In this document: positions 1-64,000 of the stretch, piece by piece
How the letters are laid out: the number at the start of each line of letters is the position of its first letter
How positions within the stretch are numbered: position 1 is the stretch's first letter
NCBI RefSeq assembly: GCF_001294575.1
Contig: NZ_CP012676.1
Coordinates: 3,548,001 to 3,612,000 of the forward strand
Origin: Pseudomonas versuta
Lineage (GTDB): Bacteria > Pseudomonadota > Gammaproteobacteria > Pseudomonadales > Pseudomonadaceae
Length of the DNA stretch: 64,000 bases
Direction: 5' to 3'
The notes under the pieces: model-generated
Seen by the model: only the letters and a program-made list of their open reading frames with translations
The model's database searches: none
Told to the model about the DNA's origin: nothing
Made by a program: the position numbers and the translations under genes

Positions 1-82
1 GGCGAAAAACCGCGATGTGTTTGCCAAGGCATTCAAGAGCCAGCCGGACGCCCTGTCCGAACTGCTGGTCGAGAGCGAGTAA
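1..82 (+). CDS. 3' end of an unidentified CDS (partial)
   Basis: An open frame enters from the left edge and stops at TAA 80-82, giving 26 residues that end in SELLVESE. The composition is ordinary for a soluble Pseudomonas protein, but the tail is too short to assign a family. It lies just upstream of the quinone reductase on the same strand, with a 75-base gap. That it is coding is inferred from the open frame at the edge only. Confidence 0.45.
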   Translation, partial: AKNRDVFAKAFKSQPDALSELLVESE

Positions 83-157
83 TTGCACCGGGTGCTCGCT
101 TGACTCTCCCCCTTGGGGCAGACCCTATCCTGAAAGGCCGTCTTTCAGGTTGGTGTA

Positions 158-736
158 ATGATGAGCAAGCGAGTACTGGTAATTGTGGGTCACCCCTCTA
201 CCGACAGTTTTTGTGCAGCCCTGGCAGACAACTATGTCGAGACGGCCATTGGCGCCGGCCAGGATGTTCGCGTTCTATATCTCGGCGACCTGTGCTTCGA
301 TCCGGTCCTTCACGAGGGGTATAACCGAATCCAGCCGCTGGAGCCCGACTTGCTCAAGGCCCAGGTTGATATCACCTGGGCAGAGCATCTGGTACTGGTG
401 TTTCCAGTCTGGTGGGGCGGCGTTCCGGCTTTGCTCAAAGGCTTTTTCGACCGCATCCTGCTGCCCGGTTTCGCCTTTTCCTACCGCAAGGGCAAAGCCT
501 TTCCCGAGAAGCTGTTGCTCGGGCGCAGCGCATACCTGCTGGTGACGATGGACACCCCGCCCTGGTATTACAAGTGGGTGTACCGCATGCCCGCACTGCA
601 TCAAATGCGCAAAACCACTCTGGCCTTTTGTGGCATAAAACCGGTCGCGACCCTGACATTTGGCCCGATTCTGGATTCAACTGCCAAACAACGGGACAAT
701 TGGCTCGGGCAAGCCCGCAAGCTCGCCATCAAGTGA
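158..736 (+). CDS. Flavodoxin-fold NAD(P)H-dependent oxidoreductase / quinone reductase
   Basis: 192 aa protein of the NAD(P)H dehydrogenase (quinone) family with a flavodoxin-like fold (YwrO/KefF/MdaB type). These soluble FMN/FAD enzymes reduce quinones and other electrophiles by two electrons. Visible features are the N-terminal strand and phosphate-binding loop KRVLVIVGHPSTDSFCAAL (residues 4-22) and the VLVFPVWWGGVPALLKGFFDR segment near residues 78-98, typical of the family. The start is one of two adjacent ATGs (158 or 161). A MerR regulator starts 38 bases downstream on the same strand, which suggests that regulator controls it. The physiological substrate cannot be read from sequence. 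Confidence 0.88.
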   Translation: MMSKRVLVIVGHPSTDSFCAALADNYVETAIGAGQDVRVLYLGDLCFDPVLHEGYNRIQPLEPDLLKAQVDITWAEHLVLVFPVWWGGVPALLKGFFDRILLPGFAFSYRKGKAFPEKLLLGRSAYLLVTMDTPPWYYKWVYRMPALHQMRKTTLAFCGIKPVATLTFGPILDSTAKQRDNWLGQARKLAIK

Positions 737-774
737 GTACCTGATAGGCGGGCGGCCATAAAAAAGGACTTTTC

Positions 775-1146
775 ATGTATATCGGCAAAGCCGCCCAACT
801 CTCGGGCACCACCATCAAAAGCATTCGTCACTATGAAGACATCGGCCTGCTCCCGGCGCCACAACGCCGTGGCAACTATCGCGTCTACTGCGAGCAGAGT
901 GTCGAGCGGCTGATGTTCATCAAATGCGCGCAGCAATTGGGCTTCAAACTCAAGGAAATGCTGGCGATTCTTGATGATCACCGCGGGCAGACCCTGCCGT
1001 GGGAAGTGGTAAGGAACGCCGTCACTCATAAAAAACAGGCCGTGATGAATCAGATCCAGGCGCTGCAAAACCAGCACGCGGGGCTGGTCGAGTTTGAGAC
1101 ACGTTTTTTAGGCGCCCATGAACTCTGCCAGCTGCAAAACCTGTAG
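775..1146 (+). CDS. MerR family transcriptional regulator
   Basis: 123 aa one-component regulator. The N-terminal winged helix-turn-helix is clear (YIGKAAQLSGTTIKSIRHYE, then GLLPAPQRRGNYRVY), followed by the dimerisation helix to about residue 110. The C-terminal cysteine pair used by CueR/ZntR-type metal sensors is not seen as a metal loop; one Cys lies near the C-terminus. A good Shine-Dalgarno (AAGGA) precedes the ATG. Its position directly after the quinone reductase suggests local control by redox or electrophile stress. The effector is unknown. Confidence 0.85.
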   Translation: MYIGKAAQLSGTTIKSIRHYEDIGLLPAPQRRGNYRVYCEQSVERLMFIKCAQQLGFKLKEMLAILDDHRGQTLPWEVVRNAVTHKKQAVMNQIQALQNQHAGLVEFETRFLGAHELCQLQNL

Positions 1147-1156
1147 GCGCGCCGTT

Positions 1157-2176
1157 TTACGGGTACAACAAGCGCTGCGCCAGTTCGTCCGAGACCCTGG
1201 CCGGTGAGCGTTTTTCAGCCTGGGCGTGGGCGTAGATACCGGTCAGGCGCTGGCTGATGCGGAGCAACTGCTCGTTGATGGCCTCCGGCGTTGCGCCTTG
1301 ATGGGTCAGGGCCATGTAAATCAAGCCGCCCGAATTGATCACGTAGTCAGGCGCATACAGGATTCCCCGGCGCTCTAGCTGGTCGGCCACTTGCAGGTTG
1401 GTCAGCTGATTGTTCGCACAGCCGGCCACCGCCGAGCAACGCAGTTGCGCCACGCTGTGCCAGTTCAGCACGCCTCCCAGGCCGCACGGCGCAAGAATGT
1501 CGCAGGGCGTACTGAGCAGAGCCTCACAGGCAACCGGGTGAGCCCCCAGCTGATCCATGGCCAGACGCACTTTACCGGGATCGGTATCGCACACCAGCAA
1601 CTCGGCTCCGGCCGCATGCAGTTGCTCGGCCAGCGCGTAACCGACCTTGCCCAGGCCCTGCACGGCAACCCTCAGCCCTTCCAGGTTGTCACTGCCCAGA
1701 CGCGACGACGCGGTACTGCGAATACCGGCAAACACCCCCATGGCCGTATGCGGCGACGGGTCGCCTGCGGCCGTGGTGCTGGTAACGTGCCGGGTGCTCT
1801 GGGCAATACAATCCATATCGGCGGTGGAGGTGCCGCTGTCGATGGCAGTGATGTAGCGTCCATCCAGTTGTTCGACACAGCGACCAAAGGCTTCAAACAA
1901 CGCCGCGCGACTTTCGACATGCGCCGCCCGCATGATCACGGCCTTGGCCCCCCCTACTGCCAGACCGGCCAGCGCAGCTTTATAGCTCATGTCCTGGGCC
2001 AGGCGGATGGCGTCATTCACAGCACTTTCATCGTTAGGGTAGGCCAGATATCGGCACCCTCCCAAGGCAGGCCCCAGGCGACTGCTATGAATGGCAATCA
2101 CCGCCTTGAGCCCCGTAAGAGGATCAACACTGAGGTGCAACGACTCCACATGAGCACTTTGCATGAGAGCAAACAT
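1157..2176 (-). CDS. ldh: Leucine/phenylalanine/valine-type amino acid dehydrogenase
   Basis: 339 aa NAD-dependent dehydrogenase of the Glu/Leu/Phe/Val family, which oxidatively deaminates branched-chain or aromatic amino acids to 2-oxo acids in the cytoplasm. The substrate-binding and catalytic lysines expected near 66 and 78 are present (DMSYKAALAGLAVGGAKAVI). The Rossmann motif VQGLGKVGYALAEQL lies near residues 168-182. The length is slightly short of Bacillus leucine dehydrogenases (about 364 aa). It converges on the MerR gene with a 10-base gap. Leucine is the most likely substrate by family, but valine or phenylalanine preference cannot be excluded. Confidence 0.86.
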   Translation of the reverse strand: MFALMQSAHVESLHLSVDPLTGLKAVIAIHSSRLGPALGGCRYLAYPNDESAVNDAIRLAQDMSYKAALAGLAVGGAKAVIMRAAHVESRAALFEAFGRCVEQLDGRYITAIDSGTSTADMDCIAQSTRHVTSTTAAGDPSPHTAMGVFAGIRSTASSRLGSDNLEGLRVAVQGLGKVGYALAEQLHAAGAELLVCDTDPGKVRLAMDQLGAHPVACEALLSTPCDILAPCGLGGVLNWHSVAQLRCSAVAGCANNQLTNLQVADQLERRGILYAPDYVINSGGLIYMALTHQGATPEAINEQLLRISQRLTGIYAHAQAEKRSPARVSDELAQRLLYP

Positions 2177-2342
2177 TAACCAGCCCTCGAACGATAAAAG
2201 GTAAACGGCAGTATAGGTTGCGCCGGAAAAATCGTCGGAGTGCGCAGGAATAAGCCTGAGCCGATTTCACGGTTTCGGACATAACCTGTCGGAGGCTGAT
2301 GGAAATTGCCGGCGAATGCATGGAATCAGCAATTTTAAAACC

Positions 2343-2376
2343 CTGTAGCCGCTGCCGAAGGCTGCGGCCACAGGTT
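2343..2376. repeat. REP-like hairpin repeat
   Basis: The arms CCTGTAGCCGCTGCC and GGCTGCGGCCACAGG form an imperfect hairpin around a GAA loop. The core is a frequent intergenic repeat in Pseudomonas. It sits just downstream of maiA on the minus strand and may also act as its transcript end. Confidence 0.6.
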
Positions 2377-2380
2377 ATTT

Positions 2381-3019
2381 TCAGACCGGCGTATCGGGTT
2401 GCCGCGCCGGGTGCGCAGCGATGAACGCCGGGTGATTGTCTGCCAGGGCCGCGACCCGGGCAATCCGCGAGTACGGCACCAGTGACACCTTAAAACGTTC
2501 AGCCGCGTACAGCTGCGGGATCAGGTACACATCCGCCAACCCGGGCTCAGGCCCGAAGCAATAGCCGTTATCGCCAATCAATTGCTCAATGGCGGCCAGG
2601 CCTTGGGTGATCCAGTGACCGATCCACTGCACCACCTGCTCTTCGGTCTGACCCATCTGACGCAGTTGATTGAGCACACTGACGTTGTGCAGCGGATGAA
2701 TATCGCACGCGACCAAAGCGGCCACCGCCCGTTCATGGGCACGGGTGGCCAGGTCTGTGGACAGCAATGCCACCTGCGGATAGCGCTCTTCGAGGTATTC
2801 GATGATCGCCGGGGACTGGGTCAGCACGCTGCCCTCCTCCGTGCGCAAAGCGGGCACCCGGCCTTGGGGGTTGATCGCCAGATACGCCGCCTGTTTGTGC
2901 TCGCCGCTAGAGGCGGCAATCAGATTGACCGGCACCGCCTGATAATCCAGACCTTTAAGCGCCAGCGCGATCCGTACCCGGTAGGACGAAGTTGAGCGGT
3001 AATAGGTAAAGAGTTGCAT
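2381..3019 (-). CDS. maiA: Maleylacetoacetate isomerase
   Basis: 212 aa zeta-class glutathione S-transferase that isomerises maleylacetoacetate to fumarylacetoacetate in homogentisate (Tyr/Phe) breakdown, using glutathione. The zeta-class signature SSYRVRIALALKG lies near residues 10-22 of MQLFTYYRSTSSYR. The N-terminal thioredoxin-like domain is followed by the helical domain with the conserved PGLADVYLIPQ. The chosen ATG at 3019 matches the family start; the frame stays open 14 codons further upstream into fahA. It is the third gene of hmgA-fahA-maiA, with its start 11 bases after fahA ends. Confidence 0.95.
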   Translation of the reverse strand: MQLFTYYRSTSSYRVRIALALKGLDYQAVPVNLIAASSGEHKQAAYLAINPQGRVPALRTEEGSVLTQSPAIIEYLEERYPQVALLSTDLATRAHERAVAALVACDIHPLHNVSVLNQLRQMGQTEEQVVQWIGHWITQGLAAIEQLIGDNGYCFGPEPGLADVYLIPQLYAAERFKVSLVPYSRIARVAALADNHPAFIAAHPARQPDTPV

Positions 3020-3030
3020 GGCTCGCTCCT

Positions 3031-4335
3031 TTAGCGCGCAGCGACAACCTTGCCGCGGCATTCGCCAAAACCGATGGAGGCATAACCCTCACGCGAGCAA
3101 CGGGCACGCAGAATGATTTCATCGCCATCCTCAAGGAACTTGCGAACCTCGCCCGAGGCCAGTTCGATCGGGTGTTTACCGCCTTCGGTGATTTCCAGCA
3201 GGCTGCCCAGTTGTGAGCGATCCGGACCAGACAGGGTGCCCGAGCCGAACAAGTCACCCGATTGCAGTTGGCAGCCGTTGACACTGTGATGGGCCACCAG
3301 CTGCGCGGCCGTCCAGTACATGTTCAGGCTGTTGCTCAAGCCCAGTCGATGGGCGGGCAGGTTCTGCTCGCGCATCGATTCGGTCAGCAGCAACACTTCG
3401 AGTTCGATGTCCAGCGCGCCGCCGGCCTGATCCTTCGGATCGAGCAAGTACGCCAATGGCTGCGGATCACCTTCAGGGCGGGCGGGCTGTGCACGGCGGA
3501 ACGGCTCCAGGGCTTCGGCAGTCACCACCCAGGGGGAAATGCTGGTAATGAAGCTTTTCGACAGGAACGGCCCCAGCGGCTGGTATTCCCAGGCCTGGAT
3601 GTCACGCGCCGACCAATCGTTCAGCAGGCAGAAACCGGCTATATGATCGCCCGCTTCGCTGATCGCGATGGCATCCCCCAGGTCATTGCCCTGACCGATC
3701 CAGATACCCAGTTCCAGTTCGTAATCCAGACGTGCACACGGACCAAAAGTCGGCTCGGTCTGACCGGCTGGCAAGGTTTGCCCTTTAGGACGACGCACCT
3801 CGGTACCCGAGGCGCGAATGGTTGAAGCACGACCGTGGTAACCGATGGGCACGTATTTATAGTTGGGCAACAAAGGATTGTCAGGGCGAAACAGTTTACC
3901 GACGTTCTTCGCGTGTTCGATGCCGACATAAAAGTCGGTGTAATCACCAATCCTGGCGGGCAGGTGTAACTGACAGTCGGCCGCCAGCGGCAACAACTTT
4001 GCGCCCTGGGCTTCGATCTTGCCGCGCAGGGTACTGCCCTCGCCCAGCAGTTCCAGCAAGCGCTCACGCAAGGCCACCCGGGCACTGCGCCCCAACGCAA
4101 AATAGGCATTCAAAGCGCCGCCCAGCGACGCTTCTACGGCGACCTTGGCCTGACCTTCAAACAGACCGCCAGCCAAGGCCGCCTCGAGATCAAAAATATG
4201 CTCGCCGATAGCGACACCGCTACGGGGCGCCGATCCATTAAGACTGAAGACCCCCATCGGCAGGTTTTGCAACGGGAAATCAGTGTGACCGTTGGCGGAG
4301 GCGATCCAGCTGCGGGTAAGTGTGGACTGGGTCAT
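3031..4335 (-). CDS. fahA: Fumarylacetoacetase
   Basis: 434 aa hydrolase that cleaves fumarylacetoacetate to fumarate and acetoacetate, the last step of tyrosine catabolism. Recognisable family segments include DFYVGIEHAKNVGKLFRP, VPIGYHGRAST (active-site region), YELELGIWIG and GFCLLNDWSARDIQAWEYQPLGPF (metal site and core). The ATG at 4335 starts the standard FAH N-terminal domain; upstream in-frame sequence is inside hmgA's end and is not needed. It begins 2 bases after hmgA stops, so translation is probably coupled. Usual names are hmgB or fahA. Confidence 0.96.
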   Translation of the reverse strand: MTQSTLTRSWIASANGHTDFPLQNLPMGVFSLNGSAPRSGVAIGEHIFDLEAALAGGLFEGQAKVAVEASLGGALNAYFALGRSARVALRERLLELLGEGSTLRGKIEAQGAKLLPLAADCQLHLPARIGDYTDFYVGIEHAKNVGKLFRPDNPLLPNYKYVPIGYHGRASTIRASGTEVRRPKGQTLPAGQTEPTFGPCARLDYELELGIWIGQGNDLGDAIAISEAGDHIAGFCLLNDWSARDIQAWEYQPLGPFLSKSFITSISPWVVTAEALEPFRRAQPARPEGDPQPLAYLLDPKDQAGGALDIELEVLLLTESMREQNLPAHRLGLSNSLNMYWTAAQLVAHHSVNGCQLQSGDLFGSGTLSGPDRSQLGSLLEITEGGKHPIELASGEVRKFLEDGDEIILRARCSREGYASIGFGECRGKVVAAR

Positions 4336-4337
4336 GT

Positions 4338-5642
4338 TTATCTCCGATTTGGGTTGAAGGTTGCGGGCAGCGAGGCCCAGCAAGCGTCGTAACTGGATTG
4401 CAATTGCGGGCATTGAAGGGCGAACTGGCTGGGGCGCAACACTTGGCTGGTTTCAAACATGAAGGCCATGGTGTTGTCGATTTTGCCCGGTTGCAGTTCA
4501 GCGGCAATGGCTTTGCTACAGGTTTCAGCGTCCGGGCCGTGGGCGCTCATGCAACTGTGCAGCGAAGCACCGCCGGGCAGGAAACCCTCGGCCTTGGCAT
4601 CGTAGCTGCCCTGGATCAGGCCCATGAATTCGTTCATCAGGTTGCGGTGAAACCAAGGCGGCCGGAAGGTGTTTTCAGCCACCATCCAGCGCGGCGGGAA
4701 GATCACAAAGTCGAGGTTGGCCATGCCCGGCACGCTGGTGGGCGAGGTCAATACCGTGAAAATCGACGGATCGGGATGATCGAAGCTGACGGTGCCAATC
4801 GTGTTGAAGCGGCGCAGGTCATATTTGTACGGCACGTTATTGCCATGCCAGGCGACCACATCGAGTGGCGAATGATCCAGCTCACAGTCCCACAGCTCGC
4901 CGAGGAATTTCTGCACCAGCGTTGTCGGTTGCTGGTTATGTTCGTAATGCGCCACCGGGGCCAGGAAATCCCTCGGGTTAGCCAGGCCATTGCTGCCTAT
5001 GGGGCCAAGATCTGGCAGACGCAGCGGCGCGCCATGGTTTTCAGCCACGTAGCCCCGGGCTTGCGGGTCGAGCAATTGAACCCGGAATTTAAGACCGCGC
5101 GGGATCACGGCAATTTCTAAAGGCCCGAGGTCAAGCACCCCCAACTCGGTCGCAATCCGCAGTCGGCCCTGCTCGGGCACCAGCAGCAATTCACCATCGG
5201 CATTGAAGAACACGCGCTGCATCGAGGTGTTCGCGCGGTAGGTGTAAATGCTGATACCCGCAGGCTTTTGCGGGCCGCTGTTGGCAGCCATGCGCACCAG
5301 ACCGTCAATAAAGTCTGTGGCCTCGTCAGGGATCGGCAACGGGTTCCAGCGCAAGCGATTGGGGGTTACCGGGCCCGGCTCGCAGCCGCTCAACTGCCGC
5401 TGCAGTTTGACGAACGCCGGGTGGTTGGCTGACGGCTTGATCCGGTACATCCAGGTGCGGCGCGACTCGCTGCGCACCATGGTGAACGCGGTACCCGACA
5501 ACAACTCGGCGTACAGACCATAGGGGACTTTTTGCGGGGAGTTCTGACCAACCGGCAAGGCGCCGGGCAAAGCTTCACTGCTGAATTCATTGCCAAACCC
5601 GGATTGATACACGAGATCGGACAAGGACGAGTCGAGGTTCAT
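4338..5642 (-). CDS. hmgA: Homogentisate 1,2-dioxygenase
   Basis: 434 aa non-haem iron dioxygenase that opens the ring of homogentisate to give maleylacetoacetate. The iron-binding region is intact: [20 protein letters not shown] followed by [16 protein letters not shown] near residues 360-375. The N-terminus [19 protein letters not shown] is typical of bacterial HmgA. The start ATG has a good GGAGG ribosome site. It is the first gene of the hmgA-fahA-maiA operon, transcribed away from the IclR regulator hmgR across an operator-bearing gap. Loss of this enzyme gives brown pyomelanin; here the gene looks intact. Confidence 0.97.
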
Positions 5643-5718
5643 GGAGCCTCCAGAGTGGAGAATACAGTTGACTGCGCCCGGCCCGGAAACAGCGTGCGCG
5701 TCGCTGCGTTATTTTTAT

Positions 5719-5745
5719 CGTAATTCAATTACGCATAACGTAATT
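5719..5745. promoter_or_regulatory. Probable HmgR operator in the hmgA-hmgR gap
   Basis: A perfect 15-bp palindrome, CGTAATTCAATTACG, lies at 5719-5733. A further copy of the half-site, CGTAATT, follows at 5739-5745. It sits between the divergent hmgA (start 5642) and hmgR (start about 5805). IclR-family HmgR of P. putida is known to repress the hmg operon from a palindrome in this promoter. Assignment here is by position and symmetry. Confidence 0.7.
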
Positions 5746-5804
5746 TGATTGGTATTAAGCGTCAAGCTATAAAGACGCCCATTCGTCCCGAGACCCAGGC
5801 CCCC

Positions 5805-6599
5805 ATGGAAAAGCCCCGCAGCAGCAACGACAGCACCGGCAAGCAGAAAGTACGCTCCGCCGAGGTCGGTACTGACATCCTCAAGGCCCTGGCCGAACTG
5901 TCACCTTCAACGTCACTGTCGCGCCTGGCCGAACACGTACAAATGCCCGCCAGCAAGGTGCATCGCTACTTGCAGGCGTTGATCGCCAGTGGTTTTGCTG
6001 AACAGAATACGGCCACCAATCATTACGGGCTGGGGCGTGAGGCATTGCGCGTGGGGCTGGCGGCACTCAACAGCATGGATGTGCTGAAAGTCGCCGCCCT
6101 GCCCCTGGCCGAACTGCGTGATGACTTGAATGAAACCTGCTTCCTGGCGGTGTGGGGCAATCAGGGCGCGACGGTGGTGGCTATTGAAGCCGCGGTTCGC
6201 GCAGTCACGGTGGTGACCAAGCTGGGCTCGGTGCTGCCACTGCTGAGTTCGTCGACAGGGCTGGTGTTCAATGCCTTTCTGCCTGACCGGGAAACGGCCG
6301 CTTTGCGCGAGCTGGAGTTGCAAACCGATAACATTCATCCGCTGAAAAAGCCTGAAGCCTACGCCGCTACAGGCGCACAGATCCGTGAGCGCGGACTGCA
6401 TTTTGTCCATGGTTTGCTGATGCCCGGCGTCGATGCGTTGTCGGCACCGGTGTTTGATGCCACCGGTCATGTAGCAGGTGTACTGACCGTGGTCGGGCCT
6501 GCGTCGCTGTTCCATGCCGATGAAAACGGACCCGCAGCCAAGCGACTGCTGGAAGCGAGCAAGGCCATCAGTTGGCGTATGGGCTATCAACCGGACTGA
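5805..6599 (+). CDS. hmgR: IclR family regulator of homogentisate catabolism
   Basis: 264 aa IclR-type regulator. An N-terminal winged helix (VGTDILKALAELSPSTSLSRLAEHV, then ASKVHRYLQALIASGFAEQ) is followed by the IclR effector domain from about residue 95, including GLLMPGVDALSAPVFDATGHVAGVLTV. Its divergent placement next to hmgA strongly suggests it is HmgR, which in P. putida represses the operon and is released by homogentisate. The start is taken as ATG 5805. A TTG 20 codons upstream overlaps the operator half-site and is less likely. No strong ribosome site is visible before either. Confidence 0.85.
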   Translation: MEKPRSSNDSTGKQKVRSAEVGTDILKALAELSPSTSLSRLAEHVQMPASKVHRYLQALIASGFAEQNTATNHYGLGREALRVGLAALNSMDVLKVAALPLAELRDDLNETCFLAVWGNQGATVVAIEAAVRAVTVVTKLGSVLPLLSSSTGLVFNAFLPDRETAALRELELQTDNIHPLKKPEAYAATGAQIRERGLHFVHGLLMPGVDALSAPVFDATGHVAGVLTVVGPASLFHADENGPAAKRLLEASKAISWRMGYQPD

Positions 6600-6622
6600 A
6601 GAACGCCACCCCAGTAAAACTG

Positions 6623-6648
6623 CATCGCTGGCAAGCCAGCTCCCACAG
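6623..6648. repeat. REP element
   Basis: CGCTGGCAAGCCAGCTCCCACAGG-type Pseudomonas REP sequence with a short inverted repeat (TGGC-AA-GCCA). It lies just after hmgR and is related to the copies at 14863, 14956, 25926 and 50903. Confidence 0.75.
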
Positions 6649-6752
6649 GTTAGCTGAGGGCCTAGTTCGGCTTTCGACTATTGCCGAGGCGGTAATAGAG
6701 ATTGTCCAATACCGCCCTTATTCCCCAAGCAAATAGCCCTTATTCTTAGCGA

Positions 6753-6883
6753 ACTTTCCGGCACGGGTGCCGGTCATACGCATTGAGTCACCTCGACTCT
6801 GCATCCCCCAATTTACCCTGACGTTGATTTGTTGCTCCTTGATGAACGTCTTCCTTGGCCGCTGTTTTACAGCGGCCTTTTTT
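6753..6883 (+). ncRNA. Candidate trans-acting small RNA (RgsA/P16-like?)
   Basis: A gene-free stretch with three features of a small RNA. A TATTCT box at 6741-6746 could be the -10. A 5' hairpin CCGGCA-CGGG-TGCCGG follows at 6758-6773. After an unstructured pyrimidine-rich middle with GTTGCTCCTTGATG, which contains an anti-Shine-Dalgarno CUCCUU, comes a strong intrinsic terminator at 6857-6883. The predicted length is about 130 nt. Length and layout recall the Pseudomonas sRNA RgsA (P16), but I cannot confirm identity without alignment. No ORF in it looks genuine. Confidence 0.6.
6857..6883 (+). terminator. Intrinsic terminator of the candidate small RNA
   Basis: Perfect 8-bp stem GGCCGCTG/CAGCGGCC with loop TTTTA, followed by six T on the plus strand. 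The minus strand lacks a T tract after the stem, so it terminates plus-strand transcription. No plus-strand protein gene lies immediately upstream. Confidence 0.85.
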
Positions 6884-6904
6884 ATGCCCGGGATTTGCCA
6901 CGGG

Positions 6905-7591
6905 TCAGAGCATCATCATCAGCAAGGGCGCCGCAAACAGGTTGAGAATCCCGGTCAGGACCATGACCAAACCTGCCACTGAGCCCTCCTCACTACCGAC
7001 CTCGCGGGCGCGACTGACTCCCGCACCGTGCGCACCAATACCAAACAGGGCCCCCCGCGCCAGGCTGCTGCGCAGCGGTAACCACTTGAGCAAAATACCG
7101 CCCAGCAATGCGCCAAACACGCCGGTGAACATCACAAACACCGCTGTAAGCTCGGGAACTCCGCCCAGGTGTTGCGCCAGGGGCATGGCAAACGGGGTGG
7201 TGATGGAACGCGGGACCAAAGACATCGCCAGCGATGTGTCGAGCGCCAGCGCCCTGGCCAGCCAGAATGAACTGCCAATGGACGCAACACTCCCCGCCAG
7301 CATCCCCAGCAGCAACGCTATCCAATGGCGTGCCAGCAACTTGCGCTGCTGCCAGATGGGTACGGCGAAGGCCACGGTCACCGGTCCCAATACCAGCATC
7401 AACCAATGGGTATCGCTTGAGTACTCGGCATAAGCGGTGTGCAGCGGCACGGCCACTGCAAGCAACAATACCGGTACCAAAATCAGCGGTGACAGCACGT
7501 AGCGTCCGGTGCGCCGGTACAGCCAGCGGCTCAGGACGTAAGCGCCAAGGGTGAGGGTCAGCCAGAACACAGGCATCCATTCAAACTTCAT
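6905..7591 (-). CDS. lrgB: LrgB/CidB family membrane protein
   Basis: 228 aa polytopic inner-membrane protein of the LrgB/CidB family. The segments MPVFWLTLTLGAYVLSRWLY, LSPLILVPVLLLAVAV, LMLVLGPVTVAFAVPIW and a C-terminal GLVMVLTGILNLFAAPLLMMM are strongly hydrophobic. The conserved SLVPRSITTPFAMPLA lies near residues 130-145. It is paired with the small LrgA-type gene by an 11-base overlap. The pair is linked in other bacteria to murein hydrolase export control and to pyruvate or glycolate-type carbon export. The substrate here is unknown. Confidence 0.92.
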   Translation of the reverse strand: MKFEWMPVFWLTLTLGAYVLSRWLYRRTGRYVLSPLILVPVLLLAVAVPLHTAYAEYSSDTHWLMLVLGPVTVAFAVPIWQQRKLLARHWIALLLGMLAGSVASIGSSFWLARALALDTSLAMSLVPRSITTPFAMPLAQHLGGVPELTAVFVMFTGVFGALLGGILLKWLPLRSSLARGALFGIGAHGAGVSRAREVGSEEGSVAGLVMVLTGILNLFAAPLLMMML

Positions 7592-7967
7592 GACGCGACC
7601 TCCAACGGCATACCGCCTCGACGGTGAAGGCGGTCACCACCATGACCAATAAGGTACTGACCCCGATTACCAGCAGAATCCGCCACCCGTCATTGCGCAC
7701 CAGTGCGCCGTAGTCGAGCAGACTCATCAGGGCCGGGATGAAGAACAGCAGCATCTCGGCCATCAACACCCCGGCGCCCAATTGCAGGGTCGCAGGTTTG
7801 ATCAGGCCCAGAGCAAATGCCGACAGCAACAAGGCCATGCCAATCACGCCCCCCGGTATTGGCAAATGCCACCATGCCGCGATCTGGCAACCGAGAAAGT
7901 AAATGGCCAGCAATACCGCAACTTCACTGACCAGACGGGCAAAGCGTTTTACATCAAAGCGTTTCAT
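7581..7967 (-). CDS. lrgA: CidA/LrgA family holin-like protein
   Basis: 128 aa protein with four hydrophobic segments. The family core CQIAAWWHLPIPGGVIGMALLLSAF lies near residues 26-50, and EMLLFFIPALMSLLDYGALV follows. It overlaps lrgB by 11 bases and is transcribed first, away from the LysR gene. The CidA/LrgA family is holin-like and acts with its LrgB partner. Whether this pair should be called cidAB or lrgAB cannot be settled from sequence; the LysR neighbour resembles the cid arrangement. Confidence 0.9.
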   Translation of the reverse strand: MKRFDVKRFARLVSEVAVLLAIYFLGCQIAAWWHLPIPGGVIGMALLLSAFALGLIKPATLQLGAGVLMAEMLLFFIPALMSLLDYGALVRNDGWRILLVIGVSTLLVMVVTAFTVEAVCRWRSRHEV

Positions 7968-8066
7968 GTGGGTTCCAGTGCAGACTGGACTTCATTTTAA
8001 TGAGCGGCCTTCCATCCCGAAAACGAATTGTTAGACTAGCATCCATTCCAAAACGGAATCACACAC

Positions 8067-8963
8067 ATGGAATTCAAACAACTGCGCACTTTTGTAGAGG
8101 TGGCGCACCAAGGCGGGTTTACCCAGGCCGCGCACCTGCTGCATATCAGCCAGTCGGCGGTCAGCAAGCAGGTGGCACAACTGGAGCAAAACCTTGGCAC
8201 GCCCCTGTTCGACCGTCTGGGTTCGCAGGTGCGCCTGACGGCAGCCGGAAATGTGGTGCTGCAACGCGCCGAAGGCATGCTGCGCCTGCACAAGGAGCTG
8301 CTCAGTGAGCTGGACGACCTGAGTCAATTAACCCGTGGCGAGTTGCGGGTCGGCCTGCCATTACTGGGCAGTAACGCGCTGTTTGCCAGCCTGTTTGCCG
8401 AGTACCGGCGGCGCTACCCCAATATTCAGGTGCAACTGCTTGAAGGCGGCAGCATGCATATCGAGCAAGCGGTGATGAGTGGCGAACTGGAGCTGGGCGG
8501 CAGCTTGACCCCGAAAAATCCGCTGTTCGGCTATCAACCGTTTTGCGATGAACCGCTGGATGCGCTACTCCCGGCTGATCATCCGCTGGCGCAAGGAGGC
8601 AGCGTGCGCCTGGAGCAATTGGCCGACACGCCGTTTCTGCTGTATCAGCGCAGCTTCATGCTCAACGAGCGCTTATTGCAGGCGTGCCAGCAATTGGGCT
8701 TCACCCCCAAAGAGGGTGGCCGCAGCGGGCAATCGGACTTTTTAGTGGCGCTGGTGGCTGCCGGGCAAGGTGTGGTGCTGCTGCCCAGCGTGGTGGCCAG
8801 GGAGCTGATACGACCGGGAGTCGTACGTTTGAAGCTGGTCGCGCCGGATTACCTGCGTTGGGATATCGCCTTCATCTGGCGCGACGGTGCTTATTTGTCG
8901 CGAGCCGCCCAAGCCTGGCTGGAGCTGCTGCGCGAGCGACCGGTTACTGCGTCAGTGCCTTGA
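8067..8963 (+). CDS. LysR family transcriptional regulator (CidR-like)
   Basis: 298 aa regulator. The N-terminal helix-turn-helix MEFKQLRTFVEVAHQGGFTQAAHLLHISQSAVSKQVAQLE is canonical, followed by the substrate-binding domain from about residue 90. It is divergent from lrgA with a 99-base gap, the usual arrangement for a LysR activator of the adjacent operon; in other bacteria CidR responds to acetate-type overflow metabolism. Its last 20 bases overlap the 3' end of the convergent flavodoxin gene. Confidence 0.9.
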   Translation: MEFKQLRTFVEVAHQGGFTQAAHLLHISQSAVSKQVAQLEQNLGTPLFDRLGSQVRLTAAGNVVLQRAEGMLRLHKELLSELDDLSQLTRGELRVGLPLLGSNALFASLFAEYRRRYPNIQVQLLEGGSMHIEQAVMSGELELGGSLTPKNPLFGYQPFCDEPLDALLPADHPLAQGGSVRLEQLADTPFLLYQRSFMLNERLLQACQQLGFTPKEGGRSGQSDFLVALVAAGQGVVLLPSVVARELIRPGVVRLKLVAPDYLRWDIAFIWRDGAYLSRAAQAWLELLRERPVTASVP

Positions 8964-9402
8964 TAAAATCTTGCAGCCACGGCTCGGAATCTTCTTCCGG
9001 GGTCACGGTGACGCTGGAGTCCAGACGCAACATTGGCAGCACCTCGCGCAGCCCCAGTTCTGCGAACAGTTCACGCATTTGCTCACCGCCGCCGCAGAAA
9101 GTGTCGCCATAACTTTCATCGCCCAGGGCGATCACGGCCCCGGGCAAACCGCGCCAGGCAGCTGGCAGCAGATCACGGATCTGGCTGTACAACGGCATCA
9201 GGTTGTCAGGCAGCTCGCCCATGCCAGTGGTCGAGGTAACGGCCAGCAAGGCTTCAGGGCCAAACGCCTGAATCTCGGCCAGCGTGGCGCGGTTATTGAG
9301 AAAAACCTCAAAACCGGCATTGATCAGCAGTTGTCTGGCGTTGCGGGCGACTTCTTCAGCGGTGCCGTACACCGAGCCGGAAAGGATGGCGACTTTCATC
9401 AA
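8944..9402 (-). CDS. Flavodoxin (MioC-like)
   Basis: 152 aa FMN-binding flavodoxin. The phosphate loop SGSVYGTAEEVARN lies at residues 8-21. The FMN ring-binding loops TSTTGMGELPDNL and ALGDESYGDTFCGGGEQM follow. MioC-type proteins donate electrons, for example to biotin synthase. The redox partner here is unknown. It converges with the LysR gene and overlaps it by 20 bases, a tight tail-to-tail arrangement. Confidence 0.9.
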   Translation of the reverse strand: MMKVAILSGSVYGTAEEVARNARQLLINAGFEVFLNNRATLAEIQAFGPEALLAVTSTTGMGELPDNLMPLYSQIRDLLPAAWRGLPGAVIALGDESYGDTFCGGGEQMRELFAELGLREVLPMLRLDSSVTVTPEEDSEPWLQDFIKALTQ

Positions 9403-9533
9403 TCTGATCCTGTAACTGACTAAAAGGCCGGGATATTAGCAGGTGAGGCGCAGCTTTCGGTGATGGCCAGTAGACTGCATCTGCGCCAGCCTTAAAATGT
9501 ATTCACCTTGCCCACCCTTTCCGGAGCCCCTCG

Positions 9534-10007
9534 ATGATCAACTCTCGCTTGTTACAACGCATGGTGGACGCGTCTCAGGACGGAATTGTGATCGCCGAAC
9601 AGGAAGGCGAAGACAACATTCTTATTTACGTGAACAAGGCATTTGAAACGCTCACCGGTTACAGCAGCGACGATATTTTGTATCAGGACTGCCGCTTTTT
9701 GCAGGCCGGTGACCGAGATCAAATCGGCCTGCAACTGGTCCGTGAAGCCATTGCCAGCGGCCAACCTACCCGCCAGGTACTGCGCAATTATCGAAAGGAC
9801 GGCTCGCACTTCTGGAACGAACTGTCGATCACCCCCGTGTTTAACGAGAACGATCAACTCACCTACTTTATCGGTGTGCAAAAGGATGTCACTGCCCAGG
9901 TGAAGGCCCAGCAACGGGTTGCTCAGCTGGAGGCCGAGCTGGCCGAGGTGAAGGCCGAACTGCAGGCGTACAAGGCGACGAACGGATCTAACAAATCGTG
10001 TAAATAA
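9534..10007 (+). CDS. Short LOV-domain blue-light photoreceptor
   Basis: 157 aa PAS/LOV protein. The flavin-adduct motif is YQDCRFLQAGDRDQ, with the photoactive cysteine at position 53, in the same place as in P. putida short LOV proteins (PpSB1-LOV), which it closely resembles from memory. LRNYRKDGSHFWNELSITPV and YFIGVQKDVT complete the PAS core. A C-terminal coiled-coil helix (AQQRVAQLEAELAEVKAELQ) extends beyond the core with no attached enzymatic domain. Such proteins signal by dimer rearrangement and protein contact. A PilZ-like gene follows on the same strand after 52 bases, and a LitR-type regulator lies beyond it. Confidence 0.93.
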   Translation: MINSRLLQRMVDASQDGIVIAEQEGEDNILIYVNKAFETLTGYSSDDILYQDCRFLQAGDRDQIGLQLVREAIASGQPTRQVLRNYRKDGSHFWNELSITPVFNENDQLTYFIGVQKDVTAQVKAQQRVAQLEAELAEVKAELQAYKATNGSNKSCK

Positions 10008-10059
10008 AGGTCTTACATTGGCTTGAAAGAATTTGTAACCCTAATTTACGAGCCAGATA

Positions 10060-10665
10060 ATGTCGTACGAGACCCTTCTGACTCAGGACGAGTTGGATTT
10101 TATCCAGTCGTTGCATGAAAGCCCGCTGCTCAATCAGCGGGAGACGTCATCGAGCCTTACGGTTAAAGGTGTCTCACAAATACGCGATCTGCTGACACGC
10201 CTGGCAGCACATGAGCAAGTCACGATTCAGGCGCACTTTGCCGACCAGAAAATGAGTTTTCCGCTGAGTCTGGTAGAAGACGAATTTCATACCCAGCATC
10301 TGCAGCTGGGAGCGCCCAGCATTTTTGAAGACGGCCCGCTTGGCCGCCCCTGGCGTTTGACCCTGGAAGAACCGGTGGCGCTGGAGAATATTCGGGCAAG
10401 GCCGGGCAATCTGTGGATTACCGAGGTGTCCTTCAAGGGCCTGCTGATCGAGGTGCGGAACGAAGGCCGCCCGCCGCGTCAATTTGCGCAATGGTTCAGC
10501 CCTGTTGGCTATGAGCGGATTGCGGTGCGCGGCACGCTGGAGCGTAAAACCGAATCAGGGCTGTATGCCTACCGGCTGAGCCAAAGCGATAAAGGCGAAA
10601 CCGAACGTTTGCGCCAATTCATCCTGCAACAACATCGCCTGACACATCCCGCCCTGCACGCTTGA
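10060..10665 (+). CDS. Conserved hypothetical protein, PilZ-like
   Basis: 201 aa cytoplasmic protein with no signal peptide or membrane segment. The C-terminal half looks like a divergent PilZ beta-barrel: LWITEVSFKGLLIEV resembles the D/NxSxxG strand, and YAYRLSQSDKGETERLRQFI resembles the end of the domain. The usual RxxxR c-di-GMP switch is not obvious (only ARPGN precedes it), so nucleotide binding is doubtful. It follows the LOV gene by 52 bases and may be co-transcribed. It ends 6 bases from the convergent litR gene. The function is not established. Confidence 0.7.
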   Translation: MSYETLLTQDELDFIQSLHESPLLNQRETSSSLTVKGVSQIRDLLTRLAAHEQVTIQAHFADQKMSFPLSLVEDEFHTQHLQLGAPSIFEDGPLGRPWRLTLEEPVALENIRARPGNLWITEVSFKGLLIEVRNEGRPPRQFAQWFSPVGYERIAVRGTLERKTESGLYAYRLSQSDKGETERLRQFILQQHRLTHPALHA

Positions 10666-10671
10666 TACCAC

Positions 10672-11613
10672 TCAGCTATCGCGATGGCCCAGGAGCTCGG
10701 CATCCAGACGCTGACTCACCTCCAGAGCTTCGCGCCCCAAACAGACAATCGATGTGCCCTTCAGCGCCTCTTGCGCCATGGATTGGGTTTGCCCCGCCAA
10801 AAACGTCGGGCAGTTCAGGGTCGGCACCAGCCGCACAAGTCGCCGATGGTGCGCGGCTGCCAGAGTACGCTGAGCAAACAGCACAACCGCTGTGGGCCGG
10901 ACCTTCTCGCAAATCAGCGCAAGCTCATCCAGAGGCTGTGCTGTGGGCAACACCCTGACCACCCGGTCGTGGCGGCTCAGGAGCAGGCCGGCAACCAGCA
11001 GCTCCAGCTCATGACACAACTCCGGCACCGCGACCATTAACACACACTGTGACGCCTGTGCTGCCTGCATCTGCAGACGGTGCTGGACCCGCGTGCGCAA
11101 GAACCCGTCCAGCAACAACCATTCACTGGTGCGGCCGAACTCATCCCGCGACCTGAACAACTGTTGATACAGCGGCAGGAAGATGTCGTGGAATACGGTT
11201 TCTGCCGGGTAACCGGAATAAATCTGCCCGTACAGGCGGTCCAGCTCAGGCTCGTTGAATGTACTCAGGGCCGCCCCTACCCGGGACTGCCACTCGCTGT
11301 GTTCAGTGGCAGCAGGTTGCGGGCGGTTATGTGCAGAGTCATTGGCGAGTAACTGCGCGACCTTGCTGACCGCAACTCCCCGCTCAAGCCAGCCCATGAC
11401 CCGGCGCACTGTCTCAATATCGGTCACTGAGTACAGGCGATGCCCACTTATGGTGCGTATTGGCTGAATCAAGCCGTAGCGCCGCTCCCAGGCGCGCAGG
11501 GTCACCGGGTTGATGCCTGTGAGCCGGGCGACTTCCCTGATCGGATACAAGCCTTGCGACTCAGGGCAATCGGCAGACAACGCTACGGGCTCAAGTTCAG
11601 TAATCACGGGCAT
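10672..11613 (-). CDS. LitR/CarH-family MerR transcriptional regulator
   Basis: 313 aa from ATG 11613; an upstream ATG at 11658 would give 328 aa, and neither has a clear ribosome site. The MerR DNA-binding domain (YPIREVARLTGINPVTLRAWERR followed by GHRLYSVTDI) is the LitR/CarH variety. The C-terminal half keeps the helical bundle plus Rossmann-like B12-domain framework. However, the cobalamin motif is degenerate: PELCHELELL stands where ExHxxG-type residues are expected. That fits class II LitR (PplR of P. putida), whose light response comes through a short LOV protein, and such a protein is encoded here two genes away. Confidence 0.85.
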   Translation of the reverse strand: MPVITELEPVALSADCPESQGLYPIREVARLTGINPVTLRAWERRYGLIQPIRTISGHRLYSVTDIETVRRVMGWLERGVAVSKVAQLLANDSAHNRPQPAATEHSEWQSRVGAALSTFNEPELDRLYGQIYSGYPAETVFHDIFLPLYQQLFRSRDEFGRTSEWLLLDGFLRTRVQHRLQMQAAQASQCVLMVAVPELCHELELLVAGLLLSRHDRVVRVLPTAQPLDELALICEKVRPTAVVLFAQRTLAAAHHRRLVRLVPTLNCPTFLAGQTQSMAQEALKGTSIVCLGREALEVSQRLDAELLGHRDS

Positions 11614-11702
11614 CGGAGGGCAAGGACCAAGAGGATATAGGGGGATTCTACGCCTCATAGCGTCATCTGGTGCTCAAACAGGAGCCGGGATTTTCACAAT
11701 CA

Positions 11703-11732
11703 ATTGTCGGAGCCGGCCTGCCGGCGATGCAA
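11703..11732. repeat. REP-like repeat
   Basis: TTGTCGGAGCCGGCCTGCCGGCGATGC-type element with an internal CCGGC/GCCGG inverted repeat. It lies in the litR/monooxygenase-domain gene gap and may complicate promoter reading there. Confidence 0.55.
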
Positions 11733-11864
11733 ACGGCCGGATTGCGTAGAGACTGGCGCAAGGAGGAACAATCCTTGCTTGTTTTTCAGAACACGGCCCA
11801 CCACCCCGGCGCTGCGTTTTGTGACTGCCCTACCCGGGCAGCATTAGCCTTATGGAGATACACA

Positions 11865-12431
11865 ATGTCTACCTCCCCTGTCACCTTGCTGGTTGCGCGT
11901 CGCGTCGCTGACGGCCGCTATCAGGAACTGATCGCCTGGCTGCATGAAGGCGAGCAATTGGCCACCGACTTCCCCGGTTATCTGGGTTCAGGCGTACTGG
12001 CCCCGCCTGCGGGCGATGATGAGTTTCAGATTATTTTCCGCTTTGCCGACGAAACCACCCTCCACGCATGGGAACACTCGGTGTCGCGCAAGTCATGGTT
12101 ACTGCGCGGCAGTGACTTGTTTGCCCATCCTTCAGAGCGACGTGTCAGTGGCATCGATGGCTGGTTCGGTGCCGGCGGGCAGCGCCCGCCACGCTGGAAG
12201 CAAGCGGTGGCCATCTGGCTGGCATTCTTCCCGGTGTCGCTGTTGTTCAATTTTGTGCTGGGCCCGCTGCTTGGCGAGTTGAGCCTGCTGCCGCGAATAT
12301 TTGTCAGCACCCTGGCCCTGACCCCGCTGATGGTTTTCTGGTTTATTCCGCTCTCGACTCATTTGCTGGCCGGCTGGCTTCACAGCCTCCCGGACAAACC
12401 TTTGGGCGGCACAATCGCCCAGCGCCACTAA
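11865..12431 (+). CDS. Antibiotic biosynthesis monooxygenase-domain membrane protein
   Basis: 188 aa. The N-terminal ferredoxin-like ABM domain (TLLVARRVADGRYQELIAWLH through FRFADETTLHAWEHS) spans residues 6-75. Two membrane segments follow in the C-terminal half (VAIWLAFFPVSLLFNFVLG and FVSTLALTPLMVFWFIPLS). The start ATG 11865 has a GGAG ribosome site; the open frame further upstream crosses a REP-like element and is rejected. It is divergent from litR and leads into folM after 94 bases. No enzymatic activity is known for this membrane-anchored ABM type. Confidence 0.82.
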   Translation: MSTSPVTLLVARRVADGRYQELIAWLHEGEQLATDFPGYLGSGVLAPPAGDDEFQIIFRFADETTLHAWEHSVSRKSWLLRGSDLFAHPSERRVSGIDGWFGAGGQRPPRWKQAVAIWLAFFPVSLLFNFVLGPLLGELSLLPRIFVSTLALTPLMVFWFIPLSTHLLAGWLHSLPDKPLGGTIAQRH

Positions 12432-12525
12432 ACCCCGACTCGGGTTTGGCCGTTACGTCGCGGACGCTGGTATAGTTTTGCCATTACGCCGCGACTGTTT
12501 CCGACCTTACTCCACCGAGTCCGCC

Positions 12526-13236
12526 ATGCCCTCTCCTTCTGCACCGATTCTGATCACTGGCGCCGGCCAGCGCATTGGTTTGCATTGCGCCAGGCAATTG
12601 CTGGCCGATGGGCATGCCGTAATCATCAGCTACCGCAGTGAAAAACCCGGGGTGCAAGCCTTGCGCGAACTGGGTGCGACGACACTGTTTGCCGACTTCT
12701 CAAACGAAGACGGTATTCTCGACTTTATCCAGCGCCTCAAAAACCATACTGATTCGTTGCGGGCCATTGTCCACAACGCCTCGGCCTGGCTTGCCGAGAC
12801 TGCAGACACCGGCACCTGTGCATTCACACAAATGTTCAGTGTGCACATGCTGGCGCCGTACTTGATCAATCTGCATTGTGCCCAGTTGCTGGAGCGTTCA
12901 ACGCCGGCGGACATCATTCATATCAGCGACGATGTCACGCGCAAGGGCAGCAGCAAGCATATTGCTTATTGCGCAACCAAGGCCGGGCTCGACAGCCTGA
13001 CCCTGTCATTCGCCGCTAAACTGGCGCCACGCATCAAGGTCAACGGCATTGCCCCGGCCTTGCTGATGTTCAACCCCGACGACGACGCGGCGTACCGCGC
13101 CAAAACCCTGGCCAAGTCAGCAATGGGGATAGAGCCCGGCGCCGAGGTCATTTATCAGAGCCTGCGCTACCTGCTGGACAACCCGTATGTGACCGGCACA
13201 ACCTTGACCGTCAATGGCGGCCGGCATCTCAAATAG
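12526..13236 (+). CDS. folM: Dihydromonapterin reductase
   Basis: 236 aa short-chain dehydrogenase/reductase. It shows the nucleotide-binding start ILITGAGQRIGLHCARQLL (residues 8-26), the VHNAS turn, the active-site Tyr/Lys in KHIAYCATKAGLDSL, and the C-terminal NGGRHLK. FolM reduces dihydromonapterin to tetrahydromonapterin using NADPH. In Pseudomonas this pterin is the cofactor of phenylalanine hydroxylase. It is followed after 21 bases by folE and folX, the other enzymes of the same route. The start at ATG 12526 fits the SDR N-terminus. Confidence 0.92.
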   Translation: MPSPSAPILITGAGQRIGLHCARQLLADGHAVIISYRSEKPGVQALRELGATTLFADFSNEDGILDFIQRLKNHTDSLRAIVHNASAWLAETADTGTCAFTQMFSVHMLAPYLINLHCAQLLERSTPADIIHISDDVTRKGSSKHIAYCATKAGLDSLTLSFAAKLAPRIKVNGIAPALLMFNPDDDAAYRAKTLAKSAMGIEPGAEVIYQSLRYLLDNPYVTGTTLTVNGGRHLK

Positions 13237-13257
13237 CCGTCCCCGAGGAAGTACTTC

Positions 13258-13818
13258 ATGAGCGCAACACTGCCTGAGCAATATCGCGAGATCCTCATAG
13301 GTCTGGGTGAAAACCCCGACCGCGAAGGCTTGCTCGACACCCCCAAACGCGCAGCCAAAGCCATGCAGTATCTGTGTCATGGTTACGAACAAAGCGTTGA
13401 AACCATCGTCAATGGCGCCCTGTTTGCCTCGGACAGCGATGAAATGGTGATCGTCTCCGACATCGAGCTGTACTCACTGTGCGAGCATCACCTGCTGCCG
13501 TTTATTGGCAAGGCACATGTCGCGTATATCCCGACCGGCAAAGTGCTGGGCCTGTCGAAGATTGCCCGTATCGTCGACATGTTTGCCCGCCGCCTGCAAA
13601 TCCAGGAAAACCTCACCCGGGAAATCGCCGATGCCATTCAAGGCATTACCCAAGCCGCCGGCGTGGCCGTAGTGATTGAAGCCAGGCACATGTGCATGAT
13701 GATGCGCGGCGTTGAAAAACAGAACTCGACCATGAACACCTCGGTCATGCTGGGCGCGTTTCGCGAACCAAGCACCCGCATGGAGTTCCTGCAATTGATA
13801 GGACGGAGCAAGTCTTAA
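13258..13818 (+). CDS. folE: GTP cyclohydrolase I
   Basis: 186 aa enzyme that converts GTP to 7,8-dihydroneopterin triphosphate, the entry to folate and pterin synthesis. The zinc ligands are present as C75 and H78 (LCEHHLLPF) and C146 ([12 protein letters not shown]). The N-terminal [15 protein letters not shown] is canonical. It forms an operon with folM and folX; the folX start overlaps its stop (TAATG). Pseudomonas often has a second folE elsewhere, so this copy may be dedicated to monapterin. Confidence 0.96.
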
Positions 13819-14204
13819 TGCCACAACTTCAGCCAGGAATGGCCCGCATTCGCGTCAAAGACCTGTGTCTGCGCACATACATCGGGATCAATGAGGAAGA
13901 AATCCTCAACAAGCAGGATGTACTGATCAACCTCACCATCCTGTATGCCGCCCAAAAAGCCGTGCGTGACAACGATATCGATCACGCCCTCAATTACCGG
14001 ACCATCACCAAGGCGGTGATCCAGCACGTCGAAGAAAACCGCTTCGCCCTGCTTGAGCGCCTGACCCAGGAACTGCTGGATCTGGTAATGGCCAATGGCG
14101 CCGTGCTGTACGCCGAAGTCGAAGTCGACAAGCCGCACGCACTGCGCTTTGCCGAATCGGTTTCGATTACGCTGGCGGCAAGCCGCCAGGCTCCCACCCT
14201 TTGA
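13818..14204 (+). CDS. folX: Dihydroneopterin triphosphate 2'-epimerase
   Basis: 128 aa tunnel-fold enzyme related to dihydroneopterin aldolase FolB. It epimerises dihydroneopterin triphosphate to the monapterin form. Motifs [26 protein letters not shown] and [17 protein letters not shown] are typical. FolX rather than FolB is preferred because of the SVSITLA end and because it sits between folE and the DUF1244 gene beside folM. Its ATG shares one base with the folE stop. Confidence 0.93.
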
Positions 14205-14516
14205 ATGTCGGTGAACCCCATGACGCCCCAAGAACGCCTTGAACTCGAAGCCGCCGCCTTCCGTCGCCTTGTCGCGCATCTGGACAGCCGCAAGGACGTG
14301 CAAAACATTGACCTGATGAACCTCTCGGGCTTTTGCCGCAATTGCCTGTCCAAGTGGTACAAGGCGGCGGCCGACGAGCGCCAGATCGACCTCAGCCTCG
14401 ATGACGCCCGTGAAGTGGTGTACGGCATGCCTTATGCCGAGTGGAAATCCCAATACCAGAAAGAAGCCAGCGCCGAACAGGCCGCGGCCTTCGCAACAGG
14501 AAAAAAGCATGACTGA
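14205..14516 (+). CDS. DUF1244 family protein
   Basis: 103 aa small soluble protein of the DUF1244 family. The family core AAFRRLVAHLDSR, then VQNIDLMNLSGFCRNCLSKWYKAAA, and YGMPYAEWKSQYQ is intact. The FCRNC cysteine pair is conserved in the family, but its role is unknown. ATG 14205 follows the folX stop directly; ATG 14220 is an alternative start. It overlaps the next gene by 8 bases, so it is part of the fol operon. Confidence 0.9.
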   Translation: MSVNPMTPQERLELEAAAFRRLVAHLDSRKDVQNIDLMNLSGFCRNCLSKWYKAAADERQIDLSLDDAREVVYGMPYAEWKSQYQKEASAEQAAAFATGKKHD

Positions 14517-14850
14517 TTTGAACACCCTGCGCGCCAGCCTCAACAGCGGCGAACACCTGTTCGCCGATACCCTGGCGTTTATCGCAGCGCACTACAATTA
14601 CCAGCCACAAGCCTTCAACAACGGCGGCGTAGAAAATGCGGCCGGGCAAAATGAGGGTTCTTGCAAAACATTGGGCCTGGCCCTGCTGGAAGGTCTGAGC
14701 GATGACGAAGCGCTGCTCGCGTTTGGCGAACACTATCGCTCGGTCGTGGCGACCCCGGATGGCACCGACCACAGCAACATCCGCGCGTTGCTCGCCCATG
14801 GTCTGGCAGCGGTTGAGTTCACCACCTTGCCGCTGACCCCCAAGGCCTGA
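14509..14850 (+). CDS. HopJ-like family protein
   Basis: 113 aa protein of the HopJ type III effector-named family. The motif FIAAHYNYQPQAFNNGG, then NEGSCKTLGLALLEGLSDDEALLAFGEHYR, is the family core. Despite the name, members are widespread housekeeping-like proteins in Proteobacteria, and no secretion genes lie nearby. The start overlaps the DUF1244 gene by 8 bases. It is the last gene of the folM-folE-folX-DUF1244-hopJ set. The function is unknown. Confidence 0.88.
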   Translation: MTDLNTLRASLNSGEHLFADTLAFIAAHYNYQPQAFNNGGVENAAGQNEGSCKTLGLALLEGLSDDEALLAFGEHYRSVVATPDGTDHSNIRALLAHGLAAVEFTTLPLTPKA

Positions 14851-14862
14851 CACCTGCTGCAA

Positions 14863-14978
14863 CTGTGGGAGCTGGCTTGCCAGCGATAGCATCACTTGGG
14901 TCTATCAGGTAATTCGTGTTGCCTGCGAGCTCTTCTTTGCTGCTCTGAAAATCTCACGAGCAAGCTCGCTCCCACAGT
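14863..14978. repeat. Pair of inverted REP elements
   Basis: A REP copy at 14863-14888 (TGTGGGAGCTGGCTTGCCAGCGAT) faces an inverted, diverged copy at 14956-14978 (GAGCAAGCTCGCTCCCACAG), about 70 bases apart. This paired arrangement is typical of Pseudomonas REPINs. It lies between the convergent hopJ and trxB genes. Confidence 0.75.
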
Positions 14979-15030
14979 TTGCCGCACACAAAAAAACCGG
15001 CCGAGGCCGGTTTTTTCATGTGCGGCAAAC
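14977..15030. terminator. Bidirectional terminator within an extended palindrome
   Basis: The core stem AAAAAACCGGCC/GGCCGGTTTTTT (14991-15016) has A and T tracts on both sides and serves convergent hopJ and trxB. Outside it, 12-base arms GTTTGCCGCACA (14977-14988) and TGTGCGGCAAAC (15019-15030) continue the symmetry almost without a break. The right arm ends 2 bases before the trxB stop codon. Confidence 0.92.
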
Positions 15031-15032
15031 TA

Positions 15033-16306
<1,274 letters not shown>

Positions 16307-17062
16307 ATGCCCGCACCTGTTCTCTCTGGCCCGCAGTACCTGCGTGAAGGCCTCAAGTTGGTACTCAGCCCCGGCCTGCGCCTGTTCGTACTGCTGCCAC
16401 TGCTGATCAACCTGGTGCTGTTCGTCGGGTTGATTTATTTCGCCGGGCACCAGTTCAGCCTTTGGGTCGATACCCTGATGCCGTCGCTGCCCAGCTGGCT
16501 CAGCTTCCTGAATTACTTGTTGTGGCCGCTGTTTGTGGTGCTGGTGGCGTTGATGGTGTTTTTCACCTTCACCATGCTTGCCAATATTATTGCCGCCCCT
16601 TTTAACGGCTTTCTCGCGGAAAAAGTCGAAGCGGTGGTGCGCGGGGTCGACAACTCACCGCCTTTTAGCTGGGGTGAACTGATCGCCATGGTGCCCCGCA
16701 CCCTGGCCCGTGAAATGCGCAAGCTGGGCTATTTTCTGCCCCGCGCGATTGCCCTGCTGATTCTGTCATTCGTGCCGGTACTCAACTTGATAGCCGCGCC
16801 GTTGTGGCTGATTTTCGGGGTCTGGATGATGGCCATCCAGTACATCGACTACCCGGCGGACAACCACAAACTGGGCTGGAACGACATGCTCGCCTGGCTG
16901 CGCGAAAAGCGCTGGCAGAGCCTGAGTTTTGGCGGGATCGTGTATGTGGTGTTGCTGATACCTGTGGTCAATATCCTGATGATGCCGGCCGCTGTCGCAG
17001 GCGCGACCCTGTTCTGGGTGCGGGAGCGTGGTGACGAAGCGCTGGCCAAAAGCAGAGCCTGA
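16307..17062 (+). CDS. cysZ: Sulfate transporter CysZ
   Basis: 251 aa inner-membrane sulfate uptake protein. The N-terminus [32 protein letters not shown] is typical of CysZ. Hydrophobic stretches follow near residues 65-95, 145-180 and 210-235. CysZ brings in sulfate for cysteine synthesis. The sulfate-activating genes cysD-cysNC lie 6-8 kb away in this window. The gene is monocistronic in appearance, with the glycosyltransferase starting 120 bases downstream. Confidence 0.93.
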
Positions 17063-17182
17063 TCAGTGCAGGTGCCTCGCGATTGCAGGGCGCGAGGGAC
17101 CTGCGGGTATTTTTACGCCAGCGTCATAAATCCAACATGGCACTGACACATTGACGACATCGCGCTGGTTAACACTGATGTC

Positions 17183-18352
17183 ATGACAACAGCCCTGCAT
17201 ATCGCCCTGATCACTGAAACCTTCCCGCCCGAAATCAATGGAGTGGCCAATACCCTCGGCCATTTGAGTGAAGGGCTGCGCGCGCGCAATCACCGGGTGG
17301 AAGTGGTTCGCCCGCGCCAGACTGACGATGCAAACCAGCGCAGCACCGATGTCCTGATGCTGTGTCGAGGCTGGCCTTTACCGGGGCATCCGGGTTTGCA
17401 ATGGGGCATGACCTCCACCCACCGGCTGACCAGGCGCTGGCAGCAACAGCGCCCGGACGTGGTCTATATCGCAACTGAAGGACCTCTGGGCCTGTGCGCC
17501 CTGCGCGTTGCCCGACGTTTGGGGATCCCGGTGGTCAGTGGCTTTCACACCAATTTCCAGCAGTACTTCAATCAATATGGCCTGAGCCTGTTCACTCGCG
17601 CCATGACCCGCTATTTGCGCTGGTTTCATAACCGCTCCAACCTGACTCTGGTGCCCAGTGCCAGCCAGCGCCTGGAGCTCACGCGCAGGCATTTTGAACG
17701 TCTGGAGTTACTCGCCCGCGGCGTCGACAGCCAGTTGTTCAACCCGTCAAAACGGCAAACGTCCTTGCGCCAGAGCTGGGGCCTGAGAGAAAACGATATT
17801 GCGCTGTTGCATGTCGGTCGGCTGGCCCCGGAAAAAAATCTGGGTGCACTCAAACACTGCCTTGATGCGTTGCAGGCACGCTACCCGGCACGGCGCTTCA
17901 AGTTGATTGTGGTGGGTGACGGTCAAAAGCGTGCGGCACTCGAGGCGTCGTTGCCCGAGGCAGTGTTTTGCGGCGTTCAGTGCGCAGAGGCCCTGGCCAG
18001 CCACTACGCCAGCGGGGATGTATTTTTATTTCCGAGCCTGTCAGAGACCTTTGGCAACGTGGTGCTTGAAGCCCTGGCTTCGGGACTGGGCGTGGTGGCC
18101 TATGACGAGGCCGCTGCCGGCCAGCATATTCGCCATGGCTACAACGGTGTGCTGGCCATGCCCGGAGATGAATATGCCTGGATCGAAGCGGCCTGCTGGC
18201 TGCTCGAAGCCCCCGAAACCCTGCGCACCATTCGCCTGAATGCCCGTTGTCATGCCAGCCGTCAACGCTGGGCCGCGATAGTCGAACAGTTCGAAGGCCA
18301 GCTGCTGCGGGCCTTCCATGGCTGCGCCGGGAGCGTCGAAGTACCGGGCTGA
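17183..18352 (+). CDS. Glycosyltransferase family 4 protein
   Basis: 389 aa GT-B fold glycosyltransferase. The N-terminal domain starts IALITETFPPEINGVANTLGHL, like GDP-mannose-dependent alpha-mannosyltransferases (MgtA/PimB type). The donor-binding domain from about residue 205 shows LLHVGRLAPEKNLGAL, VVGDGQKRAALEA and the EX7E-type FLFPSLSETFGNVVLEALASGL. No membrane segment is visible, so it is cytoplasmic or peripheral. The acceptor is unknown; a lipid or membrane glycolipid is plausible from the related enzymes. Confidence 0.87.
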   Translation: MTTALHIALITETFPPEINGVANTLGHLSEGLRARNHRVEVVRPRQTDDANQRSTDVLMLCRGWPLPGHPGLQWGMTSTHRLTRRWQQQRPDVVYIATEGPLGLCALRVARRLGIPVVSGFHTNFQQYFNQYGLSLFTRAMTRYLRWFHNRSNLTLVPSASQRLELTRRHFERLELLARGVDSQLFNPSKRQTSLRQSWGLRENDIALLHVGRLAPEKNLGALKHCLDALQARYPARRFKLIVVGDGQKRAALEASLPEAVFCGVQCAEALASHYASGDVFLFPSLSETFGNVVLEALASGLGVVAYDEAAAGQHIRHGYNGVLAMPGDEYAWIEAACWLLEAPETLRTIRLNARCHASRQRWAAIVEQFEGQLLRAFHGCAGSVEVPG

Positions 18353-18364
18353 CGGCACTACGGT

Positions 18365-18847
18365 TTAAGACAGGGCTTTCTCAATCGCCTGAATCACTGC
18401 TGCATCATCCGGCGCGGTACGCGGCGAAAAGCGCTCAAGCACCCGGCCATCCGGCCCGACCAGAAACTTTTCAAAATTCCAGCTGATGTCACCCGGGAAC
18501 TCGGCGCCTTCACCTGCCAGCAAACGGTAAAGCTGATGGCGCTGCGGGCCATTGACGTCCAGTTTGCTGCTCAGGGGGAAAGTCACCCCATAGTTCAGGC
18601 TGCAAAATGCCTGGATTTGCTCTTCAGTGCCCGGCTCTTGCCCGGCGAACTGGTTGCAGGGCACACCCAGCACGCTGAAACCTTGAGCCTTGTATTGCTG
18701 ATACAGGTTTTCCAGCGCGGCATATTGCGGGGTCAACCCGCATTTCGAGGCAACGTTGACTACCAGCACCACTTGGTCCTTGAAGGCTTCCAAGGGCAGC
18801 GGGCTGCCGTCCAGCGCGTCTAGGGTAAGGTCGTGAAAAGCGCTCAT
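18365..18847 (-). CDS. Glutathione peroxidase family protein
   Basis: 160 aa thioredoxin-fold peroxidase. The catalytic set is complete: Cys36 in NVASKCGLTPQY, Gln in PCNQFAGQEPG, and Trp/Asn in SWNFEKFLVG. The non-selenium bacterial forms usually reduce hydroperoxides with thioredoxin, which fits the trxB gene nearby. ATG 18847 is the family start; the frame stays open 12 codons upstream. It is separated from slyD by a terminator, so it is probably transcribed on its own. Confidence 0.93.
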   Translation of the reverse strand: MSAFHDLTLDALDGSPLPLEAFKDQVVLVVNVASKCGLTPQYAALENLYQQYKAQGFSVLGVPCNQFAGQEPGTEEQIQAFCSLNYGVTFPLSSKLDVNGPQRHQLYRLLAGEGAEFPGDISWNFEKFLVGPDGRVLERFSPRTAPDDAAVIQAIEKALS

Positions 18848-18920
18848 GACGAACTCCAAAATTCCCGGGCTACATCCAGGCAATCGTTCAAAGTACCGAT
18901 TGCCATATTATTCAAAAAGC

Positions 18921-18946
18921 AAAAAGGCGCCCGTAGGCGCCTTTTT
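18921..18946. terminator. Intrinsic terminator after slyD
   Basis: Stem AAAAAGGCGCC/GGCGCCTTTTT with loop CGTA, symmetrical with A and T tracts. On the minus strand it lies 35 bases after the slyD stop and upstream of the glutathione peroxidase gene. Confidence 0.9.
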
Positions 18947-18980
18947 CTGGCTAGCTCGCAAGTGAGCGTAGCAGCTGTTA

Positions 18981-19466
18981 TCAGTGCTGATGACCGCCTT
19001 CACCGTGAACGTGGCCGTGAGCAACTTCTTCTTCGCTCGCGTCACGTACAGCAACAACCTTGACCTTGAAGGTCAGGCGCTGGCCTGCCAACGGGTGGTT
19101 GCCGTCTACAGTTACGTCGTCGCCGTCCAGATCACGGATAGTCACGATCTGCATCTGGCCGTCCGGTGCGGAAGCGTGGAACTGCATGCCCACTTCCAGT
19201 TGGTCAACGCCTTCGAACATGCTGGCGCTCAAGGTGCTGACCAGTTCAGCGGAGTACTCGCCGTAAGCGTCTTCAGGTTCAACGGTTACCGTCAGTTCTT
19301 CGCCAACGGCCTTGCCTTCAAGAGCCTTTTCCAGACCTGGAATGATGTTACCTGCGCCTTGCAGGTAAACCAGCGGTGCGCCGCCGGCAGAGCTGTCGAT
19401 GACATCGCCATCGTCGTTGGTCAGGGTATATTCGATGGAGACTGCCTTGTTGGCGGCGATCGTCAT
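18981..19466 (-). CDS. slyD: FKBP-type peptidyl-prolyl isomerase SlyD
   Basis: 161 aa cytoplasmic prolyl isomerase and metallochaperone. The FKBP halves (VSIEYTLTNDDGDVIDSS, YLQGAGNIIPGLEKALEGKAVGEELTV) flank the IF chaperone insert (residues 70-125). The C-terminal tail is short and His-rich (HGHVHGEGGHQH), a likely nickel or zinc binding end, but much shorter than in E. coli SlyD. The ATG at 19466 starts the FKBP domain; the open frame upstream is not conserved-looking. Confidence 0.94.
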   Translation of the reverse strand: MTIAANKAVSIEYTLTNDDGDVIDSSAGGAPLVYLQGAGNIIPGLEKALEGKAVGEELTVTVEPEDAYGEYSAELVSTLSASMFEGVDQLEVGMQFHASAPDGQMQIVTIRDLDGDDVTVDGNHPLAGQRLTFKVKVVAVRDASEEEVAHGHVHGEGGHQH

Positions 19467-19558
19467 GGGGCGAGACCTTTTGCAAAAAAATAAATGAGTT
19501 CGCAAGTCTAACCAAGCAATCGCCTGAAAGCGAACACAACAAAGACCAACGGATAACT

Positions 19559-19774
19559 TTGAAAACTTCAACGATCATTGGCTGGCGTCAAGATGAAGAG
19601 GAGCACTGGGTCGCAGTGCTGTCCTGTGGCCATACCCAGCATCATCGTCACCAGCCGCCCTGGCAATCCAGGGCCTGGGTCCTTGATCCCCAGCAACGCC
19701 AGAAAAAAATAGGTCAGCCCTTTACCTGTGGCTGGTGTGCTCAAGACGCAGATAGCGCTAATCTTGGCAATTGA
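19559..19774 (+). CDS. DUF3565 family small zinc-ribbon-like protein
   Basis: 71 aa protein of the DUF3565 family. The core HWVAVLSCGHTQHHRHQPPW, then FTCGWCAQD, contains cysteine and histidine pairs (SCGH and CGWC) suited to metal binding. It appears to start with TTG at 19559; no in-frame ATG precedes the conserved core. It lies divergently from slyD and just before pta, with its stop 59 bases ahead of the pta ATG. The function is unknown. Confidence 0.8.
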   Translation: MKTSTIIGWRQDEEEHWVAVLSCGHTQHHRHQPPWQSRAWVLDPQQRQKKIGQPFTCGWCAQDADSANLGN

Positions 19775-19833
19775 TTCAGGCACACGTCCCGTTCATCGGA
19801 CATTGCCCTGCACTGCCACGTCAGGAAGCCCGC

Positions 19834-21933
19834 ATGCAAACTTTCTTTATAGCCCCCACCGATTTTGGTGTGGGCCTGACATCTATTAGTCTCGGACTGG
19901 TTCGCACGCTGGAGCGCGCGGGGTTGAAAGTCGGCTTTTTCAAACCCATTGCCCAGCCGCACCCGGGCGATATCGGCCCAGAGCGCTCAACTGAACTGAT
20001 CGCCCGGACCCATGGCCTCAAGCCGCCAACCCCTTTGGGGCTGGCGCATGTGGAGCGCATGCTCGGAGACGGCCAGCTGGATGAACTGCTCGAGGAAATC
20101 ATCAGCCTTTATCAGCAAGCAGCCATTGGTAAAGATGTACTGATCGTTGAAGGCATGGTGCCGACCCGCACTGCCAGTTATGCCGCCCGGGTCAACCTGC
20201 ATCTGGCCAAGAGCCTGGATGCTGAGGTGATACTGGTTTCGGCCCCCGAAAACGAAGTACTGACCGAACTCTCCGGCCGTGTCGAATTGCAGGCGCAGCT
20301 GTTTGGTGGCCCCAAGGATCCAAAAGTGCTGGGTGTGATCCTCAACAAGGTGCGCACCGACGAAAGCATGGAGGTATTTTCGGCGCGCCTCAAAGAGCAT
20401 TCGCCGTTACTGCGCAGTGGTGATTTCAAGCTGCTGGGCTGCATTCCCTATCAGCCCGAGCTCAACGCTCCCCGCACCCGCGACGTGGCCGACCTGCTCG
20501 GTGCCCAGGTGCTCAATGCCGGGGACTACGAAACCCGGCGCATGTCAAAAATCATCCTGTGTGCCCGCACCGTACTCAACACCTTGCAACTGCTCAAACC
20601 CGGCGTGCTGGTGGTCACCCCCGGCGATCGCGATGACATTATCCTGGCCGTCAGCCTGGCGGCCATGAATGGCGTGCCATTGGCCGGCTTGCTGCTGACC
20701 AGCGACACCAAGCCCGACCCCCGCCTGATGGAGCTGTGCCGCGGCGCGCTGCAGGCCGGGCTGCCGGTGCTGTCCGTGAGCACCGGCTCCTACGACACGG
20801 CCAACCAGCTCAACCAGTTGAACAAGGAAATCCCGATTGATGACCGCGAGCGCGCGCAAATCATCACCGACTTTGTTGCCAGCCATCTGGATGCCGACTG
20901 GCTGCACCAACGCTGCGGTACCCCGCGGGAAATGCGACTGACCCCTGCAGTGTTTCGCTATCAACTGATCCAGCGGGCCCAGCAAGCCAACAAGCGAATC
21001 GTTCTGCCCGAGGGCAGCGAGCCGCTGACCGTGCAGGCTGCAGCTATTTGCCATGCCCGCGGGATTGCCCGCTGTGTATTGCTGGCCAAACCTGAAGAGG
21101 TTCTGGCAGTGGCCAAGGCCCACGGTTTCGAACTGCCTGAAGGGCTGGAGATTCTGGACCCGGATCTGATTCGCGGGCGTTACGTGGAACCAATGGTGGC
21201 GCTGCGCAAAACCAAAAGCATCAATGCGCCGATGGCCGAGCAACAGCTGGAGGACACCGTGGTGATCGGCACCATGATGCTGGCGCTGGACGAAGTGGAC
21301 GGGCTGGTTTCCGGGGTTATTCACTCGACCGCCAACACCATCCGCCCTGCTCTGCAGCTGATCAAAACGGCGCCGGGCTGCACCCTGGTGTCATCGGTGT
21401 TCTTTATGCTGTTTCCCGAGCAGGTGCTGGTATATGGCGACTGCGTGATGAACCCGCACCCGTCCGCCTCCGAGCTGGCCGAAATTGCCCTGCAAAGCGC
21501 CGACTCGGCCGCAGCCTTCGGCATCACTCCGCGCGTGGCAATGATCAGTTACTCCAGTGGTGAATCGGCCAGTGGCGAAGAGGTCGAAAAAGTTCGCGAA
21601 GCCACCTTGCTGGCCCATGAGGCCCAGCATTCGTTGCTGATCGACGGGCCCCTGCAATACGACGCCGCCGCCAATGAAGCGGTCGCCAGACAACTGGCCC
21701 CCGACAGCAAGGTGGCCGGCCGGGCGACGGTCTTTGTGTTCCCTGACCTGAACACCGGCAACACCACGCACAAGGCGGTACAACGCAGCGCCGATTGCGT
21801 CAGCCTCGGGCCGATGCTGCAAGGCCTGCGTAAACCGGTCAACGATCTGCCTCGCGGCGCGCAAGTTGACGACATCGTCTACACCATCGCCCTTACGGCG
21901 ATTCAAGCCGCCAACCGACCTATGGATGTGTAA
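19834..21933 (+). CDS. pta: Phosphate acetyltransferase
   Basis: 699 aa long-form Pta that interconverts acetyl-CoA and acetyl phosphate. The N-terminal P-loop-like domain begins FFIAPTDFGVGLTSISLGLVRTLE. The central DRTGG domain lies near residues 215-330. The C-terminal catalytic PTA domain starts around residue 370 (FRYQLIQRAQQANKRIVLPEG) and includes SSVFFMLFP and the FPDLNTGNTTHKAVQR region. The ATG at 19834 has a CAGGAAG site. Acetate kinase (ackA), usually its neighbour, is absent on both sides. The next gene starts immediately at the stop. Confidence 0.95.
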   Translation: MQTFFIAPTDFGVGLTSISLGLVRTLERAGLKVGFFKPIAQPHPGDIGPERSTELIARTHGLKPPTPLGLAHVERMLGDGQLDELLEEIISLYQQAAIGKDVLIVEGMVPTRTASYAARVNLHLAKSLDAEVILVSAPENEVLTELSGRVELQAQLFGGPKDPKVLGVILNKVRTDESMEVFSARLKEHSPLLRSGDFKLLGCIPYQPELNAPRTRDVADLLGAQVLNAGDYETRRMSKIILCARTVLNTLQLLKPGVLVVTPGDRDDIILAVSLAAMNGVPLAGLLLTSDTKPDPRLMELCRGALQAGLPVLSVSTGSYDTANQLNQLNKEIPIDDRERAQIITDFVASHLDADWLHQRCGTPREMRLTPAVFRYQLIQRAQQANKRIVLPEGSEPLTVQAAAICHARGIARCVLLAKPEEVLAVAKAHGFELPEGLEILDPDLIRGRYVEPMVALRKTKSINAPMAEQQLEDTVVIGTMMLALDEVDGLVSGVIHSTANTIRPALQLIKTAPGCTLVSSVFFMLFPEQVLVYGDCVMNPHPSASELAEIALQSADSAAAFGITPRVAMISYSSGESASGEEVEKVREATLLAHEAQHSLLIDGPLQYDAAANEAVARQLAPDSKVAGRATVFVFPDLNTGNTTHKAVQRSADCVSLGPMLQGLRKPVNDLPRGAQVDDIVYTIALTAIQAANRPMDV

Positions 21934-22839
21934 ATGCTGGATTTCTTGCCTGCGCCGTTACGCGGTGTCATCGCTTCATTGCTGCTGGCGATCAACACCA
22001 TCGTGTGTTGCACGCCGCTGTTCGTGGTTGCCATCTTCAAACTGTGCCTGCCATTTCCGGCAGCGCAGCGTGTCACCGACGAGTTGATGCGGCGGATCCA
22101 CGAAGCCTGGGTCAGCAACAACTCGCGCTGGATGGATTTACTGCGCAAGACCCGCTGGCACATCGAAGGCCTTGAGGGGCTGGACTACCAGCACTCCTAC
22201 CTGATCACCAGCAACCACCAGAGCTGGGTCGACATCATGGTGTTGCAATACGTCCTCAATAAACGTATTCGTCCGCTCAAGTTTTTCCTCAAGCAGGAGC
22301 TGATCTGGGTGCCGGTGATTGGTCTGGCGTGGTGGGCCCTGGGCTTCCCGTTCATGAAGCGCTACACCAAGGCTTACCTGGCCAAACACCCGGAGAAAAA
22401 AGGCGCGGACCTGGCCACCACCCGTAAAACCTGCGCCAAGTTTAAAAACCAGTCCGTAGCGATTTTCAATTTCGTCGAAGGCACGCGCTTTACCGAGGCC
22501 AAACACGCGCAGCAGAACTCCCCGTTCCGCTACCTGCTCAAACCCAAGGCCGGCGGCATTGCCTTTGTGCTGGATGCGATGGGTGAACAACTGCAATCGA
22601 TCATCAACGTGACCATCCACTACCCCGGTGGCAGGCCGGGTTATTGGGACTTGCTGTGCGGCAATGTGCGCGAGGTGGTGGTGGACTTCGAAGAGCTGAA
22701 AATCCCGGCCGGGTTTATCGGTAAAAACTACGACCAAGACCCTGAGTACAAGCGGGCGTTTCAGAGCTGGATCAACACCTTGTGGGAAAACAAGGACCGG
22801 CTGCTGGACGAGTTGCATCGCAAATACCCCGGAGCCTGA
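21934..22839 (+). CDS. PlsC-like acyltransferase (YihG family)
   Basis: 301 aa membrane-bound lysophospholipid-type acyltransferase. An N-terminal membrane segment (GVIASLLLAINTIVCCTPLFVVAIFKL) is followed by the catalytic HX4D motif NHQSWVD (H95, D100) and the acceptor motif FVEGTRFTEAKH. Similarity is to the YihG/AGPAT group that acylates glycerol phosphates. Its ATG abuts the pta stop with no gap, so translation is coupled. It ends before a strong terminator. Confidence 0.9.
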   Translation: MLDFLPAPLRGVIASLLLAINTIVCCTPLFVVAIFKLCLPFPAAQRVTDELMRRIHEAWVSNNSRWMDLLRKTRWHIEGLEGLDYQHSYLITSNHQSWVDIMVLQYVLNKRIRPLKFFLKQELIWVPVIGLAWWALGFPFMKRYTKAYLAKHPEKKGADLATTRKTCAKFKNQSVAIFNFVEGTRFTEAKHAQQNSPFRYLLKPKAGGIAFVLDAMGEQLQSIINVTIHYPGGRPGYWDLLCGNVREVVVDFEELKIPAGFIGKNYDQDPEYKRAFQSWINTLWENKDRLLDELHRKYPGA

Positions 22840-22870
22840 GGCGCCTACAGAGGGGAAATAGACGCGCATA

Positions 22871-22908
22871 AAAAAGCCCGCCACCGAGCACTCGGTGGCG
22901 GGCTTTTT
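22871..22908. terminator. Bidirectional terminator between acyltransferase and cysNC genes
   Basis: Perfect 18-bp inverted repeat AAAAAGCCCGCCACCGAG/CTCGGTGGCGGGCTTTTT around a CA centre. It has A and T tracts at both ends and serves the two convergent transcripts. Confidence 0.95.
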
Positions 22909-22916
22909 CGTACGGC

Positions 22917-24815
22917 TTAAATCGCGCCGCGTTGACGCAACAGGTCCAGCACCAACTTCACGCTCTCATCCAGCGACAGCGATTGAGTGTTGACCACCAG
23001 GTCTGCATTCAACGGCACGTCATACGGGAAGGACTCTCCCGGGATGTTGTCGCCGCCGGCTGCATACAGGCCTTGCGGGTCACGCTCGGCACATACGGCC
23101 GGCGATGCCTGTACATAAACAGTCAGCAGGCGATCTTCACCGATCAATGCCTTGGCCTCTTCACGGCCCAGGGCATCCGGAGCCACGAACGCAGCCAGGG
23201 TCAACAAACCGGCTTCGTTGAACTGACGCGCCACATGAGCGGCGCGGCGCCAGTTTTCGGTACGACCGGCACGGTCCTGGGGCAAGCCCTTGTTCAGGTC
23301 GTGACGCAGGTTCTGGCCGTCCAGTACGAACACCGCACGCCCCATATCGAACAGCTTGCGCTCAACGGCGTAGGCCAGGGTGCTTTTGCCCGCGCCGGAC
23401 AGACCGCTGAACAGCACGGTGGCAGGTTGCTGACCAAAGCGCTGGGCACGCTCTTCGGTGGTCACGTGGGCCAGTTCGCCATGATGGGTCGCGCTGCCAT
23501 GACTCAGGGGTTGGGCGACAATCATGCCCGCGCCGACGGTGCCGTTGGTCAGGCGATCGATAATGATGAACGAACCCGTGGTGCGGTTGCTGGCATAGCC
23601 ATCGAGCGCAATCGGTGCGTCGAGGCTGATCTTGACCTTGCCGATCTCATTGAGCTGCAAGGCGCTGGCCGGACCTTCTTCCAGCGTGTTGACATCGACT
23701 TTGTTGACGATGCTGGCGATGGAACCCGGCACATAGCTGGTAGCGCGCTTGATGTCGTACTTCTTGCCCGGCAGCATCGGCTCTTCAGCCATCCACACCA
23801 GCATGGCCTCGAAGTTGTCGGTGACCAGCGGCTGGTTGTCGGCATGCACCAACAGGTCGCCACGTGAGATATCGATCTCGTCTTCCATGGTCAACGTCAC
23901 CGCCTGACCCGGACCCGCGTGTTCCAGCTCACCTTCAAAGGTGACGATGGATTTGACGCGGCTGCTTTTGCCCGACGGCAACACCACGATTTCGTCGCCC
24001 TTGCGCACGATGCCGCTGGCCAGCGTACCGGCAAAGCCACGGAAGTTCAGGTTGGGCCGGTTCACGTACTGCACAGGGAAGCGCAGGTCGGTGAGGTTGC
24101 GATCGGCCGCCACTTCCACGGTTTCGAGAATTTCCATCAGCGACTGGCCGGTGTACCACGGCGAGCGCTCGCTTTTGTTCACCACGTTGTCGCCCTTTAG
24201 GGCAGACATCGGCACAAAGTGCATGCTGGTGGGCTTCATCTTCAAGCCTTCGGCGAACTTCAGGTAATCGGCCTTGATCGACTCGAAAACACCCTCATCG
24301 AAGTCCTTGAGGTCCATCTTGTTGATGGCCACCACGATGTGCTTGATGCCCAGCAACGAAGCAATGAAGCTGTGGCGACGGGTCTGGGTCTGCACGCCGT
24401 AACGGGCGTCAACCAGGATGATCGCCAGGTCACAGGTCGAAGCGCCGGTGGCCATGTTGCGGGTGTACTGCTCATGGCCCGGAGTATCGGCAATGATGAA
24501 TTTGCGCTTGGCGGTCGAGAAATAACGGTACGCCACGTCAATGGTGATGCCCTGCTCGCGCTCGGCTTGCAGACCGTCTACCAGCAGCGCCAGGTCGATA
24601 TCGTCACCGGTGGTGCCGCTCTTTTTCGAGTCGCGGGTGATGGCTTCCAGATGGTCTTCATAGATCATCTTGGAGTCGTGCAGCAGGCGCCCGATCAGGG
24701 TGCTCTTGCCGTCGTCGACGTTGCCGCAGGTCAGAAAGCGCAACATCTCTTTACGCTCGTGCTGGCCCAGGTAGGCGAGGATGTCCTCGCTGATCAAATC
24801 AGATACATGCGACAT
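22917..24815 (-). CDS. cysNC: Bifunctional sulfate adenylyltransferase subunit 1 / APS kinase
   Basis: 632 aa fusion. The GTPase part CysN (residues 1 to about 450) shows [27 protein letters not shown] and NKMD. It drives APS formation with CysD. The C-terminal APS kinase part CysC (from about 455) shows [18 protein letters not shown] and makes PAPS. The fusion is the normal pseudomonad form. It starts 9 bases after cysD and is transcribed with it. Confidence 0.96.
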
Positions 24816-24824
24816 GACAACCCC

Positions 24825-25742
24825 TTAGAAATAACCCTGACGTTTTTTATCTTCCATTGAGCCGGCACCATCATGATCGATGACTCGGCCCTGGCGCTCG
24901 GAAGTTCGCGTCAGGAGCATTTCCTGGATGATGTCGGTCAGGGTTTCAGCCTCAGACTCCACCGCGCCGGTCAGCGGGTAGCAGCCCAGGGTACGGAAAC
25001 GGACCTTTTTCTTGACGATGCGAGCCTTGTCTTCGTCAGACAGGTGCTCAAGGATGCGTTCGTCGTCGATCATGATCAGCGTGCCGTTCTTCTCGATCAC
25101 ATCGCGTTCAGCCGCGAAGTACAGGGGCACAATCGGGATGCCTTCGAGGTAGATGTACTGCCAGATATCGAGTTCGGTCCAGTTCGACAACGGGAACACG
25201 CGAATCGATTCGCCCTTGTTGACGTTGCCGTTGTAGACGTTCCACAGCTCGGGACGCTGGTTTTTCGGGTCCCAGCGGTGCTTGCTGTCGCGGAAGGAGT
25301 ACACGCGCTCTTTGGCACGTGACTTCTCTTCGTCGCGGCGCGCGCCACCGAAGGCCGCATCGAAACCGTATTTGTCCAGAGCCTGCTTGAGGCCCTCGGT
25401 TTTCATGATATCGGTGTGCTTGGCACTGCCGTGGGTGAAGGGGTTGATCCCTTGCGCCACGCCGTCCGGATTGACGTGTGTGATCAGGTCCAGGCCCAGC
25501 TCGGCAACCATCTTGTCGCGAAAGCGGTACATCTCCTGGAATTTCCACTGGGTATCGACATGCATCACCGGAAACGGCAGCTTGCCAGGGAAAAACGCCT
25601 TGCGTGCAAGGTGCAGCATCACGGCGGAATCTTTACCGATCGAGTACAGCATTACCGGGTTATCAAACTCGGCTGCCACCTCGCGGATAATGTGGATGCT
25701 TTCCGCCTCCAGCTGTTTCAGGTGCGTCAGTTTGTCGACCAT
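24825..25742 (-). CDS. cysD: Sulfate adenylyltransferase subunit 2
   Basis: 305 aa ATP sulfurylase catalytic subunit of the PP-loop superfamily. The PP-loop [18 protein letters not shown] lies near residues 33-50, and [20 protein letters not shown] near residue 130 is the family hallmark. It forms APS from sulfate and ATP with the CysN GTPase. It is the first gene of cysD-cysNC. The leader contains a stable hairpin. Regulation by CysB is expected, but no site can be called by eye. Confidence 0.97.
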
Positions 25743-25808
25743 GGCTACTCACGAAAGCTATCTTATGAACGGCCTGCGGGCCGAGTTCGAGGGTCGAATG
25801 CTAGCACA

Positions 25809-25831
25809 GCGCCCTCTTCTATTGAGGGCGC
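25809..25831. promoter_or_regulatory. Hairpin in the cysD upstream region
   Basis: Perfect 8-bp stem GCGCCCTC/GAGGGCGC with a 7-base loop, about 67 bases before the cysD ATG on the minus strand. No T tract follows, so it is not a terminator. It may be a 5' UTR element. Confidence 0.4.
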
Positions 25832-25925
25832 CAACTAGATCGAAACGGTCTAAGAATAGATCGGCGAGTTTGGCTGCCCGGCGAGGGTTATATCGGGCAT
25901 TACAACGTGTAAAACGTCTTAAATT

Positions 25926-25952
25926 CTGTGGGAGTCTGGCTTGCCAGAGGTT
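25926..25952. repeat. REP element
   Basis: CTGTGGGAGTCTGGCTTGCCAGAGG-type REP copy between the nif3-like gene and cysD, with the inner TCTGGC/GCCAGA inverted repeat. Confidence 0.7.
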
Positions 25953-25965
25953 ATCCAGCTGACGG

Positions 25966-26724
25966 TTAAATCGGGTTCGGGCAATCGATGAACAAATGCT
26001 CAAGGGCAAAGCGACGGGCCAGGTAGTCACCCAGGGCTTGCACGCCATAACGCTCGGTGGCGTGGTGGCCGGCAGCAATGAAACTGATGTCGTTTTCCCG
26101 GGCACTGTGGAAGGTCTGCTCCGACGCTTCACCGCTCAGGTACAAATCAACCCCGGCCAGTACGGCCTGATCGATGTAGCCCTGACCGCCACCGGTACAC
26201 CAGCCTACGCGGCGGATCATTTCGCTGCCTTCGATCAGCAACGGTTCACGCCCCAGGGCTTCTTGCACACGGCGGGCAAAATCACGCGCCGTCACAGGCT
26301 CGGCCAATGACCCCACCAGCCCCACCACTTTGGCGTTACTCGGGTCCAGCGGGCCTTCAACAGTGATGTCCAGCTGTCGCGCCAGCTGCACGTTATTGCC
26401 AACGTCGGGGTGCAGGTCCAGTGGCAGGTGATACGCCAGCAGGCTGATATCGTGTTTGAGCAACGTTTTGAGGCGGCGCTGCTTCATACCGGTGATGCAA
26501 GGGTCTTCGCCCTTCCAGAAATAACCGTGGTGTACCAGCACCAGATCCGCCTGGGCCTCCACCGCCGCATCCAGCAATGCCTGACTGGCGGTCACGCCGC
26601 TGACGATTCGCAGCACTTGCGGGCGGCCTTCAACCTGCAGCCCGTTAGGGCAGTAATCGCTGATTGCAGCGCAGTTCAGATAACGATTGGCTTCTTCTAC
26701 CAGTGTGCTCAGAGCGACAGCCAT
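25966..26724 (-). CDS. Nif3-like dinuclear metal center protein
   Basis: 252 aa member of the Nif3/YbgI family, toroidal hexamers with a two-metal site. Metal-ligand segments are LVHHGYFWKGEDP (residues 64-76), YHLPLDLHPDVGNN near residue 100 and the C-terminal AAGHHATERYGVQALG. Proposed roles include GTP cyclohydrolase I-like activity, but function is unsettled. It is divergent from algW across 101 bases. The same order occurs in P. aeruginosa from memory. Confidence 0.92.
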   Translation of the reverse strand: MAVALSTLVEEANRYLNCAAISDYCPNGLQVEGRPQVLRIVSGVTASQALLDAAVEAQADLVLVHHGYFWKGEDPCITGMKQRRLKTLLKHDISLLAYHLPLDLHPDVGNNVQLARQLDITVEGPLDPSNAKVVGLVGSLAEPVTARDFARRVQEALGREPLLIEGSEMIRRVGWCTGGGQGYIDQAVLAGVDLYLSGEASEQTFHSARENDISFIAAGHHATERYGVQALGDYLARRFALEHLFIDCPNPI

Positions 26725-26825
26725 AAAAGACTCCTAAATATAGCGTTCAGAGGCCTTCGGCCCTCGTATAATGGCCGCCATTATGGGCCGTCAAGATGGC
26801 TCTGCAACCTTCAGGACTGAGTTCA

Positions 26826-27983
26826 ATGTTTAAGGCTTTGCGTTATTCCGGCTGGCCACTACTGGCGGGCGTGCTTGTCGCCATGCTGATTATTCAGCGA
26901 TACCCGCAGTGGGTCGGGCTGCCGAGCCAGGACGTTAATCTGCAGCAGGCCCCGCAAACCACTTACGTGCAGCAGGGGCCGGTCACCTATGCCGACGCCG
27001 TGACCCGCGCGGCGCCTGCAGTGGCCAACCTGTACACCACCAAAGTGGTGAACAAAAACGCCAAGCCCCTGTTCGAAGATCCGCAGTTCCGGCACTTCTT
27101 CGGCAATAACGCGCCCAAGCAAAAACGTATGGAGTCCAGCCTCGGTTCGGCGGTCATCATGAGCCCCGAGGGCTATTTGCTGACCAACAACCACGTGGTG
27201 ACAGGCGCCGACCAGATTGTGGTGGCGCTCAAGGACGGTCGCGAAACACTGGCCCGGGTGATTGGCAGCGATCCGGAAACAGACCTGGCAGTACTCAAGA
27301 TCGATTTGAAAAACCTGCCGGCGATCACCATCGGCCGCTCGGACACCCTGCGCATCGGCGATATCGCACTGGCGATCGGCAACCCGTTCGGGGTCGGCCA
27401 GACCACCACCATGGGCATCATCAGTGCCACCGGCCGCAATCAATTGGGGCTGAACAACTATGAAGACTTCATTCAGACGGACGCCGCGATCAACCCCGGC
27501 AACTCCGGTGGCGCGCTGGTGGATGCCAATGGCAACCTGACCGGCATCAACACTGCAATCTTCTCCAAGTCCGGTGGTTCACAAGGCATAGGCTTTGCGA
27601 TCCCGATCAACCTGGCGATGGAAGTCATGAAGTCGATTATCGAACACGGGCAAGTGATTCGAGGCTGGCTGGGCATTGAGGTGCAGCCGTTGACTGCGGA
27701 ACTGGCCGAGTCGTTCGGGCTGGGTACACGCCCGGGGATTGTGGTGGCGGGGATTTTCCGTGACGGTCCGGCGCAAAAAGCCGGCCTGCAATTGGGCGAT
27801 GTGATCTTGAGCATTGACGGTGCACCGGCAAGCGATGGCCGCCGCTCAATGAACCAAGTGGCTCGCATCAAGCCTTCGGACAAAGTGTCGATTGTTGTGA
27901 TGCGCAATGGCAAAGAGCTGAAGCTCACCGCCGAGGTTGGCCTGCGCCCACCGCAAGAGCAGCCGCCGCAGCAAGAGGAATAA
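26826..27983 (+). CDS. algW: Periplasmic serine protease AlgW (DegS-like)
   Basis: 385 aa inner-membrane-anchored protease that senses misfolded outer-membrane proteins and makes the first cut in MucA, releasing the sigma factor AlgU. An N-terminal anchor (WPLLAGVLVAMLIIQRY) precedes the trypsin-like domain. The triad is H123 (TNNHVVTG), D153 (ETDLAVLKID) and S227 (NPGNSGGAL), followed by one PDZ domain from about residue 285. ATG 26826 places the anchor correctly. A single PDZ domain separates it from MucD/DegP. Confidence 0.95.
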   Translation: MFKALRYSGWPLLAGVLVAMLIIQRYPQWVGLPSQDVNLQQAPQTTYVQQGPVTYADAVTRAAPAVANLYTTKVVNKNAKPLFEDPQFRHFFGNNAPKQKRMESSLGSAVIMSPEGYLLTNNHVVTGADQIVVALKDGRETLARVIGSDPETDLAVLKIDLKNLPAITIGRSDTLRIGDIALAIGNPFGVGQTTTMGIISATGRNQLGLNNYEDFIQTDAAINPGNSGGALVDANGNLTGINTAIFSKSGGSQGIGFAIPINLAMEVMKSIIEHGQVIRGWLGIEVQPLTAELAESFGLGTRPGIVVAGIFRDGPAQKAGLQLGDVILSIDGAPASDGRRSMNQVARIKPSDKVSIVVMRNGKELKLTAEVGLRPPQEQPPQQEE

Positions 27984-27993
27984 CCTGTATTAC

Positions 27994-28024
27994 CTGTAGG
28001 AGCGTCGACCGGCTGCTCCTACAG
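27994..28024. repeat. Intergenic hairpin repeat after algW
   Basis: Ten-base arms CTGTAGGAGC/GCTCCTACAG around GTCGACCGGCT form a hairpin between convergent algW and hisC. It is of the Pseudomonas TGTAGGAGC repeat type and may also end transcripts. Confidence 0.65.
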
Positions 28025-28042
28025 TCAGAGTGGTGGCGGTGT

Positions 28043-29095
28043 TTACAGGTCGGACAGGCCTTCAATCAGCGCCGCATTCTGCTCCGCCGTGCCGATGGTT
28101 ATGCGCAGGAACTGGGCAATGCGCAGTTGCTTGAAGTGACGTACGATCACCCCCTGCCCCCGCAATTTGGCCGCCAGCGCAGCTGCATCATGTTCCGGAT
28201 GACGGGCGAAGATGAAGTTCGCCGCCGATGGCAGCACCTCGAACCCCAGCGCCTTTAGCTGCCCGACCACTTGCTCGCGGCTGTCGATCACCACTTTGCA
28301 GGTGTGTTCGAAATATTCGCGATCCTCGAACGCCGCGGCAGCACCGGCAATTGCCATGCGATCCAGCGGGTAGGAGTTGAAGCTATTTTTGATCCGCTCC
28401 AGCGCCTCGATCAGGTCGGGATGCCCCACTGCCAGGCCCACACGCAAACCGGCCAGCGAGCGGGACTTGGACAGGGTTTGGGTCACCAGCAGGTTCGGGT
28501 AGCGATCTACCAGGCTGATGGCCGTCTCGCCACCAAAGTCGATATAGGCCTCATCCACCACCACCACTGAATCCGGGCTGGCCTGGAGTATCTGCTCAAT
28601 GGCATCCAGCGCCAGCAGGCAGCCGGTCGGTGCATTCGGGTTAGGGAAGATGATCCCGCCATTAGGTCTGGCGTAATCCGCGGGCTGGATCTGGAACTGC
28701 TCATCCAGTGGCACTGCGTCGAATTCGATGCCATACAGGCCGCAGTAAACCGGGTAGAAGCTGTAGCTGATGTCCGGAAACAGCAACGGCTTGTCGTGCT
28801 GGAACAGACCGTTGAACACGTGGGCCAATACTTCGTCGGACCCGTTACCCACAAACACCTGGCCGGTCTGCACGCCGTAATACTCGGCCACCGCCTGCTT
28901 GAGCTGGTCGCTGTTGGGGTCCGGGTACAAACGCAGGTTGTCGTTTATCTGCGCCTGCATCGCCGCCAGTGCTTTTGGCGAAGGCCCGTAGGGGTTTTCA
29001 TTGGTATTGAGCTTGACCAGCCTGGCCAGTTTCGGTTGTTCGCCCGGTACATAGGGCACCAGCTCTTTAACGAACGGACTCCAGAATTTACTCAT
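28043..29095 (-). CDS. hisC: Histidinol-phosphate aminotransferase
   Basis: 350 aa PLP enzyme of histidine synthesis that converts imidazole-acetol phosphate to histidinol phosphate. Key segments are [41 protein letters not shown] and the PLP lysine in [16 protein letters not shown], plus FIFARHP near the C-terminus. It follows hisD by 2 bases in the same transcript. Pseudomonas usually carries a second hisC elsewhere. Confidence 0.96.
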
Positions 29096-29097
29096 GC

Positions 29098-30426
29098 TTA
29101 TTGCCCCTGTTCGCTATCAGCAATGATCCGGTATTCGGCACTACGGGCGTGGCCGGTCAGTGACTCTCCGCGGGCGAGAATCGAAGCCGTCTTGCCCAGG
29201 TCGGAAGCACCCTGCTCAGAACAGAAGATGATCGAGGAGCGCTTCTGGAAGTCATACACACCCAGGGGCGATGAGAAACGCGCGGTACCGGACGTAGGCA
29301 ATACGTGGTTGGGACCGGCGCAATAGTCACCAAGAGCCTCAGAGGTGTGACGGCCCATGAAGATCGCACCGGCGTGGCGGATCTGCGGCAGCCAGGCTTG
29401 CGGGTCGGCAACCGACAACTCAAGGTGCTCCGGGGCGATGCGGTTGGCAACGTCGATGGCTTGCTGCATGTCATTGACCAGAATCAGCGCACCACGACCA
29501 TTGATCGAGGTGTTGATGATTTCAGCACGCTCCATGGTTGGCAGCAGTTTGGCGATGCTGGCCGCCACTTTGTCGAGGAACTCGGCGTCGGGGCTGACCA
29601 GAATGGCTTGGGCGTCTTCGTCGTGCTCGGCCTGCGAGAACAGGTCCATGGCGATCCAGTCCGGATCAGTCTGGCCATCGCACACCACCAGGATCTCCGA
29701 AGGGCCGGCGATCATGTCGATACCGACCTGACCGAACACGTGCCGCTTGGCAGTGGCAACGTAGATGTTGCCGGGACCGACCACCTTGTCGACTTTTGGC
29801 ACGCTTTCGGTGCCGTAAGCCAATGCCGCAACCGCCTGCGCGCCACCGATGGTGAACACCCGGTCAACCCCTGCGATGCAGGCAGCGGCCAGCACCAGTT
29901 CGTTAAGTTCGCCACGGGGCGTCGGCACCACCATCACCACTTCGGTAACGCCTGCCACCTTGGCCGGAATCGCGTTCATCAGTACGGACGACGGGTACGA
30001 CGCCTTGCCGCCGGGTACGTACAGGCCTGCTCGATCCAGCGGTGTGACTTTCTGGCCCAGCACCGTGCCGTCGGCCTCGGTGTAGCTCCAGGAGTCCTGT
30101 TTCTGTTTTTCGTGGTAGCTGCGAACCCGCTGCGCGGCTTTTTCCAGCGCTTCACGCTGAGGGGCCGTGATGCGGGTCAAAGCCAGCTCAAGGCGTTCAC
30201 GCGGCAGGATCAAATCCGCCATCGAGTTAACGCTGAGGCCGTCAAAACGCTGGGTAAACTCAACCAGCGCAGCGTCGCCGCGTTCGCGCACGGCTTTGAT
30301 GATGTCGAGCACACGCTGGTTGACCGAGTCGTCAGACACACTTTCCCAGCTCAGCAGATGATCCAGATGCTGCGCGAAATCCGGGTCAGCAGCGTTGAGT
30401 CGGCGAATTGCAGTGGGAGCGGTCAT
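29098..30426 (-). CDS. hisD: Histidinol dehydrogenase
   Basis: 442 aa zinc enzyme that oxidises histidinol to histidine with two NAD. Family segments include [21 protein letters not shown], the HisD signature region [13 protein letters not shown], and [28 protein letters not shown] near residue 360. ATG 30426 gives the usual length; upstream codons to 30486 are not needed. It lies between hisG (149 bases upstream) and hisC. Confidence 0.96.
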
Positions 30427-30575
30427 AGCGAGGGCCTCGGAAATTGGCGAATGCTTAGAATTTATGGTTTTGCACAGCACAGGCACCGCAAGACTACCAA
30501 GCCATCCGCGCGGGTACCTGAGATTTCTGGCTATTACACGGATGGATGGGCGCGACTCAAGGTCGCGCAGGTGAG

Positions 30576-31211
30576 TCAGCCGCGGTGTCGCGACTCCACT
30601 GCTTTGCGCAGGGTGTCGATCAGGGCTTGAATACGGGCGTGCTGCATTTTCATCGAAGCCTTGTTGACCACCAGGCGGGAGCTGATGGCGGCAATGAAGT
30701 CCTGAGGTTCCAGGCCATTGGCACGCAAGGTGTTACCGGTATCGACCACGTCGATGATCTTGTCGGCCAGGCCAATCAGCGGAGCCAGTTCCATCGAGCC
30801 GTACAGCTTGATGATGTCGACCTGACGGCCTTGCTCGGCGTAATACCGCTTGGCGACATTGACGAACTTGGTGGCTACGCGCAGTCGGCCTTTGGGCTCG
30901 GCGACACCGATGGCACCGGCAGTCATCAGTTTGCACTGGGCAATCTGAAGGTCCAGAGGCTCGTAGAGGCCCTGGCCACCGTATTCCATCAACACGTCTT
31001 TACCGGCCACACCGAGGTCGGCAGCGCCATGCTCTACATAGGTAGGCACGTCGGTGGCACGTACGATCAGCAGGCGAACGTCGGGCTGGGAAGTCGGGAT
31101 AATCAGCTTGCGGCTTTTGTCCGGATTCTCGGTCGGCACAATACCCGCTTCAGCCAGAAGCGGCAGGGTGTCGTCAAGGATACGGCCCTTGGACAGTGCA
31201 ATGGTCAACAT
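30576..31211 (-). CDS. hisG: ATP phosphoribosyltransferase, short form
   Basis: 211 aa catalytic subunit for the first step of histidine synthesis. The N-terminus [23 protein letters not shown] and the PRPP-binding region [17 protein letters not shown] near residues 155-172 are canonical. The length is that of the short HisG, which lacks the C-terminal ACT-like regulatory domain and requires the HisZ partner; hisZ is not in this window. Its upstream region contains two hairpins. Confidence 0.95.
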
Positions 31212-31271
31212 GGGAAACGTAAGTCCTTATCAGGGTACTTATGTCCGGTCACAAGCGGTGCCGGACATGCA

Positions 31272-31350
31272 TCGAGCCTGATAATCAGGCTCGACTTGAA
31301 CGATTCGAGGCCAGGTAAGGTAACGCTTGCTAGCCATTACGTCACCTGGC
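31272..31350. promoter_or_regulatory. Two hairpins in the murA-hisG gap
   Basis: The first is a perfect 10-base stem TCGAGCCTGA/TCAGGCTCGA with a 3-base loop (31272-31294). The second has outer arms GCCAGGT/ACCTGGC (about 31311-31350) with partial inner pairing. Neither is followed by a T tract on the minus strand, so they are not clear terminators. They lie in the probable hisG leader. Confidence 0.45.
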
Positions 31351-31393
31351 GGCTGGACACTATCCCTGTGCCCATGATGCCAGACAGCAAAAA

Positions 31394-32930
<1,537 letters not shown>

Positions 32931-32976
32931 GCTCAACCTCAATCGGCGCCTAACGCGCGCGGGTCGGCCATCATAC

Positions 32977-33031
32977 AAAAAAGCCCCGCGCCTGCGAACC
33001 CCATATCACAGGGCTCTGACGGAGGGCTTTT
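32977..33031 (-). terminator. Possible terminator after the mla operon
   Basis: On the minus strand AAAAGCCC pairs with GGGCTTTTTT across a long partly structured loop, 14 bases after the mlaB stop. The T tract is good but the loop is long, so it may be weak. Confidence 0.4.
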
Positions 33032-33044
33032 CTATAAATGGCTA

Positions 33045-33350
33045 TTAATGATTTGCCAGCAATTCGGTCAAACCCGAAACCTGAGCGATTTCGCGCATGT
33101 CTTCGGGCATTGCCCGAATGCTCAATGGCTTGTTCTGGGCTTGTGCATCACGGATGTAACAGAGCAGCAATGACAAACCGACGCTGCTTGATTTAGTGAC
33201 CGCCGAGCAATCCACGACCAAAGCCTTGGCCAGCGCCTTTTTGATCAGGGCCTGGCCTTCCTTGCGCAAGCGAGGACCGGTCTGATAATCGAGCACGCCG
33301 TTCAGGCGCAGCTCGCTTTCGCCGGCCAGTGTCACAGCCGCTTCACTCAT
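33045..33350 (-). CDS. mlaB: STAS-domain lipid transport protein MlaB
   Basis: 101 aa single STAS domain. The motif ALVVDCSAVTKSSSVGLSLLLCYIRDAQAQ is the STAS core with the conserved Ser/Thr region. MlaB binds the MlaF ATPase on the cytoplasmic side and is needed for complex activity. It overlaps mlaC by 4 bases and ends the mlaFEDCB operon. Confidence 0.92.
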   Translation of the reverse strand: MSEAAVTLAGESELRLNGVLDYQTGPRLRKEGQALIKKALAKALVVDCSAVTKSSSVGLSLLLCYIRDAQAQNKPLSIRAMPEDMREIAQVSGLTELLANH

Positions 33351-34006
33351 TGGCCGGCAGCCTTGGGAGCTGCTTGATCGGTCACTTCCTTGGCCTTGGC
33401 AACTTCGCCGGCCCAGTTATCAATGGTCTTGTCCAGATTGTTGCCATTGCGCTGCATGGCGTCGGCGAACTGATCACGGAACAGCTTGCCAATGTTGATG
33501 CCATTGATAATCACGTTACGTACTTTCCACTCGCCATTGACCTTGTTAAGGGTGTAGGACAGCGGATAAATCGCGCCATTGTCGCCCGTCACAATCATGT
33601 CGACGCTGGTACGATCGCCACTTTCATCCTTGGCCGGCTTAACTTCGATGCCTTTATTCTTGAACTCGAGCAAGGCATTGCCATAGAACTGCATCAGGCT
33701 GCGTTTGAAGTTTTCCTGGAATCGCTGCATTTGCGCCGGCGTGGCGTTGCGCGAGTACTTCACGGTCATGATGCTTTTGGAAATACCGTCGACATCCACC
33801 ACAGGCCCGACAATGCCATTCAGGGCATCGTAGAACTTGCTCGGATTGGTCTTGTACAGATCTTTATTGGCAGACAGGTCTGCCAATAAACGGGTAGTCG
33901 TATCTGAAACGATGTCGTGGGCAGATTGCCCCGGAGCAGCATTTGCCACAATAGGAAGGGCTGCTGCCAGAATTACCAGCAGGCCACGGCGCAAGAGAGA
34001 AATCAT
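33347..34006 (-). CDS. mlaC: Periplasmic phospholipid-binding protein MlaC
   Basis: 219 aa. A signal peptide (LLRRGLLVILAAALPIVANA, cut before APGQ) precedes the Tol-Tol-Ttg2D domain with DLYKTNPSKFYDALNGIVGPVVD and VRNVIINGINIGKLFRDQFADAM. MlaC shuttles phospholipids between the outer-membrane MlaA and the inner-membrane MlaFEDB complex; mlaA is not in this window. It follows mlaD by 11 bases. Confidence 0.94.
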   Translation of the reverse strand: MISLLRRGLLVILAAALPIVANAAPGQSAHDIVSDTTTRLLADLSANKDLYKTNPSKFYDALNGIVGPVVDVDGISKSIMTVKYSRNATPAQMQRFQENFKRSLMQFYGNALLEFKNKGIEVKPAKDESGDRTSVDMIVTGDNGAIYPLSYTLNKVNGEWKVRNVIINGINIGKLFRDQFADAMQRNGNNLDKTIDNWAGEVAKAKEVTDQAAPKAAGQ

Positions 34007-34017
34007 CTAAAAGCTCC

Positions 34018-34485
34018 TTATTTGGCTTCTTTGCTAACGGTATTCATCAAAAACTTGCCGATCAGGTCTTCAAGGACCAGTGACGATTGCGTGTCGTGAA
34101 TGGTTCCACCGTCCTTGAGTACGGTGTCTTCGCCGCCAACGCTGATACCGATGTATTTCTCGCCCAGTAAGCCCGCGGTGAGAATAGACGCTGTCGAATC
34201 GGTCGGCAGGTTATCCACGCGCTTTTCCAGTTGCAGGGTGACCCGGGCAGTGTAGTTATCACGGTCCAGATCGACTGCAGTGACCTTGCCGATGGTCACG
34301 CCCGCCATGGTGACTTTGGCACGCACAGTCAGACCGGCAATATTGTCAAAGTAGGCGTAGAGCTTATAGGTATCGGTGCTGGCGGTCGGGGACAGTCCAC
34401 TGACTCGCAGGGCAAGCAACAATAAAGCCAGGATGCCAGCCAGCAAAAACAGGCCGACACCGATTTCCATGGTGCGGTTTTGCAT
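34018..34485 (-). CDS. mlaD: MCE-domain lipid transport protein MlaD
   Basis: 155 aa. An N-terminal anchor (GVGLFLLAGILALLLLALRVSGL, residues 8-30) precedes the MCE domain (LYAYFDNIAGLTVRAKVTMAGVTIGKVTAV, then SILTAGLLGEKYIGISVGG). MlaD forms a hexameric periplasmic ring that receives lipid. Its start overlaps the mlaE stop by one base. Confidence 0.95.
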   Translation of the reverse strand: MQNRTMEIGVGLFLLAGILALLLLALRVSGLSPTASTDTYKLYAYFDNIAGLTVRAKVTMAGVTIGKVTAVDLDRDNYTARVTLQLEKRVDNLPTDSTASILTAGLLGEKYIGISVGGEDTVLKDGGTIHDTQSSLVLEDLIGKFLMNTVSKEAK

Positions 34486-35282
34486 CAGAAATCTCCAAAC
34501 ATCAAGGCAGTCAAAATAAAGTCCAGCCCGAGGACTGCCAGCGAGGCATACACCACGGTCTTGGTAGTGGCACGACTGATCCCCTCTGAAGTGGGCTCAC
34601 AGTCATAACCTTGGAACACGGCAATCCAGGTCACCACAAAGGCAAATACGATGCTTTTGATGATCCCGTTAAGTACGTCACCACTGAAGGTTACGCTGTT
34701 TTGCATGTTGGCCCAGTATGAGCCGTCATAGACGCCCAGCCAGTCAACAGCTACCCAGGAACCGCCCCAGATCCCGACCACGCTGAAAATCATCGCCAGT
34801 ATCGGCAAAGAAATGAAGCCGGCCCACAAGCGTGGCGCAATGATGTATTTGAGCGGGTCGACCCCGATCATTTCCAGGCTGGACAGCTGCTCGCTGGATT
34901 TCATGTTGCCAATCTCGGCGGTCAAGGCAGACCCCGCCCGCCCGGCAAACAACAGTGCAGTGACCACCGGCCCCAGCTCGCGCAGAAGCGTCAGGGCAAC
35001 CATCTGCCCGACCGCCTGCTCGGAGCCGTAGCTGGACAGGATACTGAAGCCTTGCAGCGCCAGGACCATGCCGATAAACACACCGGACACCACGATAATC
35101 ACCAGCGACATGACGCCTACGGAGTGCAGTTGTTTGAGCAACAATCCGAAACCGCCACCAATGCCGCCCCGCCCCAGCAATGAATGAAACAGGAATATCG
35201 CCGAACGCCCCAGTACCGAGACAATGTCGATCCCGGCCCGGCCGAACAATCCGACGCGGTCCATAATTGAATGCTTGCGCAT
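34485..35282 (-). CDS. mlaE: Lipid transport permease MlaE
   Basis: 265 aa ABC permease. The segments LVIIVVSGVFIGMVLALQGF, LLRELGPVVTALLFAGRAGSALTAEIGNMKSSEQLSSLEMIGVDP and FISLPILAMIFSVVGIWGG are diagnostic of the MlaE family. It forms the membrane part of MlaFEDB. One-base overlaps join it to mlaF upstream and mlaD downstream. Confidence 0.96.
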   Translation of the reverse strand: MRKHSIMDRVGLFGRAGIDIVSVLGRSAIFLFHSLLGRGGIGGGFGLLLKQLHSVGVMSLVIIVVSGVFIGMVLALQGFSILSSYGSEQAVGQMVALTLLRELGPVVTALLFAGRAGSALTAEIGNMKSSEQLSSLEMIGVDPLKYIIAPRLWAGFISLPILAMIFSVVGIWGGSWVAVDWLGVYDGSYWANMQNSVTFSGDVLNGIIKSIVFAFVVTWIAVFQGYDCEPTSEGISRATTKTVVYASLAVLGLDFILTALMFGDF

Positions 35283-36091
35283 CAGCGCTTCCCCAGAAGA
35301 TCGGTTCGGTAGTCCGAGGCCGGAAAGTGGAACGGAACCGGGCCATCCGGATCGCCATTCATGAACTGGCGAATGCGCGGGTTATCGGCGTTCATCAATT
35401 CTTCAGGCGTACCCTGCCCCAGCACCTGGCCATCACCGACTACATACAGATAGTCAGCAATGCTCGCTGTTTCAGCCAGATCGTGAGAGACCACGATACT
35501 GGTGATGCCCAACGCATCATTGAGCAAGCGAATCAGGCGTACCAAAACCCCCATCGCGATCGGGTCCTGCCCGACAAAGGGTTCGTCATACATCAGGATT
35601 TGCGGGTCCAGAGCAATCGCCCGTGCCAGGGCAACCCGGCGCTTCATGCCACCGGACAACTCATCGGGCATCAGGTCAATGGCTCCGCGCAGTCCCACCG
35701 CCTGCAATTTAAGCAGCACGATGTCGCGAATCATTTCTTCCGGCAACTGGGTGTGAACCCGCAGCGGGAAGGCCACATTCTCGAACACGTCCAGGTCAGT
35801 GAACAGCGCCCCGCTCTGAAATAACACCCCCATGTGCTTGCGGGCATCGAACAGATCGCTGCGCGACAGCGTCGGCAGGTTCTGACCGTTGACCCACACC
35901 TCTCCGCTGTTGGGACGCAGTTGCATTCCCATCAAACGTAAAAGGGTGGTCTTGCCGCAGCCGGAAGGCCCCATGATTCCCGTGACCTTGCCACGCGGAA
36001 TCAGAATATCGACATTATTGAAGATGCTGCGCGTACCGCGCTTGAAGGACACTCCCTTCAGCTCGACCGCGTAGGCGTTATCGGCGCTCAT
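35282..36091 (-). CDS. mlaF: Lipid transport ATPase MlaF
   Basis: 269 aa ABC ATPase. It has Walker A GPSGCGKTTLL, the signature LSGGMKRRVALARAIALDP and Walker B ILMYDEPFVGQDP. It powers the Mla complex that maintains outer-membrane lipid asymmetry. It is the first gene of mlaFEDCB, divergent from kdsD across 282 bases. The longer ABC C-terminus (about 30 residues, ending RTDLLGKR) is typical of MlaF. Confidence 0.96.
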   Translation of the reverse strand: MSADNAYAVELKGVSFKRGTRSIFNNVDILIPRGKVTGIMGPSGCGKTTLLRLMGMQLRPNSGEVWVNGQNLPTLSRSDLFDARKHMGVLFQSGALFTDLDVFENVAFPLRVHTQLPEEMIRDIVLLKLQAVGLRGAIDLMPDELSGGMKRRVALARAIALDPQILMYDEPFVGQDPIAMGVLVRLIRLLNDALGITSIVVSHDLAETASIADYLYVVGDGQVLGQGTPEELMNADNPRIRQFMNGDPDGPVPFHFPASDYRTDLLGKR

Positions 36092-36334
36092 CTAAACTCC
36101 TTGCGATGCAGCCTCTGCCTCTCACCCGGACACTTTGCTCCTTAATATAAGAAGCGCGTTCCCTGAGCGGGCCGAACTGGCGGCGAACTATACCACTGCT
36201 CATAGTGACCGCCCAAGGCCGAAGGAGTGCCCTATCAGGTTCCAGACAGCGAAATAAAGTCGATTCAGGCAGGAGTTTGTAGCAAGTGACAACAAAGCAC
36301 GACGATCTAGCGTGAGGGAATGGCGCATAACCGC

Positions 36335-36340
36335 TATAAT
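36335..36340 (+). promoter_or_regulatory. Possible kdsD -10 box
   Basis: TATAAT, a perfect consensus -10, lies 34 bases before the kdsD ATG. The -35 at the expected spacing is weak. The rest of the 282-base mlaF-kdsD gap shows no gene. Confidence 0.5.
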
Positions 36341-36373
36341 CTTTGCCTTTTCTCAGGCTATCCGACTTCAAAC

Positions 36374-37348
36374 ATGAGCCAATCCAGCGACCTGATCCAA
36401 TCTGCCCAACGCACCATCCGCCTCGAACTGGAAGCCGTAGAAGGTTTACTGGCTCATATCGACGCTGATTTTGTACGCGCTTGCGAGATGATTTTGGCCA
36501 GTAAGGGCCGGGTAGTCGTGGTCGGCATGGGCAAGTCCGGGCACATCGGCAACAAAATTGCTGCAACCCTGGCCAGTACCGGCACCACCGCCTTTTTCGT
36601 CCACCCGGCGGAAGCCAGCCATGGCGACATGGGCATGATTACCCGTGACGACATCATCCTCGCGCTGTCCAACTCGGGATCGACGGCTGAAATCGTCACC
36701 CTGCTGCCGCTGATCAAGCGCTTGGGCATCCAGTTGATTAGCATGACCGGCAACCCCGAGTCGCCACTGGCGAAAGCCGCCGATGTCAGCCTTGACGCCC
36801 GCGTGGCCCAGGAGGCCTGCCCGCTAAATCTGGCGCCGACCTCCTCCACCACTGCAACCTTGGTGCTGGGTGATGCCCTGGCCATAGCACTGCTCGAGGC
36901 GCGCGGCTTTACCGCTGAAGACTTTGCCTTTTCGCATCCCGGTGGAGCCCTGGGCCGTCGCCTGCTATTGAAAGTCGAAAACGTCATGCATTCGGGCGAA
37001 GAGCTGCCGCAGGTTGTACGCGGTACATTGCTCAAGGAGGCATTGATGGAGATGACTCACAAAGGCCTCGGCATGACCGTAGTTATAGAAGAAGATGGTC
37101 GCCTGGCCGGCATCTTCACTGACGGTGACTTGCGCCGCACTCTGGATCGCGAAATCGATATCCGCAATGCCAGCATCGATGCAGTCATGACCCCGCACGG
37201 CAAAACCGCCCGGGCCGACATGCTTGCTGCCGAAGCCTTGAAAATTATGGAAGACCACAAAATCAGCGCACTGGTTGTTGTCGACAAGGAAGACCGCCCG
37301 GTTGGCGCCTTGAACATGCACGACTTGCTACGCGCAGGAGTGATGTAA
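36374..37348 (+). CDS. kdsD: Arabinose-5-phosphate isomerase
   Basis: 324 aa enzyme that makes arabinose 5-phosphate from ribulose 5-phosphate for Kdo synthesis. The N-terminal SIS domain shows VVGMGKSGHIGNKIAATLASTGT and LALSNSGSTAEI. Two CBS domains follow from about residue 205 (VMHSGEELPQV and VMTPHGKTAR). ATG 36374 is the family start. It opens the kdsD-kdsC-lptC-lptA-lptB operon; its stop overlaps kdsC by one base. Confidence 0.96.
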   Translation: MSQSSDLIQSAQRTIRLELEAVEGLLAHIDADFVRACEMILASKGRVVVVGMGKSGHIGNKIAATLASTGTTAFFVHPAEASHGDMGMITRDDIILALSNSGSTAEIVTLLPLIKRLGIQLISMTGNPESPLAKAADVSLDARVAQEACPLNLAPTSSTTATLVLGDALAIALLEARGFTAEDFAFSHPGGALGRRLLLKVENVMHSGEELPQVVRGTLLKEALMEMTHKGLGMTVVIEEDGRLAGIFTDGDLRRTLDREIDIRNASIDAVMTPHGKTARADMLAAEALKIMEDHKISALVVVDKEDRPVGALNMHDLLRAGVM

Positions 37349-37872
37349 TGACCCTCGAACTACTTAAGCGTGGCAAAGACATCAAACTGGCAATCTTCGA
37401 CGTTGATGGAGTTTTGACTGACGGTCGCCTGTACTTTCTCGAAGACGGCAGCGAGTTCAAGACTTTCAACACACTCGACGGCCAGGGCATCAAGATGCTG
37501 ATGGCTGCCGGAGTTCAAACCGCAATCATCAGCGGCCGAAAAACACCCGTGGTTGAACGACGCGCACAAAATCTGGGCATCGGGCACCTGTACCAGGGCC
37601 GTGAAGACAAGTTGGTGGTATTGGACGAACTTCTTGGCCAACTCAACCTAAGCTATGAACAGGTCGCCTATTTAGGCGATGATCTGCCTGATTTGCCAGT
37701 TATCCGCCGGGTTGGCCTAGGCATGGCAGTAGCCAATGCTGCCAGCTTTGTTCGCGAGCACGCCCATGGCGTCACTCAGGCACGTGGCGGAGAAGGTGCC
37801 GCACGCGAATTCTGCGAATTGATTTTGCGCGCTCAAGGCCGCTTAGACGCAGCCCACGCAGCCTACCTATAG
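37348..37872 (+). CDS. kdsC: 3-deoxy-manno-octulosonate-8-phosphatase
   Basis: 174 aa HAD phosphatase that removes phosphate from Kdo 8-phosphate. The HAD motif I is D18-V-D20 in AIFDVDGVLTDG, motif II is IISGRKTP, and motif IV is YLGDDLPDLPV. Like other KdsC proteins it lacks a cap domain and works as a tetramer. It shares a base with kdsD and lies 8 bases ahead of lptC. Confidence 0.95.
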   Translation: MTLELLKRGKDIKLAIFDVDGVLTDGRLYFLEDGSEFKTFNTLDGQGIKMLMAAGVQTAIISGRKTPVVERRAQNLGIGHLYQGREDKLVVLDELLGQLNLSYEQVAYLGDDLPDLPVIRRVGLGMAVANAASFVREHAHGVTQARGGEGAAREFCELILRAQGRLDAAHAAYL

Positions 37873-37880
37873 AGTTTTCC

Positions 37881-38453
37881 ATGCTGAGCAAAAAGATCCG
37901 GAACATCCTGTTATTCACGGTCATTGCTGCGCTGTTCGCATCAGTTGGCTACTGGAATATCAGCCCCGAACGTTTTCTCGACACCCCTAAAGCGGCCGTC
38001 GATGAAACCGCTATCGACTATTACGCCCTTAACGCGCGCAGCCTGCAATTCTTGCCGGACGGCAAACTGCAGTATGAAATGACATCCGACAAGATTGAGC
38101 ATCTGCAGGCATCCGAGGTCACCCTGATGACCAAGCCCGACCTGCAAATGTACCGCGGCACAGCATTCCCGTGGCACGTACAGAGTGAGCGCGGAGAAGT
38201 TAACCCGGACGGCACCGAAGTCGAGTTGATCGACTCGGTACGCGTGGCCCGTACAGATGAAAAAAATCGCACTACGATTATTACCAGTTCCCGCATGACT
38301 GTATTCCCCCAGAAGCAATATGCGCAGACCGAGCAAGACGTTAGAATTGACGGCGCTGGCGGCGTAACAACTGGCAAGGGCATGAAAGCATATTTGAAAG
38401 ACGGCAGGATGGACCTGCTGTCCAACGTAAGAGGACAGTATGAGTCTCGTTAA
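37881..38453 (+). CDS. lptC: LPS export protein LptC
   Basis: 190 aa bitopic membrane protein of LPS transport. A short N-terminal anchor (NILLFTVIAALFASVGYW, residues 8-25) is followed by the periplasmic beta-jellyroll (FLPDGKLQYEMTSDKIEHLQ and the GEVNPDGTEVELIDSVRV repeat). LptC passes LPS from LptB2FG to the LptA bridge. Its 3' end overlaps the lptA start by 14 bases. Confidence 0.93.
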   Translation: MLSKKIRNILLFTVIAALFASVGYWNISPERFLDTPKAAVDETAIDYYALNARSLQFLPDGKLQYEMTSDKIEHLQASEVTLMTKPDLQMYRGTAFPWHVQSERGEVNPDGTEVELIDSVRVARTDEKNRTTIITSSRMTVFPQKQYAQTEQDVRIDGAGGVTTGKGMKAYLKDGRMDLLSNVRGQYESR

Positions 38454-38985
38454 AACCCTCCCTTTATTGCTCAGCCTGAGCGCAGCACTGGGAAGCGTGA
38501 GCGCCTGGGCCCTGCCGAACGATAACGAACAGCCAATCCGCATCCAGGCCAATGAAGCACAGCTGGATGACAAACAAGGTGTCGCGACCTACAAGGGCGA
38601 TGTGATCATCACCCAGGGCTCGATGAAGATCACCGGCAACACGGTCACTATCACTCGCAACGCTGCGGGTGAAATTGACATCGTGACCTCGGTCGGCAAC
38701 CTGGCGTATTTCGAGCAGTTGCAAAAAGCCACCGACCCCAAGCCGGTTCAAGCTTATGCCGTAACCATTCAATACCATGCGCCACAAAACCGCATTGTGC
38801 TGATCGACAAAGCCAAAGTGATCAACGACGGCAACACCACCGAAGGCGAGAAAATCGTCTATGACACGGTGAAACAGGTCGCAAATGCAGGGCGTGCGAA
38901 CGGTACCAACGTAACTGCACCGCGCCCACGTATCGACATGGTGATCCAGCCGAAGAAGAAAACCGACCAACAGAAGGCCCAGTAA
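38440..38985 (+). CDS. lptA: LPS periplasmic bridge protein LptA (LptH)
   Basis: 181 aa. A signal peptide ([22 protein letters not shown]) precedes the OstA-type domain: [36 protein letters not shown]. It forms the periplasmic LPS bridge between LptC and LptD. In P. aeruginosa the homologue is called LptH. The 14-base overlap with lptC and the one-base overlap with lptB indicate one transcript. Confidence 0.95.
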
Positions 38986-39710
38986 TGGCAACTCTGAAAG
39001 CCCAGCATTTGGCCAAAAGCTACAAGAGTCGCCAAGTGGTGCGTGATGTCAGCCTGTCAATCGACAGCGGGCAAATCGTAGGTTTGCTCGGCCCTAACGG
39101 CGCCGGCAAAACCACATGCTTCTACATGATTGTCGGCCTGGTTCAGGCTGACCAGGGACGCGTACTGATCGACGACCTGGATGTCAGCCATCAGCCCATG
39201 CATGGCCGCGCGCGCGCCGGCATTGGCTACTTGCCGCAAGAAGCCTCCATCTTCCGCAAGCTGTCGGTCGCCGATAACATCATGGCGATCCTGGAGACCC
39301 GCAAGGAGCTCGACAAGGCCGGTCGCCGCAAAGAGCTGGAAAGCCTGCTTCAGGAATTCCACATCAGCCACATCCGCGACAACCTGGGCATGAGCCTGTC
39401 CGGCGGTGAACGTCGCCGGGTCGAAATTGCCCGGGCACTGGCAACCGCCCCCAAGTTCATCCTCCTTGACGAACCTTTTGCAGGCGTTGACCCGATATCC
39501 GTGGGCGACATCAAGCAAATCATTCATCACCTCAAGGCCAAGGGCATTGGCGTACTGATCACCGATCACAACGTCCGTGAAACCCTCGATATCTGCGAAA
39601 CCGCCTATATCGTCAATGACGGACAACTGATCGCTGAAGGTGATGCTGAAACGATTCTTGCCAACGAGTTGGTGAGAGAAGTTTACCTGGGCCACGAGTT
39701 CCGCCTGTAA
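38985..39710 (+). CDS. lptB: LPS export ATPase LptB
   Basis: 241 aa ABC ATPase. It has Walker [20 protein letters not shown], the signature [16 protein letters not shown] and Walker [17 protein letters not shown]. It drives LPS extraction with LptFG, which are encoded elsewhere. It is the last lpt gene; rpoN begins 183 bases downstream after its own promoter region. Confidence 0.97.
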
Positions 39711-39808
39711 AGCCTGCTACATCGCGAACTCCGGGGCGCCAAGGCAGCAGAAAGTCCGCATGATTTTTATTATCTTGGCGCTCTAGGCAAACGCACCGGT
39801 TTCAGGCA

Positions 39809-39814
39809 TATAAT
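39809..39814 (+). promoter_or_regulatory. Possible rpoN -10 box
   Basis: TATAAT lies 80 bases before the rpoN ATG in the lptB-rpoN gap. No good -35 stands 17 bases upstream. The gap also has several GGCGC-rich inverted pieces but no clear terminator. Confidence 0.4.
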
Positions 39815-39893
39815 TTGCTTATGTTTGGCGCTCACGCGCCTTGGTAGTGGATGGCGCCATGCGCGCCGGCGAATAAGGTCTTAAGCCCCAGCC

Positions 39894-41387
39894 ATGAAAC
39901 CATCGCTAGTCCTGAGAATGGGCCAGCAGCTGACGATGACACCGCAGCTGCAACAGGCCATCCGCCTGCTCCAATTGTCGACCCTGGACCTGCAACAGGA
40001 AATCCAGGAGGCCCTGGAATCCAATCCGATGCTCGAACGCCAGGAAGACGGCGACGACTTCGATAATTCAGATCCCCTGGCCGACAATATCGAGCAAAAA
40101 CCCAACAGCGACATTCAGGAACCCTCCTACCAGGAATCCGCACCGACTGTGGACAACCTGGATGAAGGCGACTGGAACGAACGCATTCCCAATGAGCTTC
40201 CCGTCGACACTGCCTGGGAAGACGTTTATCAAACCAGCGCCAGCAGCCTGCCCAGCAACGATGATGATGAGTGGGACTTCACCACGCGCACCTCTGCTGG
40301 CGAGAGCCTGCAAAGCCATCTGTTGTGGCAACTGAACCTGGCCCCGATGTCTGACACCGACCGACTGATCGGCGTGACCCTCATCGACTGCATCAACAAT
40401 CAGGGCTATCTCGACGAAAGCCTGGAAGAGATCCTTGAAGCATTCGATCCAGAGCTGGATATTGAACTTGATGAGATCGAAGCCGTTCTGCACCGTATTC
40501 AGCAGTTCGAACCGGCCGGCATTGGTGCTCGCAACCTGAGCGAGTGCCTGCTGTTGCAATTGCGTCAGCTGCCTGCAAACACCCCTTGGCTGAACGAAGC
40601 CAAACGCTTGGTGAGTGATTACATCGACCTGCTGGGTGCCCGCGACTACAGCCAGCTCATGCGCCGCATGAAGCTCAAAGAAGACGAACTGCGCCAGGTC
40701 ATCGAACGGGTACAGAGCCTTAATCCCCGCCCTGGATCGCAGATCGAATCCGGCGAAGCCGAATACGTCGTACCCGATGTGATCGTTCGCAAAGACAACG
40801 AACGCTGGCTGGTGGAGCTCAACCAGGAATCAGTGCCGCGCCTGCGGGTCAACCCGCAGTATGCAGGCTTCGTACGGCGTGCCGACACCAGCGCCGACAA
40901 CACCTTCATGCGCAATCAGCTGCAGGAAGCTCGCTGGTTCATCAAAAGCCTGCAAAGCCGCAACGAAACCCTGATGAAAGTGGCGACCCAGATCGTCGAG
41001 CATCAACGCGGTTTTCTGGAGTATGGCGACGAAGCAATGAAGCCACTGGTGCTGCATGACATTGCAGAAGCGGTCGGCATGCACGAGTCCACCATCTCCC
41101 GCGTTACGACACAGAAATTCATGCATACCCCGCGCGGTATTTATGAATTGAAGTACTTTTTCTCCAGCCATGTCAGCACCTCGGAAGGCGGTGAATGCTC
41201 GTCCACTGCAATACGTGCCATCATCAAAAAACTGGTCGCGGCTGAAAATCAGAAAAAGCCGTTGAGTGACAGCAAGATCGCTGGTTTACTGGAGGCACAA
41301 GGTATTCAGGTGGCCCGTCGCACCGTCGCCAAGTACCGCGAATCCCTCGGGATAGCGCCTTCGAGCGAACGCAAGCGTTTGATGTAA
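39894..41387 (+). CDS. rpoN: RNA polymerase sigma-54 factor
   Basis: 497 aa sigma factor for enhancer-dependent promoters (nitrogen, flagella, carbon use). Region I is [31 protein letters not shown]. An acidic region II (residues 45-110) precedes the core-binding and helix-turn-helix domains ([20 protein letters not shown]). The C-terminal RpoN box [13 protein letters not shown] is intact. The downstream genes hpf-ptsN-rapZ-ptsO follow on the same strand, the standard rpoN cluster. Confidence 0.98.
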
Positions 41388-41407
41388 GCCACGGGTCACA
41401 GCGTTTC

Positions 41408-41433
41408 AGTGGCAGGTAGCTCGGCCTGCCACT
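41408..41433 (+). terminator. Hairpin between rpoN and hpf
   Basis: Nine-base stem AGTGGCAGG/CCTGCCACT with an 8-base loop, followed only by TTATAC. It could be a weak terminator or attenuator that separates rpoN from hpf expression. Confidence 0.45.
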
Positions 41434-41463
41434 TTATACAATGGCAACAGAAGGAGAAACTGC

Positions 41464-41772
41464 ATGCAAGTCAACATCAGTGGACAACATCTGGAAGTCA
41501 CCCAAGCGCTCCGCGACTCGATCAATGAAAAATTCGCACGACTGGAACGTCACTTCGACAAAATCACCAATGTGCAGGTGATTCTCTCTGTTGAAAAACT
41601 TCAACAGAAAATCGAGGCCACACTCAATATTCACGGTGGCGAAGTTGTCGGTAATGCCGTAAATGAAGACATGTACGCGGCCATCGACAGCCTTTACGAG
41701 AAGCTTGATCGCCAACTGAAAAAGCATAAGGAAAAGACCCTAAGCCTGCTCCAGGGCGCAACGGGTCGTTAA
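41464..41772 (+). CDS. hpf: Ribosome hibernation promoting factor (short form)
   Basis: 102 aa short HPF of the YhbH/S30AE family: MQVNISGQHLEVTQALRDSINEKF, then LERHFDKITNVQVILSVEKLQQKIEATLNI. It binds the 30S decoding region and promotes inactive 100S ribosomes in stationary phase. It has a very good AAGGAG site. It sits between rpoN and ptsN in the conserved cluster. Confidence 0.96.
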   Translation: MQVNISGQHLEVTQALRDSINEKFARLERHFDKITNVQVILSVEKLQQKIEATLNIHGGEVVGNAVNEDMYAAIDSLYEKLDRQLKKHKEKTLSLLQGATGR

Positions 41773-41784
41773 TACCCCCTACCC

Positions 41785-42246
41785 ATGATTCGACTTGAAA
41801 ATATCCTGACTCCCGGCCGTTCTTTGGTGAACGCGCCGGGCGGCAGTAAAAAGCGCGCACTCGAACAAATTGCCACTCTGATCAGCCGCGAAGTGCCGGG
41901 TCTGGAAATGCAAGATGTCTTCGAGAGCCTTATTGCACGTGAAAAACTCGGATCTACGGGTTTTGGTAACGGCATCGCCATCCCTCATTGCCGCCTCAAG
42001 GGCTGCGAGTCGCCTGTTAGCGCCTTGCTGCATCTTGAAGCTCCCATAGATTTCGACGCCATCGATGGCGCGCCGGTCGACCTGCTGTTCGTTTTACTGG
42101 TGCCAGAAGCGGCAACCGATGCACACCTGGAACTGCTCCGGCAGATCGCCAGCATGCTCGATCGCAAAGAAGTGCGTGAGAGATTACGCAATGCACCCAG
42201 TAACGAAGCGCTGTATCAGGTTGTTCTGGACGTACAGAACGGTTAA
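41785..42246 (+). CDS. ptsN: PTS-Ntr EIIA component PtsN
   Basis: 153 aa EIIA-type regulatory phosphotransferase protein. The phosphorylated histidine is H68 in [14 protein letters not shown]. It is the output of the PtsP-PtsO-PtsN chain and affects potassium, carbon and nitrogen control rather than sugar transport. It lies 12 bases after hpf and 5 bases before rapZ. Confidence 0.96.
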
Positions 42247-42251
42247 CTATC

Positions 42252-43109
42252 ATGCGCTTAGTCATTGTCAGCGGACGCTCCGGCTCCGGAAAAAGTACCG
42301 CCCTCGCCGTCCTCGAAGATAACGGTTTCTATTGTATCGACAACTTGCCAGCCGGCTTGCTGCCGGAGTTGGCGGAACGTGCACTGATTCATACTGAACT
42401 GGCACAACCGCTGGTGGCGGTATCGATTGATGCGCGAAACCTGCCAAGCCATTTGTCACGCTTTCCGCAGTTGCTTGAAGAAGTACGCAACCGGCATATC
42501 CAGTGCGATGTGTTGTTCCTCGACGCCGACGAAGAGACCTTGCTCAAGCGCTTCTCGGAAACACGACGACGTCATCCGCTCAGCAGCGCAAGCCGTTCGC
42601 TGGCCGAGGCTATTCGTGACGAGACCCAATTGCTCGGACCGATTGCCGACCTTGCAGACCTGACCATCAACACCACCAACCTGAACCTGTATCAGCTGCG
42701 CGATACCATCAAACTGCGCCTGCTGAACAAGCCTGAACCCGGCACCGCCTTTTTGGTCGAGTCGTTTGGCTTCAAGCGCGGCATGCCGGTCGATGCCGAT
42801 CTGGTTTTTGATGTGCGCTGCTTGCCCAACCCATACTGGAAGCCTGAACTGCGCGAGTTGTCAGGGCTGGATCAACCCGTCGCGGATTATCTGGCAGCAC
42901 AACCTGATGTCGAAGAGATGTTCCAGGACATCTCCAGCTACCTGCTTAAGTGGCTACCCCGCTTCGCCGCCAGCAACCGCGCATATGTCACCATCGGCAT
43001 CGGCTGCACGGGCGGCCATCACCGCTCTGTTTACCTCACCGAACGGCTCGGTCAATGCCTGCAACAAACTCTGAAGAATGTCCAGGTTCGCCACCGCGAC
43101 CTTACTTGA
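42252..43109 (+). CDS. rapZ: RNase adapter / nucleotide-binding protein RapZ
   Basis: 285 aa P-loop protein. Walker A is [17 protein letters not shown] at residues 7-23. The C-terminal domain includes [21 protein letters not shown]. In E. coli RapZ directs RNase E to the small RNA GlmZ; in Pseudomonas the target RNA is not established. It is coded between ptsN and ptsO, with 16 bases before ptsO. Confidence 0.95.
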
Positions 43110-43125
43110 AAGGATCAACCCCGCA

Positions 43126-43398
43126 ATGCCTGCACTGGAAATTGAAATCATCAACAAGCTGGGCCTGCACGCTCGGGCATCCGCCAAGTTCGTCGGCATT
43201 GCAGGACAGTTTCCATGCCAGATCAGAGCAGGACGCACCCCGGAGTCAATGGTAGACGGCAAAAGCATCATGGCCATGATGATGCTTGCCGCCGGCAAGG
43301 GCACAAAAATCCATCTCAAGACTGAAGGCGAGCAAGAACAGGAAGCACTGGATGCGCTGGTCAAACTCATCAACAACTGCTTTGATGAGGGCGAGTAA
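43126..43398 (+). CDS. ptsO: PTS-Ntr phosphocarrier protein NPr
   Basis: 90 aa HPr-like protein. The phosphorylation site is H15 in NKLGLHARASAKFVG, and the regulatory region MVDGKSIMAMMMLAAGKGTKI is typical. It passes phosphate from PtsP to PtsN. ATG 43126 fits the HPr start; the frame extends upstream into rapZ. It is the last gene of the rpoN cluster. Confidence 0.95.
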   Translation: MPALEIEIINKLGLHARASAKFVGIAGQFPCQIRAGRTPESMVDGKSIMAMMMLAAGKGTKIHLKTEGEQEQEALDALVKLINNCFDEGE

Positions 43399-43444
43399 CC
43401 ATAGCGGGAATGTTGACCGACCTCCCACTGCCGTTTTCAGCGCC

Positions 43445-44338
43445 CTACCCCAAGGCCGTATCCATCACCATCATCAAGCAAAACCCGACGCACAACCCCA
43501 GGCTTGCCAGCTTCTCGTGACCATTGCGCCTCGACTCGGGAATCACTTCTTGCGTCACCACCAACAGCATTGCCCCTGCTGCCAGTGCCAGCCCCAATGG
43601 CAACAACACCTCGGCCAAATTAACCAGCCAGGCGCAGAGCACCGCAAATACAGGCTCGACCAGTCCTGAGGCTGCACCAATCAGGAACGCCTTGATCCGC
43701 GACATCCCGGCACCCGCCAACACTAATGCGATCACCAGCCCTTCCGGAACATCCTGCAGGGCGATGCCCATCGCCAGGCTGTCGGCATCCGGCATGCCAC
43801 CACCCGCCGACACCCCGACCGCCATCCCCTCAGGGATGTTGTGCGCCACAATCGCAATGACAAACAACCAGATACGCGGAGCAATCGCCGGCTCCCCCGG
43901 GCGATTGAGGAGCATTTCAGGTCCGGCTGCGCAGACTTTACGGTCAACCAGAAACAGGCAGAACGCACCCAGCATGATACCCGCACTGACCAGCCCGCTT
44001 GCCCCCCAGGATGACAACCCCAGGCCTTGAGCCGCCGCGATGCCGGGCACAATCAACGAGAACGCTGTAGCCGCTAGCATCACGCCGGCGCCAAAGCCCA
44101 ACAAGGTATCACTCACCGCCACCGGCATTTTGCGGATCACCAGTACCGGCACCGCGCCCAGAGCCGTGCCCAACGCACAGAGTGATCCGCCTTGAAGTGC
44201 CCGTAACATTCTTGGCTCAAGGTCCAGCCAGACCAGTCCTTTGGCCACCAGCAAGGCCGTGCCCGCCAACAGCAAGAGCGTGCCGAGGGCATAACGGAAC
44301 ATCCGTACACCACCGACCGCTAATAGTTGCGTGCCCAT
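43445..44338 (-). CDS. ZIP family divalent metal transporter
   Basis: 297 aa inner-membrane protein with about eight hydrophobic segments. The ZIP metal-site motifs are IVAHNIPEGMAVGVSAGGG (TM4) and ALQDVPEGLVIALVLAG (TM5). It probably imports zinc or another divalent metal. It converges with ptsO and lies beside the iron-regulated sodA operon on the same strand, 27 bases after sodA ends, so it could share that transcript. The metal is not determined. Confidence 0.9.
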   Translation of the reverse strand: MGTQLLAVGGVRMFRYALGTLLLLAGTALLVAKGLVWLDLEPRMLRALQGGSLCALGTALGAVPVLVIRKMPVAVSDTLLGFGAGVMLAATAFSLIVPGIAAAQGLGLSSWGASGLVSAGIMLGAFCLFLVDRKVCAAGPEMLLNRPGEPAIAPRIWLFVIAIVAHNIPEGMAVGVSAGGGMPDADSLAMGIALQDVPEGLVIALVLAGAGMSRIKAFLIGAASGLVEPVFAVLCAWLVNLAEVLLPLGLALAAGAMLLVVTQEVIPESRRNGHEKLASLGLCVGFCLMMVMDTALG

Positions 44339-44365
44339 AATCGACCTGAATCCTTTTCAACGTTA

Positions 44366-44977
44366 TCAGGCAACCGCTGCCTGATAACGGCGCGCCACTT
44401 CCGGCCAGTTGATCACGTTGTAAAACGCATTAATGTATTCCGGACGACGGTTTTGATAGCGCAGATAGTAAGCGTGCTCCCACACGTCCAGCCCCAAAAT
44501 CGGCGTGTTGCCATTCATCAACGGACTGTCCTGATTACCGCTGCTCTCGACCACCAGAATTTTTTGCGGGGTCACGCTCAACCATGCCCAGCCGCTGCCG
44601 AAACGGGTCAGGGCGGCCTTGGTAAAGTTATCCTTGAACACCTCAAGCCCACCCAGCTGCTCATCAATTGCCTTGGCCAATGCGCCGTCCGGACGCCCGC
44701 CGCCCTGAGGGCTCATGACTTCCCAAAACAGCGAATGGTTGGCATGCCCGCCGCCTTGATTGATGACCGCAGCCCGCAGCTTTTCGGGAAGTTGCTGAAC
44801 ACCGGCGACCAGTTTTTCTACTGGCCATTGCGCCCACTCAGTCCCGTCAACGGCGGCGTTGAGATTATTGATGTAGGTCTGGTGATGCTTGGTGTAGTGA
44901 ATTTCCATGGTTTGCGCATCAATATGCGGCTCAAGTGCATCGTAGGCATAAGGCAACGCAGGCAAGGTAAAAGTCAT
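44366..44977 (-). CDS. sodA: Superoxide dismutase, Mn type
   Basis: 203 aa Fe/Mn superoxide dismutase. Ligands are H27 ([11 protein letters not shown]), a second His in [11 protein letters not shown], and Asp/His in [15 protein letters not shown]. It is the last gene of the fagA-fumC-orf-sodA operon that in Pseudomonas is induced by iron starvation through Fur. That context points to the manganese enzyme, which replaces the iron form. ATG 44977 is the family start. Confidence 0.94.
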
Positions 44978-44978
44978 A

Positions 44979-45428
44979 TCAATGTGCTCCTGAATGATGG
45001 CCGCTGACGGTTGAGAACTCGTGACCGGTCTGAGCCACGTTACTTTTGAGCAACAGACTGGACCGCGGGTATTCGCCGTGATCACTGATGAAGTTCAAAA
45101 GCTCGACATAGGTTTTGCTGCTCTGGCGCAGCGCGGCTTCGCGCAACGCAGAGGTCAGACGAGGGTTCTGCATGGTTTGCAGCAAGCGCTGGTGAATCGC
45201 ACAGAGGTACTCGACGCTCTCCTCTGGCTGGTTAAGGCGTAAATGCAGATCCGCCAGGTTGTGGTGAGAAATAACGCAGGCTGCCACTGCTTCGTCGGCA
45301 TCACTCCAGCGCTCGAACAGTACCTGGGCCAGCGCGAGAGCCTGCAGGTAGTGCTCTCGGGCATCGACCAGCTCGCCTACAGCGAAACAGCGATTGGCTC
45401 TTTCGATCGTGCGTCTCCAGTGCTCCAT
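44979..45428 (-). CDS. Conserved protein of the fumC-sodA operon
   Basis: 149 aa from ATG 45428; a start 4 codons upstream is possible. It is all-helical with tetratricopeptide-like spacing ([26 protein letters not shown], then [26 protein letters not shown]). It corresponds in position to P. aeruginosa PA4469, from memory. It lies 1 base from sodA and 26 bases from fumC, so it is co-transcribed and Fur-controlled. The function is unknown. Confidence 0.85.
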
Positions 45429-45454
45429 GTGAACCTCCAAAGCAGTGTCCAGGG

Positions 45455-46831
45455 TTAAACACCGCCGGCAGTCAGTTTCTCGGGGTCTAGCAAGACCTCA
45501 AGCTGACTGCGCGACAGCTCTGTGTATTCAAGGGCAACGTCAATCACCGGGCGCCCCTGTTGATAGGCGGCCTTGGCAATTTCAGCGGCCTTTTGATAAC
45601 CAATGATCGGGTTCAGCGCCGTCACCAATATCGGATTGCGCGACAGCGCTTCCTTAAGCTTGGCGTCGTTAACTTTGAAGCTGGCGATCGCCTTGTCAGC
45701 CAGTAAACGACTGGAATTGGCCAGCAATTCGATGCTGCTCAGCAGGTTCTGGGCAATCACCGGCAGCATCACATTCAGTTCGAAGTTGCCGGATTGACCG
45801 GCGATGGTGATCACCGTGTCGTTGCCGATCACCTGTGCTGCGACCATAGCCGTGGCTTCAGGAATCACCGGGTTGACCTTGCCCGGCATGATCGAAGACC
45901 CCGGCTGCAAGGCCTCAAGCTCGATTTCACCCAAGCCGGCCAGCGGGCCGGAGTTCATCCAGCGCAGGTCATTAGCGATCTTCATCAGCGATACGGCCGT
46001 GGCCTTGAGCTGGCCCGAGACGGAAACAGCGGTGTCCTGGGAACCGATCAAGGCAAACAGGTCTCGGCCTGGCGTGAACGGTACATTGGTCAATGCACTG
46101 AGCTGCTGACTGAACAACCCTGCGAACTGCGGATGGGCGTTGATCCCGGTACCCACGGCAGTGCCGCCCTGGGCCAGCGATTGCAGCGCAGGCTGCAGGT
46201 TGTGCAAGTGCCCGATATTGGCCTTGAGCTGTTGTGCCCAGCCATTGAGGACCTGGCTCATGCGCACGGGCATGGCGTCCATCAAGTGAGTTCGGCCGGT
46301 TTTGACATACACGTGAACCTGTTCAGCCTTATGCTCAATCACCTGCACCAGATGGGTCAGCGCTGGCAGCAGTTGCTCATGCAGGCCCAGCGCCGCGCTG
46401 ACATGGATCGTGGTGGGAATGATGTCGTTGCTGCTTTGCCCGCAGTTGACGTGATCATTCGGATTAACCGCCTCTCCCAATACCCGGGTGGCCAGCGTGG
46501 CAATTACTTCGTTGGCATTCATGTTGGAACTGGTGCCCGAACCGGTCTGGAAAATATCCACCGGGAAGTGTTCCATGAAGTCTGCGGCCAGAAGGATTTG
46601 CACAGCCTCGACAATGGCGTTGCCCTGCGCCTCGCTGATCTGCTCGAGTTCAACGTTGGCCCTGGCAGCAGCAGCTTTGGCCAGGATCAGGGCGCGAATG
46701 AATTGCGCGGGCATACGCTGATGACTGATCGGGAAGTTATCCACCGCACGCTGGGTCTGGGCGCCATACAGCGCGGCCTCAGGTACGTGCAATTGGCCCA
46801 TGCTGTCACGTTCTATACGCGTATTACTCAT
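45455..46831 (-). CDS. fumC: Fumarate hydratase class II
   Basis: 458 aa iron-independent fumarase of the TCA cycle. The superfamily signature GSSIMPGKVNPVIPEA lies near residue 315, and TGSGTSSNMNANEVIA near residue 97 is canonical. Being free of Fe-S, it replaces iron-dependent fumarase when iron is scarce, which fits its Fur-box operon. Its start overlaps fagA by 8 bases. Confidence 0.96.
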   Translation of the reverse strand: MSNTRIERDSMGQLHVPEAALYGAQTQRAVDNFPISHQRMPAQFIRALILAKAAAARANVELEQISEAQGNAIVEAVQILLAADFMEHFPVDIFQTGSGTSSNMNANEVIATLATRVLGEAVNPNDHVNCGQSSNDIIPTTIHVSAALGLHEQLLPALTHLVQVIEHKAEQVHVYVKTGRTHLMDAMPVRMSQVLNGWAQQLKANIGHLHNLQPALQSLAQGGTAVGTGINAHPQFAGLFSQQLSALTNVPFTPGRDLFALIGSQDTAVSVSGQLKATAVSLMKIANDLRWMNSGPLAGLGEIELEALQPGSSIMPGKVNPVIPEATAMVAAQVIGNDTVITIAGQSGNFELNVMLPVIAQNLLSSIELLANSSRLLADKAIASFKVNDAKLKEALSRNPILVTALNPIIGYQKAAEIAKAAYQQGRPVIDVALEYTELSRSQLEVLLDPEKLTAGGV

Positions 46832-47219
46832 CAGGAAATCCTTGCAGCAGTTCTGTTAAAGAAATTGATGGCTCGAGCTCGCAGGTTGCCAATTGCCAGG
46901 CAAAGCTTTGCCAGCGCTTGAGGCGGCAGGTACACAGGGCTTGAGTTTCGATATCGCGCAGCGGGCGCCACGCGTGGTCCAGGCACAGGGTGCGCCACTG
47001 CCAGGGCAGCGCGGTGTCGCTTGCCGTGTCCAGCAGCAGCCGGAAAGTGGTCACGGCAATCGTCCAGGGTGACGTTGACGTGCAGGCGGCCAAATAACGG
47101 CCTTCGGCCAGGTAATGCTCAATCAGGCGCGGTTCGTCAGGCGCCAGCCCGCAACGGATCTGACGGCTCATCCAGCGCCAGCTTTCCAGATAAGGCCCTT
47201 CATGCAAGGCAGAACTCAT
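46824..47219 (-). CDS. fagA: FagA-like iron-regulated protein
   Basis: 131 aa soluble protein. It starts the operon right after the Fur box and precedes fumC and sodA, exactly as fagA (Fur-associated gene) does in P. aeruginosa. Its sequence is rich in Trp, Leu and Cys with no recognised domain, and the biochemical role is unknown. The name rests mainly on position and size. Confidence 0.8.
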   Translation of the reverse strand: MSSALHEGPYLESWRWMSRQIRCGLAPDEPRLIEHYLAEGRYLAACTSTSPWTIAVTTFRLLLDTASDTALPWQWRTLCLDHAWRPLRDIETQALCTCRLKRWQSFAWQLATCELEPSISLTELLQGFPDE

Positions 47220-47234
47220 GACCCGGGCTCACTC

Positions 47235-47253
47235 GATAATGAGACTCATTATT
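47235..47253 (-). promoter_or_regulatory. Fur box upstream of fagA-fumC-sodA
   Basis: GATAATGAGACTCATTATT matches the 19-base Fur consensus GATAATGATAATCATTATC at 16 of 19 positions. A further AT-rich half-like sequence, GATATTGATTATC, follows at 47258-47270. Position 16 bases upstream of the fagA start supports iron repression of the whole operon. Confidence 0.9.
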
Positions 47254-47326
47254 AAGCGATATTGATTATCAAAACAAGCCTGCTTGAGGATGTGCCGCAC
47301 AAGCCTGTTACTGCGGGTAAAAAAAA

Positions 47327-47353
47327 GGCGTATCACCGAATAAGTGATACGCC
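47327..47353 (-). terminator. Terminator after pmbA
   Basis: Ten-base stem GGCGTATCAC/GTGATACGCC with a 7-base loop. On the minus strand it is followed by a T run (the AAAAAAAA before 47327 on the plus strand), just after the pmbA stop. Confidence 0.9.
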
Positions 47354-47373
47354 CTGATCAGCAGCACACAGCG

Positions 47374-48720
47374 TTAACTGCCAGCCACCATCATTCGCTC
47401 AATCAGTACTGAACCGGTGCGGATGTTGCTGCGCAACTCCAGGTCATTACCCACGGCAACGATCTGCTTGAACATGTCGCGCATGTTGCCGGCAATGGTC
47501 ACTTCCTGAACCGGGAACTGGATCTCGCCGTTTTCGACCCAGAAACCTGCGGCGCCACGGGAGTAATCGCCCGTTACCATGTTCAGCCCGCTGCCCATTA
47601 GCTCGGTGACGAACAGGCCACGCCCCATGCGCCGGATCAGCGCGGCCTGGTCTTCGTCACCATGGGTCACGAACAGGTTGTGCACGCCGCCCGCGTTGGC
47701 GGTGCTTGGCAGGCCCAGCTTGCGTCCGGAATAGGTGCTGAGGATGTAGGACACCAGCTCGCCGTCTTTGATGAACGGTTTGGCGTAGGTGGCCAGGCCA
47801 TCGTTATCGAACGACGAACTGCCCATGGCACGCATCAAATGCGGGCGCTCATCCAGGGTCAGCCATTCAGGGAAGATCTGCTGGCCCATCGCGTCCAGCA
47901 GGAAGGATGACTTGCGGTACAGGTTGCCCCCCGAGATCGCCCCCAGGAAGCTGCCAAACAAGCCGCCGGCCAGCTCGGCCGAGAACAGCACCGGCACTTC
48001 GCAGGTGGGCACCGGACGCGAACCCAGTCGCCGGGCCGCCCGCTCTGCAGCGCGCTTGCCGATGGTTGCTGCATCCATCAACAACTCACCCTGGCAATTA
48101 ACGTCATACCAGTAGTCACGCTGCATCTGGCCGTCGCCCTCGGCAATCATCACGCAGCTCAGGCTGTGGCGGGTCGAAGCCGAGCCACCGATAAAACCGT
48201 TGCTGTTGCCATACACCCGGCAGCCCTGGTGGGTGCTCAGGGTGGTGCCGTCGGCGTTTTTGATGCGGCTGTCGGCCTCGAATGCCGCGGCTTCACAAGC
48301 CAGCGCTTTTTCGATGGCTTGTTCCGGCGTGATATCCCAGGTGTGGAAGACATCAAAGTCTTTCAGGTCGCGCGCCATCAGGCTGGCGTCGGCCAGGCCC
48401 GAGCTTTCATCTTCAGAAGTGTGTTTGGCGATTGCCAGAGCCGCCGCAACGGTTTCGCGGATGGCATCGGGACCGGTGGCCGAAGTGCTGGCCGACCCCT
48501 TGCGCTGACCCACATAGAGCGTGATGCCAAATCCCTGGTCGCGGTTGAACTCAACGGTTTCAACTTCGCGCTGACGTACAGAAGTCGACAGCCCTTGCTC
48601 CAGTGACACTGCCACTTCACAGGCGCTGGCCCCCTGACGCCTGGCTTCAGCGATGATTTGCTCTACTTGCTCCTGCAGTGCCGGCAAGGCCTGCGGGCCG
48701 ACGCTTTGTACTGCACTCAT
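47374..48720 (-). CDS. pmbA: Metalloprotease subunit PmbA (TldE)
   Basis: 448 aa TldE-type partner of TldD. The two form a heteromeric protease that matures modified peptides such as microcin B17 and degrades the antitoxin CcdA in E. coli. The TldD/PmbA core [22 protein letters not shown] and [27 protein letters not shown] are present. The HExxH zinc motif is absent, as expected for TldE. ATG 48720 is chosen for its GGAG site; another ATG lies 4 codons upstream. Confidence 0.94.
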
Positions 48721-48827
48721 GGTTTTCTCCACTCAAATTCTGTTTTCGGCAGGGCCGCCGAGCGACCGGGCCGGACAAGCGGCCCCCGACTGGTTATCAT
48801 GGCGGCGTTTCTTTGCGGACTGCCACC

Positions 48828-49349
48828 ATGGTTGATTCTTACGACGACGCCTTCGACGGCGAAAAAAGCAAAACACAGGTCAAGAAAGAGCTGCATGCTC
48901 TGGTTGATCTGGGCGAGCGTCTCACGACACTCAAGCCTGATTTGCTGAAAAAACTGCCTTTGACCGACGCCTTGCGCAAGGCTCTGGCAGATGCTCCAAA
49001 ACACACGGCCAATATTGCGCGCAAGCGCCATATGATGTTCATCGGCAAGCTGATGCGTGATCAACCGATCGACGAAATCCTTGCATTGATTGATCAAGTA
49101 GATGCCTCTTCGCGCCAATACAACGAACGTTTCCACGGACTCGAACGCTGGCGTGACCGCTTGATTGCGGGCTCCGACGACGTACTTGAAAAGTTCGTTG
49201 CCGATTTCCCCGAGACCGACCGCCAGCAATTGCGTTCGCTCGTGCGTCAGGCTCAACACGAACTTGCCCATAACAAGGCGCCGGCCGCAAGCCGCAAATT
49301 GTTCAAGTACATTCGTGACCTGGACGAGGTTCAACGCGGTCTGCGTTGA
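48828..49349 (+). CDS. darP: Ribosome-associated protein DarP (YjgA)
   Basis: 173 aa UPF0307 protein. It has the charged start [29 protein letters not shown], the [14 protein letters not shown] and [11 protein letters not shown] segments, and the C-terminal [18 protein letters not shown]. In E. coli it promotes peptidyl-transferase centre folding of the 50S subunit. It is divergent from pmbA and convergent with tldD. Confidence 0.93.
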
Positions 49350-49360
49350 TCCCCGACCAA

Positions 49361-49387
49361 TGGGTGGGCTGCATTGCAGTCCACCCA
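49361..49387. terminator. Hairpin between convergent darP and tldD
   Basis: Twelve-base arms TGGGTGGGCTGC/GCAGTCCACCCA with one G/T wobble and an ATT loop, followed on the plus strand by GTCTTTATC. It fills the 45-base convergent gap. Confidence 0.6.
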
Positions 49388-49394
49388 GTCTTTA

Positions 49395-50837
49395 TCACCC
49401 GCCTGTACCGCCTACGGTGATCGCGTCAATCTTCAAGGTTGGCTGACCCACACCCACCGGCACCGACTGCCCATCCTTGCCACACGTGCCCACGCCGCTG
49501 TCCAGCGCCAGATCGTTACCGACCATCGACACCTTGCTCATCGCTTCCGGCCCGTTGCCAATCAGGGTCGCGCCTTTGATCGGGTAAGTGATTTTGCCGT
49601 CCTCGATCATGTACGCCTCACTGGTGGAGAACACGAACTTGCCGCTGGTGATATCCACCTGTCCGCCGCCCAGATTCGCGCAGTAAATGCCTTTCTTCAC
49701 CGATGCGATGATTTCGGCCGGATCACTTTCGCCACCCAGCATGTAGGTGTTGGTCATGCGCGGCATCGGCAGATGCGCGTAGGACTCGCGACGGCCATTG
49801 CCGGTGCGGGCCACACCCATCAGTCGGGCATTGAGCTTGTCCTGCATGTAACCCTTGAGCACACCATTTTCGATCAGCGTCGTGCACTCGGTAGGGGTGC
49901 CTTCGTCATCCACGCTCAACGAGCCACGACGACCCGCCAGGGTGCCGTCATCGACGATGGTGCACAGCTTGGAGGCAACCATCTCGCCCATCCGCCCGCT
50001 GTAGGCCGAACTGCCCTTACGGTTGAAATCGCCTTCCAGACCATGGCCGACGGCTTCGTGCAGCAACACGCCGGACCAGCCGGAACCCAGTACCACCGGC
50101 ATGGTGCCCGCAGGAGCCGGCACGGCCTCAAGGTTGACCAGTGCCTGACGCAGCGCCTCACGGGCATACCCCATGGCACGGTCTTCAGTGAGGAAGTAAC
50201 GGTAATCGGTACGCCCCCCGCCGCCATGACCGCCGCGCTCGCGACGGCCATTTTGCTCGACGATCACACTCACGTTGAAGCGCACCAAAGGCCGTACATC
50301 CGCAGCCAGGCCGCCGTCGGTGGATGCCACCAGAATGCGTTCCCAGACCCCGGCCATACTCACGGTGACCTGTTGAATACGCGGGTCGAGCGCCCGCGTG
50401 GCAGCATCGACACGCTTGAGCAGCTCGACTTTTTCTGCGCGGCTGATGACCTCCAGCGGGTTATCCGGCGCATACAGCTGAGCGACATCTTGCGTGGTGA
50501 AGGCTTGAACGGTGCCGTTTTGCCCGGCACGCGAGATTGATCGCGCAGCACGTGCAGCCAGACCCAGTGCTTCCAGGGTGATGGCGTTGCTGTAGGCAAA
50601 TCCGGTTTTTTCGCCGGATTGCGCACGTACGCCTACCCCCTGATCAAGGTTGAAGCTGCCTTCTTTGACAATGCCATCTTCCAGGGCCCAGGACTCGGAT
50701 ATCTGGCCCTGGAAATACAAATCCGCCGCATCAATGCCTGGCCCGGCCAGATCACCCAAAACGCTTTGCAGGCTTTCAATGGTGACACCGCCCGGTGCCA
50801 ACAGATGTTCGCTGACTGAGGTCAACAAGTCGCTCAT
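49395..50837 (-). CDS. tldD: Metalloprotease subunit TldD
   Basis: 480 aa catalytic partner of PmbA. The zinc-binding HExxH motif is present in [21 protein letters not shown] (HEAVGH), and the C-terminal [15 protein letters not shown] is typical. ATG 50837 has a GGAGTGA ribosome site. pmbA lies beyond darP on the same strand, so the two protease subunits are near but not adjacent. Confidence 0.96.
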
Positions 50838-50902
50838 ATTCACTCCGTCTTGGCCCCTGCTTCAGCATCTTTGAGCGCTGAATCCACGGGCCTGAAAATT
50901 AC

Positions 50903-50988
50903 TGCGGGAGCCAGCTTGCTGGCGATGCAGACAACTGGATCTGTCTGGCGCACTGCCGTGCTGCTATCGCTGGCAAGTCAGCTCCCAC
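50903..50988. repeat. Inverted pair of REP elements (REPIN)
   Basis: TGCGGGAGCCAGCTTGCTGGCGATGC at 50903-50928 and its inverted counterpart GCTATCGCTGGCAAGTCAGCTCCCACA at 50963-50988 face each other across about 35 bases. It lies between the nitrilase-family gene and tldD. Confidence 0.8.
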
Positions 50989-51014
50989 AAAAAATGCATC
51001 TAACCGAAACGGCT

Positions 51015-51854
51015 CTAAACTTGCTTCTGTGCACCCTGCGAAAAAAAACGCCGATGGTTCACCACCGGCATGCGGGCCCTGATGGCCGCTTGTTCTACGC
51101 TGTCACGCTCGGCCAGTAACACCCCTTCGCCTTTGGCCTGCTCTGCCAGCACCCGCCCCCAAGGGTCGATTATTGCGGCATGCCCCCAGGTTTCACGCGG
51201 CCCGGGATGTTCCCCACCCTGGGCTGCGGCCAACAGGTAGCATTGAGTTTCTATAGCCCGCGCACGAATCAGTACATCCCAGTGCGCCTCGCCGGTAACC
51301 GCGGTAAAAGCCGACGGCGCGCTAATCAACTCAGCGCCAGCTGCCCTTAACTCGCTATACAGCTCCGGAAAACGCAGGTCGTAACAGACGCTGAGGCCCA
51401 GTTTGCCTACCGGGGTATCGGCTACTACTACCCGGGTGCCCGGCGCATAGTCATCGGATTCACGGTAACGACCACGACTGTCAGACACGTCCACATCAAA
51501 CAGGTGCAGTTTGTCGTACCGCGCTGCCTGCTCGCCATCGGCATTGATCAACAATGAACAGGCGTTGACCTTGGCGTTTGGTTGCCCCTCGGGCGGCAGC
51601 GGTAAAGTGCCTGCCACTATCCATAAGTTGAGGTCACGAGCAGTCTGTTTCAACCATGGCAGGATCGGCCCCTGCCCCATGGCCTCGGCGCGACCGATAT
51701 CGACGACATCACGCCGGCCCATCGCCACGAAATTTTCCGGCAGTACGGCCAGCTGCGCACCGCGCTCTGCGGCCTGCTCCAGCAAACGCCGGGCCTGGGC
51801 CAGATTGGCCAGCACGTCGCTCTGACTGACCATTTGAATCACTGCAAGCGACAT
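51015..51854 (-). CDS. Carbon-nitrogen hydrolase (Nit1/Nit2-like)
   Basis: 279 aa nitrilase-superfamily amidase. The catalytic triad is E40 (LAVLPENFVAMG), K115 (YDKLHLFDV) and C157 (LSVCYDLRFPELY). The pattern resembles deaminated-glutathione amidase (YbeM/Nit1), which repairs a side product of transaminases. Activity on other omega-amides is possible. It lies between yhdP and tldD in the conserved order. Confidence 0.9.
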   Translation of the reverse strand: MSLAVIQMVSQSDVLANLAQARRLLEQAAERGAQLAVLPENFVAMGRRDVVDIGRAEAMGQGPILPWLKQTARDLNLWIVAGTLPLPPEGQPNAKVNACSLLINADGEQAARYDKLHLFDVDVSDSRGRYRESDDYAPGTRVVVADTPVGKLGLSVCYDLRFPELYSELRAAGAELISAPSAFTAVTGEAHWDVLIRARAIETQCYLLAAAQGGEHPGPRETWGHAAIIDPWGRVLAEQAKGEGVLLAERDSVEQAAIRARMPVVNHRRFFSQGAQKQV

Positions 51855-51890
51855 GGCGCACTCCTTGAACTGTCTGACGCCATGCTACTC

Positions 51891-54800
51891 CTAGTTTTTC
51901 TCAAAAGGCTTGTCGAACGTGATCTTCGGATCGATCCACGGGCCCTGGATGCTGTATTGCACACTGGCGAAGCGCGACACCTGATCACCGATCAGTTTGT
52001 TGAGTAAGAACATGGCTCCACCTGCCGCCGGTCCGCCCACCAGCAGGGCTGCCAGTGGCAGGTTGTTGGTCACAGGCAGGGTCACCAGCAGTTTGGCGTT
52101 GACCTGGTCGGTGATCATATTCAGCGTGCCACTGAGTTCAAGGTTCGTGGACGGCCCGGTCATCAGCACCGGCCGGGATGTGCTGTAAACCCCACTGCTG
52201 GCATTGAGCACACCTTTGACCCGGTCATAGCTCAAGCCTTTGCCAAACAGATCCGAGAAATCCAGACGCAAGCGGCGGCCGATGGCGTTGAAGTTCAACA
52301 GGCCAAAAATACGCAACACCTGAGCGCTGCCATCGACCTCGACAAACTGGCCTTTATTCAACGAAGCATCCAGGGTGCCCGAGAAACGCTTGAGGCCGAT
52401 CCAGGCAGGAGAACCCGGCCAGCGCCCATCAACGTCCACATGGAAATTGTCACTGGTTACACTCGGCGCAAAGCCCCAGTTCTTCAATACGTCAGCCAGA
52501 TTACGCCCGCCGATACGCCCCCTGTACCAGCTGTTGCTCGCACCGGCGACCCCATCCCAACCGCCCGAACCTTCGAGCAGCAAGCCCTTGAGCCCCAGGT
52601 TCAGATCGTTAAGGTTGATTCCGCGGCTGGTAGGACGCACTTTCAGCGACCATGCGCCCAGCAGGTCCGGCCCTTGATAAAGCTGGCGAATAATGATGTC
52701 CAGCGCAGGTATTTTGCGTGGATCGACTGAAGCCAGCGGGTCCGGGGAATTGTCGTCAGTCACGGCCTTGGGATCAGGTGCCGGCAGGCGAATGGTCTGC
52801 ATCGTGACCACAATCGGAGCGTTTTTGGCATCGGGCAAGGTCACAGAGCCCGTGGCCTGCTTGCTGTCAATCTGTAGCCCCCAGGACGCCGCACTGCGCT
52901 TCATCTGCAGGCTGACCTGATCCAGTTGTGTACCGAACGCGGTCAGCTTGCCTACCTTGAAGTCCGCACTGCTGAGCATCTGCTTGGCGCTGCCTCCCGG
53001 GTCCTTGCCCGCATAGCGTTCCACCAGAGCCTGCCATGGCGCAACGTCTAGCTCCGACAGTACGCCGCGAATGCGTAACCCTTTGGTGGGCGGCAACACA
53101 GGGTCGCCATCCCCCAGGAACAACTCGCCTCGCCCATCTTCGAATTTGCCGTTGGGCGCAGCGAAGGTCAGGTTTGCCAGATCGCCGTAGTCAAACCAGT
53201 ACCGGCGCTCGGCCCCCTGCAGGGTCATGCGGAATATGGTATTGCGGGTTTGGCTGGAGGTCAGGCCGAACGGTGCCGGCAGATCGACCACGGCGCCTTT
53301 TAGACTGGAACTGACCCGCAACTGGCTGTCGGCTCCATCCAGAGTGAGCTGCAGTTGATAAGGCAAATCCCCGGAGACGGGTATCGGCTGGTTGAACTTG
53401 AGCCAGTCAGTGAGTTTCTTGACCCCGACCTGACCGTTTGCCACCACACGGGTGCTCAGCCTGCCTGGCTTGCCATCAGCGAATATCTGCGCCGTAACCG
53501 GGCGATCAAAGACCCTTGCACTGATCCCTTTACCACTTAAGCCTTTGGCACTGTCAAAACGAAAGTCACCCTTGAGTTGAGTCAACTCAAGTTCGGGCTC
53601 GCTGAGTTTCAAGCGCGCCTTGTCGGTTTTGAAGTCCACCAGGATCTTCGGCTCTACACTTTTTTCCAGAGGGATATCGAGGTCGACACGGCCTTTGAGC
53701 GAACCTTCGCCTTGCCATCCGGCAAAGGTGTCGGCCGTACCGATCGGTGCTTCCTGAAGGATTTTCAGACCGTCGCCCAGGCCACCATCAAAATCGCCGT
53801 CCAGAAACAGGTGGCTGACCTTGCCCGCGGGCACATGGGGAATACTGACCGCGACATTGCGCACCTTGGTGTCGAGTAACTGACCTTGACTGGCCATGAT
53901 GCGTACACCGCTGTCTTCGATGAATACATCACCCGACACATTGCGCACATGGGGCCAACCGGGCTGGAAATCCAGCTCGGCTCCATGAACCTTGAAGAAC
54001 AGGCTGATATTGCGCGCCGCTGCCACCGCATCGTGACTGAGCGAGCCCTGATACTGGAAGAAGCCTTCTTCAACCTTGCCTTTGATAATGGCCGTACTCA
54101 GCCATTCGGTGAGCGCCGGGCTCAATACCTCAGGCAGGTATTTGGGGGTAAAGCGCCCATCGCCATCGCTCAGACCTACGCGCAGGTCCATGTAGTCTTC
54201 TTCAGAATGATCCATATGAATACGGATCAAGAAGTCAGCGGCAATCTTGCCTTCCTCCCCAGCACTTTGATGGCAGGCGCTATCAGGGTGAAGCTGTTTT
54301 TATCCAGCTTCCAGGTGAGCAAGGCGTTGGCCTGCAGGTATTGCCAGGGCTTGGCGAAAATCGGCTCCAGGTGCAGCGAGAAGTCTTTGCTGTCCAGGCG
54401 CAGCTCGCCCTTACCCAGATCCCCGCTGATCAGACCGCTGACATTACGTGCCGCAGGCGCGCCATGGGTGGCATTGAAACCCACTTGTTGCAGGTTGGCA
54501 GCAAAGCTGAGCTTTTGATCGTCGGTGGCATCGGGCCGATAGTCGACCAGCACATTGCGTAATGCCCCGGTCACCTTCAGTTGATCGATGACTTTAGCGG
54601 CGGCCTCTGGCACTGGCGCGAGGGAATCCATCAACGGGGTGATCGGAGTCAGATCCAGGTGATCGGCTTGTAAGTGCCAGCGTCCCTGCTCTTTGTCGGT
54701 AGCGGCGAACTGCTGCAACTGCATCCGGGTTTCCCAGCGCTCCTTGCCCAGATTCATCGCCAGTGAATCCAGCACCACTTTGAAGCCTTGATCTGCACGC

Positions 54801-55702
54801 TGGACCCAGGCATGCAGCGCCAGGTCCTCAACGGCCTCAGGCTTTCGCTCTGCGTAAGCACCGCGCAGTGATGGCGCATTCAAGCGCGCAACGGCACTTT
54901 GCACCGAGCCCTTGCTCCAGTTAAACCAGAATTCACCGCCGGCTTTTAGCTCGGACACTTTCCAGGGCTTGATCAGGCTGGCGGGCAACCACTTGGCCCA
55001 ATCACTTTGCGGCAAGCTCAGATAGGTTTGAACCGCACCGTCGCGCCAGTGGCTGGCCTGGACCTGTGCCTTGAGGCTCATCGCCACAGGCTGGCCATCA
55101 GGCAGGGTGAAGCGGGCATCGAGCCGCTGATCAGAGGCTCCCGCATCAAGAGAGAGCCCCACATAGGTCAGGGTCATCGGGGCGTGCGCCCACGGTTCCA
55201 GAGTCACCTGGCTATCAAGCAGCGACACCCGGGCCACACGCTGCAATTGATTCAACAGCTGCTCAGGGTCCAGCGGCTGATCGTCCTGTACCGGCAACCC
55301 TTCAAGCGCCCAATGACCATTCTGGTCCTGACGCAAGCTCAGTTGCAGGCCATCAAGTTGCACATGGGCAAGACGAATTTCTCGGTTCAGCAGGCTGGCC
55401 CACATATCGGGAACCACCTGCACTTGATCCAGACGCAGGGCACTGTTGCCCTCCCCGACCATGACATCGTGGGCCAACAACACTGGCCTCATGCCACTCC
55501 AGCGCCCTTCAAGGCTGCCAATGGTCAGCGGCATATCCAGGACTTCGCGGGCTTTGTTCTGGACTTCTACGCGATACTCGGCGATCAGGGGTGTCAGTTC
55601 GCGACCCAGGCTGACGTACAGCGCCGTGAGCACCAGAATCAAGGCGACCGACCCTAGCCCCCAACGGGTCAACGCGGCAAAAAAGCGTTTTAGACGCTCC
55701 AT
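51891..55702 (-). pseudogene. yhdP: YhdP/AsmA-like phospholipid transport protein, frameshifted
   Basis: Two adjacent frames together encode one YhdP-family protein (DUF3971/AsmA-like). The N-terminal piece (ATG 55702, about 491 aa) has an anchor at ALTRWGLGSVALILVLTALYVSL and ends TLIAPAIKVLGRKARLPLTS. The C-terminal piece (open from 54230, 779 aa) continues LIRIHMDHSEEDYMDLRVGL to the usual end at 51891. Adding one G to the four-base G run at 54257-54260 (minus strand) restores LGEEGKIAADFLIRIHMDHS and one protein of about 1270 aa, the normal size. YhdP bridges inner and outer membranes for phospholipid transport. It may be a true mutation or a sequencing error. Confidence 0.88.
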
Positions 55703-55728
55703 GTCAGGCGGCCCCTTCAATGATGATC

Positions 55729-55752
55729 AAAGGGGCAGGAGTGAGCCCCTTT
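55729..55752 (-). terminator. Hairpin between rng and yhdP
   Basis: Eight-base stem AAAGGGGC/GCCCCTTT with an 8-base loop in the 72-base gap. Only a short T run follows on the minus strand, so termination would be partial. Confidence 0.4.
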
Positions 55753-55774
55753 CTAATGCGGCATGCAGGATACT

Positions 55775-57232
55775 TCAGAGCAGCACCACGTCGTATTGTT
55801 CCTGGGAATACATTGTTTCGACTTGAAAGCGGATCGTACGCCCGATAAATCCTTCCAGTTCGGCGACGTTGCCCGACTCTTCGTCCAGCAAGCGATCGAC
55901 AACTTTCTGATTAGCCAATACACGATAGCCAACAGCCTGGTAAGCGCGTGCTTCCCGGAGAATTTCACGGAAAATCTCGTAGCAGATGGTTTCCGCAGTT
56001 TTCAGCTTGCCACGGCCCTGACAGCATACGCAGGGCTCACACAGCACCTGCTCCAGGCTCTCGCGGGTGCGCTTGCGGGTCATCTGCACCAGGCCCAGCT
56101 CAGTGATACCGATGATGTTGGTCTTGGCGTGATCACGCTCAAGTTGTTTTTCGAGGGTGCGCAAGACCTGACGCTGGTGCTCTTCATCTTCCATGTCGAT
56201 GAAATCGATGATGATGATCCCGCCCAGGTTGCGCAGGCGCAGTTGCCGGGCGATGGCGGTGGCGGCTTCGAGGTTGGTCTTGAAGATGGTTTCTTCGAGG
56301 TTGCGGTGCCCCACAAATGCGCCGGTGTTAACGTCGATAGTGGTCATGGCTTCCGCCGGATCAACCACCAGATAACCACCGGACTTGAGCGGCACCTTGC
56401 GATCCAGCGCTTTCTGGATCTCGTCTTCGACACCATAGAGATCAAAAATCGGCCGCTCGCCCGGGTAGTGCTCAAGGCGATCCGCAATTTCCGGCATCAG
56501 TTCGGCAACAAACTGCGTGGTCCGTTGAAAGGTTTCACGTGAATCGATGCGGATTTTTTCGATCTTGGGGCTGACCAGGTCACGCAATGTGCGCAACGCC
56601 AGCCCCAGGTCCTCATAGATCACGCTCGGGGCGCCGACGGTTTTGATCTGCGAGCCAATCTGGTCCCACAGGCGCCGCAGGTAACGGATGTCCATGAGGA
56701 TTTCTTCGGCCCCGGCACCCTCGGCCGCCGTACGCAGAATGAAGCCACCGGCTTCCTTGATCCCCTCTTTGGCCACGCAATCGCTGACCACCTGCTTGAG
56801 GCGGTCACGCTCGGCTTCGTCTTCGATTTTCAACGAAATGCCTACATGCGCGGTACGTGGCATGTACACCAGATAGCGCGAAGGGATCGATAGTTGAGTG
56901 GTGAGGCGTGCGCCCTTGGAGGCAATCGGGTCTTTGGTGACTTGCACCACCAGGCTTTGGCCTTCATGCACCAGCGCACTGATGCTTTCTACGGCCTGGC
57001 CTTCGCGCAGGGAAATCTCGGAGGCGTGAATGAATGCCGCACGGTCCAGACCGATATCGACAAAGGCAGCCTGCATGCCGGGTAAAACCCTGACCACCTT
57101 GCCTTTATAAATATTGCCGACAATGCCCCGGCGCTGGGTACGCTCGACATGCACCTCTTGCAGAACACCGTTCTCTACCACCGCCACGCGCGATTCCATC
57201 GGCGTGATGTTGATCAGGATCTCTTCACTCAT
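55775..57232 (-). CDS. rng: Ribonuclease G
   Basis: 485 aa endoribonuclease of the RNase E/G family, which matures 16S rRNA 5' ends and degrades mRNA. It has an N-terminal S1 domain (GNIYKGKVVRVLPGMQAAFVDIG), the catalytic region TIDVNTGAFVGHRN and IIIIDFIDM, and the Zn-link CEPCVCCQGRG. The length matches E. coli RNase G; the long RNase E tail is absent. ATG 57232 is the family start. It follows maf in the mre-maf-rng order. Confidence 0.97.
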   Translation of the reverse strand: MSEEILINITPMESRVAVVENGVLQEVHVERTQRRGIVGNIYKGKVVRVLPGMQAAFVDIGLDRAAFIHASEISLREGQAVESISALVHEGQSLVVQVTKDPIASKGARLTTQLSIPSRYLVYMPRTAHVGISLKIEDEAERDRLKQVVSDCVAKEGIKEAGGFILRTAAEGAGAEEILMDIRYLRRLWDQIGSQIKTVGAPSVIYEDLGLALRTLRDLVSPKIEKIRIDSRETFQRTTQFVAELMPEIADRLEHYPGERPIFDLYGVEDEIQKALDRKVPLKSGGYLVVDPAEAMTTIDVNTGAFVGHRNLEETIFKTNLEAATAIARQLRLRNLGGIIIIDFIDMEDEEHQRQVLRTLEKQLERDHAKTNIIGITELGLVQMTRKRTRESLEQVLCEPCVCCQGRGKLKTAETICYEIFREILREARAYQAVGYRVLANQKVVDRLLDEESGNVAELEGFIGRTIRFQVETMYSQEQYDVVLL

Positions 57233-57288
57233 GGCTGGGTCTCGTTCAGGCGTCATCACATTAGTGCCACGTCTCGTAGGTGCGGTAT

Positions 57289-57894
57289 TCAGCGCACGTT
57301 AAGGTTTTGCCAACAGGGTATGCCGAAATGCCCCAGCAGTTCTGCGGTTTCGCATACAGGTAACCCCACCACGCCCGAATAACTGCCATTAAGGCCTGCA
57401 ACGAACACTGCGGCCAGCCCCTGAATGGCGTAACCACCTGCTTTGTCCTGAGGTTCACCGCTGGCCCAATACAGGCAGGCTTCTTGTTTACTGATGTTTC
57501 GAAAGCTGACCCGGCTTCTCACGACGCGAGTTTCACTGCGCTCGGCATCAATAAGCGCCACGGCAGTCAGTACTTCATGCTCGCGGCCAGATAACGCCAT
57601 GAGCATAGCCAAGGCATCCACCTCGTCGACTGGCTTGCCAAGAATGCGACCATCAAGCACGACGGCCGTGTCAGCACCCAGCACGCAAAATGTGCTGCCG
57701 AGTATCGATTTGAGCAGCCGATCAAATCCCGCCCGGGCCTTTTCCAGCGCCAGGCGCTCGACATAGGCCACAGGGGATTCGTTTGCAAAAGGGGTTTCGT
57801 CAATGGCGGCACTGATTGTATTGAACGACACGCCGATTTGAGTCAGCAACTCGCGTCGACGTGGCGAACCAGAAGCCAGATAAAGCGAAAGCAT
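57289..57894 (-). CDS. Maf-like nucleotide pyrophosphatase
   Basis: 201 aa Maf/YhdE-type enzyme that hydrolyses dTTP and UTP or modified pyrimidine triphosphates. The start [19 protein letters not shown] and the conserved [16 protein letters not shown] and [26 protein letters not shown] are canonical. Placement between mreD and rng fits yhdE. Specificity between YhdE and YceF types is inferred from context and the SPRRRELL start. Confidence 0.93.
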
Positions 57895-57946
57895 CGTGAC
57901 ATCTCCCTGTCAAAGTGCACAAACCAGGAAATGGCTCGCGCTCCTG

Positions 57947-58435
57947 TTAATTGATTTTAAAACGTCTGCGCAACCCGCGCAGACCGTAACTGACCCAAGG
58001 CCAAAGCAGTGCGCTGACTAGCGCAGGCAGTATCAGCGCCAGGGTTGGTTGTCGGTTGCCGGTCAAAGCACTTAGCCACAACTGAGCCAGCTGAGCGAGA
58101 CCGAAGATCACCAGAATCACCAAGCTTTGCTGCCACATGGGGAACATCCGCAGACGCTGCTGCAGCGACAGCACCAGGAACGTAATGAGGGTCAGAATTA
58201 ATGCGTTCTGCCCCAGTAACGTGCCGTACAGCACATCTTCGGCCAGCCCCAGGCACCATGCCGTGACCATGCCCACCTTATGCGGCATGTAGAGCGCCCA
58301 GAAAGCCAGTAACAAGGCCAGCCAGAGCGGACGCAGGATTTCCATGAACTGCGGCATCGGCGAAATGCTGAGTAACAGGCCGATGGCGAACGTTAGCCAG
58401 ATCATCCAGCCATTATTCGAACGGGTACTCGCCAT
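57947..58435 (-). CDS. mreD: Rod shape-determining protein MreD
   Basis: 162 aa inner-membrane protein with about five hydrophobic segments, including WMIWLTFAIGLLLSISPMP and LWLALLLAFWALYMPHKVG. The WCLGLAEDVLYGTLLGQNAL motif is characteristic of MreD. It works with MreB and MreC in side-wall elongation. It overlaps the mreC stop by one base. Confidence 0.94.
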   Translation of the reverse strand: MASTRSNNGWMIWLTFAIGLLLSISPMPQFMEILRPLWLALLLAFWALYMPHKVGMVTAWCLGLAEDVLYGTLLGQNALILTLITFLVLSLQQRLRMFPMWQQSLVILVIFGLAQLAQLWLSALTGNRQPTLALILPALVSALLWPWVSYGLRGLRRRFKIN

Positions 58436-59508
58436 TATTGCCTCTCCCGAGTCGTGGCCGGCGCAGCTGCTGGCGGGTTGGCTGCGGCGGGGGTTGGCGC
58501 TGGAGCAGGTTTTTTCACCGCACCGGAATGGCTGGCAGCCGGGACCGGAGTAGCAACCGGTGCAGGTGCAGGTGCAACCGCAGGCACTACCGGTTTGGGC
58601 ACAGTTGCCGGAATGACCGGAGGTGCTTCACCGTTCTGCTCGGCCTCCTGGGCCTTGGCTGCATCGTTGGCGCGCTCTTCCGGGGTGCGGCTGTCGCTGA
58701 ATACCAGCAGTAAATAGCGACTGCGGTTCAAGGCGGCTGTCGGAACGGCACGCACAATGGCGAACGGCTGACCCGAGTCATGAATCACTTCTTTGACGGT
58801 TGCCACTGGATACCCGGCCGGGAAACGCTGGCCCAGGCCCGAGCTGACCAGCAAGTCACCCACCTTGATATCCGCGGTGTCGGCCACATGGCGCAATTCC
58901 AGACGCTCGGGATTACCCGTACCGCTGGCAATGGCGCGCAAACCGTTACGGTTTACCTGCACCGGAATACTATGGGTGGTATCGGTCAGCAACAAAACCC
59001 GTGAGGTATAGGGCATCAGCTCAACCACTTGCCCCATCAGGCCTCGAGCATCGAGCACCGGCTGCCCCAGCACTACGCCGTCGCGTTCACCCTTGTTGAT
59101 GATGATGCGATGGGTAAAGGGGTTCGGGTCCATGCCGATCAACTCGGCCACTTCAACCTTCTCGTTCACCAGCGCAGAAGAGTTCAACAACTCGCGCAGG
59201 CGAACGTTCTGCTCGGTCAGGGAGGCCAGCTTTTGCATGCGGCCCTGAAGCAGAAGGTTTTCGGTTTTGAGTTTTTCGTTATCCGCGACCAGCTCGGTAC
59301 GGCTGCCGAATTGACTGGCCACACCCTGCCACAAGCGCTGCGGAAAATCGGTAATCCAATAGGACTGCATCAGCACCAGCGACATTTGACTGCGCACGGG
59401 CTTGAGCAATGTGAAGCGGGCATCCACTACCATTAGCGCGACCGATAGCACGACCAGCACCAACAAGCGCACGCCCAATGAGGGGCCTTTGGCGAAGAGC
59501 GGTTTAAT
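58435..59508 (-). CDS. mreC: Rod shape-determining protein MreC (probable ATT start)
   Basis: About 357 aa. A short cytoplasmic start (IKPLFAKGPSLGVRLL) leads to the anchor VRLLVLVVLSVALMVVDARF. A coiled coil (residues 75-115) and the beta-rich periplasmic domain follow. The C-terminus is a long Pro/Ala-rich tail from about residue 290. The start is unusual: a strong AGGAG site (59515-59519) stands 6 bases before ATT at 59508, and no ATG, GTG or TTG lies there in frame. The nearest usual codon is TTG 59478 (347 aa), which has no ribosome site and cuts the conserved start. Confidence 0.9.
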   Translation of the reverse strand: MKPLFAKGPSLGVRLLVLVVLSVALMVVDARFTLLKPVRSQMSLVLMQSYWITDFPQRLWQGVASQFGSRTELVADNEKLKTENLLLQGRMQKLASLTEQNVRLRELLNSSALVNEKVEVAELIGMDPNPFTHRIIINKGERDGVVLGQPVLDARGLMGQVVELMPYTSRVLLLTDTTHSIPVQVNRNGLRAIASGTGNPERLELRHVADTADIKVGDLLVSSGLGQRFPAGYPVATVKEVIHDSGQPFAIVRAVPTAALNRSRYLLLVFSDSRTPEERANDAAKAQEAEQNGEAPPVIPATVPKPVVPAVAPAPAPVATPVPAASHSGAVKKPAPAPTPAAANPPAAAPATTRERQ

Positions 59509-59593
59509 AAGCCGCTCCTCCCGGGCAAGTGTTCAATTTATTCATACGGCTTCAAAGCGGCCTGGATGAAGATTGACAGAAGATAAACGCCAA

Positions 59594-59619
59594 AAGGCAG
59601 CACTGCAAAGTGCTACCTT
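59594..59619 (-). terminator. Hairpin between mreB and mreC
   Basis: Ten-base stem AAGGTAGCAC/GTGCTGCCTT (one T-G pair) with loop TTTGCA on the minus strand, ending CCTTTTGG. It is a weak terminator or attenuator that could keep MreB in excess over MreC and MreD. Confidence 0.55.
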
Positions 59620-59652
59620 CTGGTGATAACCATAGGACTGCACCACGCGATC

Positions 59653-60702
<1,050 letters not shown>

Positions 60703-60900
60703 CTAGGCAACGCGTGGGTAAAAAAGTGCGGCAAACTCTAACAACGACAGGGATTTTGGGCAAGGCGCCAATATGTTAAATTGGCAGCTTTTCAGAGCAC
60801 CAACCCCCACAATCGCGGCCATATGACCGTAGAAATGCGGTAGTGTTCCGACAATCTAACACACGGATAGCATCCGTCCTGTTTTCCACTGGAGAATCCC

Positions 60901-61188
60901 ATGGCGCTTGAACGCTCCGACGTGGAAAAAATCGCTCATTTGGCCCGCCTGGGTCTCAATGATGCCGATATCCCACGCACCACCGAAGCCCTTAATAGCA
61001 TTCTGGGGCTGATTGATCAGATGCAGGCTGTCGACACCACCGGTATCGAGCCTCTGGCCCACCCCCTGGAAGCCAGCCAGCGCCTGCGCGCAGACGTCGT
61101 GACTGAAAGTAATCATCGCGAGGCTTACCAGTCCATCGCACCAGCGGTCGAAAACGGCCTTTATCTGGTTCCGAAAGTCATCGAGTAA
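60901..61188 (+). CDS. gatC: Glutamyl-tRNA(Gln) amidotransferase subunit C
   Basis: 95 aa belt subunit that wraps GatA and GatB. The pattern [18 protein letters not shown], then [22 protein letters not shown], is canonical. It starts gatC-gatA-gatB, which converts Glu-tRNA(Gln) and Asp-tRNA(Asn) to the correct forms. Many Pseudomonas also carry glnS, so the asparagine role may dominate. It lies 15 bases before gatA. Confidence 0.95.
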
Positions 61189-61203
61189 AGGGAAAGAGCC
61201 TGC

Positions 61204-62655
61204 ATGCATCAATTGACTCTGGCCGAGATCGCCCGCGGACTCGCCGATAAAAAGTTTTCTTCCGAAGAGCTGACCAAGACCTTGCTGGCGCGTATCGCCC
61301 AGCTCGATCCTCAGCTCAACAGCTTCATCACCCTCACCGAAGACCTCGCCCTGGAGCAGGCCAAGGCCGCTGACGCACGTCGCGCCAACGGTGAAACCGG
61401 CGCATTGCTGGGCGCACCGATCGGTCACAAAGACCTGTTCTGTACCCTGGGCGTGCGCACCAGCTGCGGCTCGAAGATGCTCGACAACTTCAAGGCTCCG
61501 TATGACGCCACCGTGGTCGCCAAACTGGCCGCAGCAGGCGCCGTGACCCTGGGCAAGACCAACATGGACGAGTTCGCCATGGGGTCGGCCAACGAGTCGA
61601 GCTACTACGGCGCAGTGAAAAACCCGTGGAACCTGGAGCACGTGCCCGGCGGTTCGTCGGGTGGTTCGGCGGCGGCCGTTGCCGCTCGCCTGCTGCCTGC
61701 TGCAACCGGCACCGACACCGGCGGCTCGATCCGCCAGCCGGCGGCCCTGACCAACCTCACCGGCCTGAAACCGACCTACGGTCGTGTTTCGCGCTGGGGC
61801 ATGATTGCGTACGCCTCCAGTCTTGACCAGGGCGGCCCGTTGGCTCGCACTGCAGAAGACTGCGCCATTCTGTTGCAAGGCATGGCCGGTTTCGATCCTC
61901 AAGACTCCACCAGCATCGACGAACCCGTGCCGGACTACAGCGCCAGCCTCAATGGCTCGCTGCAGGGCCTGCGTATCGGCGTGCCGAAAGAGTATTTCAG
62001 CGAAGGCCTGGACCCGCGTATCGCGCAGCTGATCCACACCAGCATCCAGGAGCTCGAAAAGCTGGGCGCCGTGATCAAGCACATCAGCCTGCCTAACATG
62101 CAGCACGCGATTCCTGCGTACTACGTGATCGCACCCGCCGAGGCCTCCTCCAACCTGTCGCGTTTTGACGGCGTGCGCTTTGGCCATCGCTGCGAAGACC
62201 CGAAAGACCTCACCGACCTGTACAAGCGCTCGCGCGCCGAGGGCTTTGGCCCCGAAGTACAGCGCCGGATCCTGGTAGGTGCCTACGCCCTGTCGGCTGG
62301 CTACTACGACGCTTACTACCTGCAAGCGCAAAAAATCCGTCGCCTGATCAAAAACGACTTCATGACCGCATTCAATGAAGTCGACATCATCCTCGGCCCG
62401 ACCACACCTAACCCGGCCTGGAAAATCGGCGCTAAAAACAGCGACCCGGTTTCTGCCTATCTGGAAGACGTGTACACCATCACCGCCAACCTCGCGGGCC
62501 TGCCGGGCCTCTCGATGCCGGCCGGTTTTGTCGATGGCCTGCCGGTCGGCGTGCAGTTGCTTGCACCCTACTTCCAGGAAGGTCGCTTGCTCAACGTCGC
62601 GCATCAGTACCAGTTGAACACTGACTGGCACCTGCGCTCACCTGCCGGCTTCTGA
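61204..62655 (+). CDS. gatA: Glutamyl-tRNA(Gln) amidotransferase subunit A
   Basis: 483 aa amidase-signature subunit that releases ammonia from glutamine. The Ser-cisSer-Lys triad is K76 (IGHKDLFC), S151 ([12 protein letters not shown]) and S175 ([11 protein letters not shown]). The length is typical. It sits 15 bases after gatC and 10 bases before gatB. Confidence 0.97.
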
Positions 62656-62665
62656 GGAAACACAC

Positions 62666-64000
62666 ATGCAATGGGAAGTTGTGATCGGGCTGGAAATTCA
62701 CTCCCAGCTCGCCACCCAATCGAAGATTTTCTCCGGTAGTGCCACCACCTTTGGTGCAGAACCGAACACCCAGGCCAGCCTGGTTGACCTGGGCATGCCT
62801 GGCGTATTGCCGGTGCTGAACCAGGAAGCCGTGCGCATGGCTGTTATGTTCGGCCTGGCCGTTGATGCTGAAATCGTTCAGCACAACGTGTTTGCCCGCA
62901 AAAACTACTTCTACCCCGACCTGCCCAAGGGCTACCAGATCAGCCAGATGGAGTTGCCGATCGTCGGCAAGGGCCACCTGGACATCACTCTGGAAGACGG
63001 CACCGTCAAACGTGTCGGCATCACGCGTGCGCACCTGGAAGAAGATGCCGGCAAAAGCCTGCATGAAGACTTCAGCGGTTCCACCGGCATTGACTTGAAC
63101 CGTGCCGGTACGCCTCTGCTCGAGATCGTTTCCGAGCCGGACATGCGCAGTGCCAAAGAAGCAGTGGCCTACGTCAAGGCGATGCACGCGCTGGTGCGCT
63201 ACCTGGGCATCTGCGACGGCAACATGGCCGAAGGCTCGCTGCGTTGCGACTGCAACGTGTCGATTCGCCCGGTTGGCCAGGCTGAGTTCGGTACCCGCTG
63301 CGAGATCAAGAACGTCAACTCGTTCCGCTTTATTGAAAAAGCGATCAACAGCGAAGTACAGCGCCAGATCGAGCTGATCGAAGATGGCGGCAAGGTTATT
63401 CAGCAAACTCGCCTGTATGACCCGAACAAGGACGAAACCCGCGCCATGCGCAGCAAAGAGGAAGCCAACGACTACCGTTACTTCCCCGATCCGGACCTGC
63501 TGCCGGTGGTGATCGAAGATTCGTTTATCGAAGACGTTCGCGCCACCCTGCCTGAACTGCCACCGCAAAAGCGCGAGCGCTTCCAGTCGCAATTCGGCCT
63601 CTCGGCCTACGACGCCAGCGTCCTCGCTTCGAGCCGTGAACAGGCCGACTACTTCGAGAAAGTGGTCAGCATTGCTGGTGACGCCAAACTGGCGGCCAAC
63701 TGGGTCATGGTCGAGCTGGGCAGCCTGCTCAACAAGCAAAGCCTGGATATCGACCAGTCCCCGGTCAGCGCCGAGCAACTGGGTGGCATGCTGTTGCGCA
63801 TCACCGACAACACTATCTCCGGCAAAATCGCCAAGGTCGTGTTTGAAGCGATGGCCAATGGCGAAGGCAGCGCAGACGAAGTGATCGACAAGCGCGGCCT
63901 CAAGCAAGTGACCGACAGCGGCGCAATTGAAAAGGTGCTGGACGAAGTGCTGGCAGCCAATGCCGAGCAAGTCGAACAATACCGCGCAGCTGATGAAGCC
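62666..64000 (+). CDS. gatB: Aspartyl/glutamyl-tRNA amidotransferase subunit B (partial, runs off edge)
   Basis: The first 445 codons are open to the right edge with no stop; full GatB is about 480 aa, so roughly 35 residues are missing. The start [15 protein letters not shown] and the segments [47 protein letters not shown] and [12 protein letters not shown] are diagnostic. GatB phosphorylates the misacylated tRNA and transfers ammonia. It is preceded by GAGGAAA as ribosome site. Confidence 0.97.

Follow-up and report, generated by a model that had tools for sequence, protein, structure and literature searches.

A probable short-LOV/class II LitR blue-light switch in Pseudomonas versuta, its PilZ-fold neighbour and its likely target operon

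Genes and proteins of the locus

The window analysed here is a stretch of 64,000 nucleotides from a 5.15-Mb chromosome of Pseudomonas versuta. A first-pass annotation, made from the letters alone, had described a blue-light sensing module in it, and the LOV, PilZ-like, LitR, ABM-like and folM-folE-folX genes were all confirmed at the positions it gave. The genes are ordered flavodoxin (minus strand), short LOV (plus), PilZ-like (plus), LitR (minus), ABM-like (plus), folM, folE, folX, DUF1244 and HopJ, and the features that concern us are the following.

9534..10007, plus strand: short LOV blue-light receptor of 157 aa with Cys53 and no output domain
10060..10665, plus strand: protein of 201 aa with a PilZ fold in a predicted model and a degenerate c-di-GMP motif (GRPWR, EVSFKG); a resident neighbour
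10672..11658, minus strand: class II LitR (LitR2/3-type) MerR regulator in a 328-aa frame, with an N-terminal HTH (MerR_1, PF13411, E=4e-15)
11865..12431, plus strand: ABM-like domain gene, divergent from LitR, with a C-terminal part that is hydrophobic as judged by eye
12451..12480, plus strand: eroded folM operator, with the GGTATAGTTTTG half retained and the TGTACA half lost (4 mismatches)
12523..13236, plus strand: folM, dihydromonapterin reductase (NCBIfam PRK06483, 360 bits)
13258..13818, plus strand: folE, GTP cyclohydrolase I (Pfam and NCBIfam searches)
13818..14204, plus strand: folX, dihydroneopterin triphosphate 2'-epimerase (NCBIfam PRK11245, 194.6 bits)

The LOV and PilZ-like genes are co-directional with a gap of 52 bp, and the PilZ-like and LitR genes are convergent and separated by 6 bp. 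Among the 80 loci from other genomes that rank highest of 433 in similarity of the PilZ-like protein, 66 have the same order from flavodoxin to folX, so the arrangement does not reflect chance. The ABM-like gene likely starts at the ATG at 11865; its ABM domain is a weak match, under the Pfam cut-off (E=3.4e-4). We do not claim a promoter between the LOV and PilZ-like genes, as a scan gave one weak sigma-70-like site (10033-10061) and the sequences upstream of the PilZ-like gene differ among relatives.

The product of the first of these genes is a short LOV protein by its sequence, as the first-pass annotation had it: it has a LOV core with the photoactive Cys53 in YQDCRFLQ, it has no effector domain, and the only Pfam families that it matches above cut-off are PAS families (PAS_9, E=8e-22). 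It matches the YtvA_fam model at residues 6-139 with 154 bits, where the cut-off of the full-length model is 250, and its closest solved relative, at E=2.6e-76, is the 172-residue chain 7r5n_A, named a 'sensory box protein'.

The LitR protein has a MerR-type HTH at its N terminus, and the operator TRTACA-N12-TGTAYA lies ahead of the photolyase operon of this genome; both properties are those of class II LitR regulators. Its annotated frame may begin 15 codons too early, with Met16 at 11613 as the start, because the alignments of most relatives begin at residue 13 or beyond (those of two, G116 and G106, begin at residue 3). The cobalamin motif is indeed degenerate, as had been proposed: the alignment with CarH shows that PELCHELELL conserves the motif His and replaces the Gly by Glu, that the Trp of the four-helix segment is aligned to a gap, and that the next His is a Trp. 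These Trp, His and Gly positions are presumably the cobalamin-related ones of CarH. Pfam rows for a B12-binding domain were absent at E<=0.1. The regulator thus appears to have no working cobalamin-binding domain and to diverge at the AdoCbl ligand residues of class I. It shares its MerR HTH and general architecture with the class I CarH/LitR of T. thermophilus (5c8d, 3whp; E=6e-21), but the cobalamin ligand positions are largely unconserved, and light would be sensed by the separate LOV protein.

The protein encoded between LOV and LitR has no Pfam or NCBIfam assignment (a single Pfam row, DUF6459, is sub-threshold at E=0.016), and a PDB sequence search with it gave no matches at E<=10, while PF07238 was found in some of its homologues. 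A predicted model places a PilZ beta-barrel at about residues 93-201, next to a further N-terminal domain, which points to a PilZ fold. This barrel is common to YcgR (5y6f) and MotI/DgrA (5vx6), but the two-domain superposition on these proteins is poor (TM 0.30-0.42). Furthermore, the motifs RxxxR and [DN]xSxxG of c-di-GMP-binding PilZ domains are replaced by RxxR and ExSxxG. With a simple pattern, both motifs are found together in 0 of the 72 rows of A2 and in 2 of the 23 rows of A1. The closest named relative among the matches listed, which possibly do not include the protein's own genome, is from P. paraversuta (89%), to which the strain is probably closely related; the relatives of the locus are Pseudomonas.

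A literature search on LitR, LOV and PilZ in Pseudomonas gave no paper whose title or opening abstract lines concerned this locus. The same set of genes is described in P. mendocina NBRC 14162 as the PmSB-LOV/PmlR2 system, with a LOV protein carrying Cys53, PME15565, a class II LitR, a hypothetical gene and folM-folE-folX (PMC9758184). In that system, PmSB-LOV in its lit state attaches to PmlR2 at the N-terminal domain and so keeps the regulator from binding DNA, for which Cys53 of the LOV protein is required, and the arrangement pmlR2-PME15565-pmSB-LOV is stated to be conserved in Pseudomonas (PMC9758184). From its place, we infer that PME15565 is the PilZ-like gene; PilZ is unmentioned in the main text of PMC9758184. 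P. putida KT2440 likewise combines short LOV proteins with class II LitR and the operator TRTACA-N12-TGTAYA, as reported in PMC9758184, but it has two LOV proteins (PpSB1-LOV and PpSB2-LOV) and three LitR proteins (PplR1-3), against one LOV and two LitR here. The copy numbers for P. versuta come from searches of its genome at E<=1e-15 for the short LOV and E<=1e-8 for LitR. The short LOV and PplR genes of KT2440 are, we assume, adjacent.

LitR operators and candidate targets

With at most one mismatch allowed, the operator pattern has 19 sites in the genome versus 7 for a reversed control. Two perfect boxes, at G000:C1:3621310 and 3621360 and thus 50 bp apart, precede an operon about 64 kb downstream of the LOV gene and 9 kb beyond the end of the window.

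G000:C1:3619957-3628837 (L088 3958-12837): rudS-litR1-phrB-SDR-amine oxidase-CMAS-type operon region, starting 8 kb beyond the window end

The operon begins with rudS (2-thiouracil-desulfurase/DUF1722), litR1 and the DNA photolyase gene, which are followed by SDR, amine-oxidase-type and CMAS-type genes, and a box with one mismatch precedes another FAD-oxidoreductase gene in the same region. The genome has a third perfect box at G000:C1:4740050-4740073.

The pterin genes present a different picture from that in P. mendocina. There, folM is 2.4-2.5-fold light-induced with the operator TGTACA-N12-GGTATA 95 bp upstream, PmlR2 binds the folM promoter, and folE is 1.6-3.3-fold induced (PMC9758184, Table 1), so that the remark in the first-pass annotation that folE is light-induced holds for a species in which the operator is present. 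In P. versuta, by contrast, the operator is eroded. An intact folM operator was sought and rejected here, both at up to 2 mismatches and in a search anchored on GGTATA, and no LitR box at up to 2 mismatches was found at the locus. Of 37 loci, 22 have a perfect folM operator, 3 have one with a single mismatch and 12, the window included, lack it (3 or more mismatches); nine near relatives have 3-5 mismatches. In the loci of other genomes that were measured, 11 of 77 have the operator within one mismatch. The pterin genes therefore seem, judged from their upstream sequence, to have lost their LitR control site in P. versuta, and the proposed control of the pterin operon by LitR finds no support in this genome, although LitR may bind sites weaker than the consensus, in which case folM could still respond.

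As a separate observation, neither folE nor folX was found within the stretch at 18 of 60 mapped loci (L048, L050, L053-L055, L057, L060, L067, L074, L078, L083, L084, L087 and L103-L107), where the sole match to the folM query is a gene of 40-45% identity.

Co-occurrence in the genus and reading of the locus

We tallied the genes in 149 genomes of the genus, counting LOV and LitR matches only at E<=1e-50, with G034 added as LitR-present. LOV and LitR2/3 occur together in 130 genomes, LOV without LitR2/3 in 2, LitR2/3 without LOV in 0, and neither in 17. The corresponding numbers for the PilZ-like gene and LOV are 127 with both, 15 with only the PilZ-like gene, 5 with only LOV and 2 with neither. 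The PilZ-like gene is therefore retained in 15 of the 17 LOV-less genomes and missing from 5 of the 132 with LOV, and Fisher p values, which ignore kinship, are 1.8e-20 for LOV and LitR versus 0.18 for LOV and the PilZ-like gene. In G034, the LitR2/3 gene consists of two pieces in separate frames (G034:C1:1989917-1990899).

A four-marker tree of 59 loci, made by a quick method, requires at least 10 state changes for LOV, 11 for LitR2/3 and 2 for the PilZ-like gene. This sample is non-random: it includes all 15 genomes with the PilZ-like gene but no LOV and all 5 with LOV but no PilZ-like gene, and it leaves out G093 and G123, which have neither. Of the five supported independent pairs, an average of 4.8 show LitR changing together with LOV, and 0 show the PilZ-like gene doing so. 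With only five such pairs, the LOV-LitR sign test (median p 0.0625) cannot reach p 0.05. The presence of LOV is tightly linked to that of LitR2/3. Thus, the first-pass description of an accessory system in a conserved neighbourhood, whose three genes should co-occur, suits LOV and LitR, but the PilZ-like gene is decoupled from them.

We consider it likely that P. versuta carries at this locus its own version of the short-LOV/class II LitR switch known from Pseudomonas, with rudS-litR1-phrB as its main target and the PilZ-fold gene as a neighbour. In the dark, LitR would repress promoters that carry TRTACA-N12-TGTAYA; blue light would form the Cys53-flavin adduct of LOV, and the lit LOV would bind LitR and remove it from DNA. 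The main target here would be the operon behind the two perfect boxes rather than the neighbouring pterin operon. The LOV-LitR contact and derepression were found with the P. mendocina pair, and we infer the same working and target for this strain, in which the genes, boxes and distributions are observed directly. Since the P. mendocina cluster is already published (PMC9758184), the core of the switch is known, and the first-pass annotation was right to see a blue-light switch in the short LOV and class II LitR, which the tight co-occurrence also bears out. To the published switch we add that the extra gene encodes a predicted PilZ fold with no tie to the pair by present evidence, that the folM operator is eroded here, so the link to the pterin genes varies between species, and that there are genomes with rudS-litR1-phrB and no LOV.

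Three other readings deserve weighing. That LitR is itself a B12-based class I sensor, with LOV unrelated, would draw on the His retained in PELCHELE. We regard it as most improbable, given the gapped Trp, the Trp in place of the following His and the Glu in place of the motif Gly (at positions whose roles we assume), and given that LitR co-occurs with LOV. The P. putida system needs no B12, as reported in PMC9758184, which argues that class II LitR proteins do not bind it; PMC11417400 describes class II LitR as adenosyl-B12-dependent. Somewhat less improbable, yet still unlikely, is light control by LitR of the adjacent ABM-folM-folE-folX genes in this species as well. The induction and PmlR2 binding described for P. 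mendocina (PMC9758184) and the operator half retained here speak for such control. Against it stand the four mismatches of the lost TGTACA half, which fall within the 3-5 scored by loci that lack the site, the similar scores of the nine near relatives and the empty box search at the locus. In addition, the stretches retrieved for L067, L074, L078, L083 and L084, all of which have LOV and LitR2/3, yielded neither folE nor folX.

The first-pass annotation had also suggested that the PilZ-like gene could be a further partner of the pair. In a three-part module, the PilZ-like protein would link LOV and LitR with an additional output, such as motility or the envelope, so that light would act on two branches; the same strand and 52-bp gap would suit this, as would the resemblance of the domain to the PilZ domains of MotI and YcgR, both motility proteins. 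Of the 149 genomes, 114 have the three genes side by side, and LOV adjoins the PilZ-like gene in 123 of the 127 genomes with both, including 7 with LitR elsewhere and 2 without LitR2/3. The position is thus stable though the fates of the genes differ, and adjacency that outlasts the displacement or loss of LitR leaves room for a link. However, the PilZ-like gene tracks neither LOV nor LitR in the independent pairs, the Fisher tests differ as given above, and the gene persists both in most LOV-less genomes and next to deleted LOV genes. We therefore judge the three-part module improbable. The distribution and the pair counts lead us to reject an obligate third partner, despite the strong adjacency, and the PilZ-like gene looks like a long-standing neighbour of the switch, and by present evidence a bystander, without an evolutionary tie to it.

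Genomes that have lost the LOV gene

Strains that have lost LOV naturally but retain their LitR genes and operators, for example P. frederiksbergensis DM22 and Pseudomonas sp. GM18, are a ready-made test of whether class II LitR needs LOV, and the same strains bear on whether loss of the receptor locks the photolyase and tRNA-desulfidase genes off. In the best 80 of 433 loci by PilZ-like similarity, LOV is full-length and open in 65, one to a few codons shorter in 9, split between two frames in L165, and gone or a remnant in 5 (L146, L156, L169, L172 and L174). The PilZ-like and LitR genes persist in all six of the latter loci, and LitR2/3 is open in the five with LOV deleted. A search of these five genomes for a short LOV elsewhere, run without a positive control and including one 3.8-Mb metagenome assembly, gave none at E<=1e-20. 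These five named genomes, with open LitR2/3 but no LOV, imply that the LOV-LitR pair is separable. LitR1 has at least one perfect operator in all five genomes, and rudS and phrB adjoin it in three.

A further pattern is seen in 15 of the 149 genomes (L108-L122), which have the PilZ-like gene, lack short LOV and LitR2/3, and keep LitR1. At E<=1e-10, every match to the LOV query in these genomes lies in a frame of 303-1572 aa. The [ND]CRFLQ codon pattern is present in 11 of them and absent in G020, G104, G110 and G127, so that larger LOV proteins could serve in those 11. BLUF was found in none of 16 genomes (these 15 and G000), in a search whose positive control matched one of 14 named genomes, E. 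coli. Either light control of these rudS-litR1-phrB operons has been lost, leaving blind strains, or another input exists. Should light still control the operons, class II LitR would not be solely an effector of LOV and would have a second input, a possibility that we hold tentatively and consider rather doubtful. In all 15 genomes, LitR1 lies beside rudS and phrB (rudS is partly matched in L116), and the operator precedes rudS-litR1-phrB at 0-1 mismatch, being perfect in 14.
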